Assembly: GCA_017525235.1 (NCBI GenBank)
Contig: JAFXTC010000042.1
Location: forward strand, 1 to 39,890
Source: Bacteroidaceae bacterium
Lineage (GTDB): Bacteria > Bacteroidota > Bacteroidia > Bacteroidales > Bacteroidaceae
DNA length: 39,890 bases
Direction: 5' to 3'
Of the stretch, positions 1 to 39,890 are shown in pieces. A model generated the notes under the pieces. It searched no databases. It worked only from the letters and a program-made list of their open reading frames with translations, and was not told the DNA's origin. A program made the translations under genes and the position numbers. Within the stretch, counting starts at the first letter, position 1; each line of letters opens with the position of its first letter.

Positions 1-534
1 GAGCGAGTGCGTTCTATCGTTGATTCGCTATTGGAAGTTACGCCAGCGATTATTCAAAAGAAAACATACAGATTTGTTGATGACAAATTGGTTTCAATCA
101 CGGTTGATTCAATATTGAATTATGAGGATTACACAATATCTCTGAATGAACAATACATTCCTTTTGCCTTTTATATTAAAGATCAATACGACATTGACGA
201 CGAAAGGGAAATAGCAACCAACATCAAGAAGTATCTATCAGAATATATCGGTCTACCCATTTCAGATAGAAAGCAATACAAAACCTACGCACACCTTCAA
301 GGAATATTTGTTTCAAAAGATTGTGCTTTCTATAGGAAATTAATATTCAGAGGAAAGAGGACTGTGACAATTGTTGATGCCATCTTTGGATTTTCCTTTG
401 CATCAAGCTATGAGGTGGACGAGGACATCGTTAGAATAAGGACAGACAAGAGCGATTTGTTGTTTGAAATCAAAGACTGTCAAACACTTATTGGTGAGGG
501 ATTCGCAAAAGGTACATTTAGAAAATCAAATTAG
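1..534 (+). CDS. Unrecognised protein, 5'-truncated by window edge
   Basis: The frame is open from base 1 to a TAG at 532-534. The first start-like codon is a GTG at base 7, but the codons before it are also open and six bases leave no room for a leader, so this is probably the 3' part of a longer gene. The roughly 177 visible residues are hydrophilic and rich in Ile, Lys, Asp and Tyr, with no signal peptide, membrane segment or motif I can name. Codon use is more AT-rich than in the housekeeping genes further right, which would fit an accessory gene. Function unknown. I am fairly confident that it is coding because the frame is long, and not confident about anything else. Confidence 0.6.
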   Translation, partial: ERVRSIVDSLLEVTPAIIQKKTYRFVDDKLVSITVDSILNYEDYTISLNEQYIPFAFYIKDQYDIDDEREIATNIKKYLSEYIGLPISDRKQYKTYAHLQGIFVSKDCAFYRKLIFRGKRTVTIVDAIFGFSFASSYEVDEDIVRIRTDKSDLLFEIKDCQTLIGEGFAKGTFRKSN

Positions 535-635
535 TTAATTGTAGTGATTAACATTAAATATGAAACTCTATGAAACAAGGAAATTACCGTTCAAAAGAGA
601 AGATAGTGGATTATATTTTTTGCGCTGTAATAGCT

Positions 636-685
636 AGTTTAGTTTATCCCCATATTAAATATCTATAACCTAAACTAAACCTTTT
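636..685 (+). terminator. Weak AT-rich hairpin with T-run
   Basis: AGTTTAGTTTA (636-646) pairs with TAAACTAAAC (671-680), about 10 bp with a 24-nt loop, followed by CTTTT. It lies about 100 bp after the stop of the first gene and could end its transcript. The stem has few G-C pairs and the loop is long, so this is tentative. Confidence 0.25.
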
Positions 686-976
686 ATCTTCCGGCAATGA
701 AACCTCTTCATCAAACGCGTTACTAAAGAAAGTTTGAAATGACAATGAGCTTCACTAAAGAACAAACCAGATTCATTCCTTGCTCGCTTCACGGCGATTG
801 CAAGAATGTGCAAAAATCTGCGTTAAAAAGTGTAAACGTGCAAAGAACTGGAAAATCGATTTTGCAGATGTTTGCATTTTCTTTTTTTGACGGCAGTCAT
901 ATTTGCAGATTTTTGCCTATTTTACGTCCCCCCCACCGTCCCTCGGAGTCACTTTAGATACCCTAAAACAAAGACG

Positions 977-1006
977 TTTGTGCTGATTATCAACCATTTA
1001 TATTTG
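977..1006 (+). promoter_or_regulatory. Orphan Bacteroidetes-type promoter
   Basis: TTTG (977-980) and TATATTTG (999-1006) are separated by 18 bp, close to the -33/-7 arrangement used by the Bacteroidetes primary sigma factor. No rightward gene follows before the converging minus-strand gene ends at 1147, so it either drives a short RNA antisense to that gene's 3' end or is a chance match in AT-rich DNA. Confidence 0.3.
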
Positions 1007-1130
1007 CAGATAGTAACTTCTGCTCGTAATTAACTTAAAAATCGATTGCAAATAAGCTTCATAAAGTTTGGAGGCGTAATTTCTCTTGGTATTGAAGGAC
1101 AACAAAAAATAGTTACTGCGAACTTGTCAG

Positions 1131-1168
1131 AAAAACAACCCCATTCTTATTCGAAAATCAGCGTGGGG
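1131..1168 (-). terminator. Candidate terminator of the C10 protease unit
   Basis: On the minus strand CCCCA (1168-1164) pairs with TGGGG (1143-1139), followed at once by TTGTTTTT. The stop codon at 1147-1149 lies in the loop, so the hairpin overlaps the last codons of the gene. The stem is only 5 bp. Confidence 0.35.
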
Positions 1169-3741
1169 CTGAAAATCAGCTGGCCATCGTGAATATGTAT
1201 TCCTTCAAGAGTCATGTTTTTATTGCCTATTTCTAATCTCCAGTTCCCATCTGCTTCATGCCACCAAGCTGCATCTACGGGTCCGAAGTAGTACTCTCCA
1301 CTGTAATTAAAACTACCAATACCATCAAAATGGAATGAATAGCATTCCGTAATGTCTGAGTAACGAATATCAACAGTTCCTTCGATGGAGAAATCTGCAT
1401 CAAAATGTTTCAAACTATTTCCAAGTGTTGCTTCGTATACATATGCTCCTCCTTGGTACACAACCGTATCGGGCTTTCCCTGAAGTTCCCATAAACTCCA
1501 ACGGCACCAATCTTCAAAGGCTTCTCTCTCTGTCACATAGTCACTTCCTGAAGAACTTGCCTTGAGCGTGAATTTCCCCGTTCCGTACCCAGTACGAGAG
1601 TTGAAATGACCTGTCATTGTGAGACCTTTGTTTTGGATAGAAAAGTTTCCTTCGGGGTCAAGGGTCAGCATGCGGTCTTCAAAAGCGTCCGTTATACCAT
1701 TGTATATACCATAAAAATCGCCAGGAACAATGCCACGTACCTTATCTTCAATACCCTCGCTGTCAGAATAGACAATAGGTCCCCATTTGGCAATTTCTCC
1801 ATTTGGGAGTGGGGTTTCACAATCTGCCGCTACAGGATCCACTTTGATGTTCCATATATCTTCAAGAACTAACACCTCATCATCGGAAAGATCAAAGATG
1901 GATTCGTAGTACTTGTCGCGATCTTTAATCTCTGTAATAGTGATATTTCCAATAACCGCGCCATTCTCATCCAAAACAACCAGTTCCGGCTTGAACCCTT
2001 CAACGCAATAGGGGTATAAACGGAATTGAATGAGCCCCGTACCATCTTCCTTGATGACACACTCCCAATCTTCCGGATCAAGGATGGCTTTGGGCATCTC
2101 GGAGAACTTGACTCTACAGCCCGCAAATTTACTCTTTCCATTCTCGTCTAATGCCGAATCCTTGAATCTGAGCCCCACCGTCTTATTCATCATCTTGGCA
2201 TATTCTTCATAAACTTTGTCCAACTCTTCGTTTGCCTTGAACCAATATTTGCGGTTGATGTTGGTGATGACACTCTTCAGAGTTCCCGAATAAAGTTCCT
2301 TGCGATGGTTGTCGGTTATCTCCTTTTTACCCTTATCTCTTATTTCCACCCAGAAAGGCCATGAGCCTCTGCAGTCCGACAAAGCCTCGTTGAAGCCATC
2401 GGTATCTCTCCACGGCTGATTGACGTAATCTTTTACCATTTCATCAATCTGGTTTATTATTTCATCCTGGCTCAGTTCCGGGTTCAGGAATAGAGGGCTG
2501 ATGAGATTGAACCATTCTGTTGCTGAGCGGTAACCATAACCGCCAATTCTGGGATATCCGCTATCACGTCTAAAATATTGTTGATAAGCATTGGAATACA
2601 GGGTCGTAACGGTATTATTAACTTCATCCTTGAAATAGTGGAGTTCAAAGTCCAGAAGAGCTAAAGCTGTTGTGGTAGCCGTAAAAATACATTTATATCC
2701 TCCCATCTTTTTTTCCATGGCAGGCTTTATTGCCAAATCATAAATCAGCCTAAGCGCACTCGTTGTTATTTCATGAGTCTCGCCAGTACGCAGTAAATTA
2801 GCGAACTGAACAACAGACCACACCTGTCCCATCTTACCGCATATATCACAGAATTTGTTAAACAGCTTGGGTTCACATCCCAGTAGCTTAAGCGCATCCG
2901 GCGCTACTCCCAGCCCAAAGTTGGCTATAGTAAATTCTTTACTGGCATAGGCATCAATGGCTGCATAGACATAATTATCGGCCTGTGCCACCTTGGCAAA
3001 CGTCTGAGCCACCTTATATATTTCCACTGGTTGGGTGGGGTCAAATCCCCAATAAATCAACTTGGCCCGGCGTTTGTGTTCCCACTCCACATCAAAAATA
3101 CAATAAGTGGACAGGTGGTCGCTGATGATCACCATTTCGCGCGTTTCGTAGTCGTAAAAGTGGAGTATGGGCTCCCATTCTCCCGTCTCTTTATTAAGAT
3201 AAGCTGCAAAGCATGGGCTGTTTGCGGGGAAGCGGATTTCCACTACTCCGTCAAGGTCGTGTATGCCTTCCATGTCAAAGTCGTAGGCCGCCATATAGCT
3301 CACTCCGCCCTCTAATCCATCGGGTTCTTTGGCATTGTCTATACGATTGACCGTCAGTGTTTTCTTCCCATTGATAGCACTAGGACCAAACAAGATGCTA
3401 TAGTTGACCATATTGACAGATGAAGTCTCTTCATCAAGCACAAATGTACTCTGCTCAGTAGCTGGTGCAACAGGGTCTGTTCCTACAATGGACATCTCCT
3501 CTATCATGTCGGTGTAATAACCTAAACTCCAAGTATTCGAGAACCCTACCTTTCGGCCATCTACCATCATTAATATCTTGTCCGGATCGAGGAAGTCCTT
3601 CTCCCAGGATACTTTCTCGGTACAATCTACCTGAAACAAATCGTGCGTTCCGTCTTTCAACTGCACTTTTAGCATATATTGGGCATTGGCACTACCACAG
3701 ACAATCAGTAGCTGCACAATGAGGAAAAACACCTTCTTCAT
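1147..3741 (-). CDS. Large secreted protein, partner gene of a C10 protease
   Basis: 864 residues with a signal peptide ending SANAQ at about residue 21, so exported. The N-terminal part (about 22-90) has the pattern seen in many Bacteroidales surface proteins: a short beta segment with a KDG word, a F-Q-V-D pair, and an M-I-E-E-M-S-I-V close. The middle (about 230-420) is helix-rich and the last 150 residues are Gly/Tyr/Asp-rich and probably beta. I see no catalytic motif and no type IX sorting domain at the C-terminus (it ends in SPTLIFE). The start ATG lies 5 nt after the stop of the upstream protease gene with no promoter between, so the two are co-transcribed. C10 proteases in Bacteroides and streptococci often have inhibitors encoded beside them; this protein is much larger than those, so an inhibitor, substrate or escort role is only a guess. 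Function unknown. Confidence 0.85.
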   Translation of the reverse strand: MKKVFFLIVQLLIVCGSANAQYMLKVQLKDGTHDLFQVDCTEKVSWEKDFLDPDKILMMVDGRKVGFSNTWSLGYYTDMIEEMSIVGTDPVAPATEQSTFVLDEETSSVNMVNYSILFGPSAINGKKTLTVNRIDNAKEPDGLEGGVSYMAAYDFDMEGIHDLDGVVEIRFPANSPCFAAYLNKETGEWEPILHFYDYETREMVIISDHLSTYCIFDVEWEHKRRAKLIYWGFDPTQPVEIYKVAQTFAKVAQADNYVYAAIDAYASKEFTIANFGLGVAPDALKLLGCEPKLFNKFCDICGKMGQVWSVVQFANLLRTGETHEITTSALRLIYDLAIKPAMEKKMGGYKCIFTATTTALALLDFELHYFKDEVNNTVTTLYSNAYQQYFRRDSGYPRIGGYGYRSATEWFNLISPLFLNPELSQDEIINQIDEMVKDYVNQPWRDTDGFNEALSDCRGSWPFWVEIRDKGKKEITDNHRKELYSGTLKSVITNINRKYWFKANEELDKVYEEYAKMMNKTVGLRFKDSALDENGKSKFAGCRVKFSEMPKAILDPEDWECVIKEDGTGLIQFRLYPYCVEGFKPELVVLDENGAVIGNITITEIKDRDKYYESIFDLSDDEVLVLEDIWNIKVDPVAADCETPLPNGEIAKWGPIVYSDSEGIEDKVRGIVPGDFYGIYNGITDAFEDRMLTLDPEGNFSIQNKGLTMTGHFNSRTGYGTGKFTLKASSSGSDYVTEREAFEDWCRWSLWELQGKPDTVVYQGGAYVYEATLGNSLKHFDADFSIEGTVDIRYSDITECYSFHFDGIGSFNYSGEYYFGPVDAAWWHEADGNWRLEIGNKNMTLEGIHIHDGQLIFSPTLIFE

Positions 3742-3746
3742 ACAAT

Positions 3747-6668
3747 TTATTTTTTGGTGTGAATCTTAAATGAATAATTACCCGCCTTAACAACAACGAT
3801 GTCTGCTGTAGGAATGGAGATACTGGCATGCCCCTGAGCCGAAGCCCTAGCAGAAACAAGTTGCTGACCTTCAACATTATAAAGCAGAACCTGCGTATGG
3901 GCATCAAGTCCATTGATAATAAGTCGATTGCCAACAGTACGGAAAACAACACCGGCTTCGCTAGTCTTTGTATCATCTATGCCGTCAGGGTCATCATAGT
4001 GAGTGAAATACATTTCTTGGTAATGGTCTTTCTCAAATAGGTAACGACTTGTTGCCGATGTAATGAGCATAGATGTACCTGAATAAGTGATTACAGGATG
4101 TGAATCGAAAAGATAATACTGAGGCATGTAGCTAAAACCGTCTGCAGGCATATAATCCGTTATCTGAATGGCATTATAGTCGCTGACATAGTCGTAATGC
4201 TCAGGCGGCAGGCTTCCCGCAGCCTGGTCCTCAACAATATTCATGTCTTTCCAAACTGCCGCAGACCTGTAGGCTTCTCCCGCCCCGATAGGCACGTGGA
4301 CATTCATCTTATAAGCATTCAAATGGAACATCGACCATGTAACTGGTAAGGGCTCGTGGGTATATAAATAAAGGTCTCTGAGATTGTAGGTATAGGCGAA
4401 AGCCTCGTCCTCAATATTCCTGACAGATGGCGGCAACGTTAGTTTGCTTAGCTTGTCGCCAAAGGCATGGGCACGGATGGTAGTAACCGACGAAGGTACA
4501 CCCACAGCATCACGCCAGTTATCGTTTTGGAATCCTGGGCGGTAGTTCGGACAGTGGACAAGCGTACGACGCGACTTGTCGTACAGGATGCCCATATAAG
4601 CGCTATACTTCTTGTTGTTCTCATCGACAACGTACTCTGAGAGTTTGTCGCCAATCAGTGCTTCCATACCCACACGATTGAGGTTGGCAGAAATATTAAT
4701 GACTGAAGCCTTGTGGTCGTAGAAGGCTCTATATCCCAATTCCTTCACGGTGGTGGCGATGTGTATGTCTTTCAGGGGAACTCGTTCAAAGGCACTGGCT
4801 CCCACTTTCTCCACACCTTCCTCCAAGGTTACCGAGTTAAGGAACTGATAACCCGTAAAGGCTTGGGCTTTCACCTCCTTGATGGTACCAGGGACTACGA
4901 GGTATGTCAATTCCTCACCAGCAACGTATAGTCGTGTAGTTCCGGAATAGTCAGTGCTCCAAAGAGGGTTGGACAGGTACTGCCATCCCTCATAGGGTTC
5001 GAATTCGATGTTCAGCCAAGCCTCGACACTTGGAACATTTACTTTCTGTAGCCCGCTCTTGATTTCAAAAGCACTAGCACCAATCTTGCGGATGTTACTG
5101 GGCAGGTTGACCTCCGTCAGATAGGGACTCCTAAATGCATAAGCCCCAATCTCTGTAATGCTTTCTGGCAGTGTGATACGGGTGGGGAATTCCTGACGGT
5201 ATTGTTCAAAGGACTCGCTAAATTGAAAGCCCGGTGCTCCGAATGCACTACTTGCTACCTTCATGACGGGATAAGTGTTACCATCAGACGTTACTGTTGT
5301 TGGCACAATCACATCGCCGTATCCTCCCACCACGATGCCTACACTATCGGGCGTAACGTTGATGAAGGCATTACCCTCTTCGAAAGAGGCCAGCGAAGGT
5401 TGGATACCGATATAGGCATGCTGATCTCTACTGAAATCAGATCCCACAGGATTCACATTGTCCAAAAGATAATAGCCATCGCCCGAGCCACCCCATCCGA
5501 AATTAAGATGGAAATAACCGCTTTCTGCATAGCCATCGCAGACAAAGGCGTGAGAATCCGAAAGATTCCGGTTGTCTCCAACCATCAGAATGGGACGACC
5601 GGCATCAAGTTCCTGACGCATCATATCTTCATTACCTTTACACTGAATGCGCCGATTTTCAGTAGAATAGCTGAAATAGCGCATCATAGCATTGACTGCG
5701 TCTGCCGGTGATGCAGCTGTTCCACCAGAGCTGCGTTGCTTTGAAGGCCCACACGATACGTGGCAGTCGAACATCAACTTAGCTACATTGTCTATCTCTG
5801 CGTCTGTAATGGGATAGTTACTACCCATTTCGTTCCATTTATAGACAGACTCGCCAAAATTAACATTATATGAGCGTGAGTATTCACTAATAACACGGTC
5901 TAACTCATCGTACTGACCTGACAGAATCAGTTGCTGAATATCAACATTATCTGGTGTATCTAAGAAATTGTGAAAATGAAAACCACGACCACGGGCAGGG
6001 TATTTCCAATATGCCATTATCTGTGCCATCGCTGTCGGCGTACAGCCTACATAGGTGTAATAAGGATCCAAATATTTGGTATAATCGCCATCTTGATTCC
6101 ACTGAACCTTCACCAAGGGTTGTACCACGATGCCTGGAACCGTCTCTATCCTGCGCTGCGAAGCACGTTTCATAGATTTTATAGGAATACCTACCATTCT
6201 CTGGTATTGACCATCATTCACTTGGCATGCCATACGTCCATCTGACAGTTTTACAAGGCCATCAACAGAGGATTCTGCGTCCGTCTCACGAATTACGTTG
6301 GGAAGAGAATAAGCCTCCAGCATCTCCTTGAGCTGGATGGGTGCTTTGTCATAATCAAAGGCTCCGTTATCGCTCCAACCAAGCACGGGGTGATTTGTGT
6401 CACCATCAGCTGAGACGAGAACGAATCCACTATCGCCACCACGGTTAATGACATAGAGGGCCGCCTCACCACCCTTTTGATATGAGGTATAAGCTACGCT
6501 CATTGCATTTGTTTTTGCAGCCCGATGAACAGATGATGATTCTTCTGATGATGATTGTTGCGCAAAAAAGCGCTCTGCTATTTGTAGTGCTTCATTGCGG
6601 TCCACACTCTCCGCCCATGCTATTGCAGGGAGAAGCACAAAGGCAAATGTCAAGAATAGTTGTTTCAT
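3747..6668 (-). CDS. Secreted C10 (streptopain/interpain-type) cysteine protease with BspA-like repeats and sorting domain
   Basis: 973 residues. Order: signal peptide (1-19), inhibitory propeptide of the SpeB type (about 22-180, with SGFVLVSADGDT), and a papain-like C10 catalytic domain. The catalytic Cys is C209 in YVGCTPTAMAQIM, the His is H373 in SDSHAFVCDGY, and N389 with W392 lies in LNFGWGG. Next come BspA-like leucine-rich repeats (about 440-790, e.g. LPESITEIGAYAF) and a C-terminal type IX secretion sorting domain (about 905-973, ending AGNYSFKIHTKK). All catalytic residues are present, so an active, autoprocessed surface or secreted protease is expected. C10 relatives degrade host or competitor proteins; adhesin-like repeats would hold it at a surface. 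It is first in a unit with the 864-residue secreted gene, behind a promoter with both boxes. Confidence 0.93.
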   Translation of the reverse strand: MKQLFLTFAFVLLPAIAWAESVDRNEALQIAERFFAQQSSSEESSSVHRAAKTNAMSVAYTSYQKGGEAALYVINRGGDSGFVLVSADGDTNHPVLGWSDNGAFDYDKAPIQLKEMLEAYSLPNVIRETDAESSVDGLVKLSDGRMACQVNDGQYQRMVGIPIKSMKRASQRRIETVPGIVVQPLVKVQWNQDGDYTKYLDPYYTYVGCTPTAMAQIMAYWKYPARGRGFHFHNFLDTPDNVDIQQLILSGQYDELDRVISEYSRSYNVNFGESVYKWNEMGSNYPITDAEIDNVAKLMFDCHVSCGPSKQRSSGGTAASPADAVNAMMRYFSYSTENRRIQCKGNEDMMRQELDAGRPILMVGDNRNLSDSHAFVCDGYAESGYFHLNFGWGGSGDGYYLLDNVNPVGSDFSRDQHAYIGIQPSLASFEEGNAFINVTPDSVGIVVGGYGDVIVPTTVTSDGNTYPVMKVASSAFGAPGFQFSESFEQYRQEFPTRITLPESITEIGAYAFRSPYLTEVNLPSNIRKIGASAFEIKSGLQKVNVPSVEAWLNIEFEPYEGWQYLSNPLWSTDYSGTTRLYVAGEELTYLVVPGTIKEVKAQAFTGYQFLNSVTLEEGVEKVGASAFERVPLKDIHIATTVKELGYRAFYDHKASVINISANLNRVGMEALIGDKLSEYVVDENNKKYSAYMGILYDKSRRTLVHCPNYRPGFQNDNWRDAVGVPSSVTTIRAHAFGDKLSKLTLPPSVRNIEDEAFAYTYNLRDLYLYTHEPLPVTWSMFHLNAYKMNVHVPIGAGEAYRSAAVWKDMNIVEDQAAGSLPPEHYDYVSDYNAIQITDYMPADGFSYMPQYYLFDSHPVITYSGTSMLITSATSRYLFEKDHYQEMYFTHYDDPDGIDDTKTSEAGVVFRTVGNRLIINGLDAHTQVLLYNVEGQQLVSARASAQGHASISIPTADIVVVKAGNYSFKIHTKK

Positions 6669-6735
6669 GAAATTTCTTATTTATGGCTTACATTCGTAAG
6701 GTATCAAAAAACGTCGATGTTTATATGACTGTGTG

Positions 6736-6766
6736 CAAAAATAACGATTATTCAAATACGCACAAA
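6736..6766 (-). promoter_or_regulatory. Promoter of the C10 protease unit
   Basis: Read on the minus strand: TTTG (6766-6763), 19 bp, TATTTTTG (6743-6736). This is a full Bacteroidetes -33/-7 pair. The expected start of transcription near 6731 leaves a leader of about 60 nt before the ATG at 6668. Confidence 0.65.
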
Positions 6767-6786
6767 GAAAAAGGGGGGATTATTTC

Positions 6787-6941
6787 AACGAAAACGATAA
6801 CGAAAACGAAAATTAGACTTTAGGCGCTAGACGTTAGACTTTAGTATCGCTAACCACTAACCGCTAACCGATTAAGAACGATAACGAAAGAGGCTTTAGG
6901 CTATTGAGTGGTTATAGGTTATAGGTTATTGCTAAAGGTTT
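6787..6941. repeat. Cluster of five short tandem arrays with different units
   Basis: Five adjacent arrays fill most of the space between divergent genes: ACGAAA/ACGATA units of period 6 (6788-6811); GACTTTA, GGCGCTA, GACGTTA, GACTTTA, period 7 (6816-6843); GCTAACC, ACTAACC, GCTAACC, period 7 (6849-6869); ACGATA/ACGAAA again (6879-6890); and GGTTATA twice then GGTTATT, period 7 (6910-6930). The same unit families recur elsewhere in the window (13414, 32730, 33134). They have no protein-coding sense here and no dyad structure typical of a REP element. Confidence 0.8.
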
Positions 6942-6989
6942 TTCGAAACTTTTCTATAAAAATTATCCATTCATTCAAAATAATTTGCA

Positions 6990-6997
6990 TACCTTTG
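6990..6997 (+). promoter_or_regulatory. -7 element upstream of the small sorting-domain protein
   Basis: TACCTTTG matches TAnnTTTG. I see no TTTG at the proper -33 distance. The predicted leader is about 25 nt to the ATG at 7027 and about 13 nt to the in-frame ATG at 7015. Confidence 0.5.
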
Positions 6998-7026
6998 CAA
7001 TAGAATAAAGATTAATGATTAATGTC

Positions 7027-7509
7027 ATGAGACACAAATTACTTATTTCCTTGTTTGCCCTGCTTGCCTGCATGGATGTGTTGGCACAGAACAATGCTAC
7101 GCAGCGGCTTGTGTTGTGGCAGAAGTCGGGGGAGAAAATATATTTCGACCTGACCGACGAACCTAAGACGACCTTTGAGAACGGTCAACTTGTCATCAAG
7201 ACCTCGAAGACCACAGTATTTTATCTGCTTGAGAACGTGCTGCGCTATACCTACGAGGGCGAGATACCAATTGTGGATGGATTGAAACTGAATCCGGGAG
7301 AAATGCGTTTCATGCAAGGAAAGGACAACATGTCGTTCGACGGACTGGCAGACGGCACCATTATAGAGGTGTTCTCGCTTGACGGCAAGAAACTCCAAAG
7401 TCAGACTGCTCGTGGCGGCCAACGCACGGTAGTCTCTTTGTCCAGTCAACCTGTTGGCACTTACGTCGTGAAAGTTGGAGATGCAACCTATAAATTCCTG
7501 AAGCGATGA
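7027..7509 (+). CDS. Small secreted protein with type IX-like C-terminal domain
   Basis: 160 residues from ATG 7027 (an in-frame ATG at 7015 would add MINV). I chose 7027 because it opens a clean signal peptide ending VLAQ. The body (about 22-85) has RLVLWQKSGEKIYFDL and a TTVFYLLENVLRYTYE segment; the last 70 residues follow the sorting-domain pattern (EVFSLDGKKL, then VGTYVVKVGDATYKFLKR). I recognise it as a type of short protein common in Prevotella, but its role is unknown. Its stop overlaps the start of the next gene by four bases (ATGA), so the two are translationally coupled and may work together at the cell surface. Confidence 0.85.
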   Translation: MRHKLLISLFALLACMDVLAQNNATQRLVLWQKSGEKIYFDLTDEPKTTFENGQLVIKTSKTTVFYLLENVLRYTYEGEIPIVDGLKLNPGEMRFMQGKDNMSFDGLADGTIIEVFSLDGKKLQSQTARGGQRTVVSLSSQPVGTYVVKVGDATYKFLKR

Positions 7510-9719
7510 GACAGACGATACTAAACAAGAGTTTGCGTCGCAGTTGGCGCATCCTTTTCCTGCTGGCAACGTTCAATGTTTTGTGCTCAATGTTCAATGA
7601 ACTGCGGGCTCAAGAGGCTTTCTACATCTACCGCAACGACGGGGATTTCAACGGTTTCTTTTTCGACGAGATAGTGCGAATGAGCTGCTCAAAGGTCGAC
7701 CTCGACAATGTTGAGTGCGACACCTATGTGGTGCAGGAGATCGAGACCAAGGATAGCCTCTACCGCATCCCGCTCTGTGTCATCGATAGCATCGGCTTCC
7801 AGCAACCGGACATTATTCTCAACGAGGACTTTTATGAAGTGAACGGGTATGGTAGTCCCGTCCAAACAAACTGGCAAGGCTGTTACTTTACAGACGATGA
7901 AGGTTATACCCTATGTTGGGCCGTCTCAGAGAGAAGCCAGCTACCCAAGCCTGGAATGGTTATTTATCTCCCCAGTTGGGAAGATGCGGATGCCGGTTAT
8001 GGAAGCCGCCGACATTTTGATGACTCTCCCTTCGTGGGAAAAGTAAAACGGGTATATCAAGAGGTTCCCAATGACTATGAGTCTGGGTGGTGGATTGTAG
8101 AATGCGAACCCGTAACAGACTTGAAGGAGATTTTTGAACAATTCATCAGCGTAGAACAAATTGGAACAGATAATAGCGGAGAGGCATACTGTCGTATTGC
8201 TGGTTCGAACAAGATTAAGAAGCGTTTTAAGGTAAGCGGACAAGCAGATCTTTCCCTGGTATCTTTAAACCTGTCTCTCCCTGTGAAATTCTACGAGGAC
8301 AATTTTGAAGGTGGATTATCCGTAGACCTCTCTCTATCTATCACTGCAAACGCACTCTATAAAATTGAGCGTGACGACTGGTATATCAAAGTATCTTTTG
8401 CTGAAGACGCTGAAGTAGGAGCCACTCTTTCCGCCGTAGGCAAGTTAGAGGATGTTTTGTCCTGGGAACTTGGAGGAATGCCTTTCTACTTCCCTTCGTT
8501 CTTACCAATCATGGAAGTAAGGCCAGGACCTGGCGTATTCTTAAAAACGACAGGTGACATGAGCCTAAAAGTAACCACCCCAAAATTAGCCCTGCATGGA
8601 AGGCAAAGCGTCAGCATTGGCAGTAATGGAGTGAAGGGTAGTAAGAATTTCTATACAGGCAGTCAAGATGATGACAATGGATGGAGTGTCGAATTAGCAC
8701 TTAACGGCTCTGCACAGACAGGTGTACACATGCCCTTCAAAATAGAGACTAACAGATGGTTCAAGAAGATTGGATGGTGCAGTACAGGTGTGGACATCTA
8801 TGCAGGTCCTAAACTCGAAGCGCACTTCACGATTGATCCTGTAGCATTAGCTGGTGGCGATGCTTATGGAACATTCGGTGGCACGCAAGTAAAGCTGACA
8901 CCAAAAGACTTTGTGATAGAGGGTAATGCCAACTTCTCCGTTGCAGGAAAAAAAGAGACGAAATATAAAATCTTTGAGGGGGAGGCTGGTTTTGGTGCTG
9001 TTACCATGCGGCTATTCCCTTTATTCAATCCGACAACCTGTGATGAAGTGATATACGGAAAGACCGAATCTGGACTATGGGATGATCGATTTGTCTATTT
9101 TTCACATCCGGAAGTGGATGCCACCATCTATCCTCAAGGCTCATGCGTGGGTTGGCTACTTGGCGTGGCTGTATATAATGGCGAAAAGAAGTTAATCGAG
9201 TATAATTACATTCACGATAAAGGCAACTATAGCCTTTGGAACCCATGGACAGAGGCCAAGTTAAGGGTTAGGCTTTTGGATGGCAATTATACCGTCTGTC
9301 CCATCATCTACTGTTTCGGCTATCATGTCCCGGCATGGAGTGCTGCCAAGATAGTTACAGCAGATAGGCCTTTGGAACTTAAGGCTAAAGTCGCTGAAGG
9401 CACGTCAAGCGAAATTCCTCCAGAAGGAGAAATGTATGTGGACTATGTTCTTAACAAGGACGACAAAATATTCATCAATGCTGAAATAGAAAAAGCAGAT
9501 GCCGGATTCATTCCAGAACTCATATCACGTGAGCCTATGCCTGGCGAAGATCCTAATGCCGAGGAATACTTCGAGCGTGCGACTTTCCACTATAAACTCA
9601 CCGATACATTCTATAGTAATCAATGGGTCAATCCCGCTTGTTTTATTGCAAAAACATACCGAACTAAGCCGGAAGTAAAAGAGCGAACCGCAAAAAATTA
9701 TTTTATCCATATACATTAA
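7506..9719 (+). CDS. Large secreted protein of unknown function
   Basis: 737 residues. The N-terminal 36 residues form a signal peptide of unusual make-up (basic n-region, then a hydrophobic stretch ending ELRAQ). Residues about 37-100 show two similar halves (FFFDEIVRMSCSKVDLDN and IPLCVIDSIGFQQPDI), a surface-protein start related in style to the N-terminus of the 864-residue protein at 1147-3741. The rest is Gly/Asp/Tyr-rich and mostly beta; I see no enzyme motif and no clear sorting domain. It begins inside the stop codon of the preceding gene (ATGA overlap). Part of the signal peptide (about residues 22-33, FNVLCSMFN) is encoded by a heptanucleotide array. Function unknown. Confidence 0.85.
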   Translation: MRQTILNKSLRRSWRILFLLATFNVLCSMFNELRAQEAFYIYRNDGDFNGFFFDEIVRMSCSKVDLDNVECDTYVVQEIETKDSLYRIPLCVIDSIGFQQPDIILNEDFYEVNGYGSPVQTNWQGCYFTDDEGYTLCWAVSERSQLPKPGMVIYLPSWEDADAGYGSRRHFDDSPFVGKVKRVYQEVPNDYESGWWIVECEPVTDLKEIFEQFISVEQIGTDNSGEAYCRIAGSNKIKKRFKVSGQADLSLVSLNLSLPVKFYEDNFEGGLSVDLSLSITANALYKIERDDWYIKVSFAEDAEVGATLSAVGKLEDVLSWELGGMPFYFPSFLPIMEVRPGPGVFLKTTGDMSLKVTTPKLALHGRQSVSIGSNGVKGSKNFYTGSQDDDNGWSVELALNGSAQTGVHMPFKIETNRWFKKIGWCSTGVDIYAGPKLEAHFTIDPVALAGGDAYGTFGGTQVKLTPKDFVIEGNANFSVAGKKETKYKIFEGEAGFGAVTMRLFPLFNPTTCDEVIYGKTESGLWDDRFVYFSHPEVDATIYPQGSCVGWLLGVAVYNGEKKLIEYNYIHDKGNYSLWNPWTEAKLRVRLLDGNYTVCPIIYCFGYHVPAWSAAKIVTADRPLELKAKVAEGTSSEIPPEGEMYVDYVLNKDDKIFINAEIEKADAGFIPELISREPMPGEDPNAEEYFERATFHYKLTDTFYSNQWVNPACFIAKTYRTKPEVKERTAKNYFIHIH
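7568..7602 (+). repeat. Heptanucleotide array inside a signal-peptide coding region
   Basis: Five 7-nt units: AACGTTC, AATGTTT, TGTGCTC, AATGTTC, AATGAAC. The same unit family (AATGTTC) forms the end of the aminopeptidase P gene at 11587-11618. Here it encodes the FNVLCSMFN part of the hydrophobic core. Confidence 0.75.
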
Positions 9720-9777
9720 TCTTTGAGCCTGCTTGCAGTCTCGAAGATAGGCGGCATCTCGGAAATGCTCAAATAAA

Positions 9778-9809
9778 TTTGGCATTTCGCTCGGTTTGCA
9801 CTATCTTTG
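9778..9809 (+). promoter_or_regulatory. Promoter of the aminopeptidase P run
   Basis: TTTG (9778-9781), 20 bp, TATCTTTG (9802-9809): a full Bacteroidetes promoter. The ATG at 9820 is only 10 nt past the -7 box, giving a leader of perhaps 5-7 nt. This placement also rules out the in-frame TTG at 9796 as the start. Confidence 0.75.
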
Positions 9810-9819
9810 TACCCCGAAT

Positions 9820-11619
9820 ATGGAAAATAATAAAGAAATCTGTTCGCGCGTGCAAACGCTACGCACATATATGCAGGAAAAAGGGCTGCAAGCTTTTATC
9901 TTCCCCAGCACCGATCCTCACTGCGGTGAATATGTGCCTGAACATTGGATGACTCGCAGGTGGATTAGTGGCTTTGACGGAAGTGCAGGAACTGCAGTCG
10001 TTACGCTGAAAGATGCTGCGCTATGGACTGACAGTCGCTATTTTCTGGCTGCTGCAGATCAATTGAGCGGTACGCCCTTTGTTTTGATGAAGGATGGACT
10101 GGAAGAGACACCTACCATCAGTCGATGGTTACAAGAGGTGCTGCCTGTAGGAAGCAATGTGGGTATGGACGGCTGGGTGAATACGATGGAAGATGTAAGA
10201 GGTATGATGGATGAACTGAAATCTGCCAATCTACATCTGTGCATTGTCGACGATCCGGCTGATGAGCTTTGGGAGAAACGCCCCAGCATTCCTGTCAACC
10301 CCATAGAGATACAACCCTTTGAATTTGCTGGCGAGACCTGTGCAAACAAGATAAAGCGCCTTCGCGAAGCGCTGCAAGATGCTGGAGCCGAGGGAACTAT
10401 TGTCAGTCAGTTGGATGAAATTGCCTGGCTGTTGAACCTGCGTGGCACAGATGTTCACTGCAACCCCGTGTTCGTGGCTTATCTGTTGTTAACCCAGAAT
10501 GAAGCTACCCTCTTTACCAATCCTGAAAAGGTTACAACCGAGGTAGCTGCCTACCTCAAGGAGAACAACATAAAGACTCTACCCTACTCTGCCATCACAG
10601 AAGCTTTGGAGGCTTACAAAGGTGACACGCTGTTGCTGGACCCCAATAGCAGCAACTGGAACCTGCAAGCCCATCTACCTGAAACATGCAAGGTTGTTGA
10701 CCACAATTCATTGATTGCCCCCATGAAGGCTGTCAAGAACGAGGCTGAGATTAAGGGTTTCCGCAATGCCATGATACGTGATGGTGTAGCTATGGTAAAG
10801 TTCCTCTGCTGGTTGAAGCAGGCAATGAAGAGCGGCAACTACCCCACGGAGATAGATGTTGACCATAAACTGACTGCACTTAGGGCAGAACAACCGCTGT
10901 TCCGCGATATCTCGTTCGACACGATTGCAGGGTACGGACCTCATGGCGCCATTGTACATTACGAGGCTACGCCTGAAACGGATGTCAAGTTGGGACCCAA
11001 AGGCTTTCTCCTCTTGGACAGCGGCGCTCAGTACCAGGATGGAACAACGGATATCACACGAACCATCGCCCTTGGTCCGCTTACCGAATCGGAAAAGAGG
11101 GATTATACCCTTGTACTGAAAGGACACATCCGTCTGGCGATGGCCAAATTCCCTAAAGGAACTTGCGGCACGCAGTTAGATGTGTTGGCCCGCTACGCTA
11201 TGTGGCAGGACAGCATCAACTATCTGCACGGTACAGGTCATGGCGTGGGTTCTTACCTGAATGTACACGAGGGTCCCCACCAGTTCCGTATGAACTACAT
11301 GCCGGCTCCCCTACTCCCAGGAATGACGGTAACAGTAGAGCCAGGCATCTATCGTGCCGGCGAACATGGTGCACGCACAGAGAACACCATGCTTATAACG
11401 GAATACAAGAAGACGGAGTTCGGCGAATTCCTGCAGTTGGAGCCACTGACCCTCTGTCCCATAGACACCACTCCCATCATCTGGGAAATGATGCTGCCAG
11501 ATGAGATTGCTTATCTGAATGCGTATCACAAACGAGTATATGAAGAACTTTCTCCCTATCTTAATGAGGAAGAAAAAGATTGGCTGAATGTTCAATGTTC
11601 AATGATTAATATTCAATAG
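9820..11619 (+). CDS. pepP: Xaa-Pro aminopeptidase (aminopeptidase P, M24B)
   Basis: 599 residues, the size of the three-domain form of aminopeptidase P. It removes the N-terminal residue from peptides with proline in position 2; no signal peptide, so cytoplasmic. Two creatinase-like N-terminal domains (about 1-310, with FPSTDPHCGEY early) precede the pita-bread domain, where the two-metal ligands are visible: Asp in LLLDSGAQY and in DGTTDITRT (about 400 and 411), His in GTGHGVGSYLN (about 473), Glu in TVEPGIYRAGE (about 507) and in ARTENTM (about 523). The final residues NVQCSMINIQ are not typical of the family and are encoded by a heptanucleotide array that runs into the stop codon. First gene of a long rightward run, with a near-leaderless start behind a strong promoter. 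Confidence 0.95.
   Translation: MENNKEICSRVQTLRTYMQEKGLQAFIFPSTDPHCGEYVPEHWMTRRWISGFDGSAGTAVVTLKDAALWTDSRYFLAAADQLSGTPFVLMKDGLEETPTISRWLQEVLPVGSNVGMDGWVNTMEDVRGMMDELKSANLHLCIVDDPADELWEKRPSIPVNPIEIQPFEFAGETCANKIKRLREALQDAGAEGTIVSQLDEIAWLLNLRGTDVHCNPVFVAYLLLTQNEATLFTNPEKVTTEVAAYLKENNIKTLPYSAITEALEAYKGDTLLLDPNSSNWNLQAHLPETCKVVDHNSLIAPMKAVKNEAEIKGFRNAMIRDGVAMVKFLCWLKQAMKSGNYPTEIDVDHKLTALRAEQPLFRDISFDTIAGYGPHGAIVHYEATPETDVKLGPKGFLLLDSGAQYQDGTTDITRTIALGPLTESEKRDYTLVLKGHIRLAMAKFPKGTCGTQLDVLARYAMWQDSINYLHGTGHGVGSYLNVHEGPHQFRMNYMPAPLLPGMTVTVEPGIYRAGEHGARTENTMLITEYKKTEFGEFLQLEPLTLCPIDTTPIIWEMMLPDEIAYLNAYHKRVYEELSPYLNEEEKDWLNVQCSMINIQ
11587..11618 (+). repeat. Heptanucleotide array forming the end of pepP and the leader of the next gene
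   Basis: Units AATGTTC, AATGTTC, AATGATT, AATATTC, then AATA; period 7. The pepP stop codon (11617-11619) lies at its edge, and the GTG start of the next gene is 7 nt beyond it. Confidence 0.8.
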
Positions 11620-11625
11620 AATAAA

Positions 11626-12204
11626 GTGGCAATAATAAAGAGACTTGAGGGGATGCCTGCTCCCCGATTTGGCAAGCACTGCTATTTTAGCGAAGGTGCC
11701 GTGATTGTAGGCGATGTTGAGATGGGTGATGACTGCACCGTGTGGTTCAATGCGGTGGTCAGAGGAGATGTCCACTTTGTGAAAATTGGTAACCGTACCA
11801 ACATACAAGACAACTCTTGCATTCACACCCTGAACGGCAAAGCTCCTTGCATCTTAGGTGATGATGTGACCATTGGCCACAGTGTAACATTACACGGATG
11901 CGAAATTAAGGATGGAGCTTTGGTTGGTATGGGTGCTACGGTGTTGGACCATGCTGTAGTGGGCAAAGGTGCTATTGTAGCTGCCGGTGCCCTGGTGCTG
12001 AGCAATACGCAGATTGGTGACGGCGAACTCTGGGGCGGTGTGCCTGCCAAGTTTATCAAGAAGGTTGATCCTGCTCAGGCACAAGCCTTGAACAAGACAT
12101 ACGCTGCTCACTATATTGAGTATAGCGACTGGTTCCGTAAAGCAGATTCCAACCCAACTAACACGCAAGTTGTTACAACGAGTGAAGAGTATGAATCATA
12201 TTAA
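11626..12204 (+). CDS. Gamma-class carbonic anhydrase-like hexapeptide-repeat protein
   Basis: 192 residues starting at GTG (11626); the usual family opening (MAIIKRLEG) follows, and no nearer ATG fits. Left-handed beta-helix repeats of the form [IV]GDxxxIG run through residues 25-140. The gamma-carbonic anhydrase metal ligands are present: H67, H85 and H90 (IGHSVTLHG), with R46, D48 (VVRGDV) and Q61 also conserved. This argues for zinc/iron-bound CO2 hydration in the cytoplasm, as a trimer, though many members of this group (YrdA/PaaY/CaiE-like) have unproven substrates. It lies 6 nt after pepP and is co-transcribed with it. Confidence 0.88.
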   Translation: MAIIKRLEGMPAPRFGKHCYFSEGAVIVGDVEMGDDCTVWFNAVVRGDVHFVKIGNRTNIQDNSCIHTLNGKAPCILGDDVTIGHSVTLHGCEIKDGALVGMGATVLDHAVVGKGAIVAAGALVLSNTQIGDGELWGGVPAKFIKKVDPAQAQALNKTYAAHYIEYSDWFRKADSNPTNTQVVTTSEEYESY

Positions 12205-12205
12205 T

Positions 12206-12232
12206 CCCATAAGACCTATAAGTCCTATAAGC
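12206..12232 (+). repeat. Nonanucleotide array at the junction before the GH43 gene
   Basis: Three 9-nt units: CCCATAAGA, CCTATAAGT, CCTATAAGC. The array begins just after the stop of the preceding gene (12202-12204) and ends 9 nt before the ATG at 12242. Confidence 0.75.
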
Positions 12233-12241
12233 AAAAAACAA

Positions 12242-13414
12242 ATGAGAAAAATTACATTCCTTAGCCTGATGCTGTGCCTATTGGCAAGCTGTGCGCTGAC
12301 TGGCTGCATCCGTTGCAGCTATCATCAAGAGAGGAAAACCACCCACACTACAACCACCAGTTGGACTTGGGCATCGTGGGACAACCCGTTACCCATTAAG
12401 TTTGGAGACCCCTTCCTGCTGCGTGCCAATGGTAAATATTATATGTATGGTACATCTCTGGAGGATGGCTTTGAGGCTTATGTAAGCGACAGCTTGAGCA
12501 ACTGGGAACCTTGCGGTAAGGTTTATCAGGGAGGTGGCAAGGATCAGTGGAATGTAAACTGCTTCTGGGCACCTGAAGTGTACGAGCGCAATGGCAAATA
12601 CTATATGTTCTTCAGCGCCAACTACAAAGAGAATCCCACCAACGAGGGCGAAAACTTCAAGATTGGTGTAGCTGTGAGCGATTCACCCACAGGTCCTTTC
12701 GAGGATCTCTATGACCGCCCCATCTTTAATCCCGAATATCCCATTATCGATGCCAATGTGTATTTCGATAATAATACAGGCAAATGCTACCTGTACTTCA
12801 GCCGTTGCTGCTACAAGCACAGCGTGGAGAGCGAGATTGCCGACAGCCTTAAAGCCGCTGGTGTCTATGACAACATAGAAGAAAGCTGGGTATATGGTGT
12901 GGAGATGAAGCCCGACTTCAGCGGTGTGATAGGTGAACCCAAGTTGTTGCTTTGCCCTCCCAAGAAGCTGAACGATGCTCAGGCAGAATGGGAAAGCCGT
13001 AGTGCCACACACAAAGAGGTGAACCGCCGATGGACAGAAGGAAGCTATATCTTCCGTGAGGGGGATACATATTATATAATGTATAGTGCCAACCATTATG
13101 GTGGCGAATACTATGCCGTAGGCTATGCTACCAGCAAGAACCCGCTGGGCCCCTTCAAGAAAGCAGCCAATAATCCCGTTCTGCAGAAAAGTGGAAACGT
13201 TTTGGGAACAGGTCATTGCATGGTGATTCTTATGCCCGACGGTAGCCGCTGCTGTGTATATCACGGTCGTATGAGCGACAACCCTAATGAACGTGTAGTA
13301 CTGATTGACCCCTTGAAAATCGATGAGGATGGCGTACTTCGCGTGGAAGGTCCTTCTACAGGCCATCACTGGATTGGAGGAAGCGAAACGACAACAGAAA
13401 CCATAACAGAATAA
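12242..13414 (+). CDS. Lipoprotein glycoside hydrolase, family 43
   Basis: 390 residues from ATG 12242; the frame stays open upstream, but only this ATG opens a lipoprotein signal (LLASC with Cys17, or LTGC with Cys22). Predicted to be lipidated and on the inner or outer membrane facing the periplasm or exterior. Five-bladed propeller signatures are visible, with the three GH43 acids: D56 in KFGDPFLL (base), D170 in PIIDANVYF (pKa modulator) and E266 in RRWTEGSYIF (acid). Typical activities are arabinofuranosidase or xylosidase; the exact linkage cannot be read from this. It is not beside a SusC/SusD pair, so it may be a housekeeping side-chain trimmer rather than part of a polysaccharide locus. 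Cys189-190 and other Cys residues are more numerous than usual. Confidence 0.9.
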   Translation: MRKITFLSLMLCLLASCALTGCIRCSYHQERKTTHTTTTSWTWASWDNPLPIKFGDPFLLRANGKYYMYGTSLEDGFEAYVSDSLSNWEPCGKVYQGGGKDQWNVNCFWAPEVYERNGKYYMFFSANYKENPTNEGENFKIGVAVSDSPTGPFEDLYDRPIFNPEYPIIDANVYFDNNTGKCYLYFSRCCYKHSVESEIADSLKAAGVYDNIEESWVYGVEMKPDFSGVIGEPKLLLCPPKKLNDAQAEWESRSATHKEVNRRWTEGSYIFREGDTYYIMYSANHYGGEYYAVGYATSKNPLGPFKKAANNPVLQKSGNVLGTGHCMVILMPDGSRCCVYHGRMSDNPNERVVLIDPLKIDEDGVLRVEGPSTGHHWIGGSETTTETITE

Positions 13415-13431
13415 CGATAACGAAAACGAAA
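13414..13431 (+). repeat. Hexanucleotide array before metY
   Basis: ACGATA, ACGAAA, ACGAAA; period 6. It starts in the last base of the GH43 stop codon and ends 7 nt before the metY ATG. The same unit occurs at 6788-6811 and 6879-6890. Confidence 0.75.
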
Positions 13432-13438
13432 ATAAAGG

Positions 13439-14719
13439 ATGAAAAGAAACTTAGAGACTATCTGCATTCACGGCGGATGGAAGCCAACAAAGGGTGAACC
13501 TCAGCAGTTGCCCATCTATCAGAGTACAACATTCAAATATGATACCAGCGAGCAGATGGCCCGTTTGTTCGACCTGAAGGACAGCGGTTATTTCTATACG
13601 CGTCTGGCCAATCCTACCAACGATGCTGTTGCCAAGAAGATTGCAGCTCTCGAAGGTGGTGTGGGTGCGATGCTCACCTCAAGCGGACAGGCTGCCAACT
13701 TCTACGCCGTGTTCAACATCTGTCAGGCTGGTGACCATTTCATCACTTCCAACAGCATCTATGGCGGTACGTATAACCTCTTTGGTGTAACGATGAAGAA
13801 ACTCGGTATCGAATGCACATTCATCGACCCCGACTGGGACGACGAACGCATCGAGAAGGAGTTCCGCCCCAACACCAAGTGTTTCTTTGGCGAAACCATC
13901 AGCAACCCTGGCGGCAACGTATTCGATATTGAACGTTTTGCAAAGATGGCTCACAAGCATGGTGTACCCCTGATTGTGGATAACACCTTTGCTACGCCTA
14001 TCAACTGTCGTCCTTTTGAATGGGGTTGCGACATTGTTACCCACAGTACCACCAAGTATATGGACGGACATGCCACTCAGGTCGGTGGCTGTGTGGTAGA
14101 TAGCGGCAACTTCGACTGGGATGCGTATGCTGACAAGTTCCCAGGTCTGACTACTCCTGATGAGAGCTATCACGGGCTGACCTACACCAAGGCGTTTGGT
14201 AAGATGGCTTACATGACCAAGCTCGTTGCTCAGTTGATGCGCGACTTGGGCAGCATCCCCGGCCCTCAGAATTCCTTCTTGCTGAATCTGGGTTTGGAAA
14301 CCCTTCACCTGCGTATGCGTCAGCACTGTACCAATGCACAGAAGGTTGCAGAATGGTTGGAGAAGAATCCCAAGGTGGGATGGGTAAACTACTGCGGTCT
14401 GCCAGGCAACAAATACTACGAGTTGGGACAGAAATATCTGCCTAACGGTTCATGCGGTGTGATTGCCTTCGGACTGAAGGGAAGTCGTGAGGAAGCCATC
14501 AAGTTCATGGACAACCTCGACTTCATCTCTATTGTTACCCACGTGGCCGATGCACGTACCTGTGTACTGCATCCTGCCAGTCATACACATCGTCAGTTGA
14601 GCGACGAACAACTGCGTGAAGCTGGCGTGGCTCCTGACTTGGTACGTCTCTCCGTAGGTATTGAGAACGTAGAAGATATCATAGCCGACTTGCAGCAGGC
14701 TATGGACAAGATGGACTAA
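13439..14719 (+). CDS. metY: O-acetylhomoserine sulfhydrylase (PLP, Cys/Met metabolism family)
   Basis: 426 residues, the usual length. Forms homocysteine from O-acetylhomoserine and sulfide for methionine synthesis; cytoplasmic homotetramer with PLP. The PLP lysine is K206 in HSTTKYMDGH, the cofactor-stacking YTRLANPTND (53-62) and the SSGQAA loop (81-86) are intact, and the C-terminal RLSVGIENVEDI is typical. The length and the ICIHGGW opening favour metY over metB/metC-type lyases, although a methionine gamma-lyase cannot be fully excluded. It lies between the GH43 gene and the 5-alpha-reductase homologue with short gaps (24 and 19 nt), so it shares their transcript. Confidence 0.92.
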   Translation: MKRNLETICIHGGWKPTKGEPQQLPIYQSTTFKYDTSEQMARLFDLKDSGYFYTRLANPTNDAVAKKIAALEGGVGAMLTSSGQAANFYAVFNICQAGDHFITSNSIYGGTYNLFGVTMKKLGIECTFIDPDWDDERIEKEFRPNTKCFFGETISNPGGNVFDIERFAKMAHKHGVPLIVDNTFATPINCRPFEWGCDIVTHSTTKYMDGHATQVGGCVVDSGNFDWDAYADKFPGLTTPDESYHGLTYTKAFGKMAYMTKLVAQLMRDLGSIPGPQNSFLLNLGLETLHLRMRQHCTNAQKVAEWLEKNPKVGWVNYCGLPGNKYYELGQKYLPNGSCGVIAFGLKGSREEAIKFMDNLDFISIVTHVADARTCVLHPASHTHRQLSDEQLREAGVAPDLVRLSVGIENVEDIIADLQQAMDKMD

Positions 14720-14738
14720 AAAGCATCAGAAAAGATAC

Positions 14739-15509
14739 ATGATGACAGAAGAAGTATTTAACTACCTACTTGCAGGTATGGTGGTCTTGGGATTGATTGT
14801 CTTTATAAGCCTATATTTTATTACCGCGGGCTACGGACAGTTTCACACCAAACAATGGGGATTGAGCATTAACAACAAGGTAGGCTGGGTACTGATGGAG
14901 GCTCCTGCCTTTCTGACGATGTTGGTTATTTGGTACACAAGCGGCTGTCAGACTGCTGCACCTCAGATAGTGTTGTTGGGTTTGTTCTTGCTGCACTACT
15001 TCCAGCGCAGCTTCATCTTCCCCTTCCTAATGTCAGGCCATAGCAAGATGCCTGTTACCATCATGCTGTCAGGCGTAACATTCAATGTTATCAATGGCAT
15101 CATGCAAGGAGGCGGACTCTACTGGTTCCCGCAAGAGGCATACCAAGAGGGTTGGAATTACTTTGCAAGCGGAATTGCCATTGTAGGATTCATCGTCTTC
15201 TTTATAGGAATGGGTATCAACCTGCACTCCGACCACGTAATCCGCAACCTGCGCAAACCAGGCGATACCAAGCACTATCTGCCCAAAGGTGGCATGTACA
15301 ACTTTGTCACAAGTGCTAACTATTTCGGTGAACTGTTAGAATGGACGGGCTTCGCTATCATAGCCGGTTCTCCTGCAGCGTGGGTATTTGTCTGGTGGAC
15401 AGCAGCCAATCTGGTACCGCGTGCTCATGCCATACATAAAAAATATCGTGCCGAATTTGGAAATGAGGCAGTAGGAAACAGAAAGAGAATAATACCGTTT
15501 ATTTATTAA
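14739..15509 (+). CDS. Steroid 5-alpha-reductase family membrane protein
   Basis: 256 residues with about seven hydrophobic segments: an integral membrane enzyme. It matches the eukaryotic SRD5A family closely at the NADPH-binding part: LHSDHVIRNLRKPGDT (162-177), GGMYNFVTSANYFGE (184-198), EW at 201-202 and the C-terminal RIIPFIY. The two residues that hold the substrate 3-oxo group in human SRD5A2 (Glu57, Tyr91) appear conserved as E54 (LMEAPAF) and Y87 (LHYFQR). The expected reaction is NADPH-dependent reduction of a 3-oxo-delta4 steroid to the 5-alpha product. Homologues in gut Bacteroidales have been reported to act on 3-oxo-delta4-lithocholic acid. An OYE-type reductase and an SDR follow, as in those clusters. 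The substrate here is inferred; other enones or polyprenoid-like lipids are possible. Confidence 0.9.
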   Translation: MMTEEVFNYLLAGMVVLGLIVFISLYFITAGYGQFHTKQWGLSINNKVGWVLMEAPAFLTMLVIWYTSGCQTAAPQIVLLGLFLLHYFQRSFIFPFLMSGHSKMPVTIMLSGVTFNVINGIMQGGGLYWFPQEAYQEGWNYFASGIAIVGFIVFFIGMGINLHSDHVIRNLRKPGDTKHYLPKGGMYNFVTSANYFGELLEWTGFAIIAGSPAAWVFVWWTAANLVPRAHAIHKKYRAEFGNEAVGNRKRIIPFIY

Positions 15510-15514
15510 AGTTG

Positions 15515-15612
15515 GTTTACTGTTTACGGTTTACCGTTTACAGTAGTCAACAGATGGTTGAAAGAAGAAGTATTCTCGTTAGCTAATAAACAGTAAACGG
15601 TAAACGGTAAAC
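15515..15612 (+). repeat. Two opposed heptanucleotide arrays forming a long hairpin
   Basis: GTTTACT, GTTTACG, GTTTACC, GTTTACA (15515-15542) face AGTAAAC, GGTAAAC, GGTAAAC (15592-15612). The arms are inverted copies and can pair over about 25 bp (15515-15539 with 15588-15612) with three mismatches and a 48-nt loop. They fill the gap between the 5-alpha-reductase homologue and the OYE-family gene. There is no T-run, so a classic terminator is unlikely; an RNA processing or attenuation site is possible. Confidence 0.8.
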
Positions 15613-15626
15613 TAAAATTACAAGAT

Positions 15627-16862
15627 ATGGAAAACAAAATCTTTGAAGAGGCTCATATTGGTCCTCTAACCTTAAGAAACAGAACAATTAGAAGTGCAGC
15701 TTTTGAGAGTATGTGTCCAGGACACAAACCCAGCCAAATGCTGTATGACTATCATACAAGTGTTGCAAAAGGCGGCGTGGGAATGACCACCGTTGCATAC
15801 GCTGCTGTTACAGAAAGCGGACTAAGCTTCGACCGCCAGTTGTTTATGCGTCCTGAGATTGTCCCTGAATTGAGACATCTTACCGACGGCATACACGAGG
15901 CGGGAGCAGCTGCAGGTATTCAGTTGGGACACTGTGGCAATATGAGTCATAAGGAAATCTGCGGATGTATTCCTGTTGGTGCCTGCACAGGCTTTAATCT
16001 GTATAGTCCTACTATCGTTCGTGGCTTGCGTAAGGATGAGATTCCTGTTATGGCCAAGAAGTTTGGCGCTGCTGTGAATCTGGCACGCGAAGCAGGATTC
16101 GACAGTGTGGAGATTCACTGTGGACACGGTTATCTGATTGACCAGTTCCTGAACCCCTACTTCAACCATCGTCATGATGAGTTCGGCGGCTCATTGGAGA
16201 ATCGCATGCGCTTCATGAGCATGATAATTGAGGAGGTGATGAAAGCTGCTAAAGACGATATGGCTGTTATCTGTAAGATGAATATGCGCGATGGCCGGAA
16301 AAATGGTGTCTCTCTGGAAGAACACAGTATTCCCATTGCCAAGCGTCTGCAGGAGTTGGGCGTTCATGCTTTGGTGCTCAGTGGCGGTTTGGTAAGCTGT
16401 ACGCCTATGTATGTGATGCGCGGCGAAATGCCCATTCAGGCGCTGACTCATTATATGGAAAAGCCTTGGCTTAAATACAGCGTTCGCGCCTGTGGAAAAT
16501 GGATGATTCCTACCGTTAACTATCAGGAGGCTTACTTCCTGGAGGATGCACTGAAGTTCCGCGAGGCTTTGCCTGACATGAAACTCATATATGTTGGAGG
16601 CTTGGTTGCCGGCGATAAGATTAACGAGGTATTGGGGCACGGATTCGAGGCTGTTCAGATGGCACGCAGTCTGCTCAATGAACCTGACTTTGTGAACAAA
16701 CTGAAGGAAGATCCTCATCACCGTTGCGGCTGTAAGCACAGTAACTATTGCATCGGTCGTATGTACACATTGGAGATGGCTTGCCATCAGCACTTGGAAG
16801 AGGAACTTCCCGAGAAGATTGTGAAGGAAATTGCAAGAATAGAAAAAGAACAAAACGCATGA
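15627..16862 (+). CDS. Old Yellow Enzyme-family flavin ene-reductase (NADH:flavin oxidoreductase)
   Basis: 411 residues: one TIM-barrel FMN domain with the family signature HCGHGYLIDQFLNP (164-177), then N180, H181-R182, FGGSLENRMRF (186-196) and the phosphate-binding VGGLVAGDK / GFEAVQMAR region (323-347). The C-terminal FAD/NAD domains of 2,4-dienoyl-CoA reductase are absent. A Cys group ends the protein (C367, C369, C375, C386; spacing x1, x5, x10) where relatives such as BaiCD/BaiH carry the Fe-S ligands CxxCxxC...C, so the cluster, if bound, has altered spacing. The expected role is reduction of a C=C bond conjugated to a carbonyl; in reported Bacteroidales clusters a protein of this type is the 5-beta-reductase. 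It overlaps the next gene by four bases. Cytoplasmic. Confidence 0.88.
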   Translation: MENKIFEEAHIGPLTLRNRTIRSAAFESMCPGHKPSQMLYDYHTSVAKGGVGMTTVAYAAVTESGLSFDRQLFMRPEIVPELRHLTDGIHEAGAAAGIQLGHCGNMSHKEICGCIPVGACTGFNLYSPTIVRGLRKDEIPVMAKKFGAAVNLAREAGFDSVEIHCGHGYLIDQFLNPYFNHRHDEFGGSLENRMRFMSMIIEEVMKAAKDDMAVICKMNMRDGRKNGVSLEEHSIPIAKRLQELGVHALVLSGGLVSCTPMYVMRGEMPIQALTHYMEKPWLKYSVRACGKWMIPTVNYQEAYFLEDALKFREALPDMKLIYVGGLVAGDKINEVLGHGFEAVQMARSLLNEPDFVNKLKEDPHHRCGCKHSNYCIGRMYTLEMACHQHLEEELPEKIVKEIARIEKEQNA

Positions 16863-17707
16863 AGAAGGTTGCAATAGTAACTGGCGCCAACGGTGGCATG
16901 GGCTATGAGGAGGCAAAGGAAGCCTTGCTGCAAGGTTATCATACCGTAATGGCCTGCTACTGTCCCAGTCGGTCGGAAGCCCGACGCCAGCAAATGATAG
17001 AGGAAACAGGATGTACTGATGTGGAAATAATGGCTCTGGATTTATCTAATCTGCAGAGCGTTCGCGATTTTGCAGACCAGATAAAAGCAAAGTTCGGCCA
17101 CGTGGATATTCTAATGAACAATGCAGGAACCTTGGAGACCGGACTTCATACAACAGTTGACGGATTGGAACGAACAGTTGCCGTGAACTACGTTGGGCCT
17201 TATCTGCTGACTCGCCTGCTCGTTCCCTTAATGGGCAAGGGAAGCCGAATTGTCAATATGTCTTCCTGTTCCTACATCTTAGGCAAACTGCAATTCCCCG
17301 AATTCTTCACTAAAGGCAGAAAAGGATTTTGGCAGCGAATTCTAGTATATGGCAACAGCAAACTGGCCTTCACACTTTTCTCATTAGATTTAGCTAAGCG
17401 CATAAAGGGACAAGGCATTACCGTAAATGCTGCCGACCCTGGCGTAGTGAATACCAAGATAATCCATCTGCAAAACAGTTTGCTTGATCCCCTTGCAGAC
17501 CTTTTCTTCCGTCCACTGATTCGCACGCCCCGACAAGGAGCAGATACTGCTATTCATCTGATGTTTGACAAAGAGAAGGAAGGACAAACCGGAACATTCT
17601 GTCGGTCGAACAAGATTGTAAATCTTGGAGACAAATATGTACATCACAAACAAATGCAGATGTTGTGGGAGGAGACAGAAAAAATTGTGCAACCTTTCCT
17701 TGCATAA
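16859..17707 (+). CDS. Short-chain dehydrogenase/reductase (hydroxysteroid dehydrogenase-like)
   Basis: 282 residues from ATG 16859, which lies in the stop of the OYE-family gene (ATGA overlap). The frame is open further upstream, but this start places the Rossmann motif TGANGGMG at residues 8-15, as expected. NNAG (87-90), N110, S135/S136 (NMSS) and YGNSK (Y164, K168) complete the classical SDR catalytic set. The overall pattern resembles retinol dehydrogenase-like SDRs. Context (coupled to an ene-reductase and close to a 5-alpha-reductase) suggests it interconverts a 3-oxo and a 3-hydroxyl group on the same substrate, the 3-HSDH role in reported bile-acid clusters; cofactor and stereochemistry cannot be read with confidence. 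Confidence 0.88.
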   Translation: MKKVAIVTGANGGMGYEEAKEALLQGYHTVMACYCPSRSEARRQQMIEETGCTDVEIMALDLSNLQSVRDFADQIKAKFGHVDILMNNAGTLETGLHTTVDGLERTVAVNYVGPYLLTRLLVPLMGKGSRIVNMSSCSYILGKLQFPEFFTKGRKGFWQRILVYGNSKLAFTLFSLDLAKRIKGQGITVNAADPGVVNTKIIHLQNSLLDPLADLFFRPLIRTPRQGADTAIHLMFDKEKEGQTGTFCRSNKIVNLGDKYVHHKQMQMLWEETEKIVQPFLA

Positions 17708-17733
17708 ATCTTTGAAAAAAATGCTTAAAAACT

Positions 17734-17764
17734 TTTGTGGCAAATGATAATTGCCTTATATTTG
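17734..17764 (+). promoter_or_regulatory. Promoter of the RecQ-C / manA / lptF / ribBA run
   Basis: TTTG (17734-17737), 19 bp, TATATTTG (17757-17764). Leader of about 23 nt to ATG 17792. Between the boxes GGCAA (17739-17743) and TTGCC (17751-17755) form a short dyad that could be an operator. Confidence 0.75.
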
Positions 17765-17791
17765 CACCCCGAAAACAATGGGTAACAAAAT

Positions 17792-18526
17792 ATGGACGCA
17801 AAAGAATCACTTGTAAAAATCATAAAAGCTCTCTTGGAAATAGGACAGTCTGTTCCACGCCAAATTCTAATCGACTATCTGGCAGGAAAAGAAAGTCGGG
17901 AGATAGAGGATTTGGGCTTATATGACAATGAGACATACGGCATTGGTGATGCACATGACGAAGACTATTGGACAACCATCATAGACAAAGCTTTTGAGTG
18001 CGGATTCCTGAAACGGAAACCTTCAAAGAGCGATAAGCTTACTGCATCAAAAGAAGGAAAGAAATTTGCCAAGAAACCTACTCCCTTCATGATAGATGAA
18101 GAAGAGGAAGCAACTGATGAGAACATAAGCCATCTTCAGGATTTGGAAGATTTAATCATTCAGATACCCAATAACGAGACGGACAGCTCGGAACAAAAGG
18201 CTTCTGCCAAGACAAAGCAGCAAATAAAGTTGATACATGCCATTGACAGAAAGATAGCCTTGGATGATTTTGCTGAAAGCGAAAGTATATCTTTTGACGA
18301 GGTATTGGAAGAGCTGGAGAAACTCATTCGCCAGGGATTGAATGTAGATATTACATACTTTACCAACGAAGTTCTGGGTGAAGAATGCGTGCAGGAACTG
18401 GTAGATTTTATGAACGGCATGAAAAAGTTCAGCATGGAGAAAGTTATCAGCGAATATGGCGATGTGTACAGCGAGGAGGAACTTCGTCTGGCCTACATTG
18501 TATATCTCATACAACAAAAGAAATAA
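17792..18526 (+). CDS. Stand-alone RecQ C-terminal-like protein (RQC plus HTH, no helicase)
   Basis: 244 residues, no signal peptide. Residues 1-110 resemble the RQC winged helix of Bacteroidetes RecQ: the I-L-I-D-Y-L-A-G-K-x-S-x-E-I segment, then YGIGDAHDEDYW, a AFECGFLKR strand, and SKEGKKFAKKP. An acidic linker (about 106-145) follows, and residues 146-244 match the RecQ C-terminal helix-turn-helix (AIDRKIALDDFAES, NVDITYFTNEVLGEE, YSEEELRLAYIVYLI). The helicase core, zinc-binding domain and HRDC are absent, and no sequence for them lies nearby, so this is a separate small gene rather than a broken recQ. It probably binds DNA (G4, forks or hairpins are RQC targets). It has its own promoter and precedes manA by 22 nt. 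The family assignment rests on remembered sequence patterns. Confidence 0.72.
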   Translation: MDAKESLVKIIKALLEIGQSVPRQILIDYLAGKESREIEDLGLYDNETYGIGDAHDEDYWTTIIDKAFECGFLKRKPSKSDKLTASKEGKKFAKKPTPFMIDEEEEATDENISHLQDLEDLIIQIPNNETDSSEQKASAKTKQQIKLIHAIDRKIALDDFAESESISFDEVLEELEKLIRQGLNVDITYFTNEVLGEECVQELVDFMNGMKKFSMEKVISEYGDVYSEEELRLAYIVYLIQQKK

Positions 18527-18548
18527 CATTATTAAATATACATTCTGT

Positions 18549-19472
18549 ATGGAAATCTTAAAGTTTAATCCTATCTTCAAGCCCACATTATGGGGTTCCG
18601 AGACATGGGTCGTCTCTGCTGTGAAAGGATCAGAATCAATCGTTTTGAATGGCGAGAACAAGGGTCTTACCTTGCCTGAAGTGGTTGAACGCTATGGTGC
18701 CGACTTTTTAGGCAAGAAGAACACAGAGAAGTTTGATAAGGATTTTCCCTTGCTCATCAAATTCATAGATGCACGCCAAGATCTCTCTATTCAGGTTCAT
18801 CCCGATGATGAACTCAGCAAGAAACGTCACAACAAGATGGGAAAGAACGAGATGTGGTACGTGGTTGATGCAGACCGTGGCAGTCAGTTGATTGCTGGCT
18901 TCGCTAAGAGGACCGACGTAGCCGACTATGCCAACAAGGTGGCAGACGGAAGCATTGAGAACGACTTGAACAAGGTGAACGTTGTAGAGGGCGACTGTTT
19001 CTATATTCCTGCAGGCAGGGTTCATGGCATTGGTGCCGGTATGGTGATTGCAGAGATTCAGCAAACCAGCGATGTTACCTACCGCATTTACGACTATATG
19101 CGTCGTGACCGTGATGGTAACCTGCGTGAGCTTCACACAGAGTTAGCTTTAGATGCCATCAACTTCAATGATATTACAGACAACCCCAAGGTAAATTATA
19201 AAGAAGAAAGAGACGTTGTCATTCCTTTAGTGAAAAGTCCTTTCTTTACCACCAACGAGCTGAAACTTACAAAAAGTTTTGTTAGAGATTACACAGGCAT
19301 TGATTCTTTCCGTGTATACATGTGTCTGAGCGGTGAGTGCGCATTCCTCTCTCCCGAGGGACAAGGCATATTCCTGCATGCCGGTGAATCTCTGGTAGTA
19401 CCTGCCTCCACACCTACAGTAACCATCGTCCCAGACGAGCAGGCTAAACTGTTGGAAAGCTACGTGGAATAG
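18549..19472 (+). CDS. manA: Mannose-6-phosphate isomerase, class I (short form)
   Basis: 307 residues from ATG 18549; an upstream in-frame start at 18456 would overlap the previous gene and add non-family sequence. Interconverts fructose-6-phosphate and mannose-6-phosphate, feeding GDP-mannose/fucose or mannose catabolism; cytoplasmic, zinc-dependent. The zinc ligands are Q82 and H84 (IQVHPDDE), E101 (KNEMWYV) and H159 (PAGRVHGIG). It is the two-cupin short form seen in Firmicutes and Bacteroidetes. It lies 22 nt after the RecQ-C gene and 22 nt before the lptF-like gene. Confidence 0.93.
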   Translation: MEILKFNPIFKPTLWGSETWVVSAVKGSESIVLNGENKGLTLPEVVERYGADFLGKKNTEKFDKDFPLLIKFIDARQDLSIQVHPDDELSKKRHNKMGKNEMWYVVDADRGSQLIAGFAKRTDVADYANKVADGSIENDLNKVNVVEGDCFYIPAGRVHGIGAGMVIAEIQQTSDVTYRIYDYMRRDRDGNLRELHTELALDAINFNDITDNPKVNYKEERDVVIPLVKSPFFTTNELKLTKSFVRDYTGIDSFRVYMCLSGECAFLSPEGQGIFLHAGESLVVPASTPTVTIVPDEQAKLLESYVE

Positions 19473-19494
19473 GGACAAGAGATAATAAAGGCCG

Positions 19495-21405
19495 ATGAGA
19501 ATAATAAAGAAGCTTGACATCTTTATACTAAAAGGTTACCTACAGCTGTTTGCAGGTACGTTCTTCATCTGTCTTTTTATCTTCTTAATGCAGTTCGTCT
19601 GGAAGTATGTAGACGACTTAGTTGGCAAGGGTCTCACATGGGACATCCTTGCCAAATTCATTTGGTATTGTTCCCTTACGCTGATACCTCTTTCTGTCCC
19701 TCTTGCCGTCTTGCTGGCAAGTCTTATTACCTTTGGAAACTTTGGCGAACGCTTTGAGTTGTTAGCCATGAAAGCTTCAGGCATTCCTTTGGTACGCATA
19801 CTTATGCCAGTACTGATTTTTGCCTTGTTGGTATGCACAGGAAGTTTTTATTTCCAAAATGCAATAAGTCCGGAGGCCAACAAACAGCTCTATACCCTAC
19901 TCTGGAGTATGAGACAGAAGTCACCAGAGCTGGACATTCCGGAGGGAATCTTCTATAGCGAAATTCCTGGCTACAACCTATATGTGGAACACAAGGATAC
20001 AGAAACGGGAATGCTTTATGGCGTAATGATATACTCCAACACTGAGAGCTATGAAGACACGCAGATTGTAATTGCCGATAGCGGCCGATTGCAAAGCACT
20101 GCGGACAAGATGCATCTTAAACTTACACTCTATGATGGCGAAAGGTTTAAGAATATGGATAATCAATCGGGAGCCATGTTGAAAGCGAATATCCCATATA
20201 TGAGAGAGTCGTTTGTTGAGGAAGTGGACTATATTGCTTTTAACAGCGAGTTTAATCTTTGGGATGCAAATCTCTTTGCCGGCAACGCTCAAGCAAAGAA
20301 CCTGACAGAAATATACCGTAGCATCGACTCTTTGCGTTCACGTACAGATAGCATCGGACATAGCATATATGAGAATTCCAAGCGATCATACTTGGCTCGT
20401 TCCCTCGCACCCGGCAGAAAAGATTCCGCCCAACTTGTCAAGGAAGCAGCAGAAATTGCGCCTTTCGATTCTCTCTTTGCTCAATTGCGAGACGACCAGA
20501 AGTCCTCTGCCTGGAAGAATGCACTCAGTCGATCCGAAACAATGAAGGCAGAATGTGAATTCCGTTCCAGTTGTTATACCACAGAGATGAATACACAACT
20601 GCGCAGACATCTTATGGAATCACAGAAGAAATATACCCTAAGCCTTTCTTGCCTGCTTTTTTTCTTCATCGGAGCACCATTAGGAGCTATCATCCGCAAA
20701 GGCGGTCTGGGTATCCCCGTAGTGGTAAGTGTCATCTTTTTCATCTTCTACTATATCATCAACGTTGCAGGTGAGAACAATGCAAAGGTTGGTGCATGGG
20801 ATGCATATTTTGGAGAATGGCTCAGCAGCATGGTACTCCTGCCCATTGGAGGGTGGCTTACCTACAAGGCTAACTCAGACAGCGTTGTATTTAATATTGA
20901 AGGATACAAGAGATTCTTTATGAAGTTGCTGGGACTCCGCATCTCAAGAAAACTCAGTCGTAAGGAAGTCATCATCTATGACCCCGATTATCCCAAATGC
21001 TACAAGGAAATAGAACAGCTGATAGAAGACAGCAAAGCCTATTCTGCCAGTCACAATCTGCTGATGATGCCCTCATACTGGCACATCTTCTTCCATTATC
21101 AGGAAGACACAACCGTCAGAGGTATCAGCGAAAGACTGGAGAATCTGATAGATGAACTTCACAACAGTAAGTACAGTTATATTATTGCCTTGCTGAATAT
21201 GATTCCGTACATTATACCAGACGCACATACCCGTCCTTTTAGAGATGCAAAAACTAACAAATGGGCCGGCATCATATTGCCCGTAGGCCTATTCTTCTGG
21301 TTAAGAATATGGAGGTTCCAACTCCGCCTGAGCCGAGACTTGGATAAACTGCAAGAGGTGGGAGAAGTATTAATGAAAAAGATTAAAGCAATTGAAGATA
21401 TATGA
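19495..21405 (+). CDS. LPS export permease LptF/LptG family
   Basis: 636 residues, YjgP/YjgQ family inner-membrane subunit of the Lpt machine that moves LPS to the outer membrane. Hydrophobic segments near 16-39, 54-80 and 103-121, then a periplasmic beta-jellyroll domain (about 130-380), then three more segments (about 383-465). An extra C-terminal part of about 150 residues with a further hydrophobic stretch ([15 protein letters not shown], near 600) is characteristic of the Bacteroidetes form and longer than in E. coli. The conserved S-F-x-N-A-x-S-P-E word is seen as [10 protein letters not shown]. The stop overlaps the ribBA start by four bases (ATGA). Confidence 0.9.
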
Positions 21406-22607
21406 ACAGTAAAGTTGAGTTAAGTACCATAGAAGAGGCTTTGGAGGACTTCCGCCAAGGAAAATTCGTGATAGTAGTAGACGATGAAGACCGCGAGAAC
21501 GAAGGCGACTTCATTACTGCCGCAGAAATGATAACACCCGAGAAGGTGAACTTCATGCTTCGCAACGGGCGCGGGGTGCTTTGTGCGCCTATTACCATCA
21601 GCCGTGCCAAGGAGTTGGAACTGGATCACCAGGTGCAGGATAACACCAGTATGCTGGGCACACCGTTTACTGTTACCGTCGATCTGCTGGAAGGCTGCAC
21701 AACGGGTGTCAGCACGCACGACCGTGCCGCAACCATCCGTGCCTTGGCCGATCCTACACGCAAACCTTCTGATTTCGGTCGCCCCGGACATATCAATCCT
21801 CTCTACGCCCAAGATAAAGGCGTACTGCGCAGAGCCGGACATACAGAAGCAGCCATAGACTTGGCTCGCCTTTCCGGTTTACAGCCAGCAGCCGCATTGA
21901 TAGAAATCCTAAACGAGGATGGAACTATGGCGCGTATGCCCCAGTTACAAGAAGTGGCAAAGGAACACAGCCTGAAAATAATCTCCATCCGCGATTTGAT
22001 AGCTTATCGCCTGCAACAGGAATCCTTGGTTGAGAAAGGCGTTGAAGCAGAACTCCCTACGGCGTACGGAAACTTTCACATCATTCCTTTCCGTCAAAAG
22101 AGTAACGGTTTGGAACACGTTGTTCTTTACAAAGGAACATGGACACCCAACGAGCCTATCCTGGTACGTATGCACAGCAGTTGCGTAACAGGTGATATCT
22201 TTGGAAGCTGTCGTTGCGACTGCGGCGACCAATTGCACCGTGCCATGCAGATGATTGAGAAGGAAGGTAAGGGAATGGTGGTTTACCTGAATCAGGAGGG
22301 TCGCGGCATTGGACTGATGAACAAGATTGCCGCCTATAAACTACAGGAAGAAGGTGACGATACCGTTGATGCCAACATACATCTTGGCTTCCAGCCCGAT
22401 GAGCGCGAATACGGTGTAGGTGCTCAGATTCTTCAAGAGATGGGTGTTAGCAAGATAAAGCTTATCACCAACAATCCCGTAAAACGTGTGGGACTGGAAA
22501 GCTACGGTTTGGAGATTGTAGAGAACATCCCCATCATCATTGAGCCCAATAAATACAACCGCCGTTATCTGGAGACCAAGAAGATTAGAATGGGACATAA
22601 GTTATAG
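21402..22607 (+). CDS. ribBA: Bifunctional DHBP synthase / GTP cyclohydrolase II
   Basis: 401 residues; both entry steps of riboflavin synthesis in one protein. The RibB half (about 1-205) shows [21 protein letters not shown] and [10 protein letters not shown] with the ribulose-5-phosphate and metal-binding acids. The RibA half has the zinc cysteines in SCRCDCGD (about 267-274), the QEGRGIGL loop, [10 protein letters not shown] and [15 protein letters not shown] near the end. Cytoplasmic dimer. It starts within the lptF stop and ends in TTATAG, which is also the first part of a 7-nt array that leads to the next gene. No FMN riboswitch is visible upstream, as expected from its position inside a transcript. 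Confidence 0.96.
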
Positions 22608-22647
22608 TTGAAAGTTGAAAGTTGAAAGTTTATAGTTTATAGTTTAT
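22606..22647 (+). repeat. Two-block heptanucleotide array before the aminotransferase gene
   Basis: Exactly three AGTTGAA units (22606-22626) followed by exactly three AGTTTAT units (22627-22647). The array starts in the ribBA stop codon and ends 4 nt before the ATG at 22652, filling the whole gap. Confidence 0.85.
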
Positions 22648-22651
22648 AGAT

Positions 22652-23845
22652 ATGAATACATTATCCGACAGATTAAACCGACTGGCACCCAGTGCCACTC
22701 TGGCAATGAGTCAGCGCAGTAGTGAGCTGAAGGCTCAAGGCGTTGATGTTATTAACATGAGCGTAGGCGAACCCGACTTCAACACACCCGACCACATTAA
22801 GGCTGCTGCTATAAAGGCTGTTGAGGATAACTGGAGTCGTTACTCTCCCGTTCCTGGTTATCCCGAACTGAAGAAAGCCATCTGCGCTAAACTGAAAAAC
22901 GAGAATGGCGTGGACTACGCTCCCAGCCAGATTCTCTGTAGCAATGGTGCTAAGCAGAGCGTCTGCAATACCATCATGGCTTTGGTAAATGCCGGCGACG
23001 AAGTTATCATTCCTGCCCCCTACTGGGTAAGCTATCCTCAGATGGTATTACTGGCAGAAGGAACACCCGTCTTTGTGGAAGCAACCATTGAGCAGGACTT
23101 TAAGATTACTCCTGAGCAGTTGGAGGCTGCCATTACTCCCAAGACTCGCGCCCTTATTCTTTGCTCTCCCAGCAACCCAACCGGTTCTGTTTACAGCAAG
23201 AAGGAGTTGGAAGCCCTGAAGGATGTACTGCTGAAGTACCCCAATGTTATTGTTGTGGCCGACGAGATTTACGAGCACATCAACTATGTAGGCGAGCATG
23301 CCAGCATGGCTCAGTTCCCTGATATCAAAGAGCGCGTCGTCATCATTAACGGAGTCAGCAAGGCATACGCCATGACTGGCTGGCGTATTGGTTTCATTGC
23401 TGCTCCCGACTGGATTGTTAAGGGCTGCAACAAATTACAGGGTCAGTACACCAGTGGTCCTTGCTCTGTAAGCCAGAAAGCTGCCGAGGCTGCTTTTGCC
23501 GGTCCTCAGCAGTGTGTCGAGGATATGCGTCAGGCCTTCGAGCGTCGCAAGAATCTGATTGTCAAGTTGGCAAAGGAAATCCCAGGCTTAGAGGTAAACG
23601 ACCCTCAGGGAGCTTTCTATCTGTTCCCCAAGTGCAGCAGTTTCTTTGGCAAAAAAGATGGCGACCGCGTTATCAACACCAGCACAGACTTAGCCATGTA
23701 TCTGTTGGAGGTTGGTCACGTTGCAACCGTAGGCGGTGATGCGTTTGGCAGTCCTGAGTGCTTCCGTATGAGTTATGCCACTAGCGACGAGAACATCGTA
23801 GAGGCCATGAAGCGCATCAAGGAAACCCTTGCACGTTTGAAATAA
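22652..23845 (+). CDS. aspC: Aspartate aminotransferase, class I PLP
   Basis: 397 residues. Transfers the amino group between aspartate and 2-oxoglutarate; cytoplasmic, PLP. Class I fold markers: SVGEPDFNTP (37-46), SPVPGYPELK (65-74), CSPSNPTGS (171-179), ADEIYEHI (203-210) and the PLP lysine K237 in GVSKAYAMTGWRIGF, with the substrate-carboxylate Arg in FRMSYATS near the C-terminus. It is of the thermophile/Bacillus AAT subgroup (type Ib-like) that may also accept prephenate. Its whole leader is a heptanucleotide array. A strong hairpin follows 20 nt after the stop. Confidence 0.93.
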   Translation: MNTLSDRLNRLAPSATLAMSQRSSELKAQGVDVINMSVGEPDFNTPDHIKAAAIKAVEDNWSRYSPVPGYPELKKAICAKLKNENGVDYAPSQILCSNGAKQSVCNTIMALVNAGDEVIIPAPYWVSYPQMVLLAEGTPVFVEATIEQDFKITPEQLEAAITPKTRALILCSPSNPTGSVYSKKELEALKDVLLKYPNVIVVADEIYEHINYVGEHASMAQFPDIKERVVIINGVSKAYAMTGWRIGFIAAPDWIVKGCNKLQGQYTSGPCSVSQKAAEAAFAGPQQCVEDMRQAFERRKNLIVKLAKEIPGLEVNDPQGAFYLFPKCSSFFGKKDGDRVINTSTDLAMYLLEVGHVATVGGDAFGSPECFRMSYATSDENIVEAMKRIKETLARLK

Positions 23846-23866
23846 ATATCACTTACAACCCAATTA

Positions 23867-23910
23867 ATAGCAAAAGGGGCGCTTGCAGATGCAGGCGCCC
23901 CTTTGCTATA
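23867..23910. terminator. Bidirectional terminator between convergent genes
   Basis: ATAGCAAAAGGGGCGCTTGC pairs with the inverted copy at 23891-23909 across an AGAT loop: about 18 bp with one bulged A and one G-T pair. It lies between the aminotransferase gene (plus) and the S41 protease gene (minus) and could serve both. The T-run is short (TTT). Confidence 0.75.
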
Positions 23911-23923
23911 TCATTGCAATCGT

Positions 23924-25879
23924 TCATTTCTTCATCTTTTTTGCTACCCATAGTACCCATTCGTCAATATTGTCGGTCAGTTGCTTGGGGTAAGGCAGGG
24001 GAATGATAACGTCTGGCTTATAGCCGGGATTGCGTTCCAAGCAACCTTTCTCGAATTCCTCATCAACGGTCATAGGATAGGTTAGGGTAATGTTTGTATG
24101 CGGCAGGCTGATGGTATTACAGTTACCGGTCTGCTCACAACCCATAGTGCGTTCGCGGCCATAAACCTTAGCATGGCTCAGCGAGAAGTTGCGTACCATT
24201 TGTACAGGTGTTTCGGCAGCGCTGGCAGTTCCGTTGTCTATTATAATAGCCCCTTTGCGCACCAGCGGCGTATAAGGGTCAGTTCTTTTCTTAATAGTAA
24301 ACCAGTTGATGAGACTTCCTTCCCCTGTTCTTAAGGCTTCTTCCATTACTTGATCATAATAGCTACCAGGAGCGCCCTTGCAGTAATCCTTTAGGTGCCA
24401 GTAGTTTTCCATACCATTCTGGTAGTAGGAGGGTAAGTCTTTTTGCCCACTGCCATCACACATAAATGCAGTAAATAAGGTGCTGTACTCGTCACCTCCG
24501 CCTCCGTTTCCACGAAGATCTAAAATCAGGTACTTGCAGCCGGAAAGCTTAAACTCTTGCTCCTTCTTCTCTAGCCAATCCCACGTTGGTACTTCGCCCA
24601 TGCATGATGGCAGACGTAGGAGGTAGGTATCTTTATCAACTTTGCAACCAACGGGCTCTGGAGCATATTTGGGGATGAGGGTTGGGTAGTCAACAAGAAC
24701 TTCTTTCTGCAGCTTCCAGAAGAACTCGGAGGTACAATTGGTGTGACGGTCAAAATTCTTATAAAACCAGAAAACGTAGCGTCCCACAGCTTCGTCAATA
24801 TTTATCTTGCCCTGCATCAGACGTGAAAGTAGCGAGTCTTTCATGGCCTTGTATTCGGCTTCGAAGCCATTGTGCATCAGAACGGGGAAAATAGCATTGT
24901 TACGTTCGTTGGCATCCACGCAATAGTCAAAGGTCTCAAACGCTTTGCAGATAGAGTCCGGCTGGACGCCGTATTTTTCTTTGAAGCCGTCGGCATAGAA
25001 GCGTGAGATATCCTTCGTCATCACAGGAGCATCTGTGCCAAAGGTCTTCTGTATGTTCTGCGGCAAACCACAACGGTCCCAGACAGTAACGATGGGGTGA
25101 CCTGTGTCATCAATACTGGTAATGGAAATGGCATCTCTGTTGAACCAATGCACAATGCATGTCTGGTTGTAAAGTTCAAAAGCATTATCGCTCAGATAGG
25201 TACAAGGCGTAAACACGCATTCCATGGAACCTTTGGGGAATCTGGCATTGGGAATAACGGAAACAAAATCGTGGCTGCCAAAGATCTGATAGATATCCCG
25301 AGGACTATGCTCTATCCAATACTGCGAAGCGGCGTTATTATCCTGCTGCATGCCTCGCAGTTTCCATGCGCCCTGCAAAAGATGTGTCTTGGCTCCCAGC
25401 TTCATCTGCAGAAGGTTCAATGCTCTCTGGATGAGGTCCGAGGAGTCTCTTACCTGTACATATAGTTCGTCCGAATTTGTCTGGTAGGGAAACAAAACCT
25501 CGTTGAAAGCGCTCCTGTCGTTAAACCAGCGCAATGTGAAAGTGCTGTCTGTAACATCAAAAATCTGCACTCCTTTGTTCTCTATTTTAGACAGTTCGCC
25601 CGTGTAAACCATTGGCTTGTTACTAGAGATGGTGAAAGAGATAGGCTGATGGTCCCATGCCCTTGGTTGATAAGAAAACATGAGCGCCAGCGAATCAAGT
25701 CCAAGCTTATACTGTTTGAAGTTTGCCTCCACATGTTTTCCGTCCTGATGGACTACCTCCGTGAGTTTGTAAAGCCCCTTGGGATTGGATGTCTGAGCCG
25801 TTATAGACTGATAAAAGGCCCCAAATGCCATGATAACAAATATAAACTTCAGTTGCCAAGCGATGCGCAAATGTCTCAT
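23924..25879 (-). CDS. Secreted S41-family peptidase (C-terminal processing protease-like)
   Basis: 651 residues with a signal peptide (1-29, ending SITAQ). The N-terminal half (about 30-330) is a beta-rich region with lipocalin-like features (FTLRWFNDRSAF, YWIEHSPRDIYQIFGS) found in several Bacteroidetes secreted proteins. The S41 domain follows: LILDLRGNGGGGDEY (about 455-470) and the nucleophile Ser553 in NGTASAAETPVQM. The C-terminal P-G-Y-x-P-D-V-I-I-P is also typical of the fold. The usual PDZ domain is not evident. Probably periplasmic or surface-attached; substrate unknown. It has its own promoter. Confidence 0.88.
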   Translation of the reverse strand: MRHLRIAWQLKFIFVIMAFGAFYQSITAQTSNPKGLYKLTEVVHQDGKHVEANFKQYKLGLDSLALMFSYQPRAWDHQPISFTISSNKPMVYTGELSKIENKGVQIFDVTDSTFTLRWFNDRSAFNEVLFPYQTNSDELYVQVRDSSDLIQRALNLLQMKLGAKTHLLQGAWKLRGMQQDNNAASQYWIEHSPRDIYQIFGSHDFVSVIPNARFPKGSMECVFTPCTYLSDNAFELYNQTCIVHWFNRDAISITSIDDTGHPIVTVWDRCGLPQNIQKTFGTDAPVMTKDISRFYADGFKEKYGVQPDSICKAFETFDYCVDANERNNAIFPVLMHNGFEAEYKAMKDSLLSRLMQGKINIDEAVGRYVFWFYKNFDRHTNCTSEFFWKLQKEVLVDYPTLIPKYAPEPVGCKVDKDTYLLRLPSCMGEVPTWDWLEKKEQEFKLSGCKYLILDLRGNGGGGDEYSTLFTAFMCDGSGQKDLPSYYQNGMENYWHLKDYCKGAPGSYYDQVMEEALRTGEGSLINWFTIKKRTDPYTPLVRKGAIIIDNGTASAAETPVQMVRNFSLSHAKVYGRERTMGCEQTGNCNTISLPHTNITLTYPMTVDEEFEKGCLERNPGYKPDVIIPLPYPKQLTDNIDEWVLWVAKKMKK

Positions 25880-25934
25880 TGGATTTGTGTGTTAAAAATC
25901 TAATAATATGTAGTATGTCTTTATATTTTGACGA

Positions 25935-25966
25935 CAAAGATATAAGGATTTTTTGAAACGACCAAA
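25935..25966 (-). promoter_or_regulatory. Promoter of the S41 peptidase gene
   Basis: Minus strand: TTTG (25966-25963), 20 bp, TATCTTTG (25942-25935). Leader of about 50 nt to the ATG at 25879. Confidence 0.7.
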
Positions 25967-26047
25967 GTTTTCGTACCGTTACCTTGAAAAAAGAGTATGA
26001 TGTGTTGAATGGTCATTTTCTGAGGTAACTTTTCATCTGATGCAATG

Positions 26048-28495
26048 TCAGATATTTTGTGCCTGTAGCAACAATGTCTTTGTCAGTTTTCTGTTTGCAT
26101 CCTTCACTTTAAGCGTGATGGTGCCCACCTGTTTACAACTTCGTACAACTACCACAAGTTGACCGTTAAACAGCTTCATGGTAGGTTGGGTAAAGGGTTC
26201 TAGGCTTGTGGCGTCACCATTGCAGACAGCTTCAAACTTTCCGGCACCTGTGACTTCAAAGGTCAGTTGATCATCGGCCTCTGGTACGAGAGTTCCTTTT
26301 GCATCAGTGAGCGAAACGGTGACGAAAGCCAAGTCATTGCCGTCGGCCTTTAGGAACGGAGCATCATGCTGCGTCCATACATCAAGTTGCAATTGGGCAG
26401 GTTTCCCTGCGGTTCTCAACAATTTTTCTCCTGCGGCATTGCCATCAGCATCATAAACAACAACCTTCAGTTCGCCTGGTTCATACTTCACATCGTTCCA
26501 GCGCAGACGGTAACGGTCGAGGCGGTTGTCTTCTTTCATTTTTTCATTTTTTGAATCTTCCATTTTTGTCCTTCTTCCCTGCGAGATTCCGTTCACAAAG
26601 AGTTCAGCACTGGGGTAGTCCGTGTAGCAATAGACTGGTGTCACCTCACCCCGACGTTCCTTGCCCCACGTCCAGTGTGGCAGCAGATGGATGGTGTGGT
26701 CTGTAGTGTTCCAGCGTGAACGGTACAGGAAGTAGCGATCCTTGGGCAATCCGGCAAGGTCGCAGATGCCGAAGTAGCTGCTGCGCGACGGCCAGTATTC
26801 ATCGTATGGCGTAGGCTCACCCAGATAGTCGAAGCCCGTCCATACGAACTCTCCGATTACCCACGGCTTGTCATCCTGCCAACGCCAGTCGTCATCGGGC
26901 AGGTTCGACCACCAGCAATGCTCCACATCATAGCCTGAGCACTGACCATCAGGGTGTTGGGGCTTATCCGAAGGTGTTACAGGGAAATAATAGGTGCCAC
27001 GCGATGAGACAGTAGAAGCTGTTTCTGAGCCAAGCAAAAAGCCCTGAGTAAGCATATCGTGGGCCTTTTGGTATTTATTCAGGCGGTAGTTTAGACCCGG
27101 TATGTCCATTGCCTGCAGAAAACCGCTCTTCAATGCATTATCCCCTTGGTCGCAGCCCTGTGTCACGGGCCGTGTGGGGTCCAGTGCATGACAGATGCCC
27201 TGCAAGTGGATGGCAGTCTGTCGTCCTTCCTCGCTCCATTGCTCAGGCACCTCGTTTCCGATGCTCCACATCACAATGCACGGATGGTTGCGATGAGCGA
27301 GTACCAAATTGGTGATATCGCGTTCGTTCCAGTCACGGAAGAAGCGGGAATAACCGTTCTTACACTTGGGATAGTTCCACATATCGAAACTCTCGGCCAT
27401 CACCATCATACCCAGCGAGTCGCAGATCTCCATCTGCCACTGCGAGGGCATGTTGTGCGAGGTGCGGATGGCATCGCAACCCATCTCCTTCATCATCTTC
27501 ACTTGTCGGATGAGGGCCGCTTTGTTGACGGCAGCACCCAAAGGCCCGAGGTCGTGGTGCAGACAGACACCCTTTATTTTACGTGTTTGGCCGTTCAGTT
27601 GGAAACCGTGTTCGCGGCTGACGCGAACGGTGCGGATGCCCACGTTGACGGTCTTCTCATCCACGATGCGATTGTCTTCTGATGTCAGTCTTGCCACCAA
27701 CTTATATAAATAAGGTGTTTCTGGCGACCATAGTTTAGGCTCCTTTACTGTCAGTTTGGCGTTAATGCTATTCTTCCTGTTAGGGTCGGTGGGCTTTACT
27801 GCAGCCACCTCCACCCCGTCGGCATCCAGCAGCGAGAAGAAATACCGTATGCCATCAGCAACCTGTTCCACATCCATATCTATCTGCAGATCTGCTTTAT
27901 CCTTGCTGATCGACATGGTACGTACGAACAGGCTCCAGTCGTCGATATACACCTTAGGCGTGAGTACCAACTTCACCGGCCTATAGATGCCAGCCCCTGG
28001 ATACCATCGTGAGCTCTCCTCCATATTCTTCAGGCTTACCTCCAAGAGATTGTCGCCCAACCTCACCAGTTTCGTCACGTCCAAACGGAACGTGTTGTAG
28101 CCATAAGCCCAGCAACCTGCCAATTGGCCGTTTACCGTCACTACCGGTTCAGACATCGCTCCATCGAACACCAGTTCGGCATGGCCATCGAAGTTCTGCG
28201 GAATGGTGAACGTCCGCTTGTAAAAGCCCTCGCCTATCCAGGGGAGTGCCCCCGACCGCCCAGTCTTCTCCGTTGCTTCCGTCTCGCCGTTTTGCACGAT
28301 GGCTACTGTTTGCATGTCCCACTTCTTGTCGAAGGGTCCGCTGATAGCCCAGTCGTGCGGCACGCTGACCTCCTGCCAGCTCTGTCCGTCGCGTGAGAAC
28401 TGCCAGCCATTAGACAGCATAATCTCTGTTCGCCCTTGGGCAAATCCCACTAGCGAGGCAACAGCAACCAATATTATTAAAGGAACACGTTTCAT
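26048..28495 (-). CDS. Secreted glycoside hydrolase family 2 (beta-galactosidase-like)
   Basis: 815 residues, signal peptide 1-19/20. Order: sugar-binding jellyroll (about 25-180, VPHDWAISGPFDK, RWYPGAGIYR), Ig-like domain (180-290), TIM barrel (295-605), then C-terminal Ig-like domains. Acid/base Glu is E415 in MWSIGNEVPE; the nucleophile is most likely E491 in LLGSETAST, with GEFVWTGFDYLGEP (548-561) forming the conserved wall of the active site. This subgroup includes beta-galactosidases and some beta-glucuronidases, so the sugar is not certain. Around residues 644-655 a lysine/glutamate-rich insert (MEDSKNEKMKED) is encoded by a short A-rich repeat and is not typical of the family. Divergent from the GH106-like gene, sharing a 179-bp control region. 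Confidence 0.92.
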   Translation of the reverse strand: MKRVPLIILVAVASLVGFAQGRTEIMLSNGWQFSRDGQSWQEVSVPHDWAISGPFDKKWDMQTVAIVQNGETEATEKTGRSGALPWIGEGFYKRTFTIPQNFDGHAELVFDGAMSEPVVTVNGQLAGCWAYGYNTFRLDVTKLVRLGDNLLEVSLKNMEESSRWYPGAGIYRPVKLVLTPKVYIDDWSLFVRTMSISKDKADLQIDMDVEQVADGIRYFFSLLDADGVEVAAVKPTDPNRKNSINAKLTVKEPKLWSPETPYLYKLVARLTSEDNRIVDEKTVNVGIRTVRVSREHGFQLNGQTRKIKGVCLHHDLGPLGAAVNKAALIRQVKMMKEMGCDAIRTSHNMPSQWQMEICDSLGMMVMAESFDMWNYPKCKNGYSRFFRDWNERDITNLVLAHRNHPCIVMWSIGNEVPEQWSEEGRQTAIHLQGICHALDPTRPVTQGCDQGDNALKSGFLQAMDIPGLNYRLNKYQKAHDMLTQGFLLGSETASTVSSRGTYYFPVTPSDKPQHPDGQCSGYDVEHCWWSNLPDDDWRWQDDKPWVIGEFVWTGFDYLGEPTPYDEYWPSRSSYFGICDLAGLPKDRYFLYRSRWNTTDHTIHLLPHWTWGKERRGEVTPVYCYTDYPSAELFVNGISQGRRTKMEDSKNEKMKEDNRLDRYRLRWNDVKYEPGELKVVVYDADGNAAGEKLLRTAGKPAQLQLDVWTQHDAPFLKADGNDLAFVTVSLTDAKGTLVPEADDQLTFEVTGAGKFEAVCNGDATSLEPFTQPTMKLFNGQLVVVVRSCKQVGTITLKVKDANRKLTKTLLLQAQNI
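26534..26566 (-). repeat. In-frame A-rich repeat inside the GH2 gene
   Basis: On the coding (minus) strand, A6-TG units of period 8 occur twice, flanked by related words. They encode the hydrophilic stretch NEKMKED in a loop after the NGISQGRRT strand. The insert keeps the frame. Confidence 0.55.
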
Positions 28496-28524
28496 TTTTT
28501 TAAAGATAATTATGGTTCAGACCG

Positions 28525-28532
28525 CAAAAATA
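28525..28532 (-). promoter_or_regulatory. -7 element of the GH2 gene
   Basis: Minus strand TATTTTTG (28532-28525), leader of about 25 nt to the ATG at 28495. No clear TTTG at -33, so it may need an activator. Confidence 0.5.
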
Positions 28533-28558
28533 TGTATTCATCCCCTACTCTCACTTGA

Positions 28559-28615
28559 ATATTTGATATTTCAACTGCACAATTTGACAATTTGTATAGG
28601 TAAAATGTCAAATAT
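28559..28615. promoter_or_regulatory. Inverted repeat in the divergent GH2/GH106 control region
   Basis: ATATTTGA (28559-28566) and TCAAATAT (28608-28615) are exact inverted copies 41 bp apart, flanking a direct repeat of CAATTTG (28580-28594 region). They lie between the two -7 boxes, where an activator or repressor shared by both glycosidase genes would bind. The AT-rich context makes chance a real alternative. Confidence 0.35.
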
Positions 28616-28641
28616 CCAAGCACCAATAATGCTTAAGGTTG

Positions 28642-28649
28642 TATTTTTG
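28642..28649 (+). promoter_or_regulatory. -7 element of the GH106-like gene
   Basis: TATTTTTG with a leader of about 21 nt to ATG 28675. There is no TTTG at the -33 position, as for the divergent gene, which suggests both depend on a regulator. Confidence 0.5.
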
Positions 28650-28674
28650 TAAACAAAATTATTAACTATAGACA

Positions 28675-31600
28675 ATGAAAAGAATCCTATTCCTGCTTCT
28701 TTTAGTTGTGCTGACTACACCCCAACTCCTTCAGGGAGGAAAATCCCACACGTATCCTGCAGTACCTGATAGTACTCTGCTCCATCGTCCTTTCGGCAAG
28801 GCCGATGAGAAAGCGTTCCTGCATCCCGACCGCATCTTTTATCCTGAGACATGGTTTCACTTTGTCAATGGAAACGTAAGCAGAGAAGGAATCACACGCG
28901 ACTTGGAGGCTATCGCACAATCGGGCATTCAGGGCATCCAACTATTTCACGGACGCATGAACGATGCTGTTTGGCCTGGTACCGAGGAGCCCATAGAATG
29001 TCTGACGCCGAAATGGGAAGACCTGGTGCGCCACACAGCCAACGAGGCACACAGGCTGGGAATGCGGTTCAGCCTGCAAACCTGTCCCGGATGGGCTATG
29101 AGCGGTGGACCATGGATTAAGCCAGAGCAAGCAATGCGCCACCTTATTTATACACGCACGCACGCGGAAGGGGGCAAGTTGGTGGAGGTGAACCTGCCCA
29201 TAGATGCCAAGGAAGAATGGCGCGACTGGCGAGACATCTGTGTGCTGGCCTTTCCCACGCCACAAGGTGACAACAATAGTTATTGCGAGGTGGAAGAGGT
29301 CCGTGCCGATAATCATCAGCAGGAATGGGAACGCTTGCTGAAAGAGGGCAAAGACTTCGTGATGCCCCCCACACAGCCAAGCAAACCTTACCGCTTTAGC
29401 CTAAGACTCAAGAATGCTGAGAAGGCTCGCTCGGTGGAGTTCAATCCTATTAATGACTTCAGTCATCCCTTCTGTATACAGCCTGACATCCATGTGCGCA
29501 TCCTTGCCGATAACCAAGTATTATTGGACACAGACTTTCCCGCCGGCAACTGGCAAGACTCTGAAATGGGTACGACATTTGCCCTTACAGACTTTTCCCC
29601 CGCCCTCTCAGTTAGGGAGGGAGCGAATACCTACAACATCGAGATTACGAACTTGCATGATATGCATATACGATATATGCGATTCCTGACTGCGGCACGC
29701 GGACATAACTGGGAGATGGAGGCAGGATGGACATCGAGACAAAGCCTCTCCCCTGCCCTCTCCCAAGGAGAGGGAGATTATTTTGTTCATCGGGATGAGG
29801 TTTTGGATATTTCTGATAAGATGGATGCTGACGGGCATCTGCACTGGAAGGCTCCGCAGGGAAAGTGGACCATCCTACGCATTGGACATGTGAACACAGG
29901 TCGACAGAACGGACCTGCCCCAAAAGAAGCTACAGGATGGGAGGTGAATAAGTTGGACACGGCCTTTGTCACCTATCAGTTTAACAGTTACATAGGTCGT
30001 TTGGCAGACGGGCCGCTAAAAGGTCTCCTGAATAATATGCTGATGGATAGTTGGGAGTGCGCCTCGCAGACATGGACACGATACATGAAGGATGAGTTCC
30101 AGGCGCGTCGCCACTACGACATGACCACTTGGATGCCAGCCCTCTTCGGCTGGGTCATAGACAACCGCGAGCAGACCAGCCAGTTCCTCGCCGACTGGCG
30201 ACGTACCATCCATGAGCTTTTTACCCAGAACTTTTATGGACACATGACACGCTTGGCACATGAGAAGGGTATGACGGCAAGCTATGAGACGGCAGCAGGC
30301 GATATCTTCCCAGCCGAACCAATGGAATATTATAAATACGCCGATGTGCCTATGACCGAATACTGGCAACCCTTTGACAATTTCTTGGCAAACCATAACT
30401 TCAAACCTATACGTCCTACAGCTTCAGCTGCCCGAATGTATGGCAAACCACGTGTCAGCGCCGAGTCGTTTACCTCGTTCGTATTGACATGGGACGAGCA
30501 CCTGAGCATGCTGCGCGAGGTGGCCAATCAGAATATGGTGGAAGGCGTTACCCATACCGTCTTTCATACCTATACACATAATCCGGATCCCGAGCACTAC
30601 TTTCCCGGCACATCCTTTGGCAGTAGCATTGGCACGCCCTTCCTAAGGAAACAAACTTGGTGGCCCTACATGAAACACTTCAACACCTACTTGGCGCGTT
30701 GTGCCTTTATGCTGGAGCGTGGACGGCCTGTGAGCAGCGTTCTCTGGTATCTGGGTGACGAGACAGAACAGAAGCCCGACCAATACACTCCTTTCCCCGA
30801 GGGATTCAAATATGACTACTGCAACACCGATGCCTTGCTACATCGTATCAGTGTAAAGAACGGCAAATGGCAGACACCCGAGGGCATCAGTTACGACCTG
30901 TTGTGGATTCCCAAGCGCGGACGGCTTCTGCCTGAGACGCTTGAACGACTCTGTCAGTTAGTGGAACAAGGTGGCCGCCTTGTTGCCGAAGAACCTACAG
31001 AGATAGCCACCCTCTCAAACGACCAACAGCAAGCAGAGCGATACCAGAAGGCTAAGAAACAACTGTTTGGCAACAATGCCGTCATTCAAGGTACCTCCTT
31101 AACTGAAGCCTTGCAGCAATTGACCCTCAAGCCCGATGTGAAAGGCGCGGATATACGTTGGCTCCATCGCCAGGATGAGGGAGCCGATTGGTACATGGTT
31201 TGTCCACTACAGGAAAAGGACTTTAGCGGCACTGTTGAATTCCTGCAGACTGGACATGCTGAATTATGGAATCCCATGAATGGTTCAGTAACTCCCATAG
31301 CTACCCGCCAGAATGGCGAATATGCCTGCCTTGACCTCAATTTGAGTCGTGGCCAAATGTTGTTTGTGGTGTTTAGAGACTCTCCCTTCGCCCTCCCTGT
31401 TAGTGAGGGAACGGTCAGCAGGGCGGGGAGCGAGTTATGGACTCTCACATTCCCACAGGGATGGGGCATTGACGCACCTCTTACCCTTAATGAATTGATA
31501 CCATGGAAAGACCTGCCTCTGAGTGAGGAAGGAAAGGCGTTCTCAGGCACTGCCACCTACGAGACGACTTTGCATCTCGACCATAAGGCCAAAGGAAAAG

Positions 31601-31884
31601 TTATTTTGAATTTAGGCAAAGTAGAAGAAATTGCCGTTGTTGGCGTGAATGGCCATGTCACGGACACGCTTTGGGCAGAGCCTTACGAGACCGACATTAC
31701 CCGATATGTTAAAAAGGGACGTAACCGCCTGACCATTCAAGTCACCAGTACTTGGTATAACCGCCTCGTTTACGATGCACGTCTGCCCGAAAAAGAACGT
31801 AAAACTTGGGTCATCAACGGACCTTCGGGTAATTCTGAACTCCGCCCCTCTGGTCTCCTCGGGCCTGTAAAGATAATAAGGTAG
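28675..31884 (+). CDS. Secreted GH106-like glycosidase (alpha-L-rhamnosidase-like)
   Basis: 1069 residues, signal peptide about 1-22. The opening WFHFVNGNVSREGITRDLE, then GIQGIQLFHGRM, CPGWAMSGGPW, GPAPKEATGWEVNKL and the barrel words MLMDSWECASQTW, ASYETAAGDIF and PMTEYW follow the large Bacteroidetes family around GH106, which removes terminal rhamnose from plant pectin. The C-terminus is a jellyroll (TDITRYVKKGRNRLTIQVTS). Activity on rhamnose is inferred from family only. Three short stretches are out of character: SPALSVREG (about 309-317), SPALSQGEG (about 360-368) and SPFALPVSEG plus SRAGSE (about 903-918). They are the same palindromic DNA element read in the same frame. The gene ends 4 bp from the converging PorT-like gene. 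Confidence 0.87.
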   Translation: MKRILFLLLLVVLTTPQLLQGGKSHTYPAVPDSTLLHRPFGKADEKAFLHPDRIFYPETWFHFVNGNVSREGITRDLEAIAQSGIQGIQLFHGRMNDAVWPGTEEPIECLTPKWEDLVRHTANEAHRLGMRFSLQTCPGWAMSGGPWIKPEQAMRHLIYTRTHAEGGKLVEVNLPIDAKEEWRDWRDICVLAFPTPQGDNNSYCEVEEVRADNHQQEWERLLKEGKDFVMPPTQPSKPYRFSLRLKNAEKARSVEFNPINDFSHPFCIQPDIHVRILADNQVLLDTDFPAGNWQDSEMGTTFALTDFSPALSVREGANTYNIEITNLHDMHIRYMRFLTAARGHNWEMEAGWTSRQSLSPALSQGEGDYFVHRDEVLDISDKMDADGHLHWKAPQGKWTILRIGHVNTGRQNGPAPKEATGWEVNKLDTAFVTYQFNSYIGRLADGPLKGLLNNMLMDSWECASQTWTRYMKDEFQARRHYDMTTWMPALFGWVIDNREQTSQFLADWRRTIHELFTQNFYGHMTRLAHEKGMTASYETAAGDIFPAEPMEYYKYADVPMTEYWQPFDNFLANHNFKPIRPTASAARMYGKPRVSAESFTSFVLTWDEHLSMLREVANQNMVEGVTHTVFHTYTHNPDPEHYFPGTSFGSSIGTPFLRKQTWWPYMKHFNTYLARCAFMLERGRPVSSVLWYLGDETEQKPDQYTPFPEGFKYDYCNTDALLHRISVKNGKWQTPEGISYDLLWIPKRGRLLPETLERLCQLVEQGGRLVAEEPTEIATLSNDQQQAERYQKAKKQLFGNNAVIQGTSLTEALQQLTLKPDVKGADIRWLHRQDEGADWYMVCPLQEKDFSGTVEFLQTGHAELWNPMNGSVTPIATRQNGEYACLDLNLSRGQMLFVVFRDSPFALPVSEGTVSRAGSELWTLTFPQGWGIDAPLTLNELIPWKDLPLSEEGKAFSGTATYETTLHLDHKAKGKVILNLGKVEEIAVVGVNGHVTDTLWAEPYETDITRYVKKGRNRLTIQVTSTWYNRLVYDARLPEKERKTWVINGPSGNSELRPSGLLGPVKIIR
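29603..29621 (+). repeat. In-frame palindromic element, copy 1
   Basis: CCCTCTC (29603-29609) pairs with GGGAGGG (29615-29621) around AGTTA, with one G-T pair. It encodes the ALSVREG part of SPALSVREG. Confidence 0.6.
29756..29774 (+). repeat. In-frame palindromic element, copy 2
   Basis: CCCTCTCC (29756-29763), CAA loop, GGAGAGGG (29767-29774): a perfect 8-bp stem. It encodes the ALSQGEG part of SPALSQGEG, in the same frame as copy 1. Confidence 0.65.
31383..31434 (+). repeat. In-frame palindromic element, copy 3 (longer)
   Basis: Inner stem CCCTCCC (31391-31397) with GTGAGGG (31103+300, i.e. 31403-31409) around TGTTA with one mismatch, and a partial outer stem linking CTCCC...GCCCT on the left with AGGGCGGGGAG on the right. 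It encodes SPFALPVSEG and SRAGSE. Same frame as the other two copies. Confidence 0.6.
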
Positions 31885-31888
31885 ATTC

Positions 31889-32605
31889 TTACTCGAAGTT
31901 AAGGGTAAGGACGATCATCTTGGCATGACCGCCATCAACACTTTGGGTATACTTGTACAAAGTCTTATCGATAAGGTCTGAACGGTCTTTCTTTATAATA
32001 TTCAGCAAGCCAAAGCAGAACTTCAACTCAGGATTCAACTTAAAGAAAGGAAGATAGATGTCGCAGCCCATACCCACCTCAATATAGCAATCAAAAGGGT
32101 TCGTCCTTAACGCTCCGTGCTTACGGGCGGTAAGATCGATTGTCGGACTAACACCTGCAATCAGATACGGACGGAAGTTATTGTAACGCGGAGCAGCAAA
32201 CTTTACATCTATAGGAATAGAAAGGTAGCAACTCTTCATATTCTGCGTAGTGTCTCTTTGGCTTACCTGCTCATGAAACTTTACATGCTTCTGCCCAAAA
32301 TGTATGGTGGGCGCCAAACGCAAAGAAAAGTGATTATTAAGGCGCAACTCACCCAGCACACCTACGGTGAAGCCCGGGTTATAGTTGTCAACATCGGCAT
32401 ACCACTGTTCTCCCTCTTCCGTCACAAAACCATTATTGCGCAACTCCATATCCTGCAGATGGAAACCAAGAAGAAAACCATAATGCAATTTGCGGTAATC
32501 AAGGTACGGGCGATTCATTACCTTACGCGGTTGAGCCACGACACCTCCGACACAGCAGAATGCCAATAATGCAAGAATTAATATCCTAATACGTATTTTC
32601 ATCAT
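31889..32605 (-). CDS. PorT-like outer-membrane beta-barrel protein
   Basis: 238 residues from ATG 32605 (next codon is also ATG); a longer frame to 32698 is open, but only this start opens a signal peptide, ending GVVAQ. The mature part has alternating beta strands and the pattern RKLHYGFLLGFHLQDMEL, LRLAPTIHFGQK, NFRPYLIAGVSP, EVGMGCDIYLPFFKLNPELKF and a C-terminal strand ending LTLNFE, as in PorT family barrels. PorT is required for type IX secretion in Porphyromonas, and several cargo proteins with sorting domains are in this window, which supports the call. A general outer-membrane barrel of the same superfamily is the alternative. It converges on the GH106-like gene with 4 bp between stop codons. 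Confidence 0.72.
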   Translation of the reverse strand: MMKIRIRILILALLAFCCVGGVVAQPRKVMNRPYLDYRKLHYGFLLGFHLQDMELRNNGFVTEEGEQWYADVDNYNPGFTVGVLGELRLNNHFSLRLAPTIHFGQKHVKFHEQVSQRDTTQNMKSCYLSIPIDVKFAAPRYNNFRPYLIAGVSPTIDLTARKHGALRTNPFDCYIEVGMGCDIYLPFFKLNPELKFCFGLLNIIKKDRSDLIDKTLYKYTQSVDGGHAKMIVLTLNFE

Positions 32606-32708
32606 GAAAATAACGTAAAAGGTGGGAGCTTTATTGTCTAAATCACTATTTTTGATGAGAAAGTGAAAAAAACAAAGCCAACATGATGCAAGAATCACTA
32701 AAATTAAT

Positions 32709-32716
32709 TACCTTTG
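32709..32716 (+). promoter_or_regulatory. Candidate -7 element of the ferredoxin gene
   Basis: TACCTTTG, about 90 bp before the ferredoxin ATG. No TTTG at the proper distance upstream. The heptanucleotide array 32730-32757 would then lie in the leader. Confidence 0.45.
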
Positions 32717-32729
32717 TCACTCGAAGCGA

Positions 32730-32757
32730 GACTTTAGTCGTTAGACTTTAGACTTTA
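32730..32757 (+). repeat. Heptanucleotide array upstream of the ferredoxin gene
   Basis: GACTTTA, GTCGTTA, GACTTTA, GACTTTA; period 7. Same unit family as 6816-6843 and, on the other strand, 33134-33147. Confidence 0.8.
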
Positions 32758-32807
32758 GCTTATTGAGAAATGAATATTAACGTTTAACATTTATAAATTA
32801 TAAGATT

Positions 32808-32972
32808 ATGGCATACGTAATTGGTGATGACTGTGTTGCATGCGGCACATGTATCGATGAATGTCCTGTAGGAGCTATCTCTGAAGGCGACAAGTATTCA
32901 ATTGACCCCGAGCAGTGCACAGAGTGTGGTACTTGTGCAGATGCTTGCCCAAGTGGTGCTATTTCTCTTTGA
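32808..32972 (+). CDS. 2[4Fe-4S] ferredoxin
   Basis: 54 residues, ATG 32808 to TGA 32972. Two clostridial-type motifs: C9, C12, C15, C19-P (CVACGTCIDECP) and C37, C40, C43, C47-P (CTECGTCADACP), enough for two [4Fe-4S] clusters. It is a cytoplasmic low-potential electron carrier, likely for pyruvate:ferredoxin oxidoreductase or hydrogenase-type reactions in an anaerobe. Length and motif spacing are exactly those of the family. It stands alone, with its own leader and a good terminator, and is bracketed by two different heptanucleotide arrays. Confidence 0.95.
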   Translation: MAYVIGDDCVACGTCIDECPVGAISEGDKYSIDPEQCTECGTCADACPSGAISL

Positions 32973-32973
32973 G

Positions 32974-33021
32974 AAAATTGAAAATTGAGAATTGATAATT
33001 GAAAATTCAATACTCATAATC
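32974..33021 (+). repeat. Heptanucleotide array after the ferredoxin gene
   Basis: Period 7 with drift: AAAATTG twice, AGAATTG, ATAATTG, AAAATTC, AATACTC, ATAATCA. It starts one base after the stop codon and runs toward the terminator. Confidence 0.8.
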
Positions 33022-33030
33022 AAAAGATAG

Positions 33031-33067
33031 AAGGCATCTCCTAATTTTGGAGATGCTTTCTTTTTTG
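33031..33067 (+). terminator. Terminator of the ferredoxin gene
   Basis: GCATCTCC (33034-33041) pairs with GGAGATGC (33049-33056), extendable by AAG/TTT, followed by TTTCTTTTTT. Typical rho-independent form. Confidence 0.85.
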
Positions 33068-33087
33068 GTTGCACATGAACAAACAAA

Positions 33088-33116
33088 GGGAGCGCTTCCA
33101 ATGTGGAGGCGCTCCC
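33088..33116 (-). terminator. Terminator of the 1218-residue protein gene
   Basis: GGGAGCGCTTCC and GGAGGCGCTCCC form a 12-bp stem (one G-T pair) with an AATGT loop. On the minus strand it is followed by TTTGTTTG, so it ends the leftward transcript; it may also back up the ferredoxin terminator. Confidence 0.8.
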
Positions 33117-33126
33117 AGTTTATATC

Positions 33127-33147
33127 GACTAAGGTCTAAAGTCTAAA
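33127..33147 (-). repeat. Heptanucleotide array directly after a stop codon
   Basis: On the minus strand TTTAGAC twice then CTTAGTC, starting at the base after the TAA stop of the 1218-residue gene. This is the GACTTTA family seen at 32730 and 6816. Confidence 0.75.
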
Positions 33148-36100
33148 TTACTTAACTACGTACTTCTTTCCGTTAACGATGTTAATACCCTTCTGAGTCT
33201 TCGACAACTTCTGACCAGAGAGGTTGTAGATTGTCTTTGTACCCTGGGCAGGCGTTGTGATAACGTCATTAATGCCATCGATAACATCCTGAGGAACACC
33301 ATCGTTACCCATGTACTTCAAGCGCCAGTTGTCGACAACCAGCCAGTCGCCAGGTTCTTGACCTTCCTTCATAGCACCGATGGTAAGCATTTCACCTTCC
33401 GGAACATAGATAACAGCCGTGCGGTTCCACCACAAGCCACTCTGGAAGAATTCTTCTGCTGCACTCCAGCAAGCATCTGTACAATACAAGGTACCATCGC
33501 CTTGGCACTCGTACTTAACCTCGTCGCCAAATTCATTGAAGGTTGTCCAAGTTACTTTATCCGTAAAACGACGACCCAGACCGGGAACCATATTGATACC
33601 ATCAGAGAAAGAATGGATGGGTGCCTTCTGCATATCTTCTGCAAGTTCAACCAAACCGTCGCCAAGATAAGCAAATACACTTGCACGCGTCTCTGTTGGC
33701 AGACCAAGGGTTACCTTCAGCATGTGAGTGGTGTAATGACCGTCACGATAGTAGCCTTGAACGTCAACTTCGTACCAACCTGCAGGCAGGTCACAGATAG
33801 TCTGAGTTAGTTCAGCATACTCTGTGTTCCAATTCTCCCAAACAAAGTCTACGTAGTTGCCACCTTGGCCCCAAACGCCAGTTCCACCACCAATAGTACC
33901 ATTAATCCAATAAGAAGAATTCAGGGATTGGTTAAGACGCTGATCATAACCTGGATTGACAATAAAGTGAGTAGCATCTATAGGATTCTCTGGTGTGGCA
34001 GTTGCCATCAACTCATTCATCTCGTCTGCGGTGATAAGCATCCACTGGTTGCCCTCATTGGCAGGATCCTTCATGTCGGTATCAACAACATTCCAAGAGT
34101 TGAAGCCAACAGCCAATCCATTCTCGCCACCATCACGGAGACCTAAGTAATAGAGAGAACCATCCTCGCGAGTATTGGTTTGGCGAACAACAACGCTATC
34201 TTCACCATGGCTGTCAGGAACAATATCCTCATATTCAACGCTCGCACGTACAATATTATATACGTTCTCCTTACCCTCTACAGGAATGAAGTCCCAAGCA
34301 TCATCAACAGGACAGTCAATGTAACCATTATAACCCATAAAGTCAGCTTCGCCGATATTTCCATTAGCACGGAAGGTCTCTATGCAATAACCCTTCTTCA
34401 ATTCATTGCCTGCACGATCTGTGGTTTTTAGCATGAATACGCTGGAAGCATATTCTGTAGCAAGGTGTGTACCCCAGCTTTCAGCTGCACCAAGGAAGCG
34501 CTTGTCTTTTACATTATAGATATAGTACTCTATGAATTCCTCGGGAGCAGAACCTACATACTTCTCGGTATGACGCTCTGCGGCATTCTTCTTACGGTTA
34601 ATACGAAGACTCTGCAGAATTGGATCCATCTGGGCGGGAACAGCACAAGTATCAAGATTTTCTTTTGCATTTGCTACGGCATCTGTAAGGTAACCCTTAT
34701 CTTCCTTCTCACAAAGAGCGAGGGTTTCTTTCACAATCTTAACAGCATCGGTATAACCAAGAATCTCATTGATTTTGGCTTCTGCCTCTTTGGCATAATT
34801 CTTTACCTCGGCAGCGTCCATGTTGGTTGCCAACTCAATTTTTGCCTCTTCTACAAGAGCTGCCAGATTCTCTTCCATCTTAGCAGTCAGAGGATAATGT
34901 TCTCCTTCGCCCTTGGCAATGACAGCCTTCAAGGCATCTGAAGCCTCCTGATAGTTAACCTCTTCCACATTGATACCACAATCATAGAAGAAACCACCCC
35001 AGTTCTGCTGGATGTAAGTAGCAATAACGTTCTTACCTACGTTCAGGAACTTAGCAGGAATATGAACCTGTACGGGGTTCTTACCATTGGTCCAACCAGT
35101 GTTCTTCTGCAACAGATGTCCGTTTACGTATGTCTCGTATGTATCATCGTGGCATACATTCAAAGCATAGCTCAAACGAGGATTAATCTTGTCGAGCTCA
35201 AAGTTACGACGTACCCACAGGTTGGTGTTCTCACCACCAGGCCATACAGTCTTCATCTCAGGCATGTAACCAACGCTACCGCAAGGCATTTCCCAAGTAT
35301 CCCACTGTTCATCGTCAAAATCAGGCAGCGTCCAAGCCATGGTCTCAACACGACCCGTTACATCAGGCCACTTGAGTTCTTCTACTATTGGCTCAGTATT
35401 GTCATTATAGGTCGGCTCACCGGTTTCTGGATCCAAAACAGGCTTTGTCATGTAGAAGAAGTTGAAGTAATGCGTACCAATCCACAGTTCATTGTCTTCA
35501 TTATCCTTAATAGACATTTCGCTAATTTGGATGGTATCATTTCCTTCACCACCGGCAAAGTCGAAGACAAGCTTCATGTTCTTGATGGCATCCAAACCTT
35601 CGATTTCTGTCTCAAACTCTGTATCCTCACCTTTGGTGATGGATGTGTAGTCTTCATAAGCTGTTGCTTCTTCTTCGTCGTTGTCATTGTCGCAGATCTT
35701 TACGCGAACACTGCTGTAATCACCCGTTGCATTCAACTTGAACTTAACGGTATAGGTCTTTCCCTCAGCAAAAGTGATAGGAGTCTTGAAGTGCATCTGA
35801 GAACCCCATGCATCCACTTCAGAGTAACCAGCCATAGGAATGGTATAAACATCACCCTCCTGAGCCTCATACAGTTTCTCCCAGTTGTGAAGAGGATGAG
35901 GATCGTTGTTGCTCTTATAGTTATAGCCTCCGTAAGAGTTGAAGATAACCTTACCGTCCCAAGACTCAACATAACCCATATTCAGACCACCCTCTACAAG
36001 TGTGTAGAGACCGCAGTCGGCAAGGGCGCCACCCCAGTTCTGGTGAACGTGAACAGCCAGCAGGTTCTCTTCTCCGCCAAGACGGATAAGGCTTTTCTGC

Positions 36101-36804
36101 TCTTCGGTCAGTTTGTAAACTTCGTGCTCGTTCCAGCCCTGTTTGTAATGTTCGATACTATCAATAATATCTCCCTTTATTGTTTCACCAGTTTCTTCAT
36201 CTATCAATTCCTCATAGATATATTCCCAATGGTCATGCTCATAACCTGTTGCCTGCCATATAAGCTCGCCGTTCAGGTAATACTCGCAGGGAGCATCATC
36301 GTGACCGCAAGCCAGATAAACATCACCCGCAAGCATCATGTTAACTGGGACGGTAAACTTTCGACGGATATAAATATCAGCTATCATGTTGGAAGTCGTC
36401 CATTGGCATGATGGCTTACCATTGTATGTTCCATCACTGCTAAAAGGTGCCGTCTTCTCTTCCCACCTGAAGCCCAGCCATTCACCTGACTCGGGATCTT
36501 CTGTAACGCCATAGTCGTCTTCTGTGATAGTAGACTCGTCATAGTCTTTCTCGTACCAAGCCTTACCTGCTGCATCCGTAGCAGGACCGTCTTCCAAACA
36601 AAGTTGGTTGTAGTTGGGGTTGCTGTCACTCCATTCTCCGTAAGGCCAGTTGGGATTAACAATGAGTACCTTGGCTTTCCAAGCTGCACTGCTCCATCGG
36701 GATGAAGGAGCAATAGCAATGTTTGCACCCACGGAAGTAATTCCCTGAGCGTTTGCAGCAAGCGATAATAGCACGGCTGCCATCGAGAGTAAGAATTTCC
36801 TCAT
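33148..36804 (-). CDS. Large secreted protein with duplicated sugar-binding-like domains and sorting domain
   Basis: 1218 residues, signal peptide 1-20 (ends LAANAQ). Two related jellyroll domains are visible: one around residues 130-265 (YIRRKFTVPVN, YLNGELIW, HQNWGGALADCGLY) and one around 515-610 (WVRRNFELDK, YVNGHLLQ, QQNWGGFFYDCGIN). Between them is a carbohydrate-binding-like domain (about 310-450, with KTYTVKFKLNATGDYSSVRV). A helical stretch (about 615-715) follows, then a further beta domain, and the end carries a type IX sorting-like domain (TIYNLSGQKL, then KGINIVNGKKYVVK). No catalytic motif. Predicted to be exported and bound to glycans or the cell surface. It stands alone, with a -7 box upstream and a terminator downstream. 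Confidence 0.88.
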   Translation of the reverse strand: MRKFLLSMAAVLLSLAANAQGITSVGANIAIAPSSRWSSAAWKAKVLIVNPNWPYGEWSDSNPNYNQLCLEDGPATDAAGKAWYEKDYDESTITEDDYGVTEDPESGEWLGFRWEEKTAPFSSDGTYNGKPSCQWTTSNMIADIYIRRKFTVPVNMMLAGDVYLACGHDDAPCEYYLNGELIWQATGYEHDHWEYIYEELIDEETGETIKGDIIDSIEHYKQGWNEHEVYKLTEEQKSLIRLGGEENLLAVHVHQNWGGALADCGLYTLVEGGLNMGYVESWDGKVIFNSYGGYNYKSNNDPHPLHNWEKLYEAQEGDVYTIPMAGYSEVDAWGSQMHFKTPITFAEGKTYTVKFKLNATGDYSSVRVKICDNDNDEEEATAYEDYTSITKGEDTEFETEIEGLDAIKNMKLVFDFAGGEGNDTIQISEMSIKDNEDNELWIGTHYFNFFYMTKPVLDPETGEPTYNDNTEPIVEELKWPDVTGRVETMAWTLPDFDDEQWDTWEMPCGSVGYMPEMKTVWPGGENTNLWVRRNFELDKINPRLSYALNVCHDDTYETYVNGHLLQKNTGWTNGKNPVQVHIPAKFLNVGKNVIATYIQQNWGGFFYDCGINVEEVNYQEASDALKAVIAKGEGEHYPLTAKMEENLAALVEEAKIELATNMDAAEVKNYAKEAEAKINEILGYTDAVKIVKETLALCEKEDKGYLTDAVANAKENLDTCAVPAQMDPILQSLRINRKKNAAERHTEKYVGSAPEEFIEYYIYNVKDKRFLGAAESWGTHLATEYASSVFMLKTTDRAGNELKKGYCIETFRANGNIGEADFMGYNGYIDCPVDDAWDFIPVEGKENVYNIVRASVEYEDIVPDSHGEDSVVVRQTNTREDGSLYYLGLRDGGENGLAVGFNSWNVVDTDMKDPANEGNQWMLITADEMNELMATATPENPIDATHFIVNPGYDQRLNQSLNSSYWINGTIGGGTGVWGQGGNYVDFVWENWNTEYAELTQTICDLPAGWYEVDVQGYYRDGHYTTHMLKVTLGLPTETRASVFAYLGDGLVELAEDMQKAPIHSFSDGINMVPGLGRRFTDKVTWTTFNEFGDEVKYECQGDGTLYCTDACWSAAEEFFQSGLWWNRTAVIYVPEGEMLTIGAMKEGQEPGDWLVVDNWRLKYMGNDGVPQDVIDGINDVITTPAQGTKTIYNLSGQKLSKTQKGINIVNGKKYVVK

Positions 36805-36857
36805 AAATGTTGTTTTTAAGTTAATATAAAATGTTCATTTGGTTACTTTTCAGTACG

Positions 36858-36865
36858 CAAATATA
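36858..36865 (-). promoter_or_regulatory. -7 element of the 1218-residue protein gene
   Basis: Minus strand TATATTTG (36865-36858), leader of about 50 nt to the ATG at 36804. No matching -33 box found. Confidence 0.5.
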
Positions 36866-36947
36866 CACATTTTTCCACACTAAACGCTTACTTCCCTGCA
36901 TTTTTTTTGCTGCCAGCCAGTGGGCTCGACAAAATAGTACAGAAAAC

Positions 36948-36986
36948 AGCCTTGCATTTTGCAAATATCTGCAAAGCCGCAAGGCT
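36948..36986 (-). terminator. Candidate terminator of the LemA/M48 pair
   Basis: AGCCTTGC (36948-36955) and GCAAGGCT (36979-36986) form a perfect 8-bp stem with a 23-nt loop; on the minus strand GTTTTCTG follows. It lies about 40 bp after the stop of the M48 gene. Confidence 0.5.
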
Positions 36987-37025
36987 GCCTTCCGTACAAC
37001 TATCGTAAATTACTACCCTGACGGT

Positions 37026-38030
37026 TTAGAACTGTTCAAGGTAAGCGATTCTGCTTTCTGTACTTGGGTGCGTACTGAATAATTTGCCCATAAAAGAGGT
37101 AAAACTGCTCTTAAAAGCATGGGGGCGAATAATAAAAAGTTGAGCCACATCTTCACGGTCGGTCTGTCCCAATGCAGGGTCACCGCTAATCTTACGCAGC
37201 GCAGAAGCCAAAGCCCAAGGATTGCCTGTGAGTTCTGCACCACCTGCATCAGCCATATACTCGCGTTTACGACTGATGGCAAAACGGGTAAGTAGCGTAA
37301 ACACATAGCCTATGGCAGCCAGCACGCATGCCACAGCTAAAACCACAATGATTGCCACACCACCATTACCCTTGCTATTGCTACTGGTTCTGCGACGACC
37401 GCCACCATAAATAAACGTGTTCCACATGAGACGCACGGCCAAAGACAAAATGGTGCTCATGATGCCCACAAAGATAATGCTGACAATGAGCAAACGGGTA
37501 TCGCGGTTACGGATGTGCGTCAACTCATGTCCTATTACGCCAGCCAACTCTTCATCATTCAAACGGTCACAGATGCCTGTTGTTACCGTTACCGTATAGC
37601 TGTTTTTGTCTATTCCGCTGGCAAAGGCATTCAACTGGGGGTCGTCTATGACATTTATCTTGGGCATGGGCATGCCGCATGACATGGTAAGATTCTCTAC
37701 TATATTATATACGCGAGGGTTCTCTCTACGCTCCAAGGGGCGGGCACCTGTGGCACGGCGTATCATGGTCGTGTTAGAGAAATAGGCGATGACAAACCAC
37801 AAGCCTACAATACCCACTACCCAGGGCAGGATGCTTAACATCTCGTAATTTACATAGTCCCAGTCAACGTATCTTACCTCACCATATGCAGGATCAGATA
37901 CGCCCATATAATTGAGGATTGCAAGAAAAGCATATACCATCCCCAGCAGGATACAAGGGAAAAGCAGCAACAACAGCAGGCTCTTGAAGTTGTTGTTGAC
38001 CTGTTGTGTATGTATACCTACGTACTTCAT
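37026..38030 (-). CDS. M48-family membrane metalloprotease (HtpX-like)
   Basis: 334 residues with membrane segments near 17-41, 66-84, 181-205 and 224-248. The zinc motif is HELTH (H168, E169, H172) in GVIGHELTHIRNRD, and the third ligand is E257 in KREYMADAGGAEL. NVIDDPQLNAFASG (126-139) is also typical. HtpX-type proteases degrade damaged inner-membrane proteins. It is downstream of lemA with a 9-nt gap, a common pairing, so LemA and this protease probably act together at the inner membrane. I leave the symbol empty because the family has several subgroups. Confidence 0.9.
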   Translation of the reverse strand: MKYVGIHTQQVNNNFKSLLLLLLFPCILLGMVYAFLAILNYMGVSDPAYGEVRYVDWDYVNYEMLSILPWVVGIVGLWFVIAYFSNTTMIRRATGARPLERRENPRVYNIVENLTMSCGMPMPKINVIDDPQLNAFASGIDKNSYTVTVTTGICDRLNDEELAGVIGHELTHIRNRDTRLLIVSIIFVGIMSTILSLAVRLMWNTFIYGGGRRRTSSNSKGNGGVAIIVVLAVACVLAAIGYVFTLLTRFAISRKREYMADAGGAELTGNPWALASALRKISGDPALGQTDREDVAQLFIIRPHAFKSSFTSFMGKLFSTHPSTESRIAYLEQF

Positions 38031-38039
38031 CCTTTCTGT

Positions 38040-38603
38040 TTAGAACTTCACTTCGGGCGCCTTCTGTACAGCGGCACGTTCTTCCTGAGGAACCTCGAAC
38101 ATAGGCTCCTGATGGAAACCGAACATACCGGCAAACAGCACGGCGGGGAAGCTCTGAACGCCTGTATTAAGCTCCTTGGTGGCGCTGTTGAAGAAGCGGC
38201 GTACAGCAGCCAGCTTGTTCTCTATGTCGGCCAACTCGCTCTGCAGTTGCATGAAGTTCTGGTTAGCCTTCAAATCGGGATATGCCTCAACACTAACCTT
38301 CAAACCTGCCAAAGCACTGCTCAGGGCATTCTCTGCCTCAATCTTTTCGTTCAAAGAAGTAGCTCCCATAGCTGCGGTACGTGCTGCGGTAACGCGCTCC
38401 AGCAAACCCTTCTCGTGCTCAGCATAACCTTTTACCGTATTCACAAGATTGGGGATAAGGTCATAACGCTGCTTCAACTGAACATCGATATTAGCAAAGG
38501 CATTCTCGCGGTTATTACGGAGTGCAACTAAATTGTTATAAATACCAATCACCCAGAAAATAAGAACCACAGCAATAACTGCTACTACGATTAATGCAAT
38601 CAT
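38040..38603 (-). CDS. lemA: LemA family protein
   Basis: 187 residues, one N-terminal membrane segment (about 2-22), then helical bundle with the family words NNLVALRNN, QLKQRYDLIPNLV, EKGLLERVTAAR and LAAVRRFFNSATKELN. The C-terminal PAVLFAGMFGF is the usual end of the family. The role is not well defined; it is anchored in the inner membrane with a periplasmic or cytoplasmic helical part. First gene of the pair with the M48 protease. Divergent from rpoD. Confidence 0.93.
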   Translation of the reverse strand: MIALIVVAVIAVVLIFWVIGIYNNLVALRNNRENAFANIDVQLKQRYDLIPNLVNTVKGYAEHEKGLLERVTAARTAAMGATSLNEKIEAENALSSALAGLKVSVEAYPDLKANQNFMQLQSELADIENKLAAVRRFFNSATKELNTGVQSFPAVLFAGMFGFHQEPMFEVPQEERAAVQKAPEVKF

Positions 38604-38645
38604 AATTTTTCTCTTTTTTACTTGTTAAACATTATTTTTGTAATG

Positions 38646-38675
38646 CAAAGATAGTGATTTTTCCAAACAAAGATA
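38646..38675 (-). promoter_or_regulatory. Two candidate -7 elements of lemA
   Basis: Minus strand TATCTTTG occurs twice (38653-38646 and 38675-38668). The first leaves a leader of about 38 nt, the second about 60 nt. The second has a weak GTTG 18 bp upstream. One of them probably starts the lemA transcript. Confidence 0.5.
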
Positions 38676-38737
38676 GCAAATACAATAAATAAACAACATT
38701 TTTTGAGGAAATTTTAAATCATTTCAGAAAAAAGTTC

Positions 38738-38745
38738 TATCTTCG
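38738..38745 (+). promoter_or_regulatory. -7-like element of rpoD
   Basis: TATCTTCG, one mismatch to TAnnTTTG, with a leader of about 23 nt to ATG 38773. No TTTG at -33; a TTTA sits 21 bp upstream. Confidence 0.45.
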
Positions 38746-38772
38746 CACGCTAAAATTAACAGAAGGTACAAT

Positions 38773-39633
38773 ATGAGACAACTTAAAATCACTAAGAGTA
38801 TCACCAGCCGCGACAGCGCTTCGCTGGATAAGTATCTGCAGGAAATTGGTCGTGAAGGACTTCTTACCGTTGATGAGGAGGTAGAGCTGACTCAGAGGAT
38901 TAAGAAGGGTGACCGTCGTGCCCTCGACAAACTGGTTCGCGCCAACCTGCGTTTTGTGGTTTCTGTTGCTAAACAATATCAGAATCAGGGCCTGTCCCTA
39001 CCCGACCTTATCAACGAAGGTAACGTTGGACTTATCAAGGCTGCCGAGAAGTTTGATGAGACACGTGGTTTTAAGTTCATCTCATACGCCGTTTGGTGGA
39101 TTCGCCAAACCATCCTTCAGGCTTTGGCAGAGCAGAGCCGTATTGTTCGTCTGCCCCTGAACCAGGTTAGCGCCGTTAACAAGATTACCAAGGCCATGAC
39201 CAAATTCGAGCAAGAACATGAGCGCAAACCCAGTGCTGATGAGTTGGCAGAACTGGTGAACGAATTGCCTGAGAAGATTAACGACTCGCTGCGTGCAAGC
39301 GGTCGTCACGTGAGTGTGGACGCTCCCTTTGTAGAAGGTGAGGAGAACAGCTTGCTGGATGTAATGACCAACCCCGATTCTCCTATGGCAGACAAGACTT
39401 TGGTAAACGAGAGTCTGGCCACCGAGATTGACCGTGCTCTGAGCATGCTCAACGACCGCGAGAAAGATATCGTGGAGATGAGCTTCGGCATCAATCATCA
39501 GGAGATGACATTGGAGGAAATTGGTGAACGCTTCGGACTGACCCGCGAGCGTGTACGTCAGATTCGCGAGAAGGCTATCCGCAAACTCCGTACCGGAAGC
39601 CGCAACAGCCTGCTCCGTTCTTATTTAGGGTAA
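38773..39633 (+). CDS. rpoD: Primary RNA polymerase sigma factor (Bacteroidetes type)
   Basis: 286 residues, the usual size of the Bacteroidetes housekeeping sigma, without region 1.1 or the non-conserved insert of E. coli sigma-70. Region 1.2: [16 protein letters not shown]. Region 2: [33 protein letters not shown] and [14 protein letters not shown] (2.3/2.4, DNA melting and -7 recognition). Region 3 follows ([12 protein letters not shown]). Region 4: [16 protein letters not shown] and [18 protein letters not shown] (-33 recognition). It would recognise the TTTG/TAnnTTTG promoters listed here. Single gene between divergent lemA and a strong terminator. Confidence 0.97.
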
Positions 39634-39663
39634 ATCTATGTACAAATAACTTCGCATGATTCA

Positions 39664-39697
39664 GAGGTCTTGACGCAATGTCAAGACCTCTTTTTTT
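39664..39697 (+). terminator. Terminator of rpoD
   Basis: GAGGTCTTGAC (39664-39674), GCAAT loop, GTCAAGACCTC (39680-39690), then seven T. A perfect 11-bp stem; textbook rho-independent form. Confidence 0.92.
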
Positions 39698-39718
39698 ATG
39701 AGTAAACTCCCACTTCTC

Positions 39719-39890
39719 TCACTTAACCAACACCTTTTTAACAGTACCGTCACTCATGCGGATAATGTTCAGTCCCTTCTTTTTAAATTGAAAGTTGAAA
39801 GTTGAAAGTTGAAAATTTATCTTTCTTCCTGAAAGGTCATAAACGCTAGCCGAATTATCAATTATCAATTGTCCATTATCAATTGAAATA
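39719..39890 (-). CDS. C-terminal end of a secreted protein with type IX sorting domain (5' end outside window)
   Basis: Open on the minus strand from the right edge to a TGA at 39721-39719, 57 codons visible and no start codon needed. The last part reads VYDLSGRKI, then KKGLNIIRMSDGTVKKVLVK: the standard end of a type IX sorting domain in Prevotella (compare TIYNLSGQKL...KGINIVNGKKYVVK at 33148). Between the two halves lies [11 protein letters not shown], and before them DNGQLIIDNS; both are encoded by heptanucleotide arrays. The protein itself is outside the window, so its function is unknown. Frame and family motif agree over the whole visible length. Confidence 0.8.
   Translation of the reverse strand, partial: ISIDNGQLIIDNSASVYDLSGRKINFQLSTFNFQFKKKGLNIIRMSDGTVKKVLVK
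39785..39819 (-). repeat. Heptanucleotide array inside a sorting-domain coding region
   Basis: Plus-strand units AAATTGA, AAGTTGA three times, AAATTTA; period 7. It encodes [11 protein letters not shown] between the two conserved halves of the sorting domain. Same unit family as 22606-22626. Confidence 0.8.
39854..39888 (-). repeat. Second heptanucleotide array in the same coding region
   Basis: Plus-strand units ATTATCA, ATTATCA, ATTGTCC, ATTATCA, ATTGAAA; period 7. On the coding strand it reads as ATAATTG-type units, the family found after the ferredoxin gene. It runs to the window edge. Confidence 0.75.

Follow-up and report, generated by a model that had tools for sequence, protein, structure and literature searches.

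Three adjacent genes in the window (the whole 39,890-nucleotide stretch of Bacteroidaceae contig JAFXTC010000042.1 analyzed here) probably represent the known Bacteroidota 5AR-5BR-3-beta-HSDH cassette, predicted to invert the junction between rings A and B in 3-oxo steroids. The initial annotation had read them as a possible steroid ring-A reduction module, and orthology supports that reading. A 5-alpha-reductase homologue (5AR), an NADH:flavin oxidoreductase-type ene-reductase (OYE) and a short-chain dehydrogenase (SDR) lie side by side, as in the isoalloLCA cluster; because this trio matches a gene set already described in Bacteroidales, the window looks like another carrier of a known pathway, not a new kind of system.

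The coordinates, strand, and reading frames originally assigned to the trio proved correct, as did the 4-base overlap of the OYE and SDR genes (ATGA, 16859-16862). The three genes are real and intact and make up a single cassette. They are under purifying selection; dN/dS between the window and eight relatives was 0.018 to 0.074 (20 of 24 gene pairs computable), values that are rough because dS was mostly >1.

Table 1. Features of the cassette and its immediate surroundings, in window coordinates
Feature	Position	Strand	Match
Cys/Met PLP enzyme (metY-like), neighbor outside the module	13439..14719	+	Cys_Met_Meta_PP, E 8.8e-127
Membrane steroid 5-alpha-reductase homologue (5AR, 256 aa)	14739..15509	+	Steroid_dh, 7c83, 7bw1
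5AR-OYE gap; its dispersed repeat, inverted and made of GTAAACG-like units, is able to form a long hairpin	15510..15626	+	
Old Yellow Enzyme-family ene-reductase (OYE), putative steroid 5-beta-reductase/dehydrogenase (5BR, 411 aa)	15627..16862	+	Oxidored_FMN
Classical SDR, putative 3-beta-hydroxysteroid dehydrogenase (282 aa)	16859..17707	+	adh_short
Terminator-like stem 3′ of SDR (weak)	17739..17755	+	
RQC / RecQ-like HTH protein, neighbor outside the module	17792..18526	+	

We propose that the FMN enzyme (OYE, "5BR") would convert 5-beta 3-oxo steroids to 3-oxo-delta4 steroids and back. Using NADPH and its E54/Y87 pair, the membrane 5AR would then reduce the delta4 bond from the alpha side, giving a flat 3-oxo-5-alpha steroid, and the SDR would reduce the 3-oxo group, probably to a 3-beta-hydroxyl (the iso-allo product). 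We infer the direction of these reactions and bile acids as the main substrate; for the 3-beta stereochemistry at C3, our guides are gene order and reviews.

The primary papers for the Bacteroidota isoalloLCA cluster are reportedly Sato 2021 and Li 2021. Reviews place a cluster of this type in P. merdae and Bacteroides and give its route as 3-oxoLCA to 3-oxo-delta4-LCA to 3-oxo-alloLCA to isoalloLCA (PMC10382948, PMC11271093, PMC10672800). According to one of them, the 5AR of P. merdae has an NADH:flavin oxidoreductase and a predicted 3-beta-HSDH beside it, and disrupting this 5AR abolishes alloLCA derivatives (PMC10382948). The cassette chemistry is documented with lithocholic acid derivatives. 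Reviews report that isoalloLCA and similar flat bile acids promote regulatory T cells and inhibit Gram-positive pathogens. The window has the same three enzyme types, and the order 5AR-OYE-SDR is also that of the genus we take as Parabacteroides. It differs in that the carrier is another genus, in the Ser that replaces Met at one position of 5AR (human R114; see below), and in having no extra SDR, which is found in 15 of the named loci (best 80 of 585).

The 5AR matches Pfam Steroid_dh with an E of 6.1e-38 (130.6 bits, above the curated cut-off of 22.6), and among structures it matches PbSRD5A (7c83, E 1e-47) and human SRD5A2 (7bw1, E 6.5e-40). It has in common with these proteins its length, the substrate Glu/Tyr pair, and seven of eight named NADPH residues. 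E54 and Y87, the pair initially singled out as conserved, line up with E57 and Y91 of the human enzyme; the "near-identity" to eukaryotic SRD5A claimed at the same time was overstated, as LHSDHVIRNLRKPGDT shares 9 of 16 residues with human SRD5A2 in the structure-match alignment. The kept NADPH residues, N161, D165, R172, N194, E198, R228, and Y236, correspond to human N160, D164, R171, N193, E197, R227, and Y235. Window 5AR departs from the family at two places. The Q-E-Y motif is M-E-Y, with M53 in place of Q56, a change that the initial annotation did not mention, and Met also occupies this place in all 67 5ARs read from named loci (best 80 of 585) and in 3/3 from outside the order. Plant DET2 likewise has Met at the Gln of Q-E-Y. 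The Gln is required in human SRD5A2, in which Q56A/L is inactive (PMC7815742). The NADPH residue H231 is replaced by I232 (Ile in 62 and Leu in 5 of the 67 5ARs read from the best 80 of 585 loci); this replacement is not decisive, because H231A in human SRD5A2 is a tolerated variant that keeps activity (PMC7815742).

The initial annotation had also left open a housekeeping lipid role for the trio, such as the reduction of enones or enoyl lipids made by the cell itself. The genes do sit among housekeeping genes, and one further structure match of 5AR is an enoyl-CoA reductase (22of, E 6.6e-07). Against this, the Glu and Tyr of the steroid-ketone motif are kept in 67/67 5ARs read from named loci (best 80 of 585), and the distribution of 5AR is patchy, which weakens the idea: the full-length gene is missing from 134 of 151 family genomes and present in 17, 5AR has no match in 72 of the 139 genomes of the window's genus and is found in 67 (many of these genomes are incomplete), and a phylum scan found it at full length in 4 of 296, window included. 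What counts against patchiness is a survey of chicken isolates in which, in the part of the paper available, the gene was present in all Bacteroidetes except two Odoribacter isolates and P. distasonis (PMC6069880). We consider a housekeeping role highly improbable. The location outside a dedicated island, pointed out earlier, is normal for the cassette: most of the compared loci have different flanking genes. If orthology holds, roughly one in two genomes sampled from the window's genus would encode the route, a further carrier group. A literature search, with most subscription papers outside its scope, found no statement of Prevotella with this cluster in the text available, and absence is unproven.

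The trio is inherited together. Among 151 sampled genomes of the window's family, with OYE counted at E<=1e-80, 17 have both a full-length 5AR and OYE, 2 have OYE alone, none has 5AR alone, and 132 have neither (Fisher p 1.4e-20, although related genomes are not independent). The two genes are adjacent in 16 of the 17, and the contiguous trio, with an SDR of at least 52% identity, is found in 13; in one genome (G010), the OYE-SDR pair is located away from its 5AR. Among named Bacteroidales loci selected by OYE (best 80 of 585), the order 5AR-OYE-SDR (P0003-type) occurs in 64: 48 are plain trios, 14 have an extra SDR between, and two (L099 and L151) have one match in two pieces. A further genome, G254, has an OYE with 95% identity to the one in P. 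massiliensis (L082), and we therefore take its genus as Parabacteroides. In this genus, 5AR is present in 20 of 38 genomes, with OYE adjoining in 18 of the 20 and a P0003-like SDR then in 17, although the stretches stop within this SDR and show just a portion of it. Neighbor conservation, the lack of which would have counted against the original reading, holds in all three sets. For phylogeny against steroid-active clades, the check is partial: the Parabacteroides-like genus has its three genes in this order too, with an SDR of P0003-like type. Gene-tree distances for the window and 59 of the named loci (best 80 of 585) correlate at r 0.70 (5AR-OYE), 0.56 (5AR-SDR), and 0.80 (OYE-SDR), against permutation maxima of 0.22 to 0.25, with species relatedness contributing to r. 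Mobile-element origin via plasmids is unsupported: the closest OYE matches in plasmid records are one from Phocaeicola massiliensis and one from P. distasonis, only two plasmid records match 5AR, and the P. distasonis record, with pth and an L25 gene, appears chromosomal.

OYE matches Oxidored_FMN (E 1.5e-49, residues 4-249), and its best NCBIfam match is BaiCD (NF041087), with which it has in common the N-terminal FMN barrel of BaiCD / FadH-type Fe-S flavoenzymes. The match covers residues 3-258 only, at 175.7 bits versus a cut-off of 825, and the single-domain protein of 411 aa lacks the second half of the 642-position model. H164, H167, Y169, C369, C375, and C386 are identical in 79/79 OYE relatives extracted, and the three invariant C-terminal Cys together with an invariant His could serve as ligands of an Fe-S cluster; in FadH, four Cys do so. 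The OYE superfamily and the catalytic Tyr are also common to the steroid-hormone 5-beta-reductases of gut Firmicutes (ci2350), which have N166 and S171 where the window has Gly and Gln; of the two residue sets given in PMC12238238, one for steroid hormones and one for bile acids, neither is present around Y169. G168 and Q173 flank Y169 in 79/79 relatives, their correspondence to the published signature being drawn from the shared G-Y-L motif, not from structural alignment. On score and residues, we rejected OYE as a member of BaiCD or of the Firmicutes 5-beta-reductases.

With its single domain, YqjM-like ene-reductases as its best solved relatives and neither published 5-beta-reductase signature, OYE could be an ene-reductase of general function that merely accompanies 5AR, leaving the steroid work to 5AR and SDR. 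OYE does occur without 5AR in 2 of 19 family genomes and without an adjoining 5AR in 12 of the named loci (best 80 of 585), 3 of which begin within 0.3 kb of a contig end. Yet the OYE tree tracks the other two and has the shortest mean distance of the trio (0.66 versus 1.37 and 1.81), and reviews give genes of this type the role of 5BR, which one of them terms hypothesized (PMC10382948). It seems quite improbable that OYE is a mere companion. For the 5AR-5BR-3-beta-HSDH cassette, the M-E-Y motif and the one-domain OYE pose two concrete questions of enzyme mechanism unanswered by the human and Firmicutes models.

The SDR matches adh_short (E 5.2e-32) and carries the classical signature, TGxxxGxG and S-Y-K; T-G-x-x-G-x-x-G (T8, G9, G12, G15) and S136, Y164, and K168 are present in 64/64 relatives extracted. 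It is the final cassette gene in relatives.

The chemistry might be the same with another substrate, the cassette in the window's clade acting mainly on host hormones or plant sterols. S111 of window 5AR lies at the place of human SRD5A2 R114, a residue that forms a hydrogen bond with finasteride's tail group (PMC7591894). Ser is found there in 11/13 same-genus relatives, versus Met in 16/16 of the family set, 64/68 named 5ARs (best 80 of 585 loci), and 18/19 of the Parabacteroides set. PbSRD5A responded mainly to progesterone (PMC7815742), and the two nearest named OYEs (best 80 of 585) come from a horse-faeces MAG and a dairy-cattle-caecum MAG, settings presumably rich in plant sterols. Bile salt hydrolase had no match in the searched genome part (72.7% complete), with matches in 4 of 14 control genomes; unconjugated substrate would therefore have to come from other bacteria. 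However, the activity reported for the Bacteroidota cluster, in reviews available in part, is on bile acids; OYE, which would need to bind the same molecule, stays 79 to 93% identical across 13 same-genus relatives; and Met at the R114 place is not a bile-acid mark, because SRD5A1 also has Met (PMC7591894). On balance, such a shift of substrate seems unlikely, if worth weighing. One can also envision, as a distinctly speculative proposal, a cassette re-tuned in this clade by a Met-to-Ser replacement in the 5AR pocket, facing the side-chain end of the steroid, with ring-A chemistry unchanged; these hindgut bacteria would then flatten steroids with a different side chain, plant sterols or hormones, and make 5-alpha steroids that known human-gut strains do not.

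Around the cassette, the metY-like gene ends 20 bases upstream of 5AR, and a metY-like fragment is present in 6/8 relatives examined. The RQC gene lies 3′ of the cassette in 8/13 same-genus stretches; the remaining 5 stop within about 0.7 kb past the SDR. The terminator-like stem is not above chance, because positions 13300-18000 hold three such sites versus 3.6 expected in shuffles. A role of the 5AR-OYE hairpin as a conserved regulator is unsupported, because the gap in relatives has different repeats or none. In the window, the fold has a z of −6.12 over 15505-15630 and −7.05 for the gap alone, and the 13-mer GTAAACGGTAAAC of this gap has 18 copies genome-wide, versus 1 for a control.

The three-gene run described in the initial annotation is real: a membrane steroid 5-alpha-reductase homologue (5AR), an FMN ene-reductase (OYE, a putative 5-beta-reductase) and a short-chain dehydrogenase (SDR, a putative 3-beta-HSDH) follow one another on the forward strand. 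Among solved structures, the 5AR matched PbSRD5A (7c83, 1e-47) and human SRD5A2 (7bw1, 6.5e-40). A metY-like gene ends 20 bases before 5AR; GH43, hexapeptide protein and peptidase M24 genes also lie on the 5′ side, and those for an RQC-domain protein, mannose-6-phosphate isomerase, LptF/G and RibBA on the 3′ side. The reading as a steroid ring-A reduction module is well supported by orthology and, judged from sequence, so is the view that the trio is a new carrier of an already described cassette.

Features of the window
Feature	Position	Strand	Length	Match or remark
ORF	7506-9719		737 aa	Last 561 residues without Pfam match at E ≤ 0.001 (8034-9716 scanned)
5AR	14739-15509	+	256 aa	Steroid_dh, 6.1e-38
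5AR-OYE gap	15510-15626			Inverted dispersed repeat, GTAAACG-type
OYE	15627-16862	+	411 aa	Oxidored_FMN, 1.5e-49
SDR	16859-17707	+	282 aa	adh_short, 5.2e-32; ATGA overlap with OYE

Within the family, 5AR matches at E ≤ 0.001 were found in 22 of 151 genomes (17 full length, 5 weak and partial), OYE at E ≤ 1e-80 in 19 of 151 and SDR at E ≤ 1e-25 in 18. OYE was present in all 17 genomes with a full-length 5AR and adjoined it in 16; in genome G010, 5AR is on a separate contig from OYE, and the OYE-SDR pair there lies away from it. Two genomes (G050 and G088) had OYE without 5AR. In G070 and G011, the SDR match was only distant and placed behind another SDR, and G030 gave no SDR match at E ≤ 1e-25. 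In the order as a whole, 58 of 344 genomes gave an OYE match at E ≤ 1e-60; the 10 or so weakest (36-44% identity) probably belong to another subfamily. Beyond the order, a phylum-wide draw gave a 5AR relative in 3 of the other 295 genomes (36-41% identity).

A scan of named genomes with the OYE alignment kept the best 80 of 585 relatives, a list that leans toward Parabacteroides because it was ranked by likeness to a single Parabacteroides-like sequence. As the initial annotation had proposed to check, the trio stays together in relatives: it is contiguous, with SDR identity of at least 52%, in 13 of the 17 family genomes with 5AR, and 48 of these best 80 named loci are plain 5AR-OYE-SDR. Another 14 carry an extra SDR, absent from the window, ahead of the last gene (5AR-OYE-extra SDR-SDR); the rest are OYE-extra SDR (7 loci, each bearing a Parabacteroides title), OYE-SDR (4), 5AR-OYE (3), 5AR-OYE-extra SDR (1), OYE by itself (1) and loci with one gene match in two pieces (L099 and L151, 1 each). 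Three OYE-first loci (L083, L084 and L120) start at most 0.3 kb from a contig end and are therefore unable to show 5AR.

Flanks vary among most family cassette loci; closely related ones can have flanks in common, as the window, G095 and G138 do. Gene-tree distances correlate (0.70, 0.56 and 0.80, versus permutation maxima of at most 0.25; 59 loci plus the window). Comparing 5AR, OYE and SDR of the window with those of eight same-genus relatives gave dN/dS of 0.018-0.074, from the 20 gene pairs out of 24 that could be computed.

The genus of G254 was taken as Parabacteroides, its OYE being 95% identical to that of P. massiliensis. Here 5AR occurred in 20 of 38 genomes, with OYE adjoining in 18 of those 20 and a relative of the window SDR, partly visible, in 17. 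According to a review, the P. merdae 5AR is required for alloLCA derivatives and its cluster also contains an NADH:flavin oxidoreductase gene and one for a predicted 3-beta-HSDH (PMC10382948). Since gene order is common with presumed Parabacteroides, the genus of P. merdae, we infer that the window SDR is the counterpart of that 3-beta-HSDH.

In the route given by reviews, a 5-beta-reductase takes 3-oxoLCA to 3-oxo-delta4-LCA, a 5-alpha-reductase yields 3-oxo-alloLCA, and a 3-beta-HSDH forms isoalloLCA (PMC10672800, PMC11271093, PMC9645264). Such published work on the cluster makes bile acids one candidate substrate. Other steroids are also candidates: the window 5AR has Ser at the place of human R114, no bile salt hydrolase was found in the window's partial genome, and the nearest listed named OYEs come from herbivore gut (horse faeces for L146 and dairy cattle caecum for L149). 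One study reports 5AR in chicken Bacteroidetes isolates, except two Odoribacter isolates and P. distasonis, and suggests a role in bile or hormone modification (PMC6069880); L080, titled P. distasonis, agrees with that report, having OYE and extra SDR with 5AR not adjoining.

In human SRD5A2, E57 and Y91 hold the C3 carbonyl, and C5 receives its hydride from NADPH at the alpha face of the steroid (PMC7815742, PMC7591894). The proposed substrate residues of the window, E54 and Y87, correspond to these and are invariant in all 67 named 5ARs from the best 80 loci. In human numbering, F118, D164, R171, N193, E197, R227 and Y235 are likewise invariant in these 67, and 66 of them have N160. Q56 of Q-E-Y is Met in the window, 67/67 named 5ARs and 3/3 from beyond the order. 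Plant DET2 has Met there too. Q56A and Q56L are reported as inactive in human SRD5A2 (PMC7815742). The H231 place is Ile in the window. Ser at the R114 place is shared by 11 of 13 same-genus relatives fetched; Met stands there in 16/16 of the family set (including four same-genus genomes), 64/68 named and 18/19 Parabacteroides sequences. R114 touches the finasteride tail, and SRD5A1 has Met there (PMC7591894).

The OYE is single-domain and scores 175.7 bits against the BaiCD model (cut-off, 825); all 45 members of its alignment match the BaiCD and mycofactocin OYE models partially. C369, C375, C386 and H371 are identical in 79/79 relatives. The OYE has Gly and Gln where, according to PMC12238238, hormone-type 5-beta-reductases have Asn/Ser and bile-type ones other residues. 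Points of interest are which steroid the Ser clade acts on, the M-E-Y variant and the one-domain OYE variant.

Several loci depart from the common pattern. His replaces N160 in the 5ARs of L011 and L015 (G095 and G138) and L149, whose cassettes are otherwise intact; activity may be altered there. Four loci may hold broken or split copies, with assembly error possible in each: L095 has a stop within its SDR match, L099 a two-piece 5AR match, G585:C223 two overlapping 5AR pieces, and G596 a complete 5AR on one contig and part of one on another. In seven loci with a Parabacteroides title (L075-L081), and in L183 from P. distasonis, OYE is accompanied by another SDR, 5AR not adjoining; an RND efflux set lies directly upstream in L183. 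Cassette genes also occur on plasmid-labelled NZ_OY725754.1, which is chromosome-like in bearing pth and L25, and OY726067.1, which is unannotated. The 5AR-OYE gap is a repeat hot spot across the window and L198-L210, with GGGGAG-type palindromes (L199-L202, L208), tandem repeats (L204-L206) or 10-24 bases only (L207, L209, L210); hairpin z for ten folded gaps ranged from -7.05 to +0.97.
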